In this document: positions 1 through 64,000 of the stretch, in pieces
How the letters are laid out: every line of letters begins with the position of its first letter
Numbering within the stretch: position 1 is the stretch's first letter
From: Streptomyces lydicus
GTDB taxonomy: Bacteria; Actinomycetota; Actinomycetes; Streptomycetales; Streptomycetaceae
NCBI RefSeq assembly: GCF_000717345.1
Contig: NZ_JNZA01000013.1
Coordinates: 124,001-188,000, forward strand
DNA length: 64,000 bases
Direction of reading: 5' to 3'
Notes under the pieces: generated by a model
Told to the model about the DNA's origin: nothing
Databases searched by the model: none
Seen by the model: only the letters and a program-made list of their open reading frames with translations
Position numbers and translations under genes: made by a program

Positions 1-206
1 TGGGACTCGAAATCGACGAGGACCCTCAGTTGTCCCCGTCCGCCATGGGTAAACTGGACGCTTGCGTGCCGGTCACCGTCGAGCCGGGGGTTCACATCCC
101 GGGTCGCGGGGGTGTCCGGATCGACGACACACTCGTCGTCCGTCCCGAGGCGGACGGCGGGCCCGAGCTACTCACGATCACAACCAAGGAGCTGCTCGCA
201 CTCTGA
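1..206 (+). CDS. C-terminal fragment of an M24-family Xaa-Pro aminopeptidase homologue
   Basis: Only the last 67 residues are present; the reading frame starts at base 3 and the 5' part lies outside the window. The stretch contains VTVEPGV and PGRGGVRIDD, the end of the pita-bread fold of M24B peptidases, which remove an N-terminal residue preceding proline. The Glu of VEPG (a metal ligand) is kept. In classical enzymes the motif GL(x)IHE carries a histidine and GVRIED a second metal-binding Glu; here they read GLEIDE and GVRIDD, so both positions are Asp. This may be an atypical or weakened enzyme. It lies 66 bp upstream of efp, the usual actinobacterial neighbour. Confidence 0.75.
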   Translation, partial: GLEIDEDPQLSPSAMGKLDACVPVTVEPGVHIPGRGGVRIDDTLVVRPEADGGPELLTITTKELLAL

Positions 207-272
207 GCCGGAGCGGCTCGGTGGGCGTTGCTCCCCGGTTCCACCACCTGCAGTCCAGGAGATTCCGCAACC

Positions 273-839
273 GTGGCATCCACGAACGACCTCAAGAACG
301 GCATGGTGCTCAAGCTCGAAGGCGGCCAGCTCTGGTCCGTCGTCGAGTTCCAGCACGTCAAGCCCGGCAAGGGCCCGGCCTTTGTCCGCACCAAGCTCAA
401 GAACGTGCTGTCCGGCAAGGTGGTGGACAAGACCTTCAACGCCGGCGTGAAGGTCGAGACGGCCACCGTCGACAAGCGCGGGATGCAGTTCTCGTACATG
501 GACGGCGAGTACTTCGTCTTCATGGACATGGACACCTACGACCAGATCCACGTCGACCGCAAGTCTGTCGGTGACGCCGCGAACTTCCTCCTCGAGGGCT
601 TCGAGGCCGTCGTCGCGCAGCACGAGGGCTCGGTGCTCTACGTCGAGCTGCCGGCCGCGGTCGAGCTGGTCATCAAGGAGACCGAGCCGGGCGTCCAGGG
701 TGACCGCTCCACCGGCGGCACCAAGCCCGCCACGCTGGAGACCGGCTACGAGATCCAGGTGCCGCTCTTCATCACGACCGGTGAGAAGATCAAGGTCGAC
801 ACCCGCTCGGGCGACTACCTCGGCCGGGTGAACAGCTAA
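273..839 (+). CDS. efp: Elongation factor P
   Basis: This 188-residue protein has the family's usual length. EF-P binds beside the peptidyl-tRNA on the ribosome and relieves stalling at polyproline stretches. The GTG start at 273 gives the typical N-terminus [10 protein letters not shown]; an upstream in-frame start at 228 would add 15 residues that do not resemble EF-P. The three beta-barrel domains are visible as KOW-like residues 1-65, an OB domain with [11 protein letters not shown] near 88, and a C-terminal OB domain ending [11 protein letters not shown]. In EF-P the modified residue lies in the loop after KPGKGPAF. nusB starts 2 bp after the stop, so the two are probably co-transcribed. 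Confidence 0.97.
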
Positions 840-841
840 CC

Positions 842-1276
842 GTGGCTGCCCGCACCAAGGCCCGTAAGCGCGCCTTCCAGATCCTCTTCGAGGCCGATCA
901 GCGCGGTGCCGACGTGCAGTCCGTGCTCGCGGACTGGATGCGTCACGCCCGGACCGACCCCCGGCAGCCGCCGGTGAACGAATACACCCTGCAGCTGGTC
1001 GAGGGGTACGCGGACCACATCGCCCGTATCGACGAGCTCATCTCCACCTACGCGGTCGACTGGGACCTGGACCGGATGCCGGCGGCCGACCGCTCCATCC
1101 TGCGTCTGGGCGCCTTCGAGCTGCTGTGGATGGACGAGACGCCGGACGCGGTGGCGATCGACGAAGCCGTTCAGCTCGCCCGGGAGTTCTCCACGGACGA
1201 CTCGCCGGCCTTCGTCAACGGCCTCCTCGGCCGGCTCAAGGAGCTGAAGCCGGGACTGCGGCGCGAGGCGCAGTAG
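842..1276 (+). CDS. nusB: Transcription antitermination factor NusB
   Basis: The protein has 144 residues and an all-helical NusB fold: N-terminal AARTKARKRAFQILFEAD, a central DRMPAADRSILRLGAFELLW segment and the C-terminal FVNGLLGRLKEL helix. NusB pairs with S10 (NusE) on boxA RNA to promote antitermination of rRNA transcription. The start is GTG, 2 bp after the efp stop, indicating one transcript, and a strong terminator follows 20 bp after the stop. The length and conserved blocks match actinobacterial NusB. Confidence 0.96.
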   Translation: MAARTKARKRAFQILFEADQRGADVQSVLADWMRHARTDPRQPPVNEYTLQLVEGYADHIARIDELISTYAVDWDLDRMPAADRSILRLGAFELLWMDETPDAVAIDEAVQLAREFSTDDSPAFVNGLLGRLKELKPGLRREAQ

Positions 1277-1296
1277 GCGATCGGCAGAGCGAACCG

Positions 1297-1334
1297 AAAG
1301 GGCCCGGAGCAAGGGGATTGCTCCGGGCCCTTCG
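1297..1334 (+). terminator. Intrinsic terminator after efp-nusB
   Basis: A 13-bp stem (GGGCCCGGAGCAA pairing with TTGCTCCGGGCCC) around a short GGGGA loop lies 20 bp after the nusB stop, is preceded by AAA and is followed by TTC. The region from here to 1523 shows no convincing gene. Confidence 0.8.
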
Positions 1335-1523
1335 TATGCCCTCAGAACGCCGCCGGGGGGCGCGGAGGGGTGACCATGCCCCACGCGTGCCCGCGGGCGC
1401 GTGACGGCGCACACAGCGGCGTGCACGGCGCCCTACGCGCCGGTGCACGGCACGGGGGCCGGCACTCGCGCCGGAAGGGGCGGGGAAGACGGGTATCCGG
1501 GGGAAAAGGCGGGCAGACACAAA

Positions 1524-1552
1524 CCGCCGCCCCGGAGTCCCGGGGCGGCGGT
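1524..1552 (-). terminator. Intrinsic terminator of bldD
   Basis: A CCGCCGCCCCGG / CCGGGGCGGCGG inverted repeat with a tiny loop lies 28-56 bp beyond the bldD stop on the minus strand. On the transcribed strand an A-rich or T-poor tail follows, as is common for Streptomyces terminators. Confidence 0.65.
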
Positions 1553-1579
1553 ACGTTTCTGCAGGTGGGGCTGAAGGGG

Positions 1580-2080
1580 TCAGATCTCCTCGTGCGACAC
1601 CGCGCGGCGGGCGTCGGCGTCGAGCACGCCCCAGCTGATGAGCTGCTCGGTCAGCACCGAGGGCGACTGGTCGTAGATCACCGCGAGGGTGCGCAGGTCG
1701 TCCTGGCGGATCGAGAGGACCTTGCCGTTGTAGTCGCCGCGCTGGCTCTGGATCGTGGCGGCGTAGCGCTGCAGCGGGCCGGCCTTCTCCTGCGGGACGT
1801 GGGCCAGGCGCTCCAGGTCGAGCACCAGCTTCGGCGGGGGCTCGGCCGCACCGCCGGGCGTCGTGCCCGGCAGCAGTTCCTGCACCGGAACGCCGTAGAA
1901 GTCCGCCAGCTCGGCGAGGCGCTGCACGGTCACGGCACGGTCGCCGCGCTCGTACGATCCCACCACCACGGCCTTCCAGCGGCCCTGGGACTTCTCCTCG
2001 ACGCCATGGAGGGAGAGGCCCTGCTGGGTGCGGATGGCGCGGAGTTTGGCCCCGAGCTGTTTGGCGTATTCGCTGGACAT
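1580..2080 (-). CDS. bldD: Developmental master regulator BldD
   Basis: This 166-residue protein consists of an XRE-type helix-turn-helix (residues 8-68, GLSLHGVEEKSQGRWKAVVV) and a C-terminal domain. The C-domain holds the c-di-GMP signature RxD-X8-RxxD as R114-G-D116 and R125-Q-D-D128, matching the numbering of S. coelicolor BldD. From that work, a c-di-GMP tetramer joins two BldD monomers so that they repress sporulation genes during vegetative growth. The ATG at 2080 is the only good start. A perfect BldD operator 63 bp upstream fits its known autorepression. It stands alone on the minus strand between nusB and the pyrimidine operon. Confidence 0.97.
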   Translation of the reverse strand: MSSEYAKQLGAKLRAIRTQQGLSLHGVEEKSQGRWKAVVVGSYERGDRAVTVQRLAELADFYGVPVQELLPGTTPGGAAEPPPKLVLDLERLAHVPQEKAGPLQRYAATIQSQRGDYNGKVLSIRQDDLRTLAVIYDQSPSVLTEQLISWGVLDADARRAVSHEEI

Positions 2081-2130
2081 AAGGCTCCCCGGACGCTGTG
2101 TCGAAATGCGGCTCAGCCGCGGGCTGGTAA

Positions 2131-2155
2131 CTCACTGTGAGGTTACGCAGCGTAA
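2131..2155 (-). promoter_or_regulatory. BldD autoregulatory operator
   Basis: TTACGCAGCGTAA at 2143-2155 is a perfect 6-1-6 palindrome. It agrees at every fixed position with the published BldD consensus TnACnC(A/T)GnGTnA. A second palindrome, CTCACTGTGAG (2131-2141), sits one base away and keeps the central CxGxG core. Both lie 51-75 bp upstream of the bldD start codon, so BldD bound here would cover its own promoter. Confidence 0.85.
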
Positions 2156-2251
2156 TCTGACTTCGTCAAGCGGAATGGGCCAGACCATCACCCGTCAGGG
2201 GTGCCGACCGGTCCTGGGGGGCCTCCTGCTAACCTGACTGCGTAATTCCGA

Positions 2252-2890
<639 letters not shown>

Positions 2891-2983
2891 CGCACCGCGT
2901 ACGGACCCGGTGAACCCGGGCCCGCAGGCATGCCCGCTCAACGGACATACCCGTACACCTCCTTCACCCACGGAGAAAACCGG

Positions 2984-3961
2984 ATGAAGCGTCACCTCAT
3001 CTCGGCCGCCGACCTCACTCGCGACGACGCCGTGCTGATCCTCGACACCGCCGAGGAGATGGCCCGGGTAGCGGACCGGCCGATCAAGAAGCTCCCCACC
3101 CTGCGCGGACGCACCGTCTGCAACCTCTTCTTCGAAGACTCGACCCGGACCCGCATCTCCTTCGAGGCCGCCGAGAAGCGGCTCTCCGCGGACGTGATCA
3201 ACTTCGCCGCCAAGGGCTCCAGCGTCTCCAAGGGCGAGTCCCTCAAGGACACCGCCCAGACCCTGGAGGCCATGGGCGTCGACGCCGTCGTCATCCGGCA
3301 CAGCGCCTCCGGCGCCCCCTACCGGCTCGCCAACTCCGGCTGGATCGACGCCCCCGTCATCAACGCCGGCGACGGCACCCACCAGCACCCCACCCAGGCC
3401 CTGCTGGACGCCTTCACCATGCGCCGCCGGCTCATCGGCCCGGACGCCGGGCTCGGCCAGGACCTCGCCGGCCGGCGCATCACCCTCGTCGGCGACGTGC
3501 TGCACAGCCGGGTCGCGCGCTCCAACGTCGACCTGCTGCACACGCTGGGCGCCGAGGTGACACTCGTCGCCCCGCCCACCCTGGTGCCGGTCGGTGTCGA
3601 GACCTGGCCCTGCGAGGTGTCGTACGACCTCGACAGCGTGCTGCCGAAGTCTGACGCCGTGATGATGCTGCGGGTGCAGCGCGAGCGCATGAACGCCGCC
3701 TTCTTCCCGACCGAGCGCGAGTACTCGCGCCGCTACGGCCTGGACGGCGACCGGATGTCGCGGATGCCCGGGCACGCCCTCGTGATGCACCCAGGCCCGA
3801 TGGTGCGCGGCATGGAGATCACCGCCGAGGTCGCCGACTCCGACCGCTGCACGGTCATCGAGCAGGTGGCCAACGGGGTGTCCATCCGCATGGCCGTCCT
3901 CTACCTGCTCCTGGGCGGCAACGAGCCCGCCGTCACCAACCCCCGTACCGAGGAGAAGTAA
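2984..3961 (+). CDS. pyrB: Aspartate carbamoyltransferase, catalytic chain
   Basis: It joins carbamoyl phosphate to aspartate to give carbamoyl aspartate, the second step of UMP synthesis. The 325 residues include the carbamoyl-phosphate site STRTR at 53-57, SVSKGES at 80-86, HPTQALLD from 135 and MMLRVQRER in the aspartate domain. The ATG at 2984 ([10 protein letters not shown]) follows CGGAG at a good distance; an in-frame ATG at 2930 would add 18 residues with no family resemblance. There is no pyrI, as usual in actinobacteria. pyrC starts 5 bp after the stop. Confidence 0.97.
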
Positions 3962-3966
3962 GAACC

Positions 3967-5253
3967 ATGAGCAAGATCCTGATCCGCGGTGCGAAGGTGC
4001 TCGGCGGCGAGCCGCAGGACGTGCTGCTCGACGGGGAGACGATCGCCCAGGTCGGCACCGGTATCGAGGCCGGTGACGCGAGCGTCGTCGAGGCCGACGG
4101 CAAGATCCTGCTGCCGGGCCTGGTCGACCTGCACACCCACCTGCGCGAGCCCGGCCGCGAGGACTCCGAGACCGTCCTCACCGGCACCCGGGCCGCCGCG
4201 AGCGGCGGTTACACCGCGGTGTTCGCCATGGCCAACACCTTCCCGGTGGCCGACACCGCCGGCGTCGTCGAGCAGGTCTACCGGCTCGGCCAGGAGCACG
4301 GCTACTGCGACGTGCAGCCCATCGGTGCCGTCACCGTCGGCCTGGAGGGCAAGAAGCTCGCCGAGCTGGGCGCCATGCACGAGTCCGCCGCCGGCGTCAC
4401 CGTCTTCTCGGACGACGGCAAGTGCGTGGACGACGCCGTGATCATGCGCCGGGCCCTGGAGTACGTGAAGGCGTTCGGCGGTGTCGTCGCGCAGCACGCC
4501 CAGGAGCCGCGGCTGACCGAGGGCGCCCAGATGAACGAGGGCATCGTCTCGGCGGAGCTCGGGCTCGGCGGCTGGCCGGCCGTCGCCGAGGAGTCGATCA
4601 TCGCCCGGGACGTGCTGCTCGCCGAGCACGTCGGCTCGCGGGTGCACATCTGCCACCTGTCGACCGCCGGCAGCGTCGAGATCGTGCGCTGGGCCAAGTC
4701 CCGCGGCATCGACGTCACCGCCGAGGTCACCCCGCACCACCTCCTCCTCACCGACGAGATGGTGCGCACGTACAACCCCGTCTACAAGGTCAACCCGCCG
4801 CTGCGCACCGAGCGCGACGTCATGGCGCTGCGCGAGGCGCTCGCCGACGGCACGATCGACATCGTCGCCACCGACCACGCCCCGCACCCGCACGAGGACA
4901 AGGACTGCGAGTGGGCCGCGGCCGCCATGGGCATGGTGGGCCTGGAGACCGCGCTGTCGGTGGTCCAGCAGACGATGGTCGAGACGGGCCTGCTGACCTG
5001 GGCGGACGTCGCCGACCGGATGTCCTTCGCACCGGCGCGGATCGGCCGGGCGCAGGGCCACGGCCGCCCCGTCTCGGCTGGTGAGCCCGCCAACCTCACC
5101 CTGGTCGATTCCGCTTACCGTGGAGAGGTGGACCCCGCGGGCTTCGCCTCCCGCAGCCGCAACACCCCCTACGAGGGCCGTGAGCTGCCGGGGCGTGTGA
5201 CCCACACCTTCCTGCGGGGCCGGGCAACGCTCGTCGACGGGAAGCTCGCGTGA
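3967..5253 (+). CDS. pyrC: Dihydroorotase
   Basis: It cyclises carbamoyl aspartate to dihydroorotate. The 428 residues have the metal-binding [10 protein letters not shown] (54-63) of amidohydrolases. They also contain [23 protein letters not shown], and IVATDHAPH with the catalytic Asp. Length and motifs fit the class I dihydroorotase found in bacterial pyr operons. The start ATG lies 5 bp after pyrB. The stop overlaps the GTG start of the next gene by 4 bp, so translation is probably coupled. Confidence 0.97.
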
Positions 5254-5897
5254 CTCCTTCACTCATCCACCTGGCCGAAGCGCAGAAGTCCGCGCCGGTC
5301 ACCGACTGGGCCGCACGGATCGGCTGGGTCGTCGGCCTGCTGGTCTTCATCGCCTTCGTCTACTGGCTGATGCGCCAGGGCTGGAAGTGGCGCGGCACGC
5401 TCCAGGGCGATCTGCCCGAGCTGCCTTCCGCGCCCGCCGACGCGGGCGAGGCCCGGCTCACGGCCGGCCCCTCGCCCGCCACCACCCCGAGCGGAGGCGG
5501 CAAGCCGCCGCTGACCATGTCCGGCCGCTACCACGGCTCCACCACCGCCGGCCAGTGGCTCGACCGCATCGTCGCCCGCGGCCTGGGCACCCGCAGCCGC
5601 GTCGAACTGACCCTGACCGACCAGGGCCTGGACGTCGTACGGCCGGGCGCCGCGAGCTTCTTCGTGCCGGCCGCCGCACTGCGCGGCGCCCGCCTCGACA
5701 AGGGCATCGCCGGCAAGGTCCTCACCGAGGGCGGCCTGCTGATCGTCACCTGGCGGCACGGGGACCGGGAGATCGACTCCGGTTTCCGCTCCGACCGGGC
5801 CGCCGACCACGCCGCCTGGGTCGAGGCCCTCAACGCCCTGAGCACCACCCACACCACGACAACCACCGAGCACACCGAAACGGAAGGCGCACGATGA
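5250..5897 (+). CDS. Membrane-anchored PH-like protein of the pyrimidine operon
   Basis: The protein has 215 residues and no function I can name with certainty. A single hydrophobic helix (about 22-40, [17 protein letters not shown]) is followed by a basic residue cluster, a Pro/Ala-rich linker (50-85) and a C-terminal domain (about 95-200). The C-domain has strands [25 protein letters not shown] and [19 protein letters not shown], read as a bacterial PH-like fold. It overlaps pyrC by 4 bp and carA by 4 bp (ATGA), so it is embedded in the operon. I infer a structural or membrane-tethering role for pyrimidine enzymes, but nothing in the sequence proves it. Confidence 0.85.
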
Positions 5898-7070
5898 CGA
5901 CCTCCACCAGGGGTACCGCCCACGGCACAAGGGGGCTCCCCGCCGTACTCGTCCTGGAGGACGGCCGCACCTTTCACGGCCGTGCCTACGGGGCCGTGGG
6001 GGAGACCTTCGGCGAAGCGGTGTTCTCCACCGGCATGACCGGCTACCAGGAGACGCTGACCGACCCCTCGTACCACCGCCAGGTCGTCGTCATGACCGCC
6101 CCGCACATCGGCAACACCGGTGTGAACGACGAGGACCCCGAGTCGCAGCGGATCTGGGTCGCCGGCTACGTCGTCCGCGACCCCGCCCGCGTCCCGTCCA
6201 ACTGGCGCTCGGTGCGCTCCCTCGACGAGGAGCTGGTCGCCCAGGGCGTCGTCGGCATCAGCGGCGTGGACACCCGGGCGCTCACCCGCCACCTGCGCGA
6301 GCGCGGTGCCATGCGGGTCGGCATCTTCTCCGGCGACGCGATGCCCGACGCGGGCACCATGCTCGCCAAGGTGCGCCAGGCCCCGGAGATGCAGGGCTCC
6401 GACCTGTCCGCCCAGGTCGCCACCAAGGAGGCGTACGTCGTCCCGGCGATCGGCGAGAAGAAGTTCACCGTCGCCGCGATCGACCTGGGCATCAAGGGCA
6501 TGACCCCGCACCGTATGGCCGAGCGCGGCATCGAGGTGCACGTCCTGCCCGCGACGGCCACCGTCGAGGACGTCTACGCGGTCGAGCCGGACGGCGTGTT
6601 CTTCTCCAACGGACCGGGCGACCCGGCCACCGCCGACCACCCCGTCTCGGTCATGCGCGGCGTGCTGGAGCGCAGGACGCCGCTGTTCGGCATCTGCTTC
6701 GGCAACCAGATCCTGGGCCGCGCGCTGGGCTTCGGCACGTACAAGCTCAAGTACGGCCACCGCGGCATCAACCAGCCGGTGCAGGACCGTACGACCGGCA
6801 AGGTCGAGGTCACCGCGCACAACCACGGATTCGCCGTCGACGCCCCGCTCGACAAGGTTTCCGACACCCCCTTCGGCCGCGCCGAGGTCTCCCACGTCTG
6901 CCTCAATGACAACGTGGTGGAGGGCCTCCAGCTGCTCGACCAGCCGGCCTTCAGCGTCCAGTACCACCCCGAGGCCGCCGCGGGTCCGCACGACGCCGCG
7001 TACCTCTTCGACCGCTTCGTCGCGCTCATGGGCGACGACAACCAGCACAGCGTTTCCCTGGAGGGCCAGC

Positions 7071-7078
<8 letters not shown>
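5894..7078 (+). CDS. carA: Carbamoyl-phosphate synthase small (glutaminase) subunit
   Basis: It hydrolyses glutamine and channels ammonia to CarB. The 394 residues comprise the N-terminal CPSase_sm domain ([19 protein letters not shown]) and a class I GATase domain. The GATase nucleophile Cys268 lies in GICFGNQ, with AHNHGFAVD and the catalytic His/Glu in [10 protein letters not shown]. The ATG at 5894 overlaps the upstream stop as ATGA; the frame stays open further upstream, but that extension covers the previous gene. The 3' end overlaps carB by 8 bp. Confidence 0.97.
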
Positions 7079-10379
<3,301 letters not shown>

Positions 10380-10383
10380 CAGC

Positions 10384-10424
10384 CCATGAGGGGGACACCG
10401 GAAACGGTGTCCCCCTCCTCATGA
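10384..10424 (+). terminator. Hairpin between carB and pyrD
   Basis: CATGAG-GGGGACACC and its complement flank a GGAAAC loop, forming a stem of about 14 bp in the 55-bp carB-pyrD gap. It could terminate some transcripts or protect the upstream message; the tight spacing suggests that pyrD and pyrF are still partly read from the operon promoter. Confidence 0.65.
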
Positions 10425-10434
10425 GGACACCACC

Positions 10435-11540
<1,106 letters not shown>

Positions 11541-11544
<4 letters not shown>

Positions 11545-12374
11545 CCGAGCCTTTTGGCGCGCGGCTGCGCCGCGCCATGGACGAGCGCGGCCCGCTCTGC
11601 GTCGGCATCGATCCGCACGCCTCGCTGCTGGCCGACTGGGGCCTGAACGACGACGTCGCGGGCCTGGCCCGCTTCACCCGCACCGTCGTCGAGGCGCTCG
11701 GCGAGCAGGTCGCGGCTTTCAAGCCGCAGGCCGCGTTCTTCGAGCGGTTCGGCTCCCGCGGCCTGGCCGTGCTGGAGACCGCGGTCGTGGAGGCCCGTGA
11801 GCGCGGCGCCCTGGTCGTGATGGACGCCAAGCGCGGCGACATCGGTTCCACCATGGCCGCGTACGCCGAGACCTTCCTGCGGACCGACTCGCCGCTCTTC
11901 TCCGACGCGCTGACGGTCTCCCCGTACCTCGGCTACGGCTCGCTGAAGCCGGCCGTCGAGCTGGCCCGCGAGAGCGGCGCCGGGCTCTTCGTGCTCGCGC
12001 TGACCTCCAACCCGGAGGGCGCGGAGGTGCAGCGGGCGGTGCGCGAGGACGGCCGGACGGTCGCCGCGACGATGCTCGGCCACCTCGCCGAGGAGAACGC
12101 CGGAGCCGAGCGGCTGGGGTCCTTCGGCGCGGTGGTCGGCGCCACGCTCGGCGATCTCTCCTCGTTCGACCTGGCGATCAACGGTCCGCTGCTCGCTCCC
12201 GGCATCGGCGCACAGGGCGCCACCCCCGCCGACCTCCCCACCGTCTTCGGGAAGAGCGTGCGCAACGTCGTCCCGAGCGTCAGCCGGGGGGTGCTGCGGC
12301 ACGGTCCGGACACCGCCTCGCTGCGCGCGGCGGCGGACCGATTCACCGACGAAGTGCGGACCGCGCTCGGCTGA
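11541..12374 (+). CDS. pyrF: Orotidine 5'-phosphate decarboxylase, type 2
   Basis: It decarboxylates OMP to UMP, the last step of the pathway. The 277 residues show the type 2 signature VVMDAKRGDIGSTMAAYAE with the catalytic Asp-Lys-Asp network (near 94-112), an N-terminal CVGIDPH and FKPQAAFFE. The ATG at 11541 overlaps the pyrD stop by 4 bp, implying translational coupling. A longer upstream reading frame is open but lies inside pyrD. A terminator follows 33 bp after the stop. Confidence 0.97.
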
Positions 12375-12406
12375 GGGCCTTCAGACGAGGACTTTGGTCC
12401 CGAATT

Positions 12407-12440
12407 GTCCTGGTCAGCTGAGTCTGACCAGGACTTTTCG
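12407..12440 (+). terminator. Intrinsic terminator of the pyr operon
   Basis: GTCCTGGTCAG and CTGACCAGGAC form an 11-bp stem around a 6-base loop, followed by TTTTCG. It is a classical intrinsic terminator placed right after pyrF. Confidence 0.85.
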
Positions 12441-12589
12441 TCTGTTCTCGCTGACTCCGGCGCCCTCGGCCGCTAGTCTCCGTCGAGAGCAGTGCACGTA
12501 AGCGCGTTGCTCGTTGCTCCGCAGGTGCGGGGCGACTAGGTTCCACACCGGTCCGTATCCGACAGTTCGACATCCGAGGTGACGTAGGC

Positions 12590-12913
12590 GTGGCTCTTCC
12601 GCCCCTTACCCCTGAACAGCGCGCAGCCGCGCTCGAGAAGGCCGCCGCGGCTCGCCGGGAGCGCGCCGAGGTCAAGAATCGGCTCAAGCACTCCGGTGCC
12701 TCCCTCCATGAGGTCATCAAGCAGGGCCAGGAGAACGACGTCATCGGCAAGATGAAGGTCTCCGCCCTGCTGGAGTCCCTGCCGGGCGTCGGCAAGGTCC
12801 GCGCCAAGCAGATCATGGAGCGGCTCGGCATCTCCGAGAGCCGCCGTGTCCGGGGTCTTGGCTCCAACCAGATCGCGTCGCTGGAGCGCGAGTTCGGCAG
12901 CACTGCTTCCTGA
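12590..12913 (+). CDS. mihF: Integration host factor, actinobacterial type (sIHF/mIHF)
   Basis: This 107-residue basic protein is a nucleoid-associated DNA-binding factor unrelated to enterobacterial IHF. An N-terminal helical arm ([27 protein letters not shown]) precedes a helix-two-turn-helix domain with [29 protein letters not shown], the hallmark of the family. In Streptomyces, sIHF affects nucleoid compaction and antibiotic production. The GTG start at 12590 is preceded by GAGGTGACGTAG. Its position between pyrF and gmk is conserved in actinobacteria. Confidence 0.95.
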
Positions 12914-12951
12914 ATTTTCCGGCATCAGCGGGAAGCTGGAATAATCGCTGC

Positions 12952-13572
12952 ATGAGTTCAGCAGTCTCCCGGGGGACGACCCCCGTATCCCCGGCCAGAC
13001 AACCGCGACTGACCGTGCTCTCCGGCCCCTCGGGGGTCGGCAAGAGCACGGTCGTCGCGCATATGCGCAAGGTCCACCCCGAGGTGTGGCTCTCGGTTTC
13101 GGCCACCACCCGCAAGCCACGCCCCGGGGAGCAGCACGGCGTCCAGTACTTCTTCGTCGAGGACGGGGAGTTCGACAAGCTGATCGCCAACGGCGAGCTG
13201 CTCGAATGGGCGGAGTTCGCCGGCAACCGCTACGGCACGCCACGCCAGGCCGTGCTCGACCGCCTGGAGCGGGGCGAGCCCGTCCTGCTGGAGATCGACC
13301 TCCAGGGGGCCCGCCAGGTCCGGGAGTCCATGCCGGAGGCCCAGCTGGTGTTCCTGGCCCCGCCGAGCTGGGAGGAGCTGGTCCGCCGGCTCACCGGCCG
13401 CGGCACGGAGGCGCCCGACGTCATCGAGCGCCGCCTGGAGGCCGCCAGGGTCGAGCTGGCAGCGGAGAAGGAGTTCGATCTCACGCTTGTCAACACCTCC
13501 GTCGAGGACGTCAGCCGTGAGCTGCTAGCCTTGATGCTGGACCGATCCGAGGAGCGGAAGAACAGCGGCTGA
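12952..13572 (+). CDS. gmk: Guanylate kinase
   Basis: It phosphorylates GMP to GDP. The 206 residues have the P-loop GPSGVGKS (25-32) and the GMP-binding region [20 protein letters not shown]. The lid element and the conserved [13 protein letters not shown] are also present. The ATG at 12952 gives an N-terminal extension of about 20 residues before the first strand, common in Streptomyces. The gap to mihF is 38 bp, with an AT-rich GGAATAAT close to the start codon that may be a promoter element. Confidence 0.96.
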
Positions 13573-13677
13573 CCCCGCGAAGCTCCACCGGCCCCCCGGA
13601 CCGGACAGGACTGTGCGCCGTTCCGTACGACATCAGGCGCATCACACCCAGGCTTTATCCCCATCGGAAGGCAGAGA

Positions 13678-13950
13678 GTGTCCTCTTCCATCACCGCACC
13701 CGAGGGCATCATCAACCCGCCCATTGATGAGCTTCTCGAGGCCACCGACTCCAAGTACAGCCTCGTGATCTACGCCGCCAAGCGCGCGCGCCAGATCAAC
13801 GCGTACTACTCGCAGCTCGGTGAGGGCCTGCTGGAGTACGTGGGCCCGCTCGTCGACACCCACGTCCACGAGAAGCCGCTGTCGATCGCGCTCCGCGAGA
13901 TCAACGCGGGTCTGCTGACCTCCGAGGCCATCGAGGGCCCCGCGCAGTAA
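13678..13950 (+). CDS. rpoZ: RNA polymerase omega subunit
   Basis: This 90-residue subunit supports assembly of the beta' subunit of RNA polymerase. [30 protein letters not shown] (residues 15-44) is the conserved omega core, and [13 protein letters not shown] is typical of actinobacteria. The GTG start follows AGGCAGAGA. The order gmk-rpoZ-coaBC-metK is widespread in bacteria. Confidence 0.96.
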
Positions 13951-13967
13951 GCAGCACAGCACCACTT

Positions 13968-14025
13968 CAGGGCCCGGCGAGGCTCCCCCGACTGAATCCG
14001 GGAGGTGCCCCCAGCCGGGCCCTTG
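13968..14025 (+). terminator. Hairpin after rpoZ
   Basis: AGGGCCCGGC and GCCGGGCCCT form the base of a long stem; between them GGCTCCCCC and GGGAGGTGCCCCC give an inner pairing. It ends 73 bp before coaBC and probably terminates rpoZ transcription. Confidence 0.7.
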
Positions 14026-14097
14026 GTGTGTCATAGGGGCAGGTATGCCACCGGGGCGTGCCGGCGTACGGGGCCTGAGCTCGGGGAGCGGGAAGCG

Positions 14098-15336
14098 ATG
14101 GACAAGCGGGAGCGGGAGCGGCCCAGGGTCGTCCTGGGCGTCAGCGGCGGGATCGCCGCGTACAAGGCGTGTGAGCTGCTGCGGCGGCTGACCGAGTCCG
14201 GCCACGACGTCCGGGTGGTGCCGACCGCCTCGGCGCTGCACTTCGTCGGCGAGGCCACCTGGTCGGCGCTCTCCGGCAACCCGGCCACCACCGAGGTCTG
14301 GGAATCCGTGCACGAGGTCCCGCACGTCCGCATCGGTCAGGCCGCCGACCTCGTCGTGGTCGCCCCCGCCACTGCCGACATGCTGGCCAAGGCCGCCCAC
14401 GGCCTCGCCGACGACCTGCTGACCAACACGCTGCTGACCGCCCGCTGTCCGGTGATCTTCGCCCCCGCGATGCACACCGAGATGTGGGAGAACCCCGCCA
14501 CCCAGGAGAACGTCGCCACCCTGCGCCGCCGCGGCGCGCTCGTCATCGAGCCCGCGGTGGGCCGGCTGACCGGAGTCGACACCGGCAAGGGCCGCTTCCC
14601 CGACCCGGTGGAGATCTTCGAGCTCTGCCGCCGGGTCCTGGCCCGCGGCGAGCGGGGCGGCTTCGAGCCGGACCTGTCCGGCCGCCGGGTCGTGGTCACC
14701 GCCGGCGGCACCCGCGAGCCCCTGGACCCCGTCCGTTACCTGGGCAACCGCTCCTCGGGCAAGCAGGGCTACGCGCTCGCCGCCACCGCCGCGGCCCGCG
14801 GCGCCCAGGTCACCCTGATCGCGGGCAACACCGAGCTGCCCGACCCGGCCGGCGTCGACGTGATCCCCGTCGGCACCGCGCGCCAGCTCCGCGAGGCCGT
14901 GCTCAAGGCCGCGGCGGACGCCGACGCGGTGGTCATGGCCGCCGCCGTCGCCGACTTCCGGCCCGCCGTCTACGCCACCGGAAAGATCAAGAAGGTCGAG
15001 GGCCGGGAGCCGGAACCGATCGGGCTGGTCCGAAATCCGGACATCCTCGCCGAGCTGTCCGCCGACCGCGCCCGCCCCGGTCAGGTCGTCGTGGGCTTCG
15101 CCGCGGAGACCGACGACGTGCTCGCCAACGGCCGCGCCAAACTCGCCCGCAAGGGCTGTGACCTGCTGGTCGTCAACGAGGTGGGGGAGGACAAGGCGTT
15201 CGGTTCGGCGGAGAACGAGGCGGTCGTGCTGGCCTCCGACGGCAGTGAGACCCCGGTCCCGTACGGGCCGAAGGACGCCCTCGCGGACCGGGTCTGGGAC
15301 CTGGTGGTGCCCCGCCTGGCGGAGCGTTCGGCCTGA
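14098..15336 (+). CDS. coaBC: Bifunctional phosphopantothenoylcysteine decarboxylase / synthetase
   Basis: It couples phosphopantothenate to cysteine (CTP-dependent, CoaB) and decarboxylates the product (FMN-dependent, CoaC) in coenzyme A synthesis. The 412 residues start at ATG 14098, giving GVSGGIAAYKACELLRRL of the flavoprotein half; APAMHTEMWENPATQ is the substrate-recognition segment. The CoaB half follows from about residue 200, with VVVTAGGTREPLDPVRYLGNRSSGKQG. The frame is open to 14005, but the extra residues look unrelated and cover the rpoZ terminator. Confidence 0.95.
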   Translation: MDKRERERPRVVLGVSGGIAAYKACELLRRLTESGHDVRVVPTASALHFVGEATWSALSGNPATTEVWESVHEVPHVRIGQAADLVVVAPATADMLAKAAHGLADDLLTNTLLTARCPVIFAPAMHTEMWENPATQENVATLRRRGALVIEPAVGRLTGVDTGKGRFPDPVEIFELCRRVLARGERGGFEPDLSGRRVVVTAGGTREPLDPVRYLGNRSSGKQGYALAATAAARGAQVTLIAGNTELPDPAGVDVIPVGTARQLREAVLKAAADADAVVMAAAVADFRPAVYATGKIKKVEGREPEPIGLVRNPDILAELSADRARPGQVVVGFAAETDDVLANGRAKLARKGCDLLVVNEVGEDKAFGSAENEAVVLASDGSETPVPYGPKDALADRVWDLVVPRLAERSA

Positions 15337-15598
15337 TCCCGCGGTACGGCCGATTTCCGCCCCCCGGTCACCCCACCGGCCCCACAAAAACCGGCGTGTC
15401 CCCTTGACCCGGTACAGACTCAAGGTGATCGTCCTACCGTGAGGCGTGGTGTCCCAGGTCACCGGGGGTCCAGAAATCGAGACCGTGTGCCCGAACGCCA
15501 CATCCGACCGATAAACTGGCGAGTGGATCGGGCCGAGCGCAGCTCTCGGCCCTTCCGCCAATGATCAGCCAGCAGCCGCTGCAACCCCAGGGAGCGAT
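15337..15598 (+). promoter_or_regulatory. metK upstream region
   Basis: These 262 bp hold no gene. TTGACC at 15404 with a weak GATCGT 17 bases later is a possible sigma-HrdB promoter. GGGCCGAGC / GCTCTCGGCCC (about 15530-15552) makes a stable hairpin about 47 bp before the GTG of metK. I looked for SAM-riboswitch cores and did not find one. Confidence 0.4.
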
Positions 15599-16807
<1,209 letters not shown>

Positions 16808-16830
16808 GCCCGCTCACGTCGCTCGACCGA

Positions 16831-16867
16831 ACACGGCCCCGGACCGCTTGGCGGTGCGGGGCCGTGG
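16831..16867 (+). terminator. Intrinsic terminator after metK
   Basis: CACGGCCCCG and CGGGGCCGTG enclose a smaller ACCGC/GCGGT hairpin, 24 bp after the metK stop. Confidence 0.75.
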
Positions 16868-16918
16868 GCTGTCCACAGACCCGGACCGTTGTCCGACCCG
16901 TCTGCTAAGACTGGAGCT

Positions 16919-19063
16919 GTGAGCAGGGAGAACGGGCGGTCGGAGGTGGGTGTGGAGGCGTCGGGGACGGGGGAGCAGCTGGCGCTGATCCGGGAGGCCG
17001 TGCGGGAGAAGAAGGCCGACCGGGCCAAGCCGCGGACCTGGCGGGGGGCCGAGCTGGCGGCTGAGCTGCCGGTGGCGCGGGTGCTGGTGGACAAGGGGCT
17101 GGTGCACCTCGACCGGTACTTCGACTACGCGGTGCCGGCGGCCATGGACGCCGAGGCGCAGCCCGGGGTGCGGGTGCGGGTGCGGTTCGGTGCCGGGGAG
17201 AAGGGCGGCCGGCGCGAGGGCGGCAAGCTGGTCAGCGGCTTCATCGTGGAGCGGGTGGCGGAGAGCGAGTACCGCGGGGTGCTGGCGCCCCTCGCGCAGG
17301 TGCTGTCGCCGGAGCGGGTGCTGTCGCCGGAGCTGCTGGGGCTGTGCCGGGCGGTGGCGGACCGGTATGCGGGGACGCTGGCCGATGTGGTGCAGCTGGC
17401 GGTGCCGCCCCGGCGGGCCCGCGCCGAGGCCAAGCCCTCGCCGCCCCTGCTGGCGCCCAACGCCCCGCCAGAAGTGGGGAGTTGGGCCCGCTACGGCGCG
17501 GGGGCCGGGTTCCTTTCGGCGCTGACGCGCGGGGACGCGCCGCGGGCGGTGTGGACGGCGCTGCCGGGGGCGACCTGGCCGCAGGAGCTGGCGCGGGCGG
17601 CGGCCGCGGCGCTGGCGGGCGGGCGCGGCGCGCTGGTCGTGGTGCCCGACGGGCGGGCCGCGGCGCGGGTCGACGAGGCGCTCGGCGAGCTGATCGGGGA
17701 GGGCCGGCACGTACTGCTGACCGCCGATGCCGGGCCCGAGGAGCGATACCGCCGCTGGCTGGCGGTGAGCCGGGGCTCGGTGCGCGCCGTGATCGGGACG
17801 CGTGCGGCGATGTTCGCGCCGGTCGCCGACCTCGGGCTGGTGGCGCTGTGGGACGACGGCGACTCCAGCCACAGCGATCCGCACGCGCCGCAGCCGCACG
17901 CCAGGGAAGTGCTCATCCAGCGGTCGGTCAACGAGCGGGCCGGGTTCCTGCTGGGCGGCCTGAGCTGCACGGTCGAGGCCGCGCAGCTGGTGGAGACCGG
18001 CTGGGCGCGGCCGTTGACCGCGGAGCGCGAGCAGGTCCGGGCCGCGGCGCCGCTGGTGCGGACGATCGGTGAGGGCGACGAGGCGCGGGACGCCGCGGCC
18101 CGGGCCGCCCGGCTGCCGAGCATGGCCTGGCAGGTGGTGCGCGACGGGCTCACCCGGGGACCGGTGCTGGTGCAGGTGCCGCGCCGCGGTTACGCGCCCC
18201 GGCTCGCGTGCGAGCGGTGCCGCACCCCGGCCCGCTGCCGGGCCTGCGCCGGACCGCTGGAGGCCCAGGAGGCCGGCGCGCTCGCCTGTGCGTGGTGCGG
18301 GCGGGCGGAGCCCGACTGGCACTGCGCGGAGTGCGGGGGCGCGCGGCTCCGGGCCCAGATCGTCGGGGCCCGGCGGACGGCGGAGGAGCTGGGGCGGGCG
18401 TTCCCCGCGGTGCCGGTGCGCACGTCGGGGCGCGACCACGTGCTGACGACGGTGCCCGGCGCGCCGGCGCTGGTGGTGAGCACGCCCGGCGCGGAGCCGG
18501 TGGCCGAGGGGGACGGCTATGCCGCCGCGCTGCTGCTGGACGGCTGGGCGCTGCTGGGGCGGCCGGATCTGCGCGCCGGGGAGGAGGCGCTGCGCCGCTG
18601 GCTGGGCGCCGCCGCACTGGTGCGCGGCCAGGCGGCGGGCGGCACGGTCGCGGTGATCGCGGAGCCCACGCTGCGGCCGGTGCAGGCCCTGGTGCGCTGG
18701 GACCCGGTGGGCCATGCGGTCCGCGAGCTCGCCGAGCGGGCCGAGCTGGGCTTTCCGCCGGTGTCCCGGATGGCCTCGGTGGCGGGCCGCGGCGAGGATG
18801 TGGCGGAGCTGCTGCGTACGGCCGAACTCCCTTCGGGCGCTGAGGTGTTGGGGCCGGTTCCGCTGCCGGTGCCGGATGCCGGGCGGCCGCGCCGGCCGGG
18901 CGATCCCCCGCCGGGGGAGGAGTGGGAGCGGGCGCTCGTACGGGTCCGTCCCGGCCAGGGGGCGGCGCTCGCCGCGGCGCTCAAGGCGGCACGGGCGGCG
19001 CGGCTGGTCAAGCGGGAGGGCGAGGCGGTACGGGTCCGGATCGATCCGCCGGATCTGGGGTGA
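16919..19063 (+). CDS. priA: Replication-restart protein PriA homologue with degenerate helicase motifs
   Basis: Its 714 residues keep the PriA layout. The N-terminal 3'-DNA-binding domain contains VARVLVDKGLVHLDRYFDYAVP, a superfamily 2 core follows, and eight zinc cysteines lie in CERCRTPARCRACAG and CAWCGRAEPDWHCAECGG. The Walker A GxTGSGKT is replaced by LPGATWPQEL, and DEEH by WDDGD, so ATP hydrolysis is unlikely. That is known for actinobacterial PriA. GTG at 16919 is favoured because TAAGAC lies 7 bp upstream, as in leaderless Streptomyces messages; an upstream TTG would add ten residues. Confidence 0.9.
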   Translation: MSRENGRSEVGVEASGTGEQLALIREAVREKKADRAKPRTWRGAELAAELPVARVLVDKGLVHLDRYFDYAVPAAMDAEAQPGVRVRVRFGAGEKGGRREGGKLVSGFIVERVAESEYRGVLAPLAQVLSPERVLSPELLGLCRAVADRYAGTLADVVQLAVPPRRARAEAKPSPPLLAPNAPPEVGSWARYGAGAGFLSALTRGDAPRAVWTALPGATWPQELARAAAAALAGGRGALVVVPDGRAAARVDEALGELIGEGRHVLLTADAGPEERYRRWLAVSRGSVRAVIGTRAAMFAPVADLGLVALWDDGDSSHSDPHAPQPHAREVLIQRSVNERAGFLLGGLSCTVEAAQLVETGWARPLTAEREQVRAAAPLVRTIGEGDEARDAAARAARLPSMAWQVVRDGLTRGPVLVQVPRRGYAPRLACERCRTPARCRACAGPLEAQEAGALACAWCGRAEPDWHCAECGGARLRAQIVGARRTAEELGRAFPAVPVRTSGRDHVLTTVPGAPALVVSTPGAEPVAEGDGYAAALLLDGWALLGRPDLRAGEEALRRWLGAAALVRGQAAGGTVAVIAEPTLRPVQALVRWDPVGHAVRELAERAELGFPPVSRMASVAGRGEDVAELLRTAELPSGAEVLGPVPLPVPDAGRPRRPGDPPPGEEWERALVRVRPGQGAALAAALKAARAARLVKREGEAVRVRIDPPDLG

Positions 19064-19134
19064 GGCCCCGGCGCCGGGGCCGCGGACATGGCGCCGCCCC
19101 GGGACCGTGGGCGGTGAGCGGTCCCGGGGCGTTG
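19064..19134 (+). terminator. Tandem hairpins between priA and the convergent gene
   Basis: GGCCCCGG/CCGGGGCC (19066-19081) sits directly on the priA stop. CGCCCCGGGACCG/CGGTCCCGGGGCG (about 19095-19132) follows. They separate convergent transcription units and may act in both directions. Confidence 0.7.
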
Positions 19135-19187
19135 GCGAGCGATGCGCAGCGAGCCGCGCCGGTGGGGGGGGCAGTCCGGTGGGGGTG

Positions 19188-19742
19188 TCAGCCGTTGCGG
19201 GGGCCGGGGAAGGCGCCCGGGCGGGTCGGCTCCTCGCGGGAGGCCGCGGAGGGCTGGGTGGGCATCGAGCGGGCGGGGGGGACGGACGGCGTGCCGGGCA
19301 GTCCGTTGGCCATGGTCACCGCGCGGCCGGCGGCGGCGTCGGACGTGCGGACCACCGGCTCGGCGCCGCTGTCCGCGGCGGCGGGCTGGGCGGCCGTCCT
19401 GCGGGCACCGTAACGCCGGTGCACGGCCTGCTTGGTGACGCCGAGCGCCGAACCCACCGCGTCCCAGGAGAAGCCCAGCGAACGATCGAAGTCGACCGCC
19501 GCCGTGACGAGGGTTTCGACGCTGTCGCGCAGTTCCTGGGCGAGCCGCACGGTCGGGGCGGGCGCGCGTCCGTAGACGACGAAGCCCGCGGACGGGCCCG
19601 TACGCCGCGGCCGGTAGACGTTGCCGAGCTGGGCGGTCAGCGTGCGCAGTGCGTCCACCTGCCGGCGGACCCGCTCGATGTCCCGCACCAGGAGATGCAG
19701 GCTGGCGCGCGCCTGGGCGTCGTGGGTTGCGTGGTCGGCCAT
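19188..19742 (-). CDS. Conserved Streptomyces protein with a helix-turn-helix-like segment
   Basis: I do not recognise a named family for this 184-residue protein. Residues 10-60 are helical ([35 protein letters not shown]). Residues 95-112 ([21 protein letters not shown]) look like a helix-turn-helix of the kind that checks DNA. The last 70 residues are Pro/Ala-rich and probably disordered. ATG at 19742 has AGAGG seven bases upstream; a TTG two codons earlier is less likely. It is convergent with priA and divergent from fmt, with an inverted repeat in the shared upstream region. A DNA-binding role is an inference. Confidence 0.75.
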
Positions 19743-19791
19743 GAGCAAGCCTCTCGAACCGGCGTGGAAAAGGTAAGTGGTGAAAGCGAGC

Positions 19792-19834
19792 GGGCCGCCA
19801 AAGCGGCCCGGTCGTAGGTCAATGCTGTTTGACC
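19792..19834. promoter_or_regulatory. Inverted repeats upstream of the HTH-like gene and fmt
   Basis: GGTCAA-6-TTGACC (19817-19834) is a perfect inverted repeat that also places a TTGACC hexamer on each strand. A GGGCCGC-CAAA-GCGGCCC hairpin (19792-19809) lies beside it, inside the presumed leader of the minus-strand gene. The first may be an operator, possibly for the 184-residue protein itself. Confidence 0.4.
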
Positions 19835-19994
19835 AACGCGACAGCAGCGCCTCTGGTCACGGTATGGGGGCGTGCGAGGTTTTGCGGGAGGCGCGGGAAA
19901 TGTCGTACGCCCCCTCGATCTCTCGGCATGACCTGGGCCAAGACCCCTAGACTGGTGCGTCGTTCCGCTGCGTGTGAGAGGTAGATCGCCACCC

Positions 19995-20939
19995 ATGAGG
20001 CTTGTCTTCGCCGGCACCCCCGAGGTCGCCGTACCCGCCCTCGATGCCCTGATCGCCTCGGAGCGGCATGACGTCGTGGCCGTCGTGACCCGGCCCGACG
20101 CGCCCGCAGGACGCGGCCGGCACCTGGTCGCGAGCCCCGTCGCGGAGCGCGCGGAGGAGGCCGGTATCGAGGTGCTCAAGCCCGCCAAGCCGCGCGACGA
20201 GGACTTCCTGGCCCGGCTGCGGGAGATCGCGCCGGACTGCTGCCCGGTGGTCGCCTACGGCGCGCTGCTGCCGAAGGCCGCACTCGACATCCCCGCCAAG
20301 GGGTGGGTCAATCTGCACTTCTCGCTGCTGCCCGCATGGCGCGGCGCCGCGCCCGTCCAGCACGCGGTGCTCGCCGGCGACGAGGTGACCGGCGCCTCCA
20401 CCTTCCAGATCGAGGAGGGCCTCGACTCCGGCCCGGTCTACGGGGTGTTGACCGAGGAAGTCCGCCCGACGGACACCAGCGGCGATCTGCTCACCCGGCT
20501 GGCGTTCGCCGGCTCCGGGCTGCTCGTCGCGACGATGGACGGCATCGAGGACGGCGCCCTCCAGGCGGTGCCGCAGCCCGCCGAGGGCATCACCCTCGCC
20601 CCGAAGATCGAGGTCGAGGACGCAAAGGTCGACTGGTCGGCACCGGCGCTCCGCGTCGACCGGCTGATCCGCGCCTGCGCGCCGGCGCCCGGGGCCTGGA
20701 CGGTCTTCCGCGGCGAGCGCCTGAAGCTGATCTCGGCCACCTCCGCCGAGGGCCACGCCGAGCCGGCCCTCGCCCCCGGCGAACTCGCCGTCACGAAGAA
20801 GGCGGTGTACGTCGGCACCGGCAGCCACCCCGTCGAGCCGCTCTGGGTGCAGCCGCAGGGCAAGAAGCCGATGAAGGCGGCGGACTGGGCGCGCGGCGTC
20901 CGCATCGAGGCGGGCGAGCGGCTGGGCGAGTCCGGCTGA
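19995..20939 (+). CDS. fmt: Methionyl-tRNA formyltransferase
   Basis: It formylates the initiator Met-tRNA using 10-formyl-tetrahydrofolate. The 314 residues begin [19 protein letters not shown]. They contain the catalytic Asn-His region [19 protein letters not shown] (near 104-122) and [17 protein letters not shown], followed by the C-terminal OB-like domain. ATG at 19995 is preceded by GAGAGG; TAGACT about 43 bp upstream is a good -10 box. rsmB follows, probably on the same transcript. Confidence 0.96.
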
Positions 20940-21043
20940 CGACGGGGCCGCGGCCGCCCGGGCCCTCCCCGCGCGCTGCCGCCGGCGCGCCCGCGTAGGC
21001 TGGGACGGCACCCTCCTCATCTCGTATCCGGAGCACCTTTTTC

Positions 21044-22477
21044 GTGAGTCAGCAGCCCCGTAGCCGCCCCGGCAAGCCCTATCGCCGTCCGAAGAAGGAC
21101 CCGGTCCGGATCCTCGCGTTCGAGGCGCTGCGGGCGGTCGACGAGCGGGACGCCTACGCCAACCTCGTCCTGCCGCCGCTGCTGCGCAAGGCGCGCGAGG
21201 GCGGCGACTTCGACACCCGGGACGCGGCGCTCGCCACGGAACTGGTCTACGGCTCGCTGCGGCGCCAGGGCACGTACGACGCGATCATCGCGCAGTGCGT
21301 GGACCGCCCGCTGCGCGAGGTGGACCCGCCGGTCCTGGACGTGCTGACGCTCGGCGCGCACCAGCTGCTGGGTACCCGCATCCCCACGCACGCCGCGGTC
21401 AGCGCCACCGTCGAGCTGGCGCGGGTGGTGCTGGGCGACGGGCGGGCCAAGTTCGTCAACGCGGTGCTCCGCAAGATCGCGGCCGATGACCTGGACGGCT
21501 GGCTGGAGCGGGTCGCCCCGGACTACGACGAGGACCCCGAGGACCACCTCGGCATCGTCCACGCCCACCCCCGCTGGATCGTCTCGGCACTGTGGGACGC
21601 CCTCGGCGGCGGCCGGGCCGGCATCGAGGACCTACTGGAGGCGGACAACGAGCGCCCCGAGGTGACGCTGGTGGCCCGGCCCGGCCGGGCCACCGCCGAG
21701 GAGCTGCTGGCCGCGGCCGGCGAGGAGAGCGCGCTGCCGGGCCGCTGGTCGCCGTACGCGGTCCGGCTCGCGGAGGGCGGCGAGCCGGGCGCGCTGGACC
21801 CGGTGCGCGAGGGGCGCGCCGGGGTGCAGGACGAGGGCAGCCAGCTGGTCGCCCTCGCGCTGGCGAACGCGCCGGTCGAGGGCGCCGACCGGCGCTGGCT
21901 CGACGGCTGCGCCGGCCCCGGCGGCAAGGCCGCCCTGCTCGCCGCGCTCGCCGCACAGCGCGGCGCCGCTCTGGTGGCCTCCGAGAAGCAGCCGCACCGG
22001 GCGCGTCTGGTGGCCCGGGCGCTGGACGGCAACCCCGGCCCGTACACGGTGATCGCGGCCGACGGCACCCGCCCGGCCTGGCAGCCCGGCAGCTTCGACC
22101 GCGTCCTGATGGACGTGCCGTGCACCGGCCTGGGCGCGCTCCGCCGCCGCCCGGAGGCGCGCTGGCGCCGCCGCCCCGAGGACCTCGACGGTTTCGCCCC
22201 GCTCCAGCGCGAGTTGCTGCGCCAGGCGCTCGCGGCGGTACGGGTCGGCGGCGTCGTCGGCTATGCGACCTGCTCGCCGCACCCGGCGGAGACCCGGGCC
22301 GTGGTCGAGGACGTCATCAAGGGCCGCGGCGGCCCGGCCGTGGACGTGGAGTGGATCGACGCCCGGCCGCTGATGCCCGGTGTGCCGGCCCTCGGCGACG
22401 GCCCGGACGTCCAGCTGTGGCCCCACCTGCACGGCACGGACGCGATGTACCTGGCCCTGCTGCGCCGCACGAGCTGA
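21044..22477 (+). CDS. rsmB: 16S rRNA m5C967 methyltransferase RsmB (Sun/Fmu)
   Basis: The 477 residues combine an N-terminal NusB-like RNA-binding domain (about 20-160, RILAFEALRAVDERDAYANL) with a class I methyltransferase domain. The SAM site reads DGCAGPGGKAALLAAL. The two catalytic cysteines are Cys360 in DVPCTGLGALRRRPEARW and Cys410 in YATCSPHPAE. It methylates C967 of 16S rRNA. GTG at 21044 has CCGGAGCACC upstream. The gene ends convergent with the P450 gene, 61 bp away. Confidence 0.95.
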   Translation: MSQQPRSRPGKPYRRPKKDPVRILAFEALRAVDERDAYANLVLPPLLRKAREGGDFDTRDAALATELVYGSLRRQGTYDAIIAQCVDRPLREVDPPVLDVLTLGAHQLLGTRIPTHAAVSATVELARVVLGDGRAKFVNAVLRKIAADDLDGWLERVAPDYDEDPEDHLGIVHAHPRWIVSALWDALGGGRAGIEDLLEADNERPEVTLVARPGRATAEELLAAAGEESALPGRWSPYAVRLAEGGEPGALDPVREGRAGVQDEGSQLVALALANAPVEGADRRWLDGCAGPGGKAALLAALAAQRGAALVASEKQPHRARLVARALDGNPGPYTVIAADGTRPAWQPGSFDRVLMDVPCTGLGALRRRPEARWRRRPEDLDGFAPLQRELLRQALAAVRVGGVVGYATCSPHPAETRAVVEDVIKGRGGPAVDVEWIDARPLMPGVPALGDGPDVQLWPHLHGTDAMYLALLRRTS

Positions 22478-22538
22478 GCGACGGCCGGATTCCCCGGGCG
22501 CATCCGGCGCCGTCGTGGTGTGCGCGGAGCCGTCGGCG

Positions 22539-23705
22539 TCAGCTGTGCAGTGTGACGGGGAGAGCCGTCAGCCGGCTTCCTTGCAGCCCGCCGAGGGTGG
22601 CCTGCCGGAGCTCGGTGAAGGGGATGGCGAGGCAGGCGTCGGGAAAGTCCGTTCGCAGCACCGTGGCCACCGCGCGCAGTTCGAGTTGTGCGAGTCGAGC
22701 GCCGACGCAGAAGTGCGGGCCGGCGCCGAAGGCCAGGTCCGGCCCGGGTGAGCGGGCGGCGTCGGTGTTGATTCCCTGGATGTCGACGAGCACGGGTGCG
22801 CGGGAGGGAAGTCGCGTCCCGGCGAGTTCCAGCTCGGTGGTGGTGAACCGCCAGAGGGTCAAAGGGGCGGGCGGGTGCTGCCTGAGCGTCTCACGGACCA
22901 GTTCGTCGATGCTCCCCTCGTCGGCCGGGGGCCGGTGCGGGCGGTCCGCGAGGGCGTACGCCATAACGGTGCCGAGGGCGGCGTCGGTGGTGAGCTGTCC
23001 GGCGAAGATCAGCGCGAACAAGTGGTACTGCAGCTGCTCCTGGGTGGTGTGTGCGGGGACTCGGTCACGCAGCTCGGCGGCGAGGCCCCGGCGGTTGTCG
23101 CCGAGCCCGGAAGCGGCGAGTGCGGTGAGTGCGGCGATTGCGCTGCCCTGGGCGCCGGGTTGGTTGCTGAGCATCCGCCTGCAGGCGTCGGCTGCCCGGT
23201 CGACGTGTTCGAGGGGGATGCCGAGCAGGTCGAGCAGGACGGTGAGCGGATAGCGGGTGGTGAAGCCCGCCATGAGGTCGATCTCCGTGCGGTCGGCGGC
23301 GAGTTCGGTGAGTAACTCCCGGGCGATCGCGTGGATCCGACCGGACTGCTCGCTGATCCGTTGGGCGTTGAGGAGCGGGGCGTGGGCGCGTCGCAGTTCG
23401 GCGTGTTCGGGGCCGTCGAGGGTGGTGAGGGACGGCTGCTCGGCGGCGGTCTGCTCAAGTCCGGCGGAGCGACGATCCCAGCCGGGAGGCGCGAACGCGG
23501 GGTCCTTGGAGATCCGGGGGTCGAGGAGCACCTCGCGTGCCAGGGCGTTGTCGGTCACGATCCAGGCCCGTCCTCCGGCCGGGGCGTCCACTTGGACGAG
23601 GGGGCCGGCGGCGCGCAGGGCGGCGTGGACCGGGTCGGGTTCGGTGATGCCGCGGACGGTTGCGGCGAACGGGTCGATGCCCTCGAGGTAGGGGGCGTTC
23701 AGCAT
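22539..23705 (-). CDS. Cytochrome P450 with a shortened meander
   Basis: A soluble bacterial P450 of about 388 residues; its substrate is unknown. Counting from an alternative ATG at 23717, the heme ligand is Cys337 in FGAGPHFCVGARLAQLE, ETLR (276-279) is the K-helix ExxR, and FAGQLTTD (238-245) is the I-helix oxygen site. From INTDAARSPGPD to LAFG the meander is about ten residues shorter than in CYP107-type enzymes. ATG 23705 is chosen because GGAG lies six bases upstream. The gene is divergent from a MarR regulator and sits between housekeeping genes, so it looks like an accessory insertion. No ferredoxin gene is adjacent. Confidence 0.93.
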   Translation of the reverse strand: MLNAPYLEGIDPFAATVRGITEPDPVHAALRAAGPLVQVDAPAGGRAWIVTDNALAREVLLDPRISKDPAFAPPGWDRRSAGLEQTAAEQPSLTTLDGPEHAELRRAHAPLLNAQRISEQSGRIHAIARELLTELAADRTEIDLMAGFTTRYPLTVLLDLLGIPLEHVDRAADACRRMLSNQPGAQGSAIAALTALAASGLGDNRRGLAAELRDRVPAHTTQEQLQYHLFALIFAGQLTTDAALGTVMAYALADRPHRPPADEGSIDELVRETLRQHPPAPLTLWRFTTTELELAGTRLPSRAPVLVDIQGINTDAARSPGPDLAFGAGPHFCVGARLAQLELRAVATVLRTDFPDACLAIPFTELRQATLGGLQGSRLTALPVTLHS

Positions 23706-23805
23706 CTGGGGCTCCATGAGTAGGGGGAGGGGCGGGGGAGCGATTGCGACCCGGTGCGGGCCGCAATCCGCTACGCCTCCACGTCAAGTGGCTTCATGGG
23801 CGAGA

Positions 23806-23835
23806 TACTTCATCATGAAGTAACTTCGTGAGGAA
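23806..23835. promoter_or_regulatory. Palindromic MarR-type operator between P450 and regulator
   Basis: TACTTCAT-C-ATGAAGTA (23806-23822) is a perfect 17-bp palindrome, the size MarR dimers bind. A second, weaker copy, ACTTC-gtgag-GAAG, follows immediately (23823-23836), and another CTTCAT half-site lies at 23792. The AT-rich block contrasts with the surrounding GC-rich DNA and lies between the two divergent genes. Confidence 0.75.
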
Positions 23836-23913
23836 GCTATGCTGCTCGGCGACAGGGTGTCAACGCGTGCCGGCGAAATGAACCGTCGGCGGCAAGGGGA
23901 AGGGAGGGGCCCG

Positions 23914-24402
23914 GTGGACGAATCGGTGCCCGGTGGCGTCGCGGCGCAGCGCGAGCAGTTGGCGGAAGCCCTCAGGGCCTACGGTGCGAGCTTCACCGAA
24001 CTGGGCCGACGCTTCGCCGCTCAGCTCGGCGTGCACTCCACCGATGCTTTCGCTCTGCTGGAGATCGCCTCCGCCGAAGCCAGGGGCGTCCCGCTGTCCC
24101 CGGCTCTGCTCGGCAACCGCATCCCCCTGTCCTCGGGGGCCATGACCGCACTGCTCAACCGCCTCGAACGGGCCGGGTACGTCATCCGCACCCGCGAACA
24201 CACCGACCGGCGCATCGTCACCCTGCGCAGCACCCCCCAGGCCAAGGAACGCGCGGAGGCGTTCTTCGGCCCCGTCAACGCACGCCAGGACGCCGTCTTG
24301 TCCCGGTACCCGTCCGAGCTGCTTCAGCAACTGGAGACCGTCCTGACCCAACTGCGCTCCACCATGGACACGCCGCTCACAGGGCAAGCCGGGGACGTGT
24401 GA
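23914..24402 (+). CDS. MarR-family transcriptional regulator
   Basis: The protein has 162 residues from GTG 23914, which is preceded by AAGGGAGGGG. The winged helix is seen in [57 protein letters not shown] is the typical wing. An ATG at 23839 with GAGG in front would add 25 residues, but their codons are poor in third-position GC and the start would touch the operator. It most likely represses itself and the divergent P450, released by a small ligand. Confidence 0.88.
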
Positions 24403-24500
24403 CGGCGGATCGACCGCCCGGCATGCCGGGGGCGGCGCCCGCCGGCGTCCGGTGCCGTCCCGCCGCCGTCGGTGTGCGGGCGGGACGCCATACTGGGGGC

Positions 24501-25184
24501 ATGGCCTTGATCAACCCCAGCATCCTGTCCGCAGACTTCGCCCGGCTCGCCGAGGAGGCGAAGGCCGTCGAGGGCGCCGACTGGCTGCACGTCGACGTCA
24601 TGGACAACCACTTCGTCCCGAACCTGACCCTCGGTGTGCCGGTCGTCGAGTCGCTGCGCAAGGCGACGGACACCCCGCTCGATCTGCATCTGATGATCGA
24701 GGACCCGGACCGCTGGGCGCCGCAGTACGTCGAGGCCGGGGCCGGGTCGGTGACCTTCCACGTGGAGGCGGCCGGTGCGCCGGTGCGGCTGGCGCGGGAG
24801 ATCCGGGCCCAGGGCGCGCGGGCGTCGATGGCGCTGAAGCCGGCCACGCCGATCGAGCCGTACGAGGACCTGCTGCCCGAGCTCGACATGCTGCTGATCA
24901 TGACCGTGGAGCCGGGCTTCGGCGGGCAGTCGTTCCTGGACATCATGCTGCCGAAGATCCGCCGCACCCGTGAGCTGATCTCCAAGCACGGGCTGGAGCT
25001 GTGGCTCCAGGTGGACGGCGGGGTCTCCGCGGACACCATCGAGCGGTGCGCGGAGGCCGGTGCCGATGTGTTCGTGGCCGGCTCCGCGGTCTACGGCGCC
25101 GACGACCCGGCCAAGGCGGTGCGGGACCTGCGCGAGGCGGCCCGGGCCGCGACGGCGGCGGCGGGCTGGGGCTGCGCACACTGA
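24501..25184 (+). CDS. rpe: Ribulose-phosphate 3-epimerase
   Basis: It interconverts ribulose-5-phosphate and xylulose-5-phosphate in the pentose phosphate pathway. The 227-residue TIM barrel begins with [13 protein letters not shown]. The metal ligands lie in [22 protein letters not shown] (near 68-76) and EPGFGGQSF; the phosphate site is VDGGVS...GSAVYG. ATG 24501 gives the family N-terminus; the frame is open upstream but that part overlaps the regulator's end. TACTGG close to the ATG hints at a short-leader message. Confidence 0.95.
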
Positions 25185-25377
25185 CTTTCAGCAGACCGGG
25201 ACGGGCGGCCCGGCCGGTTTCCGTCACGGCGTGCGTGCCGTGGCGCGACCGTGCCGCCAGTTGTCCGTGGCGCCACCGAGCGTTCACGGCCGTCGGGGCG
25301 CCGTTGGTCCCCGTTGGCCCGGGGTTTCTGAAAGGATGAGCAAAGACTCGATCAGATGCGCAAAAGGGGAGAATTTC

Positions 25378-26421
25378 GTGGTAGCCAGCCGCCCACAGTC
25401 CGGAATGGGCCCTGCCGAGCTGGTGCAGGCTGCGGCCATGGCCCGCCGTTTCTATCTTGAGGGCAAGTCGAAGATCCAGATCGCCGAGGAGTTCGGCGTC
25501 AGCCGGTTCAAGGTCGCGCGGGTGCTGGAGACGGCACTGGAGCGCGATCTTGTACGGATCGAGATCCGGGTGCCCTCCGAGCTCGACGCCGAACGCTCCG
25601 ACGCCCTGCGGGCCCGCTACGGCCTGCGGCACGCCGTCGTCGTCGAGTCGCCCGCGGACGCTCCCCCCGCCTTCGGCGCGCAGAACCCGCCCGATGACGC
25701 CGCCGACCCGGAGAACCTCGGTGAGGTGGCCGCCGACCTGCTCGGCGAGCTGGTCAACGAGGGCGATGTGCTCGGGCTCGCCTGGGGCCGTTCGACCATC
25801 CACATGGCGGCCGCGCTCCACCGGCTGCCGCCGTGCACCGTCGTGCAGCTGACCGGTGTCTACGACGCCGGCACCGCCGACCGCGGCTCGGTCGAGGCGG
25901 TGCGCCGCGCGGCCGACGTCGCCGGCGGCGAGGCGCACCCGATCTACGCGCCGATGCTGCTGCCGGACTCGGCCACCGCCGAGGCGCTGCGCCGGCAGAC
26001 CGGCATCGCCCGCGCCTTCGAGTACTTCGACAAGGTCACCGTCGCCTGCGTCTCCATCGGCTCCTGGGAGCCGGGCGTCTCGACCGTCTACGACATGCTC
26101 TCGGAAGAGGAGCGGGAGCACTACGCCTCGCTGGGCGCGGCCGCCGAGATGTCCGCGCACCTCTTCGACGCGGAGGGCCGGCGGATCGGCCGCGACCTGG
26201 GCGAGCGGTGCATCACGGTCGAGGCCGACCGGCTGCGGCGCATCCCGGAGGTCGTCGCCATCGCGGGCGGCCGGCGCAAGGCCGCGGCGATCGGTGCGGT
26301 GCTGCGCTCGGGTCTCGTGACGAGCCTGGTCACGGACACCGCGGCCGCCGACCACCTGCTGCTGGAGACCGGCCCCGGGCCGCGTCCTGCCCTGGACCGC
26401 GCGGACCCTGACGGGTCGTGA
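25378..26421 (+). CDS. SorC/DeoR-type sugar-sensing transcriptional regulator
   Basis: The 347 residues start with a helix-turn-helix (about 15-60: AMARRFYLEGKSKIQIAEEFGVSRFKVARVLETALERDLV). A large sugar-phosphate-binding domain (about 100-340) follows, with GEVAADLLGELVNEGDVLGLAWGRST and a phosphate-loop-like segment. The domain resembles the ISO-COT/NagB-like fold of SorC regulators. GTG 25378 has AGGGGAG at a good distance; an earlier in-frame ATG at 25336 lacks one. Its place after rpe suggests control of pentose or sugar-phosphate metabolism, an inference from context. Confidence 0.9.
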   Translation: MVASRPQSGMGPAELVQAAAMARRFYLEGKSKIQIAEEFGVSRFKVARVLETALERDLVRIEIRVPSELDAERSDALRARYGLRHAVVVESPADAPPAFGAQNPPDDAADPENLGEVAADLLGELVNEGDVLGLAWGRSTIHMAAALHRLPPCTVVQLTGVYDAGTADRGSVEAVRRAADVAGGEAHPIYAPMLLPDSATAEALRRQTGIARAFEYFDKVTVACVSIGSWEPGVSTVYDMLSEEEREHYASLGAAAEMSAHLFDAEGRRIGRDLGERCITVEADRLRRIPEVVAIAGGRRKAAAIGAVLRSGLVTSLVTDTAAADHLLLETGPGPRPALDRADPDGS

Positions 26422-26505
26422 CGCCCGCCCGGGCGGCCGGCCGCCGGCCACCCCTGGGCGCTCACCGGCGGGCAGGCCGCGCGGGCCTGTGACAGCATCG
26501 GCGCC

Positions 26506-26973
26506 ATGGTGATCCGCTCCGCCCCGCGCCGTGCCGCCGCCGCTCTCGGCGCGCTGCTCGCCGGGCTGCTGCTCGTCGTCACGGGGTGCGCCACCGGCGG
26601 TGGCGACAGCGGGAGTTCACCCGGTTCGCCGCGGGCCACCGCCACCGGCGTGGTGACCGCGCCCCGCCCCTCCGGCACACCGGGCCGGCCCCGGGGCATG
26701 CCGGTCGTCGAGGTCGGCGAGCTGCCCGTCCAGGCGCGCGACACGCTCCGGCTCATCGACGCCGGCGGGCCCTTCCCGTACGCGCAGGCCGGCACGGTCT
26801 TCGGCAATCGCGAGGGTCTGCTGCCCCGTCATCCGCGCGGCTACTACCACGAGTACACGGTCCCCACCCCCGGCGCACCGGACCGCGGCGCCCGCCGCCT
26901 GGTCACCGGCGAGGGCCATGAGACGTACTACACCCAGGACCACTACCGATCGTTCAGGGCGGTGTTGCGATGA
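26506..26973 (+). CDS. Barnase/RNase Sa-type ribonuclease, predicted lipoprotein
   Basis: The protein has 155 residues. A signal peptide with lipobox VTGC (Cys28) predicts a lipid-anchored extracellular enzyme; a Ser/Gly/Pro linker reaches about residue 65. The C-terminal 90 residues match guanyl-specific microbial RNases: VFGNREGLLP, the general base Glu116 in YYHEYTV, Arg130/Arg131, and the general acid His147 in TQDHYRSF. All catalytic residues are present. The stop overlaps the following barstar gene by 4 bp (ATGA), pairing enzyme and inhibitor in one transcript. Confidence 0.9.
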   Translation: MVIRSAPRRAAAALGALLAGLLLVVTGCATGGGDSGSSPGSPRATATGVVTAPRPSGTPGRPRGMPVVEVGELPVQARDTLRLIDAGGPFPYAQAGTVFGNREGLLPRHPRGYYHEYTVPTPGAPDRGARRLVTGEGHETYYTQDHYRSFRAVLR

Positions 26974-27446
26974 CGGAGCCGGTACCCCGCCCGCTGGTGG
27001 CGGTGCTCGACGGCAGTACGCCGCCGGGGGTGCTGACCTGGCCCGCCAACCGGCCGGTGGCGGACGCGCTGGCGGCCGCCCGGGACGCCGGATGGACCGG
27101 TGCGGTCCTGGAGCTGGCGGACGTGGCGGACAAGGCGGCCTTCATGGAGCGGTGCGCCCGCGCGCTGCGGCTGCCGGAGTGGTTCGGCCGCAACTGGGAC
27201 GCCCTCGCCGACTGCCTGACCGATCTGTCCTGGTGCCCGGCCGACCGGGGGCGGCTGCTGGTCGTCACGGGCTGGCAGGGCTACGCGGCGGCCGCGCCGG
27301 ACGAGTGGAGCGTGGTGGAGTCGGTCCTCGCGGACGCGGTCGGCCACTGGCGCGACACGGACACCGGACTCGCCGTGATCATGGCCAGGGGACGGCCCCG
27401 GAAGGGGGAGCAGCGGCCCGACCAGGGACGCTGTCCCGCGACCTGA
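26970..27446 (+). CDS. Barstar-family ribonuclease inhibitor
   Basis: The protein has 158 residues; the barstar core is about 25-130. DKAAFMERCARALRLPEWFGRNWDALADCLTDL is the diagnostic helix-loop that plugs the RNase active site, with the conserved NWDAL and Asp. No signal peptide is seen, so it acts in the cytoplasm, protecting the host from enzyme that has not yet been exported. The C-terminal 25 residues are basic and probably flexible. The start overlaps the RNase stop by 4 bp. Confidence 0.93.
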   Translation: MTEPVPRPLVAVLDGSTPPGVLTWPANRPVADALAAARDAGWTGAVLELADVADKAAFMERCARALRLPEWFGRNWDALADCLTDLSWCPADRGRLLVVTGWQGYAAAAPDEWSVVESVLADAVGHWRDTDTGLAVIMARGRPRKGEQRPDQGRCPAT

Positions 27447-29159
<1,713 letters not shown>

Positions 29160-29175
29160 CCCCGCACGCCGCGCC

Positions 29176-29206
29176 ACGGCCCCGCACCGATCCGGTGCGG
29201 GGCCGT
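29176..29206 (+). terminator. Intrinsic terminator of guaB1
   Basis: A 14-bp perfect stem ACGGCCCCGCACCG / CGGTGCGGGGCCGT closes on a 3-base loop. It lies 178 bp from the guaB1 stop only because the MITE is inserted between them. Confidence 0.85.
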
Positions 29207-29261
29207 TCGCGTGGGCGGGCGCGGGCGGCGCGTCCACCCTGTGGACACCGCGCGGGGAGCG

Positions 29262-29377
29262 GTTGCGTCCGGCGCCCGAAACGCAACGAACCTCCGGCCG
29301 TCGCACCCGTGCGCAACGATCTGTCGCGGTTGCGCAAGGAACCTGCATTACGGCAGCTCAGCGGCGCCCCGTACAGT
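29262..29377 (+). promoter_or_regulatory. Permease promoter with GCGCAA boxes
   Basis: The core is TTACGG (29348-29353), an 18-bp spacer and TACAGT (29372-29377), inside CCCCGTACAGTCA. Upstream lie GCGCAA at 29311 and, within the palindrome TTGCGCAA, at 29332, 21 bp apart (two helical turns). Related GTTGCGT and ACGCAAC half-sites lie at 29264 and 29281. The second box starts 35 bp before CCCCGTAC, exactly as at the 34.8-kb promoter. They are candidate sites for the neighbouring Lrp/AsnC protein. The 130 bp from here to the permease start is untranslated leader. Confidence 0.65.
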
Positions 29378-29508
29378 CATGCGCTAGTACGTGGAGTGGC
29401 GGGGACCGTCAGCTCAGCGGTCTCCTGCAGCGGTGGCTTTCGCCTGCCCGCGCACAGATCGCTGTTGGTCGCCGCCATCTGACCGGCAGCGATTAAGGAG
29501 CCACCCGA

Positions 29509-30981
29509 GTGTTGGAGCACGGCGCAGCCCCACCCGCAGGGGACCGTGACACCAGGCAACCCGCCCCCGGAGGTCTCGGCACCCGGCTGATGCGGCGCAA
29601 GCCGGTCGAGCGGCTGGTGTCCGAGGGCGGCAAGGGCGAGGGGGGCGAACTCCGCCGCTCGATGGGTATGTGGCAGCTGACCATGATCAGCATCGGTGCC
29701 ACCCTGGGCACCGGCATCTTCGTGGTCCTCGGCGAGGCCGTCCCGGACGCCGGGCCCGCGGTCATCATCTCCTTCGTCATCGCCGGTATCACCGCGCTGT
29801 TCTCGGCGCTGTCGTACGCGGAGCTGGCCGGCACCATGCCGGTCTCCGGTTCCTCGTACTCCTACGCCTACGCCACCCTCGGCGAGCTGGTCGCCTGGGT
29901 CTGCGGCTGGTGCCTGATCCTGGAGTACGGCGTCTCGGTCGCGGCCGTCGCGGTGGGCTGGGGCCAGTACCTCAACGAGCTGCTCGACGGCGTCTTCGGC
30001 TTCACCATCCCGGACGCGCTGTCCGCGCCGCCCGGTGACGGCGGCTACTTCAACCTGCCGGCGCTGCTCGTGGTGCTGCTCGCGATGGCGTTCCTGCTGG
30101 GCGGGGCCAAGGAGAGCGCCCGGGCCAACACCATCATGGTGATGGTCAAGATCGTTGCGCTGCTGCTGTTCTGCGGTGTCGCCTTCCAGGGCGTGAAGTC
30201 CGGCAACTACGCCAACTTCATGCCGATGGGCATGGCGGGCGTCAGCGCCGCGGGCGCGACCCTGTTCTTCTCGTACATCGGCTTCGACGCCGCCTCCACC
30301 GCCGGCGAGGAGGCCAAGAACCCGCAGCGCGACCTGCCGCGCGCGATCATGCTCTCGCTGGTGATCGTCACCGCCCTGTACTGCCTGGTCGCGGCGATCG
30401 CGGTGGGCGCGATGCCGTGGCAGAAGTTCAAGGGCTCGGAGGCCGCGCTGGCCGGGATCATGAAGGCGGTCACCGGCCAGAGCTGGTGGGCCGTGCTGCT
30501 CGCCTTCGGCGCGGTCGTCGCGATCGCCAGCGTCGTGCTGACCGTGCTCTACGGCCAGACCCGCATCCTCTTCGCGATGTCCCGGGACGGCCTGGTGCCC
30601 AAGACGTTCTCCAAGGTGCACGCCAAGACCGGGGTGCCGCGGGTGAACACCGTGATCGTCTCGCTGTTCTGCGGTGTGCTCGCCGCCGCGGTGCCGCTGG
30701 GCGAGCTGGCCGACGCCACCAGCATCGGCACGCTCTTCGCCTTCGCGCTGGTCAACGTCGCCGTGATCGTGCTGCGCCGCACCCGCCCGGAGATGAAGCG
30801 CACCTTCCGCACGCCGCTCTCCCCGCTCTTCCCGGCGATCGGCTTCCTGCTGTGCCTCTACATGATGGGCAGCCTGGGCGCGGTCACCTGGGTGGTCTTC
30901 GGTGTCTGGATGGTCGTGGGCCTTGTGGTCTACTTCGGTTACGGCTTGCGCCGCTCCCGATTGGCCACGTCAGAGAAGTGA
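29509..30981 (+). CDS. APC-superfamily amino acid permease (cationic type)
   Basis: A 490-residue inner-membrane carrier with about 12 helices after a 45-residue cytoplasmic N-terminus. The first helix carries the APC signature SIGATLGTGIFVVLGEAVPDAGPAV. FFSYIGFDAASTAGEEAKNPQRDLPRAI and GQTRILFAMSRDGLVPKTFSKVH are typical of the cationic amino acid transporter (CAT, SLC7-like) branch. GTG 29509 has AAGGAG eleven bases upstream. An Lrp/AsnC gene follows 10 bp after the stop, and the promoter matches that of the amidase/monooxygenase operon, suggesting uptake of the amino acid they degrade. Confidence 0.93.
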   Translation: MLEHGAAPPAGDRDTRQPAPGGLGTRLMRRKPVERLVSEGGKGEGGELRRSMGMWQLTMISIGATLGTGIFVVLGEAVPDAGPAVIISFVIAGITALFSALSYAELAGTMPVSGSSYSYAYATLGELVAWVCGWCLILEYGVSVAAVAVGWGQYLNELLDGVFGFTIPDALSAPPGDGGYFNLPALLVVLLAMAFLLGGAKESARANTIMVMVKIVALLLFCGVAFQGVKSGNYANFMPMGMAGVSAAGATLFFSYIGFDAASTAGEEAKNPQRDLPRAIMLSLVIVTALYCLVAAIAVGAMPWQKFKGSEAALAGIMKAVTGQSWWAVLLAFGAVVAIASVVLTVLYGQTRILFAMSRDGLVPKTFSKVHAKTGVPRVNTVIVSLFCGVLAAAVPLGELADATSIGTLFAFALVNVAVIVLRRTRPEMKRTFRTPLSPLFPAIGFLLCLYMMGSLGAVTWVVFGVWMVVGLVVYFGYGLRRSRLATSEK

Positions 30982-30991
30982 TCCACCCGCA

Positions 30992-31447
30992 GTGCGACTG
31001 AACGATCTCGACGAACGCATCGTCCACGCCCTCGCCGAGGACGCCCGCCGCAGCTACGCCGACATCGGCCAGGAGGTCGGACTGTCCGCACCGGCCGTCA
31101 AGCGCCGGGTGGACCGGCTGCGGGCCGACGGCGCGATCACCGGCTTCACCGTACGGGTGGACCCGGCCGCGCTGGGCTGGGAGACCGAGGGATTCATCGA
31201 GATCTACTGCCGCAGCAACACCTCGCCCGAGGCGATCCACCGCGGCCTGTCGCGCTACCCGGAAGTGGCGTCCGCCTCCACCGTCACCGGTGAGGCGGAC
31301 GCCATCGTCCAGGTCTTCGCCTCCGACATGCGCCACTTCGAGCGCGTCCTGGAGCGCATCGCCGGCGAGCCGTTCGTCGAGCGCACCAAGTCGGTCCTGG
31401 TGCTCTCCCCGCTGCTGCGCCGCTTCAGCTCGGGCGCACCCGGCTGA
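30992..31447 (+). CDS. Lrp/AsnC-family transcriptional regulator
   Basis: The protein has 151 residues. The N-terminal winged helix (RLNDLDERIVHALAEDARRSYADIGQEVGLSAPAVKRRVDRLRADGAI) is followed by an alpha-beta RAM domain (about 65-145, GFIEIYCRSNTSPEAI...GEADAIVQVFASD) that assembles octamers and binds amino acids. GTG 30992 starts 10 bp after the permease gene, so it is co-transcribed. Lrp-type proteins usually control a linked transporter or catabolic gene in response to their amino acid. The GCGCAA boxes upstream of the permease and of the amidase gene are plausible targets. Confidence 0.95.
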   Translation: MRLNDLDERIVHALAEDARRSYADIGQEVGLSAPAVKRRVDRLRADGAITGFTVRVDPAALGWETEGFIEIYCRSNTSPEAIHRGLSRYPEVASASTVTGEADAIVQVFASDMRHFERVLERIAGEPFVERTKSVLVLSPLLRRFSSGAPG

Positions 31448-31503
31448 GCCGAGGGGCCCGGCCGGGCGCGGACCGGCCCGCCGCGTGCCGCGGCCCCGCA
31501 CGG

Positions 31504-32943
31504 TCAGCCGCCGGTCGGTGCGGACCTCGCGCCGGTACGGAGACCGGCCACCACCGCGCCGCCCACCACCAGGACCGCCCCCGCGGCGATCCGGTAGCCC
31601 AGCGCCGTGGCGTCGGTGAACGCGGCCGCCGTCCCGGCGCCGTGACCGGTGCCGGCGGCGAACCGCACGGACAGGACCGTGCCGACGACGGCGATGCCCA
31701 GCGCCGCGCCCAGCTCCCGCGCCGCGCCCTGGAGGCCGGAGCCCATCCCCGAGCGACGGGCCGGCACGGACGCCACGATCGCGTGCGACAGCGTCGGCAT
31801 CGCCAGCCCCGCGCCGACCGACATCACCAGCAGGAACGCCAGGTAGAGGGCGTAAGGGGTGCCCGCGTCGGCGGTGGACAGCAGCAGCAGTCCGGCCGCG
31901 ATCAGCACCAGCCCGCCGCCGACCGCCCTGGCCTCGCCGGCCCGCTGCGCCCAGCGCATCCCGTACGTGGTGACCGCCATCATCCCGAGCGCCAGCGGCA
32001 CGATCGCGCAGCCGGTCTGCAGCGGGGAGTAGCCCTTCACGTACTGGAGGAACTGTGCGTTGACGTAGAAGAGCGAGAACATTCCGAAGAACGTCAGGGC
32101 GATGCCGACGGCGCCGGCACGCAGCCGCGGTATCCGGAACAGCCGCGGGTCCAGCACCGGGTGCGCGGCCCGCAGCCCGTGCCGTACGAACACCGCGAAC
32201 AGCACCACGGCCAGTGCGAAGGCGCCGGTCACCGCCGCGGAGGTCCAGCCCAGCCCGGGGCCCTCGATGATGCCGAAGAGCAGCGCCGTCGCGCCGAGGA
32301 CCAGCAGTGCCGAGCCGGGCAGGTCGAGCACCGCGGTCTGCCGGGGGACCCGGGGCGCCACCGCGGCGACCCAGGCCAGCAGGGCCAGGCCGAGCGGTAC
32401 GTAGGCGCCGAACAGCGCCTGCCAGGGCAGGTACTGGAGGATCAGCGCGCCGCCGGCGTTGCCCGCCATGCCGCCGAGGCCGGCCGCCGTGCTCCAGGCG
32501 GCGACGGCCCCGGCCGTACGGCCCGGCGGCGCGGCGTGCAGCAGGACGGACATGGTCGCCGGGACCAGCAGCGCCGCGCCCGCCCCCGAGACGGCGCGGC
32601 CGGCCAGCAGGACCGGAAGACCGTTCGCCAGCGCGCTGAGCAGGGTGCCCGCCGCGAACACGCCGAGCCCGGTCAGCAGGACGCCCTTGCGGCCGAACCG
32701 GTCGCCGAGCGCGCCGGCCGGGATCAGCAGCCCGGCGAAGACCAGCACGTAGGTGTCGACGATCCACAGCAACTGGGCGGGCGACGGGTGCAGCCCGCTC
32801 GCCGCGATCTTGGGTATCGCCAGGTTCATCGCAGCCACCAGCGACTGCGCGACCAGCACACAGGCGCACATCGCGACCGTCACCGAGCGCCGGCGTCCCG
32901 AAGCGGCGCGGACCGGCGGGGGAGAAGTCATCGTCAAGGTCAT
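31504..32943 (-). CDS. MFS drug exporter, DHA2 (14-helix) family
   Basis: The 479 residues have about 14 hydrophobic helices. Motif A reads GDRFGRKGVLLTG after helix 2. Helix 5 carries GAGAALLVPATMSVLLHAAPPGRTAGAVAAW, the antiporter motif region of EmrB/QacA pumps. It is a likely proton-coupled efflux pump for a toxic small molecule. ATG 32943 has no clear Shine-Dalgarno; a second ATG four codons in is possible. The gene is divergent from a LysR regulator with only 54 bp between starts, so that regulator probably controls it. Confidence 0.92.
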   Translation of the reverse strand: MTLTMTSPPPVRAASGRRRSVTVAMCACVLVAQSLVAAMNLAIPKIAASGLHPSPAQLLWIVDTYVLVFAGLLIPAGALGDRFGRKGVLLTGLGVFAAGTLLSALANGLPVLLAGRAVSGAGAALLVPATMSVLLHAAPPGRTAGAVAAWSTAAGLGGMAGNAGGALILQYLPWQALFGAYVPLGLALLAWVAAVAPRVPRQTAVLDLPGSALLVLGATALLFGIIEGPGLGWTSAAVTGAFALAVVLFAVFVRHGLRAAHPVLDPRLFRIPRLRAGAVGIALTFFGMFSLFYVNAQFLQYVKGYSPLQTGCAIVPLALGMMAVTTYGMRWAQRAGEARAVGGGLVLIAAGLLLLSTADAGTPYALYLAFLLVMSVGAGLAMPTLSHAIVASVPARRSGMGSGLQGAARELGAALGIAVVGTVLSVRFAAGTGHGAGTAAAFTDATALGYRIAAGAVLVVGGAVVAGLRTGARSAPTGG

Positions 32944-32997
32944 GGCCGGGACGTTAGAGTCGCCGTGGATTAACCTCAAATGCAAGGTATGCACTCC

Positions 32998-33936
32998 ATG
33001 ATTGCGCGAAACGCAAACATCGACCTCAACCTGCTGACGGCGCTGGACGCCCTGCTGGAAGAGGAGAGCGTGACCGCGGCCGCCGACCGCCTCGGGCTCT
33101 CCGGACCGGCCATGAGCCGCGCCCTCGGGCGGATCCGCCGCACCATCGGCGACCCGGTGCTCGTCCGCGCGGGCCGCCGCATGGTGCCCACCCCGCGCGC
33201 CCTGGAGATCAGGGCCGAGGTACGCGGCCTGGTGGAGGCGGCGCACCGGCTGCTGGCCCCCTCCGCGCCCGCCGACCCGGCCCAGCTGGCCCGGGTCTTC
33301 ACCCTCAGCGCACACGACCTCTTCGTCAGCGCCGTCGGCCCGCGGCTGGTCGCGCTCGCCGCCGAGGAGGCGCCGCAGGTCGTGCTGCGCTTCCTCGGCG
33401 AGAGCCACGTGGACGTGCCGGTGCTGCGGGACGGGGCGGCGGACCTGGAGCTCGGCATCATCGGCCCCCGCGAGCCGGAGATCCGTACGGAGCACCTGTT
33501 CAACGACCGCGGGGTCGCGGTGGTGCGCGCCGGCCATCCGCTCACCACCGCGCGGCTGACGGCGCGGCGCTACGCCGACGCCCCACACATCAACTTCACC
33601 CGCCGCGGCCGGCTGACCGGCCCCATCGACGCCGCGCTCGCCGAACTCGGCCTGCGCCGCAGGGTGATCGCCACCGTCCCCACCTTCGCCGCGTCGCTGC
33701 TGATGGTCCGCGACAGCGACGCGGTCGGCCTGGCCAACGAGGTGACCGCGGCGTCGACGGTCCGCGGGCTGGGGCTGTGCACCCTGCCCATCCCGTTCGA
33801 CCTGCCGCCGATGGAGGTGGCGATGGCCTGGCACCCGCGTCAGGACGCCGATCCGGGCCACCGCTGGCTGCGCGGGCTCGTACGGCGGGTCGTCATGGCG
33901 GCGGTCAGTGCCGAATCCGCCAGGGAACAACCGTGA
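32998..33936 (+). CDS. LysR-family transcriptional regulator
   Basis: The 312 residues have an N-terminal winged helix IDLNLLTALDALLEEESVTAAADRLGLSGPAMSRALGRIRRTIGDPVLVR and a periplasmic-binding-protein-like effector domain (about 95-300). Start 32998 is chosen because AAGG lies nine bases upstream and the family normally has about ten residues before DLNLL; an ATG at 32980 would add six. TGCA-aggta-TGCA between the divergent starts may be its binding site. It probably senses a substrate of the divergent exporter. The 3' end overlaps the convergent secreted-protein gene by 32 bp. Confidence 0.92.
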   Translation: MIARNANIDLNLLTALDALLEEESVTAAADRLGLSGPAMSRALGRIRRTIGDPVLVRAGRRMVPTPRALEIRAEVRGLVEAAHRLLAPSAPADPAQLARVFTLSAHDLFVSAVGPRLVALAAEEAPQVVLRFLGESHVDVPVLRDGAADLELGIIGPREPEIRTEHLFNDRGVAVVRAGHPLTTARLTARRYADAPHINFTRRGRLTGPIDAALAELGLRRRVIATVPTFAASLLMVRDSDAVGLANEVTAASTVRGLGLCTLPIPFDLPPMEVAMAWHPRQDADPGHRWLRGLVRRVVMAAVSAESAREQP

Positions 33937-34504
33937 AATCGCCGCTTTCGAGGGTCTCGAAGGGCGCCGACGCCACACACGGCGGCAGGTCCTTCGTCGC
34001 CCACGGGCCGTCGGTGCCGACCCAGCTGTAGCCGAGCCGGTCGTGCCGGCCGTCGTCGCGGACGCTGAAGCCGACCCGCTTGCCCTTCAGGCCGGGCCGG
34101 TCGGTCCGGGTGACGATGCCGGAGGCGGTGGCGATCTTCCCGCCGGTCATCAGGCAGTCGATCCGGCCCTCGGCGAAACCGCTGTTCCCGTTGGGGAAGA
34201 CATGGCTGAAGCGGAAGGTGCCCCTGGCGTCCAGCGGGCCCTGGTCCTTGCGGAAGTGCGCGTCGAACGCGAAGTGGATGTTGTCGCCGGCCGAGCGGTA
34301 GAGCTTGGCGGCACCGGTCAGCCGCGGGTCCTTGGCGGAGACGGCGGCGGTGGGGCGTCCGGACCGCGCGCCGGGCGCGCCGTCGGAGGCGGCCGCGGAG
34401 CCGGCGGTCGCGGCGGCGGCCAGCGCCACCGCGCCGGCCGTGGCGAGCGCCACCCGGGTGCGGGTACCGCGGCGTCGGGCGGAAAGAGCGGAAAGAGGGG
34501 GCAT
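33905..34504 (-). CDS. Secreted Streptomyces protein (often annotated repetin-like)
   Basis: The protein has 199 residues with no enzyme motif that I recognise. A basic N-terminus with RRRGTRTR and a long hydrophobic Ala-rich stretch (about 16-40) form a signal peptide, probably cleaved after SAAA. The mature part contains NIHFAFDAHFRKD, GTFRFSHVFPNGNSGFAEGRIDCL, KGKRVGFSVRDDG and ends DFTVVPWRIRH; two cysteines (in DCL and PPC) could form a disulfide. ATG 34504 has AAAGGG six bases upstream. It is convergent with, and overlaps, the LysR gene. Confidence 0.85.
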   Translation of the reverse strand: MPPLSALSARRRGTRTRVALATAGAVALAAAATAGSAAASDGAPGARSGRPTAAVSAKDPRLTGAAKLYRSAGDNIHFAFDAHFRKDQGPLDARGTFRFSHVFPNGNSGFAEGRIDCLMTGGKIATASGIVTRTDRPGLKGKRVGFSVRDDGRHDRLGYSWVGTDGPWATKDLPPCVASAPFETLESGDFTVVPWRIRH

Positions 34505-34740
34505 GACGGCCCTTTCGTCGAGCGTGCTGAAGGAGGTGCGACCGGCCTTTTCCGGACGGCTCCCACGCTCCCGCCGGCCCCCGGCGCGGACGTCGCGCCA
34601 CGGGACGAAACGGCTCCGCCGTACGGCGGAGGGACGACCCCCGGGCCGTACGACCCCGGCCGCACAGGCCGTGCGACCAGGGGCCCGCGACGCCTCGGTG
34701 CGGCCCCCGGCACCCCCGCGCCCACCTGCGCCGACAGGGG

Positions 34741-34841
34741 GCGCAATGAATCGCCGCAGAGGCGCTTGAACGCGCAATGAATCGTCCGTCGGCGCGCAAC
34801 GGTGGCGGCTTGTCCGGAATCGTCACCGCCCCGTACCGTCA
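34741..34841 (+). promoter_or_regulatory. Amidase/monooxygenase promoter with three GCGCAA boxes
   Basis: GCGCAA occurs at 34741, 34772 and 34794; the first two sit in identical 13-mers GCGCAATGAATCG. The promoter core is TTGTCC (34810-34815), an 18-19 bp spacer and TACCGT (34834-34839), inside CCCCGTACCGTCA. The last box starts 35 bp before CCCCGTAC, and the box before it is 22 bp further up. The layout is the same as at the permease promoter at 29.3 kb. The transcript start would be about 30 bp before the amidase ATG. Confidence 0.7.
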
Positions 34842-34878
34842 ATGCGTCCCGCCCGCACCCGTTCCGCCGAGGGGTCCC

Positions 34879-35676
34879 ATGACGTCGCTGCACACCGCCC
34901 TGCTCCAGAGTTCGGGACGGCCCGGCGACGTCGCGCACAATCTGCGGGTGCTCGACGACGCGGCCCGCGCCGCCGCGGCGAACGGCGCCGGACTGCTGGC
35001 CGCGCCCGAGATGTTCCTCACCGGCTACGCCATCGGCGACGACGTCCCCAGGCTCGCCGAGCCCGCCGACGGCGAGTCCGCCGACGCGATCGCCGAGATC
35101 GCCACCCGGCACGGTCTGGCCGTCGCGTACGGCTACCCGGAGCGCGACGGCGAGACGGTCTACAACTCCGTCCAGCTGATCTCTGCCGACGGCACGAGGC
35201 TCGCGAACTACCGCAAGACCCACCTCTTCGGCTGCTTCGAGCGCGACCACTTCACGCCCGGCGACCAGCCCGTCGTCCAGGCCGAGCTGGCCGGCCTCCG
35301 CGTCGGCCTGATGATCTGCTACGACGTGGAGTTCCCGGAGAACGTCCGGGCCCACGCCCTCGCCGGCACCGACCTTCTCCTGGTGCCCACCGCGCAGATG
35401 CACCCGTTCCAGTTCGTCGCGGAATCGCTGGTGCCGGTCCGCGCCTTCGAGAACCAGATGTACGTCGCGTACGTCAACCGCACCGGCCCGGAAGGGGAGT
35501 TCGAGTTCGTCGGGCTCTCCACGCTCGCCGGCCCCGACGGAGTCGCCCGGGCCCGCGCCGGCCGCGGCGAGGAACTGGTGTCCGCCGACGTCGACCCGGC
35601 GTTCCTCGCCGCCTCCCGGGAGAACAACCCCTACCTGCGCGACCGCCGCCCGGGACTGTACGCGTCCCTCGTCTGA
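34879..35676 (+). CDS. Carbon-nitrogen hydrolase (DavA/omega-amidase-like amidase)
   Basis: The 265 residues have the nitrilase-fold catalytic triad Glu (LLAAPEMFLTGY), Lys (NYRKTHLFG) and Cys (LMICYDVEFPE). The length and N-terminus match 5-aminovaleramide amidase (DavA) of Pseudomonas and related amidases. It would hydrolyse the amide released by the monooxygenase encoded 57 bp downstream to a carboxylate plus ammonia. ATG 34879 follows GAGGGG. The pairing with a DavB-like enzyme makes lysine or arginine catabolism the best guess, not proven. Confidence 0.88.
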   Translation: MTSLHTALLQSSGRPGDVAHNLRVLDDAARAAAANGAGLLAAPEMFLTGYAIGDDVPRLAEPADGESADAIAEIATRHGLAVAYGYPERDGETVYNSVQLISADGTRLANYRKTHLFGCFERDHFTPGDQPVVQAELAGLRVGLMICYDVEFPENVRAHALAGTDLLLVPTAQMHPFQFVAESLVPVRAFENQMYVAYVNRTGPEGEFEFVGLSTLAGPDGVARARAGRGEELVSADVDPAFLAASRENNPYLRDRRPGLYASLV

Positions 35677-35733
35677 CCGCTTCCCGCCCCCACCGCCTCA
35701 TCGTCAGCTTTCCGTGCAAGGAGTCCGTACCCC

Positions 35734-37440
35734 ATGACGTCCACGGTGCCCCCCGCCGTCCCGCACACCGACATGCAGCCGCCGATCACCATGTTCGGCC
35801 CGGACTTCCCGTACGCCTACGACGACTTCCTGGCGCACCCGGCCGGCCTCGGCCAGATACCGGCGACCGAGCACGGCACCGAGGTCGCGATCATCGGCGG
35901 CGGCCTCTCCGGCATCGTCACCGCGTACGAGCTGATGAAGATGGGCCTCAAGCCCGTCGTCTACGAGGCCGACCAGATCGGCGGCCGGCTCCGCACCGTC
36001 GGCTTCGACGGCTGCTCCGCCGCAGCGGACGAGAGCGAGCTCAACTGCGAGCTGGGCGCGATGCGCTTCCCGCCGTCCTCCACGGCGCTGCAGCACTACA
36101 TCGACCTGGTGGGCCTGCAGACCCGGCCGTTCCCCAACCCGCTCGCCGAGACCACGCCCTCGACGGTCGTCGACCTCAAGGGCGAGTCGCACTACGCGAC
36201 CACCGTCGACGACCTGCCGCAGGTCTACCGCGACGTGATGAACGCCTGGAACGCCTGCCTGGAGGAGGGAGCCGACTTCTCCGACATGAACCAGGCCATG
36301 CGCGAGCGCGACGTGCCGCGCATCCGCGAGATCTGGGCGAAGCTCGTCGAGAAGCTCGACAACCAGACCTTCTACGGCTTCCTCTGCGACTCCACGGCCT
36401 TCAAGTCCTTCCGGCACCGCGAGATCTTCGGCCAGGTCGGCTTCGGCACCGGCGGCTGGGACACCGACTTCCCCAACTCCATCCTGGAGATCCTGCGGGT
36501 CGTCTACACCGAGGCCGACGACCACCACCGCGGCATCGTCGGCGGCTCTCAGCAGCTGCCGCTGCGCCTGTGGGAGCGCGCGCCCGAGAAGATCGTCCAC
36601 TGGGCGCAGGGCACCTCGCTGTCGACGCTGCACGACGGCGCCCCGCGCCCGGCGGTGACCCGGCTGCACCGCACCGCCGGCAACCGCGTCACGGTCACCG
36701 ACGCCACCGGCGACATCCGCTCCTACGGTGCGGTCGTCTTCACCGCCCAGTCGTGGATGCTGCTGTCCAAGATCGCCTGCGACGACGAGCTGTTCCCCAT
36801 CGACCACTGGACGGCGATGGAGCGCACCCACTACATGGAGTCGTCCAAGCTGTTCGTGCCCGTGGACCGGCCGTTCTGGCTGGACAAGGACGAGGACACC
36901 GGCCGGGACGTCATGTCGATGACGCTCACGGACCGGATGACCCGCGGCACCTACCTCCTCGACAACGGCCCCGACCGGCCCGCCGTCATCTGCCTCTCGT
37001 ACACGTGGTGCGACGACAGCCTCAAGTGGCTGCCGCTGGACGCCAACGAGCGGATGGAGGTCATGCTCAAGTCGCTGTCGGAGATCTATCCGAAGGTCGA
37101 CATCCGCAAGCACATCATCGGCAACCCGGTCACCGTCTCCTGGGAGAACGAGCCCTACTTCATGGGCGCGTTCAAGGCCAACCTGCCCGGCCACTACCGC
37201 TACCAGCGGCGGCTGTTCACCCACTTCATGCAGGACCGCCTGCCCGAGGACAAGCGCGGCATCTTCCTCGCCGGCGACGACATCTCCTGGACGGCCGGCT
37301 GGGCCGAGGGCGCGGTGCAGACCGCGCTGAACGCGGTGTGGGGCGTGATGCACCACTTCGGCGGCGCCACCGACTCCACCAACCCCGGCCCGGGCGACGT
37401 GTACGACGAGATCGCGCCCGTCGAACTGCCCGAGGACTGA
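35734..37440 (+). CDS. Flavin amino-acid 2-monooxygenase (DavB/IaaM-like amine oxidase)
   Basis: The 568 residues carry the FAD dinucleotide fold EVAIIGGGLSGIVTAYELMKMGLKPVVYEA (about 50-79), the GGRLR motif, ELGAMRFPPSS and C-terminal IFLAGDDISWTAGWAEGAVQTALNAVWG. From memory, long blocks (FGPDFPYAYDDFLAHPAGLG, FGQVGFGTGGWDTDFPNS, HPAGLG) resemble Pseudomonas L-lysine 2-monooxygenase. Such enzymes oxidatively decarboxylate an amino acid to an amide; IaaM does this to tryptophan. It lies directly after the amidase gene and shares its promoter. L-lysine or L-arginine are the likeliest substrates; a plain amino acid oxidase activity is possible. Confidence 0.85.
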   Translation: MTSTVPPAVPHTDMQPPITMFGPDFPYAYDDFLAHPAGLGQIPATEHGTEVAIIGGGLSGIVTAYELMKMGLKPVVYEADQIGGRLRTVGFDGCSAAADESELNCELGAMRFPPSSTALQHYIDLVGLQTRPFPNPLAETTPSTVVDLKGESHYATTVDDLPQVYRDVMNAWNACLEEGADFSDMNQAMRERDVPRIREIWAKLVEKLDNQTFYGFLCDSTAFKSFRHREIFGQVGFGTGGWDTDFPNSILEILRVVYTEADDHHRGIVGGSQQLPLRLWERAPEKIVHWAQGTSLSTLHDGAPRPAVTRLHRTAGNRVTVTDATGDIRSYGAVVFTAQSWMLLSKIACDDELFPIDHWTAMERTHYMESSKLFVPVDRPFWLDKDEDTGRDVMSMTLTDRMTRGTYLLDNGPDRPAVICLSYTWCDDSLKWLPLDANERMEVMLKSLSEIYPKVDIRKHIIGNPVTVSWENEPYFMGAFKANLPGHYRYQRRLFTHFMQDRLPEDKRGIFLAGDDISWTAGWAEGAVQTALNAVWGVMHHFGGATDSTNPGPGDVYDEIAPVELPED

Positions 37441-37448
37441 CCCGAGGA

Positions 37449-37481
37449 CAGCAGGGGCCCGGCACCGCCGGGCCCCTGCTG
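37449..37481 (+). terminator. Intrinsic terminator after the monooxygenase gene
   Basis: A 15-bp perfect stem CAGCAGGGGCCCGGC / GCCGGGCCCCTGCTG with a 3-base loop lies 9 bp after the stop and separates convergent genes, so it may serve both. Confidence 0.85.
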
Positions 37482-37517
37482 CCGTACCGGCCTCCCCTGG
37501 GCGAGGGGAGACGCCTC

Positions 37518-38447
37518 CTACACCCCGGCCGCCCGCGCCGCCGCGTACACCTCCGCCGCGAGGTCCTTCAGCTCCGCGGCGTCCCGTGCCCGGCCCTGCA
37601 GGTCGATCAGGATCTCCTCCACGCCCACCGCGGCATGCGCGTGCAGGTCCTCGACGATCTGCGCCACGCTGCCCTGGAACGGCCGGCGGTCCGCGCCCTC
37701 GTAATCCTTGCCGGTGTGCTGGGTGTTGACCCGCAGTACGCTCTGCACCGGTTCCTTGCGGCCCCGTTCGGCGGCCAGCTCCTGCAGCTGCCGCCACTGC
37801 CCGGCGAGCGCCTCGGCACCCATACCGACCGGCATCCAGCCGTCCGCCCGGTCGACCAGCCGGCGCAGCGCCCGCGGGCTGCCGGCCGGCAGCAGGATCG
37901 GCAGCGGCCCCTTGGGCTTGGGGCCGACGACGGACGGCGCGACGGTGGTCAGCGCTCCCTCGTACTCCACCGGGTCGGGGCCCCACACCGCGCGGCAGAC
38001 GTCGATCACCTCGTCGAGGACCTTGCCGCGCTGCTCGAAGGGCGCCACGGCGGCGGCCGCGTACTCGTCCAGCGACCAGCCGGAGCCCAGGCCGGCGACC
38101 ACCCGGCCGCCGCTCGCCGCGTCCAGCGAGGCGAGGGTGCGGGCCAGCTGGAAGGGGACGTGCAGCGGGGCGACCAGGACGCTGGTGCCCAGCCGCGCCC
38201 GCCGGGTGGCGGCCACCGCCAGCGCCAGCGTCACCAGCGGGTCGGCCACCGAGCGGTAGTCGTCGGGCCAGGGCAGGCCCGGGATGTTGTACAGCCCCTG
38301 GGTGGCGGGCTCCGGGAAGAGGACCCGCTCGAAGACCCACAGGCTCTCGTAGCCGGTTTCCTCCGCCGCCCGCGCCACGTCGGGCACGTCACGTCCGATG
38401 TCGTACTGCCGCATCTGCGGAAGACCCAGGCCGAGTCGGATGGCCAT
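37518..38447 (-). CDS. LLM-class F420-dependent oxidoreductase
   Basis: A 309-residue luciferase-like TIM barrel. IRLGLGLPQ at the N-terminus, ARAAEETGYESLWVFERV, LGTSVLVAPLHVPFQLARTLASLDAASGGRVVAGLGSGW (about 85-123) and SPRALRRLVDRADGWMP are typical of actinobacterial enzymes using coenzyme F420. The substrate is unknown. ATG 38447 has AGGAG at a good distance; upstream in-frame codons to 38495 lack family similarity. It lies 111 bp downstream of the DUF5995 gene on the same strand. Confidence 0.9.
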   Translation of the reverse strand: MAIRLGLGLPQMRQYDIGRDVPDVARAAEETGYESLWVFERVLFPEPATQGLYNIPGLPWPDDYRSVADPLVTLALAVAATRRARLGTSVLVAPLHVPFQLARTLASLDAASGGRVVAGLGSGWSLDEYAAAAVAPFEQRGKVLDEVIDVCRAVWGPDPVEYEGALTTVAPSVVGPKPKGPLPILLPAGSPRALRRLVDRADGWMPVGMGAEALAGQWRQLQELAAERGRKEPVQSVLRVNTQHTGKDYEGADRRPFQGSVAQIVEDLHAHAAVGVEEILIDLQGRARDAAELKDLAAEVYAAARAAGV

Positions 38448-38558
38448 ACACCGCACTCCTCTGTCTCGGGTGTCGCACCTCGTCCCCTCGGTCAACCTAC
38501 CGGCGGGGAAGGGAAGTTCAAGGAGACGTCGCCGTGCCGGGCCGGTACGGTGACCGGT

Positions 38559-39278
38559 TCAGCCCGGCAGCGGCGTCAGCAGCATCCGCCCCACCAGGCC
38601 CACCCCGGCGTCCAGCCGCTCGGTGAACTCCTCGGTCACCTCGGTCAGCCGGCGCACGCTCCACAGTGCCCGGGCCGCCACCCAGGCGCCGTCCCTGGCC
38701 TTGTCCAGGCTCCACGAGCCGATCAGATGCGTCAGCGGATCGGCCACGTCCAGCAGGTCGGGGCCCGGCATCAGCCGCTCCCGGATCCGCTCCTCCAGGC
38801 TCGTCAGCACCCCGCCCACCCGGTCGAAGTCGGCCGCCAGCGCGTCCGGTTCGCACTCCAGCGCCCGGCAGGTGTCCAGCACCGCGAGCGCCAGGTCGTG
38901 GCCGATGTGGGCGTTGATCCCGGCCAGCGCGAACTGCAGCGGCCGTACGCCGGGGTGCCGGCGCAGCTGGAACAGCGGCCGCCAGCAGGCCGGCGCGGGT
39001 CGCCCGGCGGCCACGGCGTCCACCGCGTCGAAGTAGCGCCGTGCGAAGCGGACGTCGAGCTCGCCGGCGGCCCGCGGATCGGTGAAGGAGCCGCCCCCGA
39101 GGCGTCCGGCCACCGCCTCGGTGACCGTCAGGTAGATCCCGTTGAAGACGGCCACCCCGTCCTCGGGGGGCAGCGCCGCGGCCAGCGCCCGCATCCGTGC
39201 GAGCACCTCGGCCACACCGGCGCCGGCCGCGGTCGCCGGCCGGCCGTGGCCCTCGCCGCATTCCTGAAATGTCGTCAT
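38559..39278 (-). CDS. DUF5995-family protein
   Basis: A 239-residue protein of unknown function, predicted all-helical. VAVFNGIYLTVTEAV (about 43-57) and LAGINAHIGHDLALAVLD (about 116-133) are the conserved blocks of this family; the paired histidines and Asp in INAHIGHD could bind a metal or take part in catalysis. No signal peptide or membrane helix is evident. The ATG at 39278 starts at the edge of a long intergenic region. Its link with the downstream LLM oxidoreductase gene is only positional. Confidence 0.7.
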   Translation of the reverse strand: MTTFQECGEGHGRPATAAGAGVAEVLARMRALAAALPPEDGVAVFNGIYLTVTEAVAGRLGGGSFTDPRAAGELDVRFARRYFDAVDAVAAGRPAPACWRPLFQLRRHPGVRPLQFALAGINAHIGHDLALAVLDTCRALECEPDALAADFDRVGGVLTSLEERIRERLMPGPDLLDVADPLTHLIGSWSLDKARDGAWVAARALWSVRRLTEVTEEFTERLDAGVGLVGRMLLTPLPG

Positions 39279-39783
39279 CTGCCCAGCGTGACAGCCGGAT
39301 CGGTAATTTCCGTATCCGCCGGTGGCCGTTGACCGGAACGAGGTAATGTCCGGCGCGCCCTCTTGTGGCGCTTACGGCGAGCCGCGAACAGGGCTACAGC
39401 GGACCGTGAAAACGCCTCTCGGCGTTCCCGGAACCGGCGCGGGAACGCGGCGCGGAATTCCGGAGGCCGGGCCTGTCCCGAGAGGCCCGGCCGCACGCGA
39501 TGCCCCGCTCGTGGGCATCGTGCGCTGTTGCCGGGTGGCGGCCCGCGGCGCTCGGCCGAAAGGCCCGGGTGCCCCTTCGACCGGTCCACGGATTACTTCT
39601 CCGGGACGCCGGAAACTCTTCGGCTTTCCTTGACGGATCTCCTGCGCGTCATGATTTCTGCTGCCGCACCCACCGGAAATCCGGCGCCTTCCCCGCGGGC
39701 AAAACCCGTGCGGGAAGACGGCCACGGAAGCTCCCGGTGCGCGGGGCCGCGTCGTCCGACCGGGGCGAAGCCCGTGCCCTCGC
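39279..39783. other. 505-bp intergenic region with adjacent strong hairpins
   Basis: No reading frame here has Streptomyces-like codon use over a useful length. Two perfect hairpins stand side by side: GGCCGGGCCT / AGGCCCGGCC (39465-39492, 8-base loop) and CGATGCCC / GGGCATCG (39498-39520, 7-base loop). TTGACCGG at 39329 is a possible promoter element, and TTGACG at 39629 another. The region separates the uracil permease from the upstream side of the DUF5995 gene and could encode a structured RNA. Confidence 0.4.
39688..39717 (-). terminator. Putative terminator of the uracil permease gene
   Basis: CTTCCCGCACGGG and CCCGCGGGGAAG form an imperfect hairpin with a TTTT loop, 67-96 bp beyond the minus-strand stop. 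Confidence 0.45.
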
Positions 39784-41157
39784 TCAGTCCTCGTCGTACG
39801 AGGAGGTGCCCTCGTCCAGCAGCGGCGGCTGGGGCTTGAGGTGGGCGGGGGCCATGGCGCGCAGCGCGTGGTAGCCGGTGAGGACCACGATCGTGCCCAG
39901 CGCGATCCCGCTCAGTTCGAAGTTGTCGCTGATGTGCAGGCTGACACCGCCGACGCCGATGATGATGCCGGCGGCGACCGGCACGAGGTTGAGCGGATTG
40001 CGCAGATCCACCTTGTTGTGCACCCAGATCTGGGCGCCCAGCAGGCCGATCATGCCGTAGAGGATGACGGTGATACCGCCCAGCACGCCGCCGGGGATCG
40101 CCGCCACCACCGCGCCGAACTTCGGGCACAGGCCGAACAGCAGGGCGAAGCCGGCCGCCGCCCAGTAGGCCGCGGTGGAGTAGACCCGGGTCGCCGCCAT
40201 CACGCCGATGTTCTCGGAGTAGGTGGTGTTGGGCGGGCCGCCGAGCGCGGTGGAGAGCACCGAGGCGGCGCCGTCCGCGGAGATCGCGGTGCCGAGCTGG
40301 TCGTCCAGCGGGTCCCCGGTCATCTCGCCGACCGCCTTGACGTGTCCGGCGTTCTCCGCGACCAGCGCGATCACCACCGGCAGCGCGACCAGGATCGCCG
40401 ACCACTGGAAGCTCGGGCCGTGGAAGTGCGGCAGGCCGATCCAGTCCGCCTTGCCGACCGCGGAGAAGTCCAGCCGCCAGTGATCGGTGACCTTCCCCGC
40501 GCCGTTCACGGAGTGGATCATCCCGAAGAGCCGGTCGAAGACGAAGGAGACGAGGTACCCGAAGACCAGTCCCAGGAAGATCGCGATACGGGACCAGAAG
40601 CCGCGCAGGCAGACCACCGCGAATCCGGTGCACAGCATGGTCAGCAACGCCACCCACTGGTCCTGCGGCCAGTACGTGCTCGCCGTCACGGGCGCCAGGT
40701 TGAAGCCGATCAGCATCACCACCGCGCCGGTGACCACCGGCGGCATGGCGGCATGGATGATCCGCGCCCCGAACCGCTGGACCGCCAGGCCGACGAGGAA
40801 CAGCGCGATCCCGACCACCAGCACCGCGCCGGTCACCGTCGCGCTGGTCCCGCCCTGCGCCCGGATGACCGCGGCCACCCCGACGAACGACAGCGAACAG
40901 CCGAGGTACGACGGCACCCGGCCGCGGGTGGCCAGCAGGAAGATGACGGTGGCGACACCGGACATCATGATCGCGAGGTTGGGGTCGAGCCCCATCAGCA
41001 CCGGAGCGACGAAGCTCGCGCCGAACATGGCGACGACGTGCTGCGCGCCCAGTCCCACCGTGCGCGGCCACGAGAGCCGCTCATCCGGTCTGACCACGGC
41101 TCCGGGGGCCGGATTGCGCCCGTCTCCATGAACGGTCCAGCGGACGCCCAGGCCCAT
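39784..41157 (-). CDS. NCS2-family uracil/xanthine permease (UraA-like)
   Basis: A 457-residue proton-coupled nucleobase carrier with about 14 helices. QHVVAMFGASFVAPVLMGLD opens helix 1, VALVAENAGHVKAVGEMTG carries the conserved Glu, and GGPPNTTYSENIGVMAATRVYS is the NCS2 signature that binds the base. The pattern is closest to uracil permeases, which fits a genome segment rich in pyrimidine genes, but xanthine cannot be excluded. The ATG at 41157 is preceded by GGAG. The C-terminus is acidic and hydrophilic. Confidence 0.9.
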   Translation of the reverse strand: MGLGVRWTVHGDGRNPAPGAVVRPDERLSWPRTVGLGAQHVVAMFGASFVAPVLMGLDPNLAIMMSGVATVIFLLATRGRVPSYLGCSLSFVGVAAVIRAQGGTSATVTGAVLVVGIALFLVGLAVQRFGARIIHAAMPPVVTGAVVMLIGFNLAPVTASTYWPQDQWVALLTMLCTGFAVVCLRGFWSRIAIFLGLVFGYLVSFVFDRLFGMIHSVNGAGKVTDHWRLDFSAVGKADWIGLPHFHGPSFQWSAILVALPVVIALVAENAGHVKAVGEMTGDPLDDQLGTAISADGAASVLSTALGGPPNTTYSENIGVMAATRVYSTAAYWAAAGFALLFGLCPKFGAVVAAIPGGVLGGITVILYGMIGLLGAQIWVHNKVDLRNPLNLVPVAAGIIIGVGGVSLHISDNFELSGIALGTIVVLTGYHALRAMAPAHLKPQPPLLDEGTSSYDED

Positions 41158-41312
41158 GACTGCTCCACTTCTCCACGCGGTGATGACCGGGCAATGTTAG
41201 AGCGGCGTAAGTCCACTTCATCCCGGTATTGCACGGTCTGAGGTTGCTATGGCCTCGGTCACTGCCGCCCGTCGCGGGCGGTGGCCGCACCGGCCCGCCG
41301 GGCAAAGCATTC

Positions 41313-41326
41313 TAAGCAGCCGCTTA
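41313..41326. promoter_or_regulatory. Inverted repeat upstream of the thioesterase gene
   Basis: TAAGC-AGCC-GCTTA is a perfect 5-4-5 repeat in an AT-richer patch, 46 bp upstream of the thioesterase GTG. Its form resembles TetR-family sites found near acyl-CoA genes. No TetR gene is in the window. Confidence 0.4.
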
Positions 41327-41371
41327 CTATTGCTCCGGCAAGCGCACCGAGAACCCCAGGAGCAACACCCC

Positions 41372-41875
41372 GTGAGCGTCGAACCCCTCCAGACCACCGG
41401 CCCCGTCCCCTACGGCCAACTGGTCCCCGTCACCGTCCACTTCGACGACCTCGACGCACTCGGCATGCTCCACAACTCCCGCTACCCGCTGCTCGTCGAG
41501 CGCGCCTGGGCCGAGTACTGGCACGGCCGGGGCTTCGGCTTCGACGGCGACTGGGCCGCCGCGGGCGACATGTGCAACGTCATCAAGGAGATGCGGGTCT
41601 CCTACGAGCGCTCCGTCACCAGCCCCGGCCGCTACGCCGCCCACCTGTGGGTGGAGCGCCTCGGCCGCACCGGCCTGACCTACGGCTTCCGGCTCTGCTC
41701 GGCCGACGGCACCGAGACCTACGCGCACGGCCACCGGGTCCTGGTCCGCGTCGACGCGGGAACGCTGCGCCCCACCCCGTGGTCGGACCGGGCCCGCGCG
41801 ATCGCGACGGAGCTGCTCCGCCCCGCGGCCGATGGGACGGACGCGGCTGACACGACGGGCGCGGAGGCCGCCTGA
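41372..41875 (+). CDS. Acyl-CoA thioesterase (hot-dog fold)
   Basis: A 167-residue 4HBT-type thioesterase. VTVHFDDLDALGMLHNSRYPLLVERAWAEYW (about 20-50) matches the hot-dog signature with the catalytic-type Asp and the long central helix; IKEMRVSYERSV and GHRVLVRVD are the following strands. It hydrolyses an acyl-CoA of unknown chain. GTG 41372 has AGGAG nine bases upstream; an open upstream frame back to 41249 would cover the promoter. The last 20 residues are Ala/Asp-rich. Confidence 0.9.
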   Translation: MSVEPLQTTGPVPYGQLVPVTVHFDDLDALGMLHNSRYPLLVERAWAEYWHGRGFGFDGDWAAAGDMCNVIKEMRVSYERSVTSPGRYAAHLWVERLGRTGLTYGFRLCSADGTETYAHGHRVLVRVDAGTLRPTPWSDRARAIATELLRPAADGTDAADTTGAEAA

Positions 41876-41935
41876 GGCACGGCCCGGCGGGCGGCAGCCG
41901 AGGCGAGCCCCGCGCCGCCGTTGGTGCCGTCCGGC

Positions 41936-43168
41936 TCAGGACCGCTCCAGGTCGCCGGCCGCCGCCGGCGCGCCGGACGCGGTCCGGGCCGGGACGCGCA
42001 GCACCCCGGCGCCCCCGACCAGCCCGCACGCCAGCGCGGTGACCAGCGCGAACGACACCGTCAGCGACGTCGCCTGGGCGATGCCGCCGATCGCGGACGG
42101 GGCGATCAGCCCGGAGGTGTAGGTGATCGTGGCGACGCCCGCGATCGCCTGGCTGGGGGCCGGGCCGCTGCGCCCGGCCGCCGCGAACGCCAGCGGGACC
42201 ACCACCGCGATCCCGAGACCCATCAGGCCGAACCCGGCCATCGCGGCCGCGGGGTGCCGCGCGAGGACGACCAGCAGCCCGCCGGCTGCTGCCAGCGCCC
42301 CGCCGGCCCGTACGGTGCGCATCGCGCCGAAGCGTGCCACCACCTTGTCGCCGGCCAGCCGCGCGGCGGCCATCGTGCAGGCGAAGGCGGTGGTCGACGC
42401 GGCCGCCAGGCCCGGGTCGGTGCCCAGCCGGTCACGGAGGTAGACCGCGGACCAGTCCAGACCGGCGCCCTCGGCGAACACCGCGCAGAACCCGACGGCC
42501 CCGATGACCAGCGCCGACCTGGGCGGCAACGCGAAGCGCGGGGGCGGGTGCTCCTCGGGCGCGCTGCGCAGGTCCAGCACGCCCCGGCAGGCGAGCGCGC
42601 CGAGCAGGGTCAGGACGAGGGCCGCTCCCGCCAGATGGAGCCGGGCGTCCCAGTCGGCGTGTGCGGCGACGGTGCCGGCCGCCGAGCCCAGCAGCGCGCC
42701 CACGCTCCACATGCCGTGCAGCCCCGACATGATCGGCCGGCCCAGCCGGTCCTCGGTCTCCACCCCCAGCGCGTTCATCGCGACGTCCGCCGTGCCGGAG
42801 GCCGCGCCGTACACCAGCAGCGCCGGGCACAGCGTGTACAGGCCGGGGGAGAGGGCGGGCAGGACCAGCGACAGGGTCCACAGGGCGAGCAGTCCGCGCA
42901 GCGCGGCGCGGGCGCCGAAGCGGTGGCTGATCCGGCCGGCGAGCGGCATCGCCAGGGAGGCGCCGATCGCCGGGAAGGCCAGGGCCAGTCCGAGCTGACC
43001 GGGGGAGAGGGCGGTGTGGTCCTGGATCCAGGGGATGCGGGTGGCGAAGTTGCCGGTGACCGAGCCGTGGATCAGGAAGACCGCGGCCACGGCCCAACGG
43101 GCGCGGCGCAGGTCGCTGCGGGGGAGGGAGGTGGGGGTGACGTCACGGGGGACGCCGTTGCCGGCCAT
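41936..43168 (-). CDS. MFS transporter (fucose/sugar-type 12-helix)
   Basis: A 410-residue protein with 12 predicted helices. RWAVAAVFLIHGSVTGNFATRIPWIQDHTALSPGQLGLAL opens the first helices, GRISHRFGARAALRG is motif A, and GAASGTADVAMNALGVETEDRLGRPIMSGLHGMWSVGALLG is typical of the FucP/YbjJ-like group that moves sugars or other small solutes. The ATG is preceded by TTTTTCACCC without a strong ribosome site. It is divergent from a ROK regulator, with a clear operator between them. Confidence 0.9.
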   Translation of the reverse strand: MAGNGVPRDVTPTSLPRSDLRRARWAVAAVFLIHGSVTGNFATRIPWIQDHTALSPGQLGLALAFPAIGASLAMPLAGRISHRFGARAALRGLLALWTLSLVLPALSPGLYTLCPALLVYGAASGTADVAMNALGVETEDRLGRPIMSGLHGMWSVGALLGSAAGTVAAHADWDARLHLAGAALVLTLLGALACRGVLDLRSAPEEHPPPRFALPPRSALVIGAVGFCAVFAEGAGLDWSAVYLRDRLGTDPGLAAASTTAFACTMAAARLAGDKVVARFGAMRTVRAGGALAAAGGLLVVLARHPAAAMAGFGLMGLGIAVVVPLAFAAAGRSGPAPSQAIAGVATITYTSGLIAPSAIGGIAQATSLTVSFALVTALACGLVGGAGVLRVPARTASGAPAAAGDLERS

Positions 43169-43179
43169 GGGTGAAAAAC

Positions 43180-43200
43180 TATCAGGAACCCTGCCTGATA
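43180..43200. promoter_or_regulatory. Operator between the MFS and ROK genes
   Basis: TATCAGG-7-CCTGATA is a perfect inverted repeat 12 bp from the MFS ATG and 38 bp from the ROK ATG, in an AT-rich patch. It is the natural binding site for the adjacent ROK repressor. Confidence 0.7.
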
Positions 43201-43237
43201 ATAAGAGTTCGGGCCTGCGGGGTGACAGAATCCCGCC

Positions 43238-44470
43238 ATGCACCCACCGCGCGCGGCGACCGCCGGCCGTACCGCCTCCCCGGCCACCGCACGACTGATC
43301 AACGATCGCCTCGCCCTGCAACTCCTGCAGTCCGACGGTCCCCTGACGGCTGGTCAGCTCAAGGCGATGACCGGACTGTCCCGGCCGACCGTCGCGGACC
43401 TCGTCGAGCGCCTCCAGGAGGCCGGACTGATCGCCGTGGTCGGCGAGAGCGGCGCCCAGCGGCGCGGACCCAACGCCCGGCTCTACGGCATCGTCGCCGA
43501 CCGCGCCCACCTCGTCGGCCTCGATCTGCGCGCGCGCAGCGTCACCGTCGCGGTCGCCGACCTCCTGGGCCGGGTGCGCGCCGAACGCACCGCCCCCGTC
43601 GCCCCGGGCGACGCCCCCGACACTGCCGTCGCCACCGCGCTCGCCACGGTGGACACGGCCCTCGCCGCGGCGGGCGCCGACCGTCCGCACACCGTCGCGG
43701 TCGGTGCCCCCGGCCTGGTCGACCCGGCCACCGGACGGCTCGGCGGCACCGACTGGATCCCCACCTGGCACGCCGCCGTCGTCGCCGAGCTGCGGGCCCG
43801 GACGGCCGTACCGGTCCTGCTGGAGAACGAGGTCAACCTCGCCGCCCTCGCCGAGCAGCGCGAGGGGGCGGCCCGTGACCACGACACCTTCGTGCTGCTC
43901 TGGCTCGGCCACGGCACCGGCGCCGCCGTCGTCCTGGACGGCACCCTGCGCCGGGGCGCCTCCGGCGGCGCCGGCGAGATCGGCTTCCTGCCGGTCCCCG
44001 GCACCGGCGCGCTGCCCTCCGCGACCGGCTGCGACGGCGGCTTCCACTCCCTCGCCGGCTCCGCCGCGATCGCCGCCCTCGCGGCGGAACACGGCATCGA
44101 GCCCCCGCCGGGCGGCGCGCCCGGTGAGGGCGCCCTCGCCGACGCCCCACCCGCCGAGGCCCTCCTCCGTGCCGCGCTGGCCGCCGAGGACACCGGCGCC
44201 GCCTTCCTCGACGCGCTGGCCGCACGGATCGCCCTGGGCGCGGCGGCGGTCTGCGCGGTGCTCGACCCCGGCTGCGTGGTCCTTGGCGGCGAGATCGGCC
44301 GAGCCGGCGGCGAGGCGCTCGCCGGCCGGGTCGCGGACCGGCTCGCCCGGCTCTCCCCGCTGCGCACCGCCGTACGGGCGGGCACCGTCGGCGGCCGGGC
44401 GGTACTGCGCGGCGCGGTGCTCGCCGCCCGCGACGCCGCGCAGAACGAGCTGTTCACCCCGGCCGGCTGA
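43238..44470 (+). CDS. ROK-family transcriptional regulator
   Basis: The 410 residues start with a MarR-like helix-turn-helix (about 20-75, LALQLLQSDGPLTAGQLKAMTGLSRPTVADLVERLQEAGLI) followed by a sugar-kinase-fold domain: VGLDLRARSVTVAVADLLG, VGAPGLVDPATG, LENEVNLAALAEQ and LGHGTGAAVVLDG. The zinc motif CxCGxxGCxE is absent; the equivalent place reads GCDGGFHSLAG, so it probably lacks the structural zinc. It likely represses the divergent transporter and itself until a sugar binds. A CAGAAT six bases before the ATG suggests a leaderless message. Confidence 0.92.
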   Translation: MHPPRAATAGRTASPATARLINDRLALQLLQSDGPLTAGQLKAMTGLSRPTVADLVERLQEAGLIAVVGESGAQRRGPNARLYGIVADRAHLVGLDLRARSVTVAVADLLGRVRAERTAPVAPGDAPDTAVATALATVDTALAAAGADRPHTVAVGAPGLVDPATGRLGGTDWIPTWHAAVVAELRARTAVPVLLENEVNLAALAEQREGAARDHDTFVLLWLGHGTGAAVVLDGTLRRGASGGAGEIGFLPVPGTGALPSATGCDGGFHSLAGSAAIAALAAEHGIEPPPGGAPGEGALADAPPAEALLRAALAAEDTGAAFLDALAARIALGAAAVCAVLDPGCVVLGGEIGRAGGEALAGRVADRLARLSPLRTAVRAGTVGGRAVLRGAVLAARDAAQNELFTPAG

Positions 44471-44477
44471 GCGCCCG

Positions 44478-45257
44478 TCACCCCCGGCGCCGGCCGCCCA
44501 CCCGCTCCGCGAGGAACTCGGCGTAGGTCCGCCGCCCGTCGGCGTGCTCCGGCGTGAGGTTCCCGCCGCGGCGCAGGGCCGCCGCGCCCGCCCCCGGCAG
44601 CCACAGCGGCGCCAGCAGCCGGCGCCGCCCACCCGCCTCCAGCGTCGCGCGGACGAGCTCCCGGGCCCCGAGCACCTCGGGGCCGCCCATGTCCGTGACC
44701 CGCCCGGCCGGCTCGCCGACCGCCAACTCCGCCAGCCGGTCCGCCACTTCGCGCACCTCGACCGGCTGCACCCGGACGCCCGTCGGCACCGGCACCACCG
44801 GCGACCGGGCGCCCGCCTTGATCACGCGGAGCACCAGATCGTGGAACTGCGTCGTCCGCAGCATCGTCCAGCCGATGCCGGACTCCTCGATCAGCCGCTC
44901 CACGGCGAGCTTGGTCCGGTAGTAGCCGATCGGCACCCGGTCCACGCCGACGATCGAGATGTACACCAGGTGCGGCACGCCCGCCGCCCTGGCCGCCTCG
45001 ATGAGGTGCCCGGCCGCCTCCGCGTCGCCGCCGGAGGGTGTCGAGGCGCAGTGCACGATCGCGTCCACCCCCGCCAGCGCCTCGGGCAGGCCGGTGGCGT
45101 CCTGCAGGTCGACGGCGTGCGACCGCAGCCGGGGCCGGTCGGTGCCGGTGTGCGGACGCCGGCTCAGCGAGTGGACGTCGTGGCCGTCGTCGAGCAGCCG
45201 GTCGATCAGGGGCCGCCCGAGCGTGCCCGTGCCGCCGGTCACCAGGATTGTCGCCAT
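44478..45257 (-). CDS. NmrA-like NAD(P)-binding SDR-type protein
   Basis: A 259-residue atypical short-chain dehydrogenase. The dinucleotide loop GGTGTLG is at 8-14, basic SRRP after the second strand favours NADPH, and YYRTK keeps the Tyr-x-x-x-Lys pair. It resembles NmrA/YtfG-type sensors or quinone reductases. ATG 45257 has AAGGA ten bases upstream; a GTG one codon earlier is possible. It ends 7 bp from the convergent ROK gene. Confidence 0.88.
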   Translation of the reverse strand: MATILVTGGTGTLGRPLIDRLLDDGHDVHSLSRRPHTGTDRPRLRSHAVDLQDATGLPEALAGVDAIVHCASTPSGGDAEAAGHLIEAARAAGVPHLVYISIVGVDRVPIGYYRTKLAVERLIEESGIGWTMLRTTQFHDLVLRVIKAGARSPVVPVPTGVRVQPVEVREVADRLAELAVGEPAGRVTDMGGPEVLGARELVRATLEAGGRRRLLAPLWLPGAGAAALRRGGNLTPEHADGRRTYAEFLAERVGGRRRG

Positions 45258-45459
45258 CACGGATCATTCCTTGAGGTGGATGCGTATCTGGAGGGGGCAC
45301 ACGCCCCTGGGGCGCTGTCCCGTTCCCGATATGACGGATCACCCGGCCCGTCCGTGACATCGCGCCGCGCCGGAAGCTGTGAGGCAGCCCACAGCGCTTC
45401 GCCCGCATGGGCCACGATCGGCCGTGGCAGACTGAAGCTGTACTGACATAAAAGCAGCA

Positions 45460-45586
45460 GCGCACTCCGGGGTCGGTGTAATTCCGAACCGGCGGTAACA
45501 GTCCGCGACCCGTCCGCAGCCAGCGGCCGGTTGAGCAGGTGAAATTCCTGCACCGACGGTGAAAGTCCGGATGGGAGGCAGTGCGC
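45460..45586 (+). ncRNA. FMN riboswitch (RFN element)
   Basis: The closing stem is GCGCAC (45460-45465) with GTGCGC (45581-45586). Conserved RFN blocks are all present in order: GGGTCGGTGTAATTCCGA, ACCGGCGGTAACAGTCCGCGACCC, GCCGGTTGAGCAGGTGAAATTCCTGCACCGACGG in pieces, and GTGAAAGTCCGGATGGGAGGCAGT. It precedes the riboflavin operon. Downstream, CCGCC-GTC-GGCGG followed by TTCTTTTGTTT (about 45607-45640) may be a regulated terminator, and ribD starts 155 bases after the aptamer. Confidence 0.95.
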
Positions 45587-45741
45587 GGCGGGCGAGCTTC
45601 GGTACACCGCCGTCGGCGGCGCGTCCGGTTCTTTTGTTTCCGGGCGACTCCTCCTTCGTGCTCGGTGTTCCCGTTGTGTCGTTTCCGCTTCTGTCGTCCA
45701 GACAGCCCCGGAGTCCGTGCCCGATGAGGCAGGAGGACCCG

Positions 45742-46869
45742 GTGGCCACCGCAGCCCCCGTCGAGACCGTGGCGATGCGCCGAGCCATCGAGCTCGCCGC
45801 GCGCGGCCTCGGGCACACCAGCCCCAACCCCGTGGTCGGCTGCGTCGTCCTGGACGCCGAGGGCCGTACGGCCGGCGAAGGCTGGCACGAACGGGCCGGC
45901 GGGCCGCACGCCGAGGTCCACGCGCTGCGCGCCGCGGGTGAGCGGGCCCGGGGCGGCACCGCCGTGCTCACCCTCGAACCCTGCAACCACACCGGCCGCA
46001 CCGGTCCCTGCGCCCGGGCGCTGATCGACGCCGGCGTGGCCCGCGTGGTCTACGCCGTCTCCGACCCCACCCCGACCGCCACCGGCGGCGCCGTCACCCT
46101 GGCCGCGGCCGGCATCGACGTCGAGGGCGGCCTGCTCGCCGACGAGGCGGCGGCCGGCAACGAAGCCTGGCTGACCTCCGTGCTCCGCGGCCGGCCCTTC
46201 GTGCTGTGGAAGTACGCCGCCACCCTCGACGGCCGGATCGCCGCCGCCGACGGCACCAGCCGCTGGATCTCCTCGCCCGAATCGCGCGCCGACGTGCACC
46301 GGCTGCGGGCCGCCGCGGACGCCGTGATCGTCGGCTCCGGCACCGCACGCGCCGACGACCCGCAGCTCGGCGCCCGGATCAGCGGGCTGTCCGACGACGA
46401 GATCAGCCAGCCGCTGCGGGTCGTCGTCGACTCCGGCGCCACCGCCGTGAAGGCCGGTGCCCGCGTCCTGGACGGCACCGCCCCCACCCTCATCGCGGTC
46501 GCCGAGGACGCCGACGCCGCCCACCTCGAAGGGCTCGCCCCGCTCGTACGGCTGCCGCGCGCCGCCGACCGGCGCGGCCTGCACATCCCCGCCCTCCTCC
46601 AGGCGCTCCACCAGCGCGACGTGCGCTCCGTCCTGCTCGAAGGCGGCCCCACGCTCGCCGGTGCGTTCCTCGCCGCCCAGGCCGTCGACAAGGTCGTCGG
46701 CTATCTCGCGCCGGTGCTGCTCGGCGCCGGACCGGCCGCCGTCGGCGACGCCGGAATCACCACCATCGCCCAGGCGTTGCGGCTGGACGTGACCGACACC
46801 GCACGGCTCGGCCCCGACCTGCGCATCACCGCCACGCCCCTCCGTCCCGCCCTCCACGAGGAGAACTGA
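45742..46869 (+). CDS. ribD: Bifunctional riboflavin deaminase / reductase RibD
   Basis: It deaminates and then reduces the pyrimidine intermediate made from GTP. The 375 residues combine a cytidine-deaminase-type domain (zinc ligands His56 in HAEVHAL, Cys81 and Cys90 in EPCNHTGRTGPC) with a DHFR-like reductase domain (KYAATLDGRIAAADGTSRWISSPESR, GGPTLAGAFL). GTG 45742 has a perfect AGGAGG five bases upstream; the frame is open to 45559, but that stretch is riboswitch and leader. It is the first gene of the operon. Confidence 0.94.
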   Translation: MATAAPVETVAMRRAIELAARGLGHTSPNPVVGCVVLDAEGRTAGEGWHERAGGPHAEVHALRAAGERARGGTAVLTLEPCNHTGRTGPCARALIDAGVARVVYAVSDPTPTATGGAVTLAAAGIDVEGGLLADEAAAGNEAWLTSVLRGRPFVLWKYAATLDGRIAAADGTSRWISSPESRADVHRLRAAADAVIVGSGTARADDPQLGARISGLSDDEISQPLRVVVDSGATAVKAGARVLDGTAPTLIAVAEDADAAHLEGLAPLVRLPRAADRRGLHIPALLQALHQRDVRSVLLEGGPTLAGAFLAAQAVDKVVGYLAPVLLGAGPAAVGDAGITTIAQALRLDVTDTARLGPDLRITATPLRPALHEEN

Positions 46870-46870
46870 A

Positions 46871-47506
46871 GTGTTCACCGGAATCGTCGAAGAACTGGGT
46901 GAGGTCGTCGCCATCGAGGACCTCGGTGACGCCGCTCGCTTCCGCCTGCGCGGCCCCGTCGTCACCGAGGACGCCAAGCACGGCGACTCGATCGCCGTCA
47001 ACGGTGTCTGTCTGACGGTCGTGGACACCGCCGACGGGGAGTTCACCGCCGACGTGATGGCCGAGACACTGAACCGCTCCAGCCTGGGCGCGGTGACCCC
47101 CGGCTCGCGGGTCAACCTGGAGCGCCCCATGGCGCTCGGCGGACGGCTCGGCGGGCACCTCGTCCAGGGCCACGTCGACGGCACCGGCACCGTCGTCGAG
47201 CGCACCCCCGCAGAGCACTGGGAACTCGTCAAGGTCGCGCTGCCGGCCGCGCTGTCCCGCTACGTCGTCGAGAAGGGCTCCATCACCGTCGACGGCGTCA
47301 GCCTCACCGTCGTCGAAGCCGGCGACGACTACTTCACCATCAGCCTCATCCCCACCACCCTCGCCCTGACCACCCTGGGCATCAAGAAGGCGGGCGACCC
47401 CGTCAACCTCGAGGTCGACGTCCTCGCCAAGTACGTCGAGCGGCTCCTCGGCCGCGGCTCCGCCGACCTCAAGGACCTCGACGACATCAAGGAGATGGAC
47501 CGGTGA
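46871..47506 (+). CDS. ribE: Riboflavin synthase, alpha subunit
   Basis: It dismutates two lumazines into riboflavin. The 211 residues are two similar barrels: [22 protein letters not shown] and [12 protein letters not shown] in the first; [38 protein letters not shown] in the second. The GTG start lies one base after the ribD stop. The stop overlaps the ribM start by 4 bp. Confidence 0.96.
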
Positions 47507-48159
47507 GCGTCCTCGACCCGCTGAACGGCGTGGCCTTCACGGCCTTCGGACAGCACGTCATCTGGTCGGACATGATCGGCAACACCGTCGGTCTGGCCGC
47601 CCTGGCCCTCGGCTGGCGACGATCCATATGGACCTGGCCCGCCCAGTTCCTCTCCGGCGTCATCCTCGTCGCGGCCTACGCCTCCGCCCACCTCAGCGGC
47701 GGCGTCGGCAAGCAACTCCTCGTCATCGGCGTGGCGTTGTGGGGCTGGCGGCAGTGGCAGCGCGGCCGCCGGCAGGCCCAGGACGGCTCGATCGCCGTAC
47801 GCTTCGCCGGCCGGCGCGAGCGCGCCCTGCTGCTCGCCGGCACCGCCCTCGGCACCGCCGCGGTCGGCGGCCTGTTCACCCTCGTCCCGCAGCTGTCCTG
47901 GAACCCCTGGCCGGACGCCTACATCTTCGTCGGCACGCTCGCCGCGATGGTCGCCCAGGCCCGCGGCCTGGTCGAGTTCTGGTTCGCCTGGCTGCTGGTC
48001 GACGTGGTCGGCGTGCCGCTCGCCTTCAGCAGCGGCCTCGTCTTCTCCGGCTTCGTCTACGTCGTCTATCTCGCCCTCGTCGTGTGGGGCATGCGCGACT
48101 GGTGGCTGCGCTCGCGCGCCGCCGCCGACCGCACCGTCCTGGAAGGAGCAGCGGCATGA
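47503..48159 (+). CDS. ribM: Riboflavin transporter RibM (PnuC family)
   Basis: A 218-residue membrane protein with about seven helices and the PnuC-like features [62 protein letters not shown] and GMRDWWL. PnuC proteins take up nicotinamide riboside. The member encoded between ribE and ribBA behind an FMN riboswitch in Streptomyces davawensis was shown to import riboflavin (RibM), so context supports that role. It overlaps both neighbours by 4 bp. Confidence 0.9.
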
Positions 48160-49472
48160 CCGCCCTCAAGAGCTGGTACGACACGGACGGTGACTCCCTC
48201 GTCCTCGACCCCGTCGAGCAGGCCGTCGCCGACATCGCAGCGGGCCGCCCCGTGGTCGTCGTGGACGACGAGAACCGCGAGAACGAGGGCGATCTCGTCA
48301 TCGCCGCGGAGAAGGCCACCCCCGAGATCGTCGCCTTCATGATGAGCGAGTGCCGCGGACTGATCTGCGCCCCCATGGAGGGCCCGGAGCTGGACCGGCT
48401 GGAGCTCCCGCAGATGGTCGAGCACAACACCGAGTCGATGCGGACCGCCTTCACGGTCTCCGTCGACGCCACCGCCGCCCACGGCGTCAGCACCGGCATC
48501 TCCGCCGCCGACCGCGCCACCACCCTGCGGCTGCTCGCCGCCGGCGAGTCCGGCCCCGGCGACTTCGTCCGGCCCGGCCACATCTTCCCGCTGCGCGCCC
48601 GGCCGGGCGGCGTACTGGTCCGCAACGGCCACACCGAGGCCGGCGTCGACCTCGCCCGGCTCGCCGGACTGCGGCCGGCCGCCGCCATCGTGGAGATCGC
48701 CGGCGAGGACGGCACGATGCTGCGACTGCCCGAGCTGGTCCCGTTCGCCCGCAAGCACGGCCTGTCGATCATCTCCATCGAGGACCTGATCGCCTACCGG
48801 CAGTCGTCCGAGCCCACCGTCCGCCGCGAGGCCGCCACCCGGCTGCCCACCGCGCACGGCGAGTTCACCGCGTACGGCTACCGTTCCGCCGTCGACGGCG
48901 TGGAACACATCGCGCTGGTCGCCGGCGACCTCGGCGACGGCGAGGACGTCCTGGTCAGGGTCCACTCCGAATGCCTGACCGGCGACATCTTCCACTCGCT
49001 GCGCTGCGACTGCGGCCCCCAGCTGGAGGCATCGCTCCAGCGGATCTCCGAGGCCGGCCGCGGCGTGGTGATCTACCTCCGCGGCCACGAGGGGCGCGGC
49101 ATCGGGCTGCTGTCCAAGCTGCGCGCCTACGAACTCCAGGAGCGCGGCCGCGACACCCTCGACGCCAACCTGGAACTGGGGCTGCCCGCCGACTCCCGCG
49201 ACTACGCCGCGGGCGCGCAGATGCTCCAGGACCTGGGCGTGCGCTCGCTGCGCCTGATGACCAACAACCCCGAGAAGACCGCCGCCCTGGTGCGGCACGG
49301 CCTCACGGTCTCCGGCCGCGAGCCGATGCCCGTCAAGGCCGGTGAGCACAATCTGCGGTACCTGCGCACCAAGCGGGACCGCATGGGCCACGACCTGCCC
49401 TGGCTCGACCCCGGCGCGGGCACCGATTCCCGGACTCCCCCGGGCGTCGCGACCACCTGCGACAACCAGTAA
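48156..49472 (+). CDS. ribBA: Bifunctional DHBP synthase / GTP cyclohydrolase II
   Basis: The 438 residues fuse RibB (about 1-210; [27 protein letters not shown] and [14 protein letters not shown]) with RibA (about 215-415). RibA shows the zinc ligands in [20 protein letters not shown] and [10 protein letters not shown]. It supplies both precursors of riboflavin, from ribulose-5-phosphate and GTP. The ATG overlaps ribM by 4 bp; the AAGGAG site lies inside ribM. The frame is open far upstream but overlaps ribM completely. Confidence 0.97.
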
Positions 49473-49520
49473 CCCCAGACGTCACCACCAACCGGCACCA
49501 TCACCCGAACGAGGAGAACC

Positions 49521-50006
49521 GTGAGCGGCAAGGGCGCACCCGAACTGACCGTGAAGAACTGTGGCGACCTGCGGGTGGCCGTCATCGCCGCGCAGTGGCA
49601 CGACAAGGTCATGGACGGCCTGGTCGACGGCGCGCTGCGGGCGCTGACCGAGCTGGGCATCGACGAGCCGACGCTGCTGCGGGTGCCCGGCACCTTCGAG
49701 CTGCCCGTCGTCGCCAAGGTCCTGGCCGGCCGCGGCTACGACGCGGTGGTCGCGCTCGGCGTGGTGATCAGGGGCGGCACGCCGCACTTCGACTACGTCT
49801 GCCAGGGGGTCACCCAGGGCCTGACGCAGGTGGCGGTCGACACCGGCGTCCCCGTCGGCTTCGGCGTACTGACCTGTGACAACGAGGAGCAGGCGCTGGA
49901 CCGGGCCGGCCTGGAGGGCTCCACCGAGGACAAGGGCCACGAAGCGGTCACCGCCGCCGTCGCCACCGCCGCGACCCTGCGCACGGTCTCCGAGCCCTGG
50001 CGCTGA
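49521..50006 (+). CDS. ribH: 6,7-dimethyl-8-ribityllumazine synthase
   Basis: It condenses the RibD and RibB products into lumazine. The 161 residues include [51 protein letters not shown] and [20 protein letters not shown], in the order typical of the icosahedral enzyme. GTG 49521 has GAGGAG eight bases upstream. It is the last gene of the riboflavin operon. Confidence 0.96.
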
Positions 50007-50065
50007 GCCCACCATTCGAGCCGCTGCGCCGAGCGGTAACGCAACCGCGTAGGGTAGTCACCATC

Positions 50066-50338
50066 ATGTCCAAGAAGACGTTCGAGGAGCTCTTCGCCGA
50101 GCTCCAGCAGAAGGCCGCCACCGGCGACCCCGCCACCTCCCGTACCGCCGAGCTGGTGCAGGCCGGTGTCCATACGATCGGCAAGAAGGTCGTCGAGGAG
50201 GCCGCCGAGGTCTGGATGGCCGCCGAGTACGAATCCCATGAGGCGGCCGCCGAGGAGATCTCGCAGCTCCTCTACCACCTCCAGGTCATGATGGTCGCCA
50301 AGGGCATCTCCCTCGACGACGTCTACGCCCACCTCTGA
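50066..50338 (+). CDS. hisE: Phosphoribosyl-ATP pyrophosphatase
   Basis: It performs the second step of histidine synthesis. The 90 residues carry the MazG-like helical fold with [16 protein letters not shown] and [25 protein letters not shown] ends ten bases before the ATG, so the message has almost no leader and no Shine-Dalgarno is visible. hisG follows 51 bp later; both are separate from the main his operon, as is usual in Streptomyces. Confidence 0.95.
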
Positions 50339-50389
50339 TCACCCCCGCCTTCACCCCAACACCTCTCAGCTGCAAAGGAACTCGCTCTC

Positions 50390-51238
50390 ATGCTGCGCAT
50401 CGCTGTCCCCAACAAGGGTTCACTGTCCGAGCCTGCGTCGGCGATGCTGCATGAGGCCGGCTACCGCCAGCGCAAGGACCGCAGGGAACTGGTCCTGGTC
50501 GACGCCGAGAACGAGGTCGAGTTCTTCTTCCTCCGCCCGCGCGACATCGCGGTCTACGTCGGCTCCGGCAAGCTCGACATCGGCATCACCGGCCGTGACC
50601 TGCTGCTGGACTCCGGCTCGCCGGCCGAGGAGATCATGCAGCTGGGCTTCGCCGGCTCGACGTTCCGCTACGCCACCCGCCCCGGCACCGCCAAGGACGT
50701 CACCGAGTTCGGCGGCATGACCATCGCCACCTCGTTCTCCGGCCTGGTCACCCAGCACCTCGCCGACAACGGCGTGGACGCCTCGGTGGTCCACCTCGAC
50801 GGAGCGGTGGAGACCGCCATCCAGCTCGGTGTCGCCGAGATCATCGCGGACGTGGTCGAGACCGGCACCACCCTGCGCAACGCCGGCCTGGAGATCATCG
50901 GCGAGCCGATCCTCAAGTCCGAGGCCGTGGTCATCCGCGGCACCGGCGCGCCGGACGACGACCCGAAGGTCCGCCAGTTCCTCCGCCGTATGCAGGGCGT
51001 CCTGGTGGCCCGCCGGTACGTGATGATGGACTACGACATCCGCGTCGAGCACGTGGAGAAGGCCGTCGCCCTCACGCCGGGCCTGGAGTCGCCGACCGTC
51101 TCCCCGCTGCACCACGAGGGCTGGGTCGCGGTCCGCTCGATGGTCCCGTCCAAGGACGCCCAGCGCATCATGGACGAGCTCTACGACCTCGGCGCCCGCG
51201 CGATCCTGACCACCGGCATCCACGCCTGCCGGCTCTGA
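50390..51238 (+). CDS. hisG: ATP phosphoribosyltransferase, long form
   Basis: It catalyses the first, feedback-inhibited step of histidine synthesis. The 282 residues start LRIAVPNKGSLSEPA; DIGITGRDLLLDSG, GAVETAIQLGVAEIIADVVETGTTLRNAGL is the PRPP site. The C-terminal 75 residues (VEKAVALTPGLESPTVSPL, GARAILTTGIHACRL) form the regulatory ACT-like domain that binds histidine, so HisZ is not needed. AAAGGAAC precedes the ATG. Confidence 0.96.
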   Translation: MLRIAVPNKGSLSEPASAMLHEAGYRQRKDRRELVLVDAENEVEFFFLRPRDIAVYVGSGKLDIGITGRDLLLDSGSPAEEIMQLGFAGSTFRYATRPGTAKDVTEFGGMTIATSFSGLVTQHLADNGVDASVVHLDGAVETAIQLGVAEIIADVVETGTTLRNAGLEIIGEPILKSEAVVIRGTGAPDDDPKVRQFLRRMQGVLVARRYVMMDYDIRVEHVEKAVALTPGLESPTVSPLHHEGWVAVRSMVPSKDAQRIMDELYDLGARAILTTGIHACRL

Positions 51239-51284
51239 CCGCGCCGCACCGCCCCACCCCTCCCCACGACGGAAGACCGACGAC

Positions 51285-51749
51285 GTGTCCTCGGCATCCC
51301 CCGCCCCGCTCCCCGGCCTCCCGGTGACGTTCCGGCCGACCCGCACCCGGGTCGTCCTGTACGCCGTCGGCCTCGCCCAGCTCGCCGCCCTCACGGCGAT
51401 CGCGCTGGCGCTGCCGGCGCTGACCGGCGGCGAACGGATCAGCTTCATCGTCACCGGACTGCTGGTGGGCGCCGTCCTCCTGCTGCTCAGCCGCCCCAGG
51501 GTGGTCGCACGGCAGGAGGGCGTCACGGTCGTCAACCTCACCACCAGGCGGGAGCTGGCCTGGGCGCAGATCGTCCGGGTCAACCTCCGGCAGGGTGACC
51601 CGTGGGTCCACCTCGACCTCGCCGACGGAACCAGCCTGCCCGCCATGGGCATCCAGCCCGGCATCGCCAGGGAACAGGCCCTCCGCGACGCCCGGGCACT
51701 GCGCGACCTCACCGACAAGCATGGTGCGCTCCACCACACGGCCGGATGA
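51285..51749 (+). CDS. Membrane protein with bacterial PH domain
   Basis: The 154 residues have two adjacent membrane helices (about 23-45 and 50-68). A PH-like domain (about 70-140) with VVARQEGVTVVNLTTRRELAWAQIVRVNLRQGDPWVHLDLADG follows. This arrangement is common in actinobacteria, without a known function. The gene follows hisG by 46 bp and may be co-transcribed with it. Confidence 0.88.
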   Translation: MSSASPAPLPGLPVTFRPTRTRVVLYAVGLAQLAALTAIALALPALTGGERISFIVTGLLVGAVLLLLSRPRVVARQEGVTVVNLTTRRELAWAQIVRVNLRQGDPWVHLDLADGTSLPAMGIQPGIAREQALRDARALRDLTDKHGALHHTAG

Positions 51750-51924
51750 GCCTGCCCTTATCCGGGCCCTCCTGTTTACTCTGTTTCCCGGGGCGCGTGC
51801 CCGCGCCCTGCCCCTCTGTGGGCCCACCGCGACCCGAGGAGTGACTCCCTCCGGCAATGGACGGATCGTCCTGTAGTACCTGCGCCGCCCCTCCCCAACC
51901 CCCGCACACCACGGAGGCGGCGGC

Positions 51925-53283
51925 ATGACCGGCCCCCTGCTGCTGCTCGCGGCAGCCCTCGTGCTGATCCTCGCCAACGGCTTCTTCGTCGCCGCCGAGT
52001 TCGGACTCGTCACCGTCGAGAAGGCGGACGCCGAACGGGCCGCGGCGGACGGCGACCGCCGCGCCCGCACCGTCGTCTCCGCGCTGCGGGAACTCTCCTT
52101 CCAGCTGTCGGGCACCCAACTCGGCATCACGATCACCTCCTTGGTGGTCGGCATGCTCGCCGAGCCGGCGCTCGCCGAACTGCTGGCCGGCCCGCTGCTG
52201 GCGACCGGCCTGCCCAAGGGCGCGGTCCCCGGCATCGCCGTCGTCCTCGGCATGCTGCTGGCCTCCGCCGTCCAGATGGTCGTCGGCGAGCTGGTGCCGA
52301 AGAACTGGGCGGTCTCCAAGCCGCTGCAGGTCGCCAGCCTCGTCGCCGGCCCGCAGCAGGCGTTCTCCCGCTTCTTCCGCCCGGTGATCACCCTGCTGAA
52401 CACCGTCGCCAACCGACTGGTCCGCGCCCTGGGCGTGGAGCCGACCGACGAGCTGGCCTCCGCCCGCACGCCCGGCGAATTGGTCTCGCTCGCCCGGCAC
52501 TCCGCCCGGGCCGGCGCCATCGAACAGGACACCGCCGACCTCTTCGTGCGCACCCTGTCGCTGGGCGACCTGACCGCGGAGAACGTCATGACACCGCGGG
52601 TGCGGGTCAGCGCCCTCCAGTCGACCGCGACCGCTGAGGACGTGGTGAACCTGACCCGCGCCACCGGCCTGTCCCGGTTCCCCGTCTACCACGCCCGCCT
52701 CGACGAGGTCGTCGGCATGGTGCACCTGAAGGACGCCCTGGCAGTGCCCGCGGACGACCGGCTGCGCACCCCCGTGGGGCGGATCGCGATGGCGCCGCTG
52801 CTGGTGCCGGAGACGCTGCCGGTGCAGCCGCTGCTGGAGCGGCTGCGCAGCGAACAGCCGATCGCGGTGGTCGTCGACGAGTACGGCGGCACGGCCGGCG
52901 TGGTCACGCTGGAGGACATCATCGAGGAACTCGTCGGCGAGGTCCGCGACGAGCACGACGGCGTGGATCTGCCCGAATTGGGACAGGCTCCGCCCGAGGA
53001 GGGCCGTCCCGCCTGGGACGCCGACGGCGGCTGCCGGGTGGACACCCTGCGCAAGATCGGCCTGGACGCCCCGGAAGGACCGTACGAGACGGTGGCAGGA
53101 CTGGTGGCACACATACTCGGCCGGATCCCGGCCCCCGGCGACACCGCGGAACTCGACGGCTGGCGGCTGCGGGTGCGGCTGGTGTCCCACCACCGCGCCG
53201 AGCGGATAAGGCTCGTCCGGACGGCACCGGCCCCGTCGGCCGCCCGGGAGCCCGCCGCGGTGGGCGCGGAGGTCGCCCGATGA
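51925..53283 (+). CDS. CNNM/CorC-type (hemolysin C family) membrane protein
   Basis: The 452 residues show the full domain order: DUF21/CNNM with about four helices (1-190; LVLILANGFFVAAEFGLV, VVGELVPKN), a CBS pair (about 210-335; NVMTPRVRVSALQ, FPVYHARLDEVVGMVHLKD, VVVDEYGGTAGVVTLEDIIEELVGEV) and a CorC_HlyC domain (about 345-430). Such proteins are linked to magnesium or sodium export. The stop overlaps the start of a paralogue by 4 bp. The 175 bp upstream hold no gene. Confidence 0.93.
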   Translation: MTGPLLLLAAALVLILANGFFVAAEFGLVTVEKADAERAAADGDRRARTVVSALRELSFQLSGTQLGITITSLVVGMLAEPALAELLAGPLLATGLPKGAVPGIAVVLGMLLASAVQMVVGELVPKNWAVSKPLQVASLVAGPQQAFSRFFRPVITLLNTVANRLVRALGVEPTDELASARTPGELVSLARHSARAGAIEQDTADLFVRTLSLGDLTAENVMTPRVRVSALQSTATAEDVVNLTRATGLSRFPVYHARLDEVVGMVHLKDALAVPADDRLRTPVGRIAMAPLLVPETLPVQPLLERLRSEQPIAVVVDEYGGTAGVVTLEDIIEELVGEVRDEHDGVDLPELGQAPPEEGRPAWDADGGCRVDTLRKIGLDAPEGPYETVAGLVAHILGRIPAPGDTAELDGWRLRVRLVSHHRAERIRLVRTAPAPSAAREPAAVGAEVAR

Positions 53284-54368
53284 CGCTGGTCCAGCTGCTC
53301 TTCGCGATACTCCTCGTGCTCGCCAACGGCTTCTTCGTCGGTGCCGAGTTCGCCCTGGTCTCGGTCCGCCGCTCGCAGATCGAGCCGCTGGCGACCGAGG
53401 GCTCCTCCCGGGCCCGGCGGGTGCTGCACGGTCTGGAGAACCTCCCGCAGATGATGGCCGCCGCCCAGTTCGGCATCACCGTCTGCTCGCTGACCCTCGG
53501 CGCGGTCGCCGAACCGACCGTCGCCCACCTGCTGGAACCGCTCTTCGAGGCGGTCCACCTGCCCGCCGCACTGGTCCACCCGCTCGGCTACGTGCTCGCC
53601 CTGGCGCTGGTGGTCTTCCTGCACCTCGTCATCGGCGAGATGGTCCCCAAGAACCTGGCGATGGCGGCGCCCGAGAAGACCGCCCTGTGGTTCAGCCCGG
53701 GCCTGGTCGCCTTCGCCCGGCTGTGCCGCCCGGTCACGGCCCTCCTCGGGGCCTGTGCCCGCGGGGTGCTGCGGCTCTTCCACGTCGAGCCGAAGGACGA
53801 GGTCGAGGCGGTCTTCACCAGCGAACAGCTGACCCACCTCGTCGAGGACTCCGGCCAGGCGGGCCTGCTCGAACCGGCCGAGCAGGAGCGTCTCTCGGAC
53901 GCCCTGGAACTCGGCAGCCGCCCCGTCACCGACGTCCTCCTCGGCCCGGCGGCGCTGATCACCGTCGACCCGGCGGTGACGCCCCGCCAGGTGGAGGAGC
54001 TGACCGTACGGACCGGCTACTCCCGCTTCCCGGTGTGCGCGCCGGGCGGCGCGTACATGGGCTATCTGCACGTCAAGGACGTCCTCGACCTGGAGGAACG
54101 GGACCGTGCGGTGCCGCAGCGCATCTGGCACGCGATGACCACGCTGCGCGCCGAGCTGCCCCTGGACGACGCGCTGACCGCGATGCGCCGGGCCGCCTCC
54201 CACCTCGCGGCGGTGGCCGACGCCGGCGGGCGGGTGCTGGGGCTGGTGGCCCTGGAGGACGTGCTGGAGATGCTCGTCGGCGAGGTCCGCGACCCCGCGC
54301 ACCGGCGGACACCGGAGCCCCGCGGTGAGACGGTGCTGCCGGCCGAGGACCGGGCGATGGCGGGCTGA
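53280..54368 (+). CDS. Second CNNM/CBS membrane protein, lacking the CorC domain
   Basis: The 362 residues are about 30% of a duplicated design: DUF21 helices (1-185; FAILLVLANGFFVGAEFALVSVRRSQIE, FLHLVIGEMVPKNLA) and a CBS pair (about 200-340). It ends after LVALEDVLEMLVGEVRD, so the transporter-associated CorC_HlyC domain of its neighbour is missing. Tandem long-short pairs occur in many actinobacteria and the two may form a heteromer. Translation is coupled through a 4-bp overlap. Confidence 0.92.
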   Translation: MTLVQLLFAILLVLANGFFVGAEFALVSVRRSQIEPLATEGSSRARRVLHGLENLPQMMAAAQFGITVCSLTLGAVAEPTVAHLLEPLFEAVHLPAALVHPLGYVLALALVVFLHLVIGEMVPKNLAMAAPEKTALWFSPGLVAFARLCRPVTALLGACARGVLRLFHVEPKDEVEAVFTSEQLTHLVEDSGQAGLLEPAEQERLSDALELGSRPVTDVLLGPAALITVDPAVTPRQVEELTVRTGYSRFPVCAPGGAYMGYLHVKDVLDLEERDRAVPQRIWHAMTTLRAELPLDDALTAMRRAASHLAAVADAGGRVLGLVALEDVLEMLVGEVRDPAHRRTPEPRGETVLPAEDRAMAG

Positions 54369-54407
54369 CCGGGTCCCCGCACGGTACGGCGGGGCCGCGG
54401 GACGCGC

Positions 54408-56306
54408 CTACAGGGGCGGCCGCGGCCCCTGCGGGTCCGGCCCGCGGCCCGACAGCACCTCCCCGTACGCCTGCATCAGGTCGGGCAACCGCAGCGTCGC
54501 GAGGTCGTCGCGGGTCGGCGTGCCGCGCCATGTGGAGAGCCGCAGATCGCGGTAGGCGCAGCTCTTCTCGTAGAGGGTGCGCAGGAAGCGGCCGTTGCCG
54601 AGTTCGTCGATCCAGCCCTGGTCGACGACGTGGCCGCTGATGCTGCACAGTTCGTCGCGGGACTCCTCGTCCCAGCGGTCACCGTTCTCGGCGGCCAGCA
54701 CCTCGCCGATCGCGGTCAGCTCCAGCGGCCGGTAGCTGGGGAAGTCGACCCGGGTGGTGAAGCGGGAGGACAGCCCGGGGTTCGCGGCCAGCAGGCGGTC
54801 CATGCCCTCCGGGTAGCCCGCCAGGATCACCACCAGCCGGTCGCGGTTGTCCTCGGCGCGCTTGAGCAGCACCTGAAGTGCCTCGTCGCCGTAGGCGTCG
54901 CCCTTGCTGTAGCCCGAGTTGGACAGGCTGTACGCCTCGTCGACGAAGAGCACCCCGCCCAGCGCCGAGTCGATGAGCTCATTGGCCTTCACCGCGGTCT
55001 GGCCGAGGAACTCGCCGACCAGGTCCGCGCGTTGGGCCTCCACGAGATGGTCGCCGCCGAGCAGCCCCAGCGCGTAGAAGACCCGGCCCAATATGCGGGC
55101 CACGGTCGTCTTGCCGGTGCCGGACGGGCCGGAGAAGACGAAGTGCCGCTTCGGCGGCTGCACCGGCAGCCCCTGGCTCGCCCGCAGCCGCGCCATCCGC
55201 AACTGCGCCGACAGCGCCCGCACCTGCCGCTTGACCGGTTCCATGCCGACCATCCGCTCCAGCTCGGCCAGCGCCTTCTCCAGCAGCACCGGATCGGCGG
55301 GCCCGGCGGGCAGCCGCTCGGCGTGCCGCGGGCCGGGCGCCGCCGCCTTGACCCGGGCGGCCGCGTCGGCCCCGGCCGGCACGGGGCCGCCCCGCTCGCC
55401 CTCCGGCCCCTCCGCCTCGCCGGTCGCCAGCAGCTCACGGCCGTCGACCGGATCGAGCGGCGCCAGCGGATCGAGGTCGCCGCCCGCTTCCTGGCCCAGG
55501 CCGGCGGCGGAGACCGTGGCGAGGTCGGTGCCCTCGTCCAGGCCGTCGGCCTCGGCGATCGCGGCGAGCCGCGCGGCGGTGTCCATGAAGGCCGGATCGA
55601 CGCGGTGCACCGCCCGGTAGAGGGGGAGTGCGGCGGCGCTGCGGCCGGTGCCCTCGCGGGCGCGGGCGAGCCAGTAGCGCAGCTCCTTGCGCTGCGGCTG
55701 CTCGCTGCGGCAGCGCATCAGCGCGGCGGACAGCAGCGGTTCGGCCTGCCCGTACATCTCCAGCCGCACCCGCGCCATCCCGCCGAACAGCCCGGCCTCG
55801 ATGCCCAGCACCGGATCGCCGAGCAGCGGCTCGGTGTGCCGTACGAGCTGGTCCCAGTCCTTGACGAGATAGGCCCGGCAGGCGTGCAGGAAGCGGACCT
55901 GCGGGTCGGTGTCCACCGGCGGGCAGCCGGCCAGCGCCTGGTCCAGCTCGGCGACGTGCCGGCCGTCGAGCCAGTGGGAGGCGTGGGCGAGCAGCAGGTC
56001 GCGGGGGGTTTCCAGCACCGGCTGCACCCACCAGCCCAGCCAGTACCAGGAGTTGAGGGTGCGTCGGTGGCGGGCGCGCATCTCGCCGAAGCGGTCGCGG
56101 TGCCGGTGCATCCGCAGCAGGGCGATGGAGGTGTCGGCGCGCAGCGCGTGCAGTCCGAGCCAGGCGTCGGCCATCGACGGATCGAGCCCTACCGCGGCCC
56201 GGAACTCCTCCTCCGCCTGCGGGTACGCGCCCACCGTGTAGGCGTCGACCGCGCGCAGCCAGGCGAGCTCGGCCGGGGCGGGCGAACCCTGAGTTCCGAA
56301 TTCCAT
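54408..56306 (-). CDS. TPR-AAA ATPase of the CbbX/EccA type
   Basis: The 632 residues have an N-terminal TPR-like helical region (about 1-290; repeating A-x-W-L-G-L patterns), an Ala/Pro-rich linker and an AAA domain. Walker A is GPSGTGKT (393-400, Lys399), Walker B GGVLFVDEAYSL, followed by the sensor and the CbbX hallmark ILAGYPEGMDRLLAANPGLSSRF. EccA proteins of this layout serve type VII secretion; no other secretion genes are in the window. ATG 56306 is preceded by GGGGGGA. The role is uncertain. Confidence 0.9.
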   Translation of the reverse strand: MEFGTQGSPAPAELAWLRAVDAYTVGAYPQAEEEFRAAVGLDPSMADAWLGLHALRADTSIALLRMHRHRDRFGEMRARHRRTLNSWYWLGWWVQPVLETPRDLLLAHASHWLDGRHVAELDQALAGCPPVDTDPQVRFLHACRAYLVKDWDQLVRHTEPLLGDPVLGIEAGLFGGMARVRLEMYGQAEPLLSAALMRCRSEQPQRKELRYWLARAREGTGRSAAALPLYRAVHRVDPAFMDTAARLAAIAEADGLDEGTDLATVSAAGLGQEAGGDLDPLAPLDPVDGRELLATGEAEGPEGERGGPVPAGADAAARVKAAAPGPRHAERLPAGPADPVLLEKALAELERMVGMEPVKRQVRALSAQLRMARLRASQGLPVQPPKRHFVFSGPSGTGKTTVARILGRVFYALGLLGGDHLVEAQRADLVGEFLGQTAVKANELIDSALGGVLFVDEAYSLSNSGYSKGDAYGDEALQVLLKRAEDNRDRLVVILAGYPEGMDRLLAANPGLSSRFTTRVDFPSYRPLELTAIGEVLAAENGDRWDEESRDELCSISGHVVDQGWIDELGNGRFLRTLYEKSCAYRDLRLSTWRGTPTRDDLATLRLPDLMQAYGEVLSGRGPDPQGPRPPL

Positions 56307-56579
56307 CCGTCCCCCCACAAAACGTCCCCCGTGTGTGCCGCCGGGCACGTACCGGCCGCGACACCGAACCGGCGTACGAAGGACGGAAGTTGCCCCTTCC
56401 GCGCACACGTCGGTCCCGTGGCCTGCGGTGGCACGGACTCGCATCGTACCTGCGGGATCGGTGCAGGCCGTAGAGGGCGGTGCGGGGCAAGGGCGGACGA
56501 CTTGGCGCGGGGCGGCGGCGCGAAGAGTGCGGTGACCCAGGGTGAGGAAGGGGTGGCGCGCGGCGGCCGGCGAGAGGTG

Positions 56580-56694
56580 GTTTTACACAGAACGAAGCCC
56601 CCGATCACGGGGGAACAACCGGGGGCTTCGCGTCTGCGGGCGGTCCAATGAACCGCACATTGAGAACGTAAGTCCTGTACGCCCCCCAGGTCAA
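56580..56694 (-). ncRNA. Probable small RNA with its own promoter and terminator
   Basis: On the minus strand TTGACC (56694-56689), an 18-bp spacer and TACGTT (56670-56665) form a promoter. A transcript starting near 56658 would be about 75 nt long. It would hold a first hairpin GCGGT-TCATTGG-ACCGC (about 56656-56640). A terminator hairpin GAAGCCCCCG / CGGGGGCTTC (56629-56594) follows, with a CCCCC-containing 16-base loop and then TTCTGTGT. No frame inside is worth calling a gene. It lies between two minus-strand genes, 274 bp upstream of the AAA ATPase gene, whose own region 56307-56579 shows nothing else. Confidence 0.6.
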
Positions 56695-56781
56695 GCCGAG
56701 TTGGCGCAGTCGGCGGGACCCTGTCGACGTGTCCGGGGGAGCCCGCCGGAGCCCGTTACGGAGCGTGAAATGAAGGGCCGT

Positions 56782-57366
56782 TCATGGGGCCGCGGACGGT
56801 CCCACGCGTACCTCGTACCCCAACTGACCCTGGTACACCAGAAAATCGGCGTAGGGGCGCGAAGGATCAGCCGAGAAGTGCGCTCGCTCCGCCGGAATCC
56901 AGCCACTCCAGAACGCGGAAAGGCCCGGCCCGTCCCGGAGTTGACCCCTTTCCCAGGAATGCTCGCTCGCCAGTTCCATCCACAACAGGCACGCCAGATG
57001 TGGCCGCAGTGCCCGCCGGCCGGTGCCGACACCCTCGACGAGTACCACCGGCGCGGGCGCCAGCGCGCGCTCCTCGGCGAACTCCCCGCGCACCCAGTCG
57101 TAGACCCCGTACCGCGCGGTCCCGCCCCGGGACAGCGGCTTCAGCACCTGCTCGCGGAACCGCTCGCTCCAGGCGAAGAGCTCCTCATGGGTGGCGAGGT
57201 CGTCGGTGTGCACCACCGGGGCGTCGCCGAGCGCGGCGGCCAGCTGTCCGGCGAAGGTGCTCTTCCCCGACCCCGCGTGCCCGTCCACCGCGATCAGCCG
57301 CACCGGTCCGCACGAGGGCGGCAGGGCGCGCAGCCGGGCGGCCAGCGGAGCCAGATCAGCGTTCAT
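56782..57366 (-). CDS. Uridine-kinase-like P-loop protein
   Basis: The protein has 194 residues. LIAVDGHAGSGKSTFAGQLAAAL (about 23-45) is a P-loop of the uridine kinase/phosphoribulokinase group, and VVHTDDLATHEELFAW matches the metal-binding region. YDWVRGEFAEERALAPAPVVLVEGVGTGRRALRPHL corresponds to the lid and Walker B area. A nucleoside or small-molecule phosphotransfer role is likely; the substrate is unknown. ATG 57366 lacks a strong ribosome site. It is divergent from the C39 peptidase gene. Confidence 0.85.
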   Translation of the reverse strand: MNADLAPLAARLRALPPSCGPVRLIAVDGHAGSGKSTFAGQLAAALGDAPVVHTDDLATHEELFAWSERFREQVLKPLSRGGTARYGVYDWVRGEFAEERALAPAPVVLVEGVGTGRRALRPHLACLLWMELASEHSWERGQLRDGPGLSAFWSGWIPAERAHFSADPSRPYADFLVYQGQLGYEVRVGPSAAP

Positions 57367-57557
57367 CGCGCCAGCGTACGTCGCCGGTCCACGCCGCCGG
57401 CCATGCCAGTGGTGTGGACCAATATTTGTGCGGCGACGCGCGCCGCACCGCCTTCCGAAGCAGGTCCCGAGGGGCAATAGTTGAGCCACTGCTGATCCGT
57501 CCGTGCCCGCGCGACCGCTGCTACCCGATCGCACGCATCCGACTGGGGGACCACCAC

Positions 57558-58964
57558 ATGACCAGTTCCGCGCCCCGGCGCACCGTCCTGGCCGCCGCGC
57601 TCGCCGCCGCGGCGGGCGTCGCCACCCCCCTGGCCCAGGCCGCCGACGCACCCCGCCGATCCGCCGCGGGCGGGGCCGCCCCGGCCTCCGCCACCACCCC
57701 GGACACCGCCGCGCGCCGAACGAAGAGCCTCGTGGACTATCACGCCTGGACCTCCGCAGACGACTGGAACAAGGGGACCGGACGGGGCACCCGGGTGCAG
57801 CACGGCTCCCGCCCCGGCCTGCAGCTCGCCCGCCCCGCAGGCACCGCCGACTACCAGGACCCGCACACCGGCCGGACCGCCGCCTGGGAGTACGCCACCT
57901 GGACCTCGCCGGTCCACACCCCCGCCGTACCCGCCACCGAGGTCGTCGCCTCCTGGAACACGCACACCCCGCCCGGCACCTGGATCACCGTGGAACTCGG
58001 CGGCAGCTACTCCGACGGCAGCCGCACCCCCTGGTACGTCATGGGCCGCTGGACCGCGGGCGACGGCGACGGCGACATCCGGCGCACCTCCGTCGACGGC
58101 CAGAAGGACGGCCGGAGCAGCATCTCCACCGACACCTTCGCCATCGACGCCCCCGCGAGCGGCCTCCGCCTCGCCTCGTACACCCTGCGCCTGACCCTGC
58201 ACCGCAAGCCCGGCAGCACGCTCACCCCCACCGTCTGGCGGCTGGGCGCGATGGCCTCCGACATCCCCGACCGCTTCGAGGTGCCCGCCTCCCGGCCCGG
58301 GCAGGTCGGCCGGGAACTGGTCGTGCCGCGGTACTCGCAGGAGATCCACAAGGGTCAGTACCCGGAGTACGACAACGGCGGCGAGGCGTGGTGCAGCCCC
58401 ACCTCGTCCCAGATGATCATCGAGTACTGGGGCCGCAAGCCCACCCAGCAGGAGCTCTCCTGGGTCAACCCCGACTACGCCGACCCCCAGGTCTGTCACG
58501 CCGCCCGCCGCACCTTCGACTACCAGTACGACGGCTGCGGCAACTGGCCCTTCAACGCGGCCTACGCGGCCACCTACCGCGACCTCCAGGCCGTCGTCAC
58601 CCGCCTCGCCTCCCTCAACGACGCCGAACGCCTCATCCACGCCGGCATCCCCGTCATCACCTCCCAGTCCTTCCTCAAGACCGAACTGGACGGCGCCGGC
58701 TACGGCACCGCCGGCCACCTGATGACGGTCATCGGCTTCACCCGCGAGGGCGACGTCATCGCCAACGACCCGGCCTCCGCCGACGACAAGGCGGTCCGCC
58801 GCGTCTACCGGCGACGGGAGTTCGAGAACATCTGGCTCCGCACCAAGCGCAAGAACGCCGACGGCAAGGTCGTCGGCGGCAGCGGCGGCGTGTGCTACCT
58901 CTACTTCCCGGCCAAGCCCTCACCGACCCAGCGGCGGGCACTGGCGGAGGTGGGCGTTCGCTGA
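57558..58964 (+). CDS. Secreted C39-family (papain-like) peptidase
   Basis: The protein has 468 residues. The N-terminus MTSSAPRRTVLAAALAAAAG is a signal sequence with twin arginines, ending near AQAADA. Residues 60-235 form a beta-rich domain of unknown role. The peptidase_C39_2 domain starts near 250; its catalytic set is Cys279 (GEAWCSPTSSQMI), His387 (TAGHLMTVIGF) and Asp404 (IANDPAS). It acts outside the cell. ATG 57558 has GGGGGA upstream; the frame is open far upstream over non-coding and antisense DNA. Confidence 0.9.
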   Translation: MTSSAPRRTVLAAALAAAAGVATPLAQAADAPRRSAAGGAAPASATTPDTAARRTKSLVDYHAWTSADDWNKGTGRGTRVQHGSRPGLQLARPAGTADYQDPHTGRTAAWEYATWTSPVHTPAVPATEVVASWNTHTPPGTWITVELGGSYSDGSRTPWYVMGRWTAGDGDGDIRRTSVDGQKDGRSSISTDTFAIDAPASGLRLASYTLRLTLHRKPGSTLTPTVWRLGAMASDIPDRFEVPASRPGQVGRELVVPRYSQEIHKGQYPEYDNGGEAWCSPTSSQMIIEYWGRKPTQQELSWVNPDYADPQVCHAARRTFDYQYDGCGNWPFNAAYAATYRDLQAVVTRLASLNDAERLIHAGIPVITSQSFLKTELDGAGYGTAGHLMTVIGFTREGDVIANDPASADDKAVRRVYRRREFENIWLRTKRKNADGKVVGGSGGVCYLYFPAKPSPTQRRALAEVGVR

Positions 58965-59091
58965 GAGTGGTGGATCCGGTGGCTCGCTGATGCTGTGGGC
59001 GTGGCGACGGCCCGCCGCCCGGTCCGAGGGTGGAGCAGGATCCTGGGACGGGCGGCGGGCCGTTGGGCGGTGGGGACGGGTGGGGAGGGGG

Positions 59092-60627
59092 CTAGTGGGA
59101 AGGTGAGGCGGCTCGGCCCGGGGCTGAGGTGGGCGAGGGGGTGTTGCGCGGGTGGTGCGGATTGAGGAACCACTTGCGGGCGGAGACCAGCCACCAGATT
59201 CCGGCGAAGAGCAGCACCACACCCACGGTGACGGGCGCGTAGTTGAACGTCTCGATGGTCACCGGGCTCAGCTGGGGGAGCATGAACAGAACGGTGATGA
59301 TCACGACCCAGCTGACCGCGATCACGCCCACGGGCTTGGACCAGCGTCCCAGGTGCCAGGGGCCGCGCTTGAAGTTCTCGCCCTGGCGCAGCCGCAGCAG
59401 GGTGGGCACGACGTACGCGATGTAGAGGCCGATCGTCGCGATGGACGTGACGGCGGCGTACGCGGTCGTGTTGAACAGGTACGGCAGGCCGAGGAGGAAG
59501 GCACCGCCGGCGGCGAGCCACACCGCGTTGGTCGGGGTGCGGGTCCCCGGGTGGAGCTTGTGCCAGACGGAGGAGAACGGCAGCGCCCCGTCGCGGGAGA
59601 AGGCGTAGATCATGCGGGAGTTGGCGGTCACGGAAGCCATCCCGCAGAACAGCTGGGCGCCGATGATGACGAGCAGCATCAGCTTGCCGGTGCTCGCCCC
59701 GAGCGCGTCCATGAAGATCTGCGCCGGCGGCACACCGGTGCCCGACTCCAGGGCCCCGGTGTAGGACTGGATGGCGAAGGTCAGGCCGAAGAGCAGCACG
59801 AAGCCGGCGGCCCAGGAGACGACGATCGAGCGGACGATGCCCTTCGGTCCCTCGACCGAGGCGTTCTTGGTCTCCTCCGTCATGTGGGCGGACGCGTCGT
59901 AGCCGGTGAAGGTGTACTGCGCCATCAGCAGACCGATGAGCGCGACGTAGACCGAGGATCCCCAGCCGGTGTTGTTGACGAACTCGGTGAACACGAAACC
60001 GGGGGACTGGTGCTTGGCGGGGATCACCAGCAGGGCGCCGACGATCACGACCACGCCGATCAGGTGCCACCACACCGAGACGGTGTTGAAGAAGCCGACG
60101 ACGCGCACGCGGAAGGTGTTCACCACGGCGTGCAGCAGGAGGATCACGCCGAAGAGCGTCATCGTGTGGCCGGGGGTGGCGGCGTAGCCGAACTGAAGGT
60201 TCAGGTAGGCGTTGAGGAACGACGCGGCGCCGAAGTCGATGCCCGCGGTGACGGCCACCTGGCCGAGCGTGTTGAACCAGCCGGTGAACCAGGCCCAGGC
60301 CGGCGCGGACTTCTGCGGGGCGAGCTTGTGCGCCCAGAAGTAGAGGCCGGCGGAGGTCGGGTAGGAGGAGCAGACCTCGGCCATGGCCAGGCCGACGAAC
60401 AGGGTCATCAGGCCGACGAGGACCCAGCCCCACATGATCAGGGCCGGCCCGCCGGTGTTCATGCCGAACCCGTACATGGTCAGGCAGCCGGACAGAATGC
60501 TGATGATCGTGAAGGAGACGGCGAAGTTCTGCCGCCCGGACATCGAGCGGTCCAACGTCTGCGTGATGCCGAGTTCGGCGAGGCGTTCCTCCTCCGTCTG
60601 CGTGACGCTTGGAATGTCCAATGGCAT
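59092..60627 (-). CDS. APC-family amino acid/GABA permease
   Basis: A 511-residue inner-membrane carrier with about 12 helices. NFAVSFTIISILSGCLTMYGFGMNTGGPALIMWGW is helix 1-2 of the amino acid/choline transporter (GABA permease) branch. TGYDASAHMTEETKNASVEGPKGIVRSIV and ANSRMIYAFSRDGALPFSSVWHKLHPGTRTPTNAV are its conserved loops. The substrate may be GABA, choline or a polyamine-derived amino acid. The ATG has AAAAGGG seven bases upstream. The 127 bp between it and the C39 gene hold no further gene. Confidence 0.92.
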   Translation of the reverse strand: MPLDIPSVTQTEEERLAELGITQTLDRSMSGRQNFAVSFTIISILSGCLTMYGFGMNTGGPALIMWGWVLVGLMTLFVGLAMAEVCSSYPTSAGLYFWAHKLAPQKSAPAWAWFTGWFNTLGQVAVTAGIDFGAASFLNAYLNLQFGYAATPGHTMTLFGVILLLHAVVNTFRVRVVGFFNTVSVWWHLIGVVVIVGALLVIPAKHQSPGFVFTEFVNNTGWGSSVYVALIGLLMAQYTFTGYDASAHMTEETKNASVEGPKGIVRSIVVSWAAGFVLLFGLTFAIQSYTGALESGTGVPPAQIFMDALGASTGKLMLLVIIGAQLFCGMASVTANSRMIYAFSRDGALPFSSVWHKLHPGTRTPTNAVWLAAGGAFLLGLPYLFNTTAYAAVTSIATIGLYIAYVVPTLLRLRQGENFKRGPWHLGRWSKPVGVIAVSWVVIITVLFMLPQLSPVTIETFNYAPVTVGVVLLFAGIWWLVSARKWFLNPHHPRNTPSPTSAPGRAASPSH

Positions 60628-60699
60628 GGTCGGACCCTTTTCTGTTGATTGCGCGGTGAGTTGCGGAACAACATCGGTCTGCCCGGCCCCGGGCCGGCC

Positions 60700-61641
60700 C
60701 TACGGTGCGGACGCCTCGACCGCCCACTTCCGATGACGGGTGAAGAGCTGTTGAGCGTCTCCGCAGTAGCTCCACGGCACATCCGTGGCGTACGGGCCGA
60801 TGGCGTCGAACACCTCGGCCGCCGCCCGGTGCTGGTTCGCGAAGGACAGCGCGTGCGCCAGGTAATTGGCGTCGTCATGGAAGGCGGCGTGCGGCCTGGA
60901 AGGGGCCCGGTATCGCCACCAGCTCTCCCATGCCTGGTGGGACGACGGGTTGTCCGTCCACGGATGGACGGTCAGGCCGTACCGGTGGCCTTCCTTCTTC
61001 ATCCGCTGGCGGTGCGTCTCGGCGAGCGCGACCAGCGGCAAGGTGTGCAGCGGCATGCCGCGCGGGACATGGGCGCACCGTTCCTGCGACCAGTGGAACA
61101 TCTCGCCCGCCACGCCGTGCCAGTCGGGGAACATGTAGGTGAGCATCTCGTGGTGCGCCTCCCTGTTCCACGGGTCGCGCGACTCGACCTCGTGCCACAC
61201 CCGCTGCACCGTCTCCCGCCACTGCCGGTCGCGGTCGGGGGAGTGGTAGCGGAGCAGGGCGAGCATGACGACGTACGGCGTCGGATCGGCCGGCAGGGCC
61301 TCACCGGCGGCATGGCAGCTCTCCCACGCCTGTTCCATCTCCGTGCCGCTGCCCTGCCCTCGTGGGCCGGCCATCGAGCGCAGGGCCTGGACGGTGGCGA
61401 GGAGGGCGAGGGCGTGCGGAGACCGCGGTTCGGCCTGTGCCCAGGTGTCGGCGAAGGTGAGCCGCGCCCCGGTGCGGGCGAGCACCTGGAGGCGGAAGAT
61501 GCGGCGGTCCCAGTCGGCGCCGGTCGCGGCCAGCAGTTCGCGTGCGCCTTCCCATCTGCCCATCGCGGCGTCCTCCAGCACCGCGCGCAACCGGGTGTCG
61601 TCCCGTGCCGGGTGCCGGTCGAATACTGGTCGGCGTCTCAC
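60700..61641 (-). CDS. Unknown helical-repeat protein
   Basis: The protein has 313 residues; I cannot name a family. The sequence is rich in short amphipathic helices (RLRAVLEDAAMGRWEGARELLAATG, PHALALLATVQALRSMAG, PYVVMLALLRYH), like TPR or related solenoids. It has many Trp, His and Arg residues, including REAHHEMLTYMFPDWHG and HSPDRDRQWRETVQRVWHEVESRDPWN. No signal peptide or membrane helix is present. The GTG start overlaps the stop of the small gene upstream by 4 bp, so the two are translated together. The APC permease gene follows 72 bp downstream on the same strand. Confidence 0.8.
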   Translation of the reverse strand: MRRRPVFDRHPARDDTRLRAVLEDAAMGRWEGARELLAATGADWDRRIFRLQVLARTGARLTFADTWAQAEPRSPHALALLATVQALRSMAGPRGQGSGTEMEQAWESCHAAGEALPADPTPYVVMLALLRYHSPDRDRQWRETVQRVWHEVESRDPWNREAHHEMLTYMFPDWHGVAGEMFHWSQERCAHVPRGMPLHTLPLVALAETHRQRMKKEGHRYGLTVHPWTDNPSSHQAWESWWRYRAPSRPHAAFHDDANYLAHALSFANQHRAAAEVFDAIGPYATDVPWSYCGDAQQLFTRHRKWAVEASAP

Positions 61642-61907
61642 GGCTGTCCCGTCACAGTTCTCTCGGACGCGGCGAGCAGTTCCTCACCGTGCGCAAGGGG
61701 GGTATCAACAGGCACTTTCCGGCCTCCGGGTGGCGTCCGCCGCGCGGGCCCGGCAACGACGGGCGGGACGGAGATGTCGCGCGGAGCGGTGGTGCACCGG
61801 CCCCGCGCCGCTGAGGAGACGGCTGCCGGGACTCCGGTGGGGTCCGGGGGCGGTGGTGCCGTCTCGTGCACAGGCGACAGCCCGACTCGTCCTTGAGGGG
61901 CAATCAC
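61638..61907 (-). CDS. Small unknown protein coupled to the 313-residue protein
   Basis: The protein has 89 residues from GTG 61907, which has AGGAG six bases upstream; an in-frame ATG at 61934 lacks one. The sequence (APQGRVGLSPVHETAPPPPD...ISVPPVVAGPARRTPPGGRKVPVDTPLAHGEELLAAS) has no known domain and is rich in Pro. Its stop overlaps the downstream GTG start as GTGA, the strongest sign that it is a real gene. It may be a partner or regulator of the downstream protein. Confidence 0.55.
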   Translation of the reverse strand: MIAPQGRVGLSPVHETAPPPPDPTGVPAAVSSAARGRCTTAPRDISVPPVVAGPARRTPPGGRKVPVDTPLAHGEELLAASERTVTGQP

Positions 61908-62283
61908 CGGAATCTCCTGTACGTGGGGATACATGAGGTGCGCAAGTGGACTATCAACTTCGGTCAGGAAGTGCCCACTTGAGAAGAAAGACTATTCACT
62001 GACGCACGTCGGCGCACATTGCTTTGGTGATAAAGCTCATGCGAAATGCCTGCCTGGCAGGCGTGTTGGGGATCCGTGCACTCCCAGGGGGAACCTCGGT
62101 TGAGTCCAACCAGCCCTGGGGCCCGCCGAGTTGACGCCTGTTGGGCGTTGCTCGCGTCGACGAGGGAGGCGCTCGGGGCCACCTGCGCGGGGCCGGGCCG
62201 GGCGGCATGCGAAGAACGGTGGGTCTCCGGCGTAAAGGGAGGAAACCCTCTTACCTCTCGAAGGAGGTGAGGGGGGCGACCTT
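61908..62283. other. Intergenic region with several nested inverted repeats
   Basis: CAAGTGG (61943-61949) and CCACTTG (61975-61981), with an inner AAGTG-CC-CACTT, flank the presumed promoter of the small minus-strand gene. Further on are GCCTGCC-T-GGCAGGC (62048-62062) and a nested hairpin CCCAGGG...CCCTGGG around GGTTG-AGTC-CAACC (about 62078-62115). ACGCC-TGTT-GGGCGT follows. Last comes TTACCTC-6-GAGGTGA (62251-62270), which would hide a perfect AAGGAGGTGA ribosome site. No gene here is convincing; the plus-strand structure may be a leader RNA. Confidence 0.5.
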
Positions 62284-62598
62284 GTGTCAGAACGCGACGT
62301 GCGCGCCGGGAAGGGCGGCTCCGAAGAGGCCGTGGAAGCCGCGCAGAGTGAGGCCGGCGTCCCTGCCGCAGAGGTGGGTCGATCCGGTCGTGGCGGGGCC
62401 GGTAGCGGTACCGCGGGCGATCCATACGCAGCCGTCGGCGTTCTCGTACGGGACCGTCGGCCCGAGTCCGGGTGGGGCGCGGGCGCGCACGACCCGGGAC
62501 GCCTCCCGTTTCGCGGAACCTGGCACGCGGTCGCGGCGGGTGACTTCCCGCCGGTAACCCCTTGGGGCGTCTGGATGCGTGTAGGAGGCGTCGCATAA
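62284..62598 (+). CDS. Possible small protein of unknown function
   Basis: The protein would have 104 residues from GTG 62284. A perfect AAGGAGGTGA (62261-62270) lies 13 bases upstream, with a second purine run AGGGGGG nearer. The sequence is Gly/Ala/Glu-rich at first and ends with SGWGAGAHDPGRLPF, TWHAVAAGDFPPVTPWGVW. Third-position GC is only moderate and I know no family, so this may be spurious. The frame closest to the strong ribosome site makes it the best candidate in this stretch. Confidence 0.3.
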   Translation: MSERDVRAGKGGSEEAVEAAQSEAGVPAAEVGRSGRGGAGSGTAGDPYAAVGVLVRDRRPESGWGAGAHDPGRLPFRGTWHAVAAGDFPPVTPWGVWMRVGGVA

Positions 62599-62654
62599 GC
62601 GCTGGTGAGCGCGGGGGAGTGTGCGCCTGGCGTGGTGCGGTTGTGTAAATGTCT

Positions 62655-62771
62655 GTGTTTTGTAACACCAAACCGGATTTCTTCCGGCAAGGCATGACGT
62701 GGCGTCACTGTGTGGGGGCCCGGTCAAAACCGGCCGGGCTTCCGGTTTTTCGGCGCCCTTTCGAGGGTGCC
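62655..62771 (+). promoter_or_regulatory. Structured leader before the lamin-tail protein gene
   Basis: GTGTT-TTGT-AACAC (62655-62668) and TGACG-TGG-CGTCA (about 62697-62709) are operator-like inverted repeats. AAAACCGG / CCGGTTTT followed by T (62726-62750) is a textbook intrinsic terminator. GGCGCCCT-TTCG-AGGGTGCC (62752-62771) is a tetraloop hairpin ending just before the AGGAGGGG ribosome site. The terminator may close the upstream unit or act as an attenuator for the gene at 62787. Confidence 0.55.
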
Positions 62772-62786
62772 GTAGGAGGGGATTCC

Positions 62787-63302
62787 GTGTTCCGTCACGC
62801 CTCGCGTATCGCCGCTGCCGTCCTCGGCTCCGCGGCTCTTGTCGCCACCGCCGCGCTGCCGGCCACCGCTGTCGGCCACCACGGTCCGGCCTCGCACCAC
62901 CAGGGCCGTTCCGCGGTGGTACTCGGGCCGATCCAGTACGACAGCCCCGGTTGGGACGACCACTCCAACCGGAGCCTGAACGCCGAGTGGGTCACCGTGA
63001 AGAACACCGGCCGCTGGCCGGTGACCATCAAGGGCTGGACGCTGTCCAACAAGTCCGGCCACACCTACCACTTCGGCAACGTGCGTCTGGCCGGCCACAG
63101 CCAGGTCCGCGTCCACACCGGCATCGGCCGCGACAACCGCTTCGACCTGTTCCAGGACCGCCGCAACTACTTCTGGGACAACTCCGACACCGCCACCCTG
63201 CGCAACGACCACCGCCGCGTCGTCGACTCCGAGAGCTGGGGCCGCCACGGTCACGGGGGTGGCGGTCACCACGGTCACTGGGGTGGTGGCCACCACCACT
63301 GA
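62787..63302 (+). CDS. Secreted lamin-tail-domain (LTD) protein with His-rich tail
   Basis: The protein has 171 residues. A signal peptide (1-29, ending PATAVG) is followed by a short His-rich linker. An immunoglobulin-like LTD domain (about 45-140) carries AEWVTVKNTGRWPVTIKGWTLSNKSGHTYHFGNVRLAGHSQVRVHTG and YFWDNSDTATLRN. The last 20 residues are Gly/His repeats that could bind metal. LTD domains occur in secreted nucleases and adhesins; here the domain stands alone. GTG 62787 has AGGAGGGG in front; an ATG at 62649 lies before the terminator and is rejected. Confidence 0.88.
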   Translation: MFRHASRIAAAVLGSAALVATAALPATAVGHHGPASHHQGRSAVVLGPIQYDSPGWDDHSNRSLNAEWVTVKNTGRWPVTIKGWTLSNKSGHTYHFGNVRLAGHSQVRVHTGIGRDNRFDLFQDRRNYFWDNSDTATLRNDHRRVVDSESWGRHGHGGGGHHGHWGGGHHH

Positions 63303-63360
63303 GCTGACTCATCCCGTCGGCGGTAGGGCAGCTTGGTCACCTACCTGACCGCCGACCCCG

Positions 63361-63391
63361 GTGCGCCGCAGGCTCCTGCCCTGCGGCGCAC
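63361..63391 (+). terminator. Intrinsic terminator after the LTD gene
   Basis: A 12-bp perfect stem GTGCGCCGCAGG / CCTGCGGCGCAC with a 7-base loop lies 58 bp after the stop. The rest of 63392-63527 is gene-free, with a short TGCCCTC/TGCCCTT tandem run near 63455-63480. Confidence 0.8.
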
Positions 63392-63527
63392 TGCTGTGTC
63401 CGGGGCCGGATCGGCGGCGAAACCCGTGGGGGAGTACGGGGGTGTTCTCTGTTTGCCCTCTGCCCTTTGCCCTCTGCCGTCACCGGGTGGCGCGGCGACC
63501 TGGGGCGCGCGAGGCGATACTGAGGCG

Positions 63528-64000
63528 GTGCTGATCGTGGATGCTGTCGTGGAAGCCGTGGCCACCGCTGACTTCTCCCTGTGGCCGGTGGCTCCGCCGC
63601 CTCCCGACCGACTCCTCGCGCTGTCCCACCGCATGTCCCCGGCAGAAGTCGGTACCGCACTGGCGACGCTGGTCGACTACAACTCCCGGCCGGCCACGGA
63701 CGAGCGTCCGGTGGCGGACGCCGGGGAGCAGCTGCGTCGCCTGCTCCAGCAGGAGAAACTCATCGCTCCGGGCGGGCTGCGCCTCCGTGAGACCGATAGC
63801 GACGTCACGGTGAGTCCGGGATGCTGCTGCGGGCTGGAGGACTGGCGCGACTGGCTCGGCCTGCTGGAGGGGGACGTCCCGTGGCTCGGCCACGATCCTT
63901 CACCGGCGATCGAGGTCGGCGAACCGGTGGTGCGCCTGTGGCCGGACGGCGGAAACGAGGAAGGCGCCGCCTCCGGGCCTTGTCTTGAGATCCCTGTGGG
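63528..64000 (+). CDS. Unknown protein, 3' end beyond the window
   Basis: At least 157 residues stay open to the window edge with good Streptomyces codon use. The start is GTG 63528 or GTG 63537 (the latter better spaced from GAGG). The protein begins LIVDAVVEAVATADFSLWPVA. It includes SPAEVGTALATLVDYNSRPATDERPVADAGEQLRRLLQQEKLIAPGGLRLRE, a Cys cluster SPGCCCGLEDWRDWLGLLEGDVPWLGHDPSP and acidic strands. The last part resembles the SMI1/KNR4-like or immunity-type proteins common in Streptomyces, but I cannot assign it. Confidence 0.7.
   Translation, partial: MLIVDAVVEAVATADFSLWPVAPPPPDRLLALSHRMSPAEVGTALATLVDYNSRPATDERPVADAGEQLRRLLQQEKLIAPGGLRLRETDSDVTVSPGCCCGLEDWRDWLGLLEGDVPWLGHDPSPAIEVGEPVVRLWPDGGNEEGAASGPCLEIPV

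Follow-up and report, generated by a model that had tools for sequence, protein, structure and literature searches.

Regulators of the Lrp/AsnC family bind several phased sites of 13–15 bp near a promoter, and their genes lie beside catabolic genes. They can repress as well as activate, and autoregulation is usual, though not universal. Amino-acid-responsive binding and assembly into octamers are further traits of the family. In Streptomyces, lysine and arginine feed antibiotic precursors. For Mycobacterium tuberculosis, we take Rv2323c to be a dimethylargininase of the same type as that of the Streptomyces unit described below, and Rv2324 to be an Lrp/AsnC protein. Arginine is reported to up-regulate the rocDE-Rv2323c gene cluster and to raise Rv2324, annotated as the regulator next to it, 6-fold (PMC4569260). 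Pseudomonas DavB/DavA (L-lysine 2-monooxygenase and 5-aminovaleramidase) is the same type of enzyme pair as the one reported here. A further paper places arginine monooxygenase and 4-guanidinobutyramide hydrolase in marginolactone biosynthesis, and states that lividans has the arginine monooxygenase type of this route (PMC5082578); that enzyme performs the reaction type proposed for ours, on arginine. Among the matches listed in a PMC full-text search, the titles and abstract beginnings showed nothing on the present regulator or its boxes.

The window analysed here is a stretch of 64,000 nucleotides from Streptomyces lydicus. A permease promoter and an amidase/monooxygenase promoter in it share a layout of short boxes. 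From comparative sequence analysis, these boxes are very probably the operators of two sister Lrp/AsnC regulators of basic amino-acid catabolism, probably activators, with the Lrp of the window reading both window promoters.

Box layout of the two promoters

The preliminary description had placed a GCGCAA sequence 35 bp ahead of a common block in both promoters, and its coordinates were reproduced. GCGCAA occurs at 29311, 29332, 34741, 34772 and 34794, and the blocks CCCCGTACAGTCA (29367) and CCCCGTACCGTCA (34829) both lie 35 bp past the nearest copy. The second boxes (29311/29332 and 34772/34794) and the third box at 34741 were recovered as described. A third permease box, ACGCAACGAAC with its CGCAA at 29282, had been overlooked because its first letter is A. 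Both promoters contain three boxes of 15 bp, not two, as follows.

29282..29296, + strand: permease promoter box 1 (CGCAACGAACCTCCG), 30 bp before box 2
29312..29326, + strand: permease promoter box 2 (CGCAACGATCTGTCG)
29333..29347, + strand: permease promoter box 3 (CGCAAGGAACCTGCA), abutting the -35
29348..29353, + strand: permease -35 hexamer TTACGG, at box 3 + 15 (22/40 permease promoters)
29372..29377, + strand: permease -10 hexamer TACAGT, the block of the preliminary description
34742..34756, + strand: amidase promoter box 1 (CGCAATGAATCGCCG)
34773..34787, + strand: amidase promoter box 2 (CGCAATGAATCGTCC)
34795..34809, + strand: amidase promoter box 3 (CGCAACGGTGGCGGC), abutting the -35
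34810..34815, + strand: amidase -35 hexamer TTGTCC (28/49 amidase promoters)
34834..34839, + strand: amidase -10 hexamer TACCGT (36/49 amidase promoters)

The boxes are spaced by 30+21 bp in the permease promoter and by 31+22 bp in the amidase/monooxygenase promoter, close to multiples of 10.5 bp in both. Their conserved core is CGCAAYGA, with a weak leading G and a weak dyad (CGCA-N7-TGCG). In both promoters, box 3 abuts the -35 hexamer and the -10 begins 18 bp after the -35. The common architecture thus stood for the boxes, with the core redefined, and fell for the block. As a shared element, CCCCGTAC was rejected: it is the -10 region with its flank and varies among relatives, TACAGT being found in 3/40 permease promoters and TAGGCT or TAGGGT in 26/40. 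The block match between both promoters is limited to the window locus and two related loci. The conserved parts are the boxes and the box-to- -35 distance. By itself, GCGCAA shows no enrichment in the window, with 33 copies against 39.7 expected; the unusual feature is the arrangement of the boxes, not their count.

Conservation and genomic specificity

A lack of conservation upstream of orthologous genes had been set beforehand as a refuting result; the boxes are conserved across the genus. The three-box layout was found in 38/40 permease and 47/49 amidase promoters, and among named genomes in 73/75 and 69/70, respectively; all genomes belong to one genus and are related, so these counts are not independent. 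On a layout score out of 24, nearly all promoters reached 19–23. The best scores upstream of lrp (n = 79) and guaB1 (n = 64) were 13–17, and 314 of 320 random control pieces scored 14–18. Of the other six, five pieces at 22–23 turned out to lie on the promoters, and one, at 5, consisted mostly of N. The information content was 1.53 / 1.60 bits per base in the boxes and 0.65 / 0.68 between them.

The boxes were retained at amidase genes more than 1 megabase away from lrp (L185, L188). Beside a kept lrp, they were missing or degenerate at the permease in L077, L187, L192 and L259, and at the amidase in L190, L191, L192, L195 and L231; at some box-poor loci, the gene start, and hence the scanned stretch, may be misplaced.

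In this species the two -10 blocks are closely alike, as a recent local duplication or a functionless chance similarity of the two promoters would have it. Against this origin, the spacings consistently differ between the promoters (30+21 and 31+22), the -35 and -10 hexamers differ as well, and the genus-wide conservation of each layout far exceeds that of control regions. The conservation data already refute this explanation, to which we assign a negligible probability.

The pattern CGCAA-N24..28-CGCAA-N14..19-GCAA has exactly two matches in the 8.18-Mb genome, both at these promoters; its reversed control also has two matches, by chance. The looser two-box pattern GCGCAA-N14..17-GCGCAA was rejected as a specific signature, with four genome matches against nine for the control. 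A third two-box match in the genome (C11:97568) lies in an open frame read by eye as ribonuclease HII, and was taken as chance. Across 61 genomes, 46/47 two-box matches fell at these loci, and the reversed control gave one. In the genome of the window, the layout is confined to these promoters and the unit of a paralogous Lrp, apart from one match at C6:119996. Many genomes share a further, recurrent match to the pattern (...TTCTTGGCGACCTCGCCGCGCAG...), by its appearance a conserved coding stretch.

The Lrp/AsnC regulator and its paralogue

The regulator gene lies between the two promoters, as originally reported.

30992..31447, + strand: Lrp/AsnC-family regulator, proposed reader of the boxes

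The protein has an N-terminal AsnC-type HTH (PF13404, 58.6 bits; PF13412, 45.5 bits) and a C-terminal RAM ligand-binding domain (PF01037, 54.5 bits). It reached none of the NCBIfam equivalog cut-offs for LysM (70.1/180 bits), AsnC (67.4/227 bits) and Lrp (44.9/233 bits), and is therefore none of these three. It is present in 116/121 sampled Streptomyces genomes. Lrp and monooxygenase occur together in 115 of them, Lrp alone in one, the monooxygenase alone in one and neither in four (Fisher p = 2.9e-6). A genome of 1300 contigs (G028) has a boxed amidase promoter and no detected orthologue of the window Lrp. The lrp of G010 was considered as a pseudogene and rejected, its one TGA being the regular stop codon close to the end of the gene.

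The genus-wide layout, the Lrp/monooxygenase co-occurrence and a paralogous Lrp with the same layout all argue for the Lrp/AsnC regulon suggested in the preliminary description. In the proposed mechanism, the local, dedicated Lrp/AsnC protein (30992-31447) would target both promoters. Each would offer three 15-bp operators in helical phase, with steps of ~31 and ~21 bp, and the final operator abuts a poor sigma-70-type -35. A multimeric Lrp would sit on all three sites, with the DNA probably wrapped, and a basic amino acid as ligand would most likely lead to activation of transcription.

The strongest support for Lrp as the reader comes from its closest paralogue. The gene of the paralogue lies directly upstream of a dimethylargininase unit, whose promoter has the same layout with a variant box, and this sister Lrp would run the dimethylargininase/ornithine-aminotransferase unit elsewhere in the genome. 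With the layout fixed, 31/31 loci fit; with box spacing left free and the -35 given at box 3 + 15, 30/31 fit. Among 620 control pieces (scored out of 21), 244 had no usable site, 353 scored 2–13 and 23 scored 17–21; the last may be the promoters themselves, located in the same loci. In one such unit (L285), DDAH matches the M. tuberculosis-type dimethylargininase model and the next gene the ornithine transaminase model. In gene content, M. tuberculosis Rv2324 - Rv2323c - rocDE resembles Streptomyces lrp2 - DDAH - rocD, and the Rv2324 cluster is the counterpart of the paralogue, not of the window Lrp.

Between the two paralogues, the recognition helices hardly differ (SAPAVKRRVDRL and SATAVKRRVDRL). 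It is thus hard to see how the two would avoid cross-talk, which counts against the proposed scheme. In the window, an Lrp with Pro34 goes with CGCAA boxes. Among the paralogue loci, base 5 of box 1 is A in 5/5 loci with Pro/Ser34 vs 1/26 with Thr34. The corresponding counts are 1/5 vs 0/26 for box 2 and 2/5 vs 9/26 for box 3, and the whole comparison rests on few lineages.

A second family of permease–amidase–monooxygenase loci has a 61–64%-identical Lrp alongside in 10/12 loci, and the best box pair is 31 bp apart in 9/11 amidase promoters. These boxes stand at a different distance from the -10 than in the window type, which counts against the proposed scheme. Eight loci of further families gave no Lrp match, and their promoters scored at chance (15–18).

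In the window, lrp starts 10 bp past the boxed permease gene. Upstream of lrp, a candidate box-free promoter-like hexamer (TCTACT or TGTACT) was found in 17/17 loci without an adjacent preceding permease, a count without chance control. The expression of lrp may be independent of the boxes, and the autoregulation usual in the family is not evident because lrp may own such a box-free promoter. An unboxed putative promoter of lrp, together with a layout kept even where lrp is unlinked, would suit boxes that belong to some other, unlinked regulator, such as a global regulator of nitrogen or amino acids, with Lrp a mere neighbour regulating itself or something else. We consider this unlikely. Unlike a global regulon, the genome occurrences are confined to these promoters and the paralogous Lrp unit (bar C6:119996), and the other layout site lies directly downstream of the closest Lrp paralogue. 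The boxes of the second family again accompany an Lrp, and the eight loci without an Lrp match have none.

We infer that Lrp is the reader and that it activates rather than represses. Repression from the boxes, relieved by the amino acid, would agree with the ability of the family to repress and with box 3 touching the -35. Wherever the layout is present, however, the three boxes precede the -35, and the -35 itself is poor in both promoters, which is activator geometry; the analogous rocDE-Rv2323c cluster is reported to be up with arginine (PMC4569260). Repression is therefore an improbable alternative, albeit a less remote one than an unlinked reader.

Genes of the locus and the permease leader

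The genes at the locus are as follows.

29401..29425, + strand: hairpin in the 5' leader of the permease mRNA, loop (U/A/C)GCUC, conserved
29509..30981, + strand: APC-family amino-acid permease, cationic amino-acid transporter-like
31504..32943, - strand: MFS efflux protein, intervening unit outside the conserved module (2/40 relatives' loci)
32980..33936, + strand: LysR-family regulator, intervening unit outside the conserved module (2/40 relatives' loci)
33905..34504, - strand: 199-aa protein without family match, between both halves (10/40 relatives' loci)
34879..35676, + strand: carbon-nitrogen hydrolase, probable omega-amino-acid amidase with a DavA-like role (PF00795, 183.7 bits)
35734..37440, + strand: FAD basic L-amino-acid 2-monooxygenase, relative of PDB 3WE0

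The exporter and LysR genes had been regarded as an insert between the two halves, and this holds: both occur in only two of the 40 relatives' loci (L065, L073), and the Lrp-to-amidase distance in 35 loci ranges from 155 bp to 9.5 kb.

The amidase contains the stretches PEMFLTGY, RKTHLFG and MICYDVEFPE, which we take to be the Glu-Lys-Cys triad of carbon-nitrogen hydrolases. The monooxygenase matches the 3WE0-like FAD amine-oxidase fold over its full length (791.6 bits, residues 13–565). Compared with L-AAO/MOG of Pseudomonas sp. AIU 813 (PDB 3WE0), counterparts of Arg102, Trp235, Asp238, Tyr416 and Trp418 are present, Ala515 is replaced by Gly, and a Cys to Ala change falls at residue 254 by our own mapping. 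The Asp238 counterpart follows from GGWDTDF aligned to GGWDSDF, with numbering mapped by us as chain minus 20. Asp238 is reported to bind the cationic side chain (PMC5832979).

We infer a basic amino acid as both the ligand of Lrp and the substrate of the monooxygenase; the pocket residues do not separate lysine from arginine. The importer and a two-step route from amino acid through omega-amino amide to omega-amino acid would be induced together. With lysine, the products would be 5-aminovaleramide and 5-aminovalerate; with arginine, 4-guanidinobutyramide and 4-guanidinobutyrate. Monooxygenase paralogues of 61–64% identity occur in 7/121 genomes, and the three examined (L197-L199) had no upstream box triple above chance. 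Our guess is that they are the marginolactone biosynthetic enzyme.

The leader hairpin was identified from single folds and paired columns, with 28 distinct hairpins from 35 loci (38 leaders less L077, without the anchor, and L094 and L104, without the loop pattern). Most distinct hairpins retain pairing through several base-pair types, and the hairpin occurs once per genome. RNAalifold on a MAFFT alignment of 36 of the 38 leaders (without L070 and L077) gave seven pairs only, we think due to alignment slippage. Rfam returned only weak microRNA-type or frameshift-type matches to the leader, below gathering scores, and these were rejected. Visual inspection spoke against an upstream open reading frame in the leader, which carries indels of one and two bases. 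The hairpin loop and the ribosome-binding site hardly vary across loci, and for this reason their pairing has no covariation support.

A broader reading would have the sisters split basic amino-acid catabolism. The rigid scaffold of three 15-bp sites spaced by 31+21 bp, with 15 nt to the -35, would be kept, while the box would change at base 5, from CGCAA to CGCAG, together with residue 34, where the recognition helix begins (Pro34 or Ser34 vs Thr34). The importer would be under a second control by a new structured RNA leader, its GCUC loop pairing with GAG(C/U) of its own ribosome-binding site. We hold this combination to be improbable, the counts for boxes 2 and 3 having lowered our estimate.

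Relation to known Lrp/AsnC systems

The analysis provides a widespread Streptomyces Lrp (116/121 genomes) with a likely function, a regulon of two promoters and an operator sequence, and predicts the inducer class, a basic amino acid. The natural paralogue/operator pair on one scaffold suits the study of Lrp site recognition and promoter geometry, and a basic-amino-acid-responsive promoter could serve as a sensor in Streptomyces. As a mechanism, nothing here is categorically new. Like the local activators of the Lrp/AsnC (feast/famine) family, the regulator combines HTH_AsnC and RAM domains, adjoins catabolic genes and would use phased sites. It differs from them in the near-invariant spacings of 30–31 and 21–22 bp with a fixed -35 distance, in a layout common to two separate promoters and a paralogous unit, and in the unboxed putative promoter of lrp itself.

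Three boxes at a fixed distance from the –35 hexamer

The preliminary description had placed GCGCAA boxes and a shared CCCCGTAC block at the permease and amidase/monooxygenase promoters, and both were confirmed at the positions reported. It gave two boxes for the permease promoter; a third is present at 29282, where the first letter is A instead of G.

Boxes of the two promoters (window positions; each is the start of the 15-bp unit beginning at CGCAA)
29282, 29312 and 29333: permease promoter, spacing 30+21 bp
34742, 34773 and 34795: amidase promoter, spacing 31+22 bp

The spacings approximate three and two turns of the helix. Measured from the first base of box 3, the offset is exactly 15 nt to the first base of the –35 hexamer and exactly 39 nt to that of the –10 in each promoter. 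The word GCGCAA alone was not enriched within the window. With loose gaps, the three-box pattern matched only these two promoters in the 8.18-Mb genome; the reversed control also gave two matches. The boxes shared by the two promoters are real. The CCCCGTAC block, proposed as a further common element, proved to be the –10 region and is not conserved. TACAGT occurs in 3/40 permease promoters and TACCGT in 36/49 amidase promoters; the identity of the block between the window's promoters therefore lies outside any conserved element.

An even sample of 121 Streptomyces genomes was searched for the Lrp orthologue (best E ≤ 2e-69, a cut-off of our own choosing) and the monooxygenase (E ≤ 1e-150). 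Each was found in 116 genomes: both in 115, Lrp only in one, monooxygenase only in one and neither in four (Fisher p = 2.9e-6). The Lrp-only genome (G073) carries the start of a monooxygenase at a contig end (L190). The window and 40 fetched loci (41 in all) generally show the order guaB1–permease–lrp–amidase–monooxygenase; in some, pieces are lacking or fall outside the fetched stretch. The lrp-to-amidase distance ranged from 155 bp to 9.5 kb (35 loci). The window's exporter and LysR gene recurred in 2/40 relatives' loci. A 199-aa gene (33905–34504, minus strand), whose product had no match in Pfam or NCBIfam, recurred in 10/40 (among L065–L104), its relatives being 50–67% identical. The unit earlier described as lodged between the two halves is therefore an insert; in other loci the halves lie near each other.

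The boxes are kept upstream of the orthologous genes. With 36 spacings left free in 57 Streptomyces loci, the best box triple fell at 30+21 in 38/40 permease promoters (exceptions L077 and L192) and at 31+22 in 47/49 amidase promoters (exceptions L191 and L201). In a second set of 80 loci from named genomes, with 100 spacings allowed, 73/75 permease promoters (exceptions L259 and L276) and 69/70 amidase promoters (exception L231) fitted. The two sets overlap in some species and all genomes are related, so their counts are not independent. Promoters scored 19–23 of 24, with 16–18 in L187 and L192 (permease), L191 and L195 (amidase), L259 and L231; the L187 permease promoter keeps the spacing with degenerate outer boxes. 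Best scores upstream of lrp (n = 79) and guaB1 (n = 64), used as controls, were 13–17. Among 320 random pieces, 314 scored 14–18, one was mostly N, and the five at 22–23 trace to the promoters themselves. Mean information was 1.53 and 1.60 bits per base in the boxes and 0.65 and 0.68 between them (37 permease and 45 amidase sequences, respectively). Across 61 genomes, the two-box pattern GCAAYGAWY-N19..23-GCAAYGAWY matched 47 times, in 33 of the genomes, with a single control match; 46 of the 47 sit at these loci by position. The remaining match belongs to the window's genome, falls within a coding frame and was taken as chance.

Rearranged loci and the permease leader

Where the amidase has moved more than a megabase from lrp (L185 in genome G012, L188 in G023), its promoter retains the three boxes; in L188 one of these is weaker. 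By eye, no such boxes precede lrp in loci whose permease is missing or far away. TCTACT or TGTACT was present upstream of lrp in 17/17 loci lacking an adjacent permease (a count made with no chance control); 16 of the 17 have the longer form CGTGNT(C/G)TACT. Given this box-free region and hexamer, lrp may possess an unboxed promoter of its own, and the proposed co-transcription with the permease may account for only part of its expression. In six of the 17 loci, T(C/G)TACT begins 12 nt before the lrp start codon, suggesting a leaderless transcript. The hexamer was observed at about 30920–30991 in the window and in L190, L191, L193, L194, L195 and L200. All 35 loci that do have a permease next to lrp also contain this hexamer, within the last part of the permease gene; constraint on the coding sequence could account for it there.

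The permease mRNA has a conserved 5' leader (window 29378–29508). In 36 leaders, the first tens of nucleotides downstream of the expected start contain a strongly conserved UACGUGGAGUGGCG-like stretch, followed by a hairpin with the loop (U/A/C)GCUC, and GGCAGCGAU-AAGGAGCC stands at the end. Among 28 distinct hairpins, between 19 and 27 have a standard pair at any given one of the ten stem positions; positions 7 and 8 show several pair types (GC, GU, UA, AU, CG), and the hairpin stays paired despite base changes. The loop is GCUC in 34/35 loci and the ribosome-binding site of the permease GGAGC or GGAGU in 35/35. The two could pair; as neither varies among the 35 loci, covariation lends this pairing no support. 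A sequence-only model of the leader matched once per genome in 41/61 genomes. Forty of these matches share a contig with lrp and adjoin it; the other (G050, E = 5e-4) is weak. An Rfam search gave no convincing match, and we regard the leader as a candidate cis-regulatory RNA. Between guaB1 and the permease promoter, a short element at 28994–29159 overlaps the guaB1 stop codon; it has a perfect 18-bp terminal inverted repeat (CTAGGGCGTGTCTTTCGG ... CCGAAAGACACGCCCTAG) and looks like a miniature inverted-repeat element.

The sister Lrp and loci outside the genus

Within the genus, the nearest paralogue of the window's Lrp is 53–59% identical to it.

Sister Lrp loci
G000:C34:35793-36215: sister Lrp of the window's genome (within L295, G000:C34:35683-36215)
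L295, L285–L294 and L313–L332: loci examined

In L285, the neighboring genes encode an Mtb-type dimethylargininase and an ornithine aminotransferase. According to PMC4569260, arginine up-regulates the corresponding M. tuberculosis cluster, and Rv2324, the regulator gene beside it, was 6-fold up. Three boxes of a variant, CGCAG-type form (CGCAGCGATGCTGCG and similar, a near-perfect 15-bp dyad) lie downstream of the sister Lrp, and the –35 again starts 15 nt after box 3. With the –35 taken to lie at box 3 + 15 and spacing free, 30/31 loci gave 31+21; with the layout fixed, 31/31 fitted, scoring 16–21 of 21. From the same loci, 597 of 620 random pieces scored at most 13 or lacked a site; the 23 scoring 17–21 probably contain the sister promoters. 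A pattern covering both box types hit four places in the window's genome: the two promoters, that of the sister and one further place. In many other genomes it also gave a recurrent extra match (...TTCTTGGCGACCTCGCCGCGCAG..., e.g. G013:C1:2701967-2702034), which looks like conserved coding sequence.

The sister layout is the best evidence that an Lrp would read the boxes, because the scaffold is common to two related Lrp–target pairs whose boxes differ. At base 5, box 1 has A in 5/5 sister loci whose residue in the helix corresponding to position 34 is Pro or Ser and in 1/26 with Thr there. The corresponding counts were 1/5 vs 0/26 for box 2 and 2/5 vs 9/26 for box 3. Only box 1 therefore follows residue 34, and the lineages are few.

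Among 394 genomes of the class, 64 carry the monooxygenase (E ≤ 1e-150). From beyond the genus, 20 of the 25 top loci were fetched, including 12 of the 14 genomes of one family (f17). In this family permease, amidase and monooxygenase follow one another in that order as far as the contigs permit, and an Lrp (61–64% identical) lies convergent to these genes in 10/12 loci. CGCAAYGAA boxes occur upstream of permease and amidase. The best pair was 31 bp apart in 9/11 amidase promoters (any spacing from 26 to 36 allowed; no control of its own), its first box lying 79–80 nt before the –10. The distance between boxes and –10 differs from that in Streptomyces. A single box says less, as 44/480 control stretches of 300 bp reached 8 or 9 of 9. 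Eight loci of further families had no Lrp match within the fetched stretch, and their upstream regions scored 15–18, the chance level. Second monooxygenase copies (L197, L198 and L199; 62–63% identical) showed no box triple above chance in the 400 bp upstream; our guess is that they are perhaps arginine monooxygenases of polyketide pathways.

Gene products and proposed control

The permease resembles cationic amino-acid transporters (top PDB match 5OQT, 441 bits, human-type cationic transporters next) and scores above the TIGR00909 cut-off. The Lrp carries AsnC HTH and RAM domains, and the amidase is a carbon–nitrogen hydrolase by domain match. The FAD enzyme matches PDB 3WE0, the L-amino acid oxidase/monooxygenase of Pseudomonas sp. 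AIU 813, across its length (791.6 bits). PMC5832979 describes Arg102, Trp235, Asp238, Tyr416 and Trp418 as holding the basic substrate. By our mapping of the numbering, all five have identical counterparts in the window's monooxygenase, while Ala515 is replaced by Gly. These counterparts make a basic L-amino acid the very probable substrate.

The pocket residues do not separate lysine from arginine. Counted for lysine are the statement in PMC5082578 that S. lividans possesses this enzyme and the resemblance of the paralogous lrp2 unit to arginine/ornithine catabolism. Counted for arginine is a ureohydrolase-like gene ahead of permease, amidase and monooxygenase in L180, from a genome of another family. 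Located ahead of the permease at about 6970–7900 on the minus strand, this gene is by eye of the agmatinase/guanidinobutyrase type, pointing to an arginine to 4-guanidinobutyrate route in that genome.

Regulation by Lrp through the boxes is, on the comparative evidence, a well-supported reading. The boxes lie upstream of, and in constant phase with, poor –35 hexamers. Repression is the alternative sign of control; this arrangement makes activation clearly the more probable. We infer that a multimeric Lrp would bind the boxes and activate from them, with a basic amino acid as ligand. Local regulation by Lrp/AsnC proteins is of a known kind; the present case is new and well conserved, with a promoter layout that is unusually rigid and duplicated.
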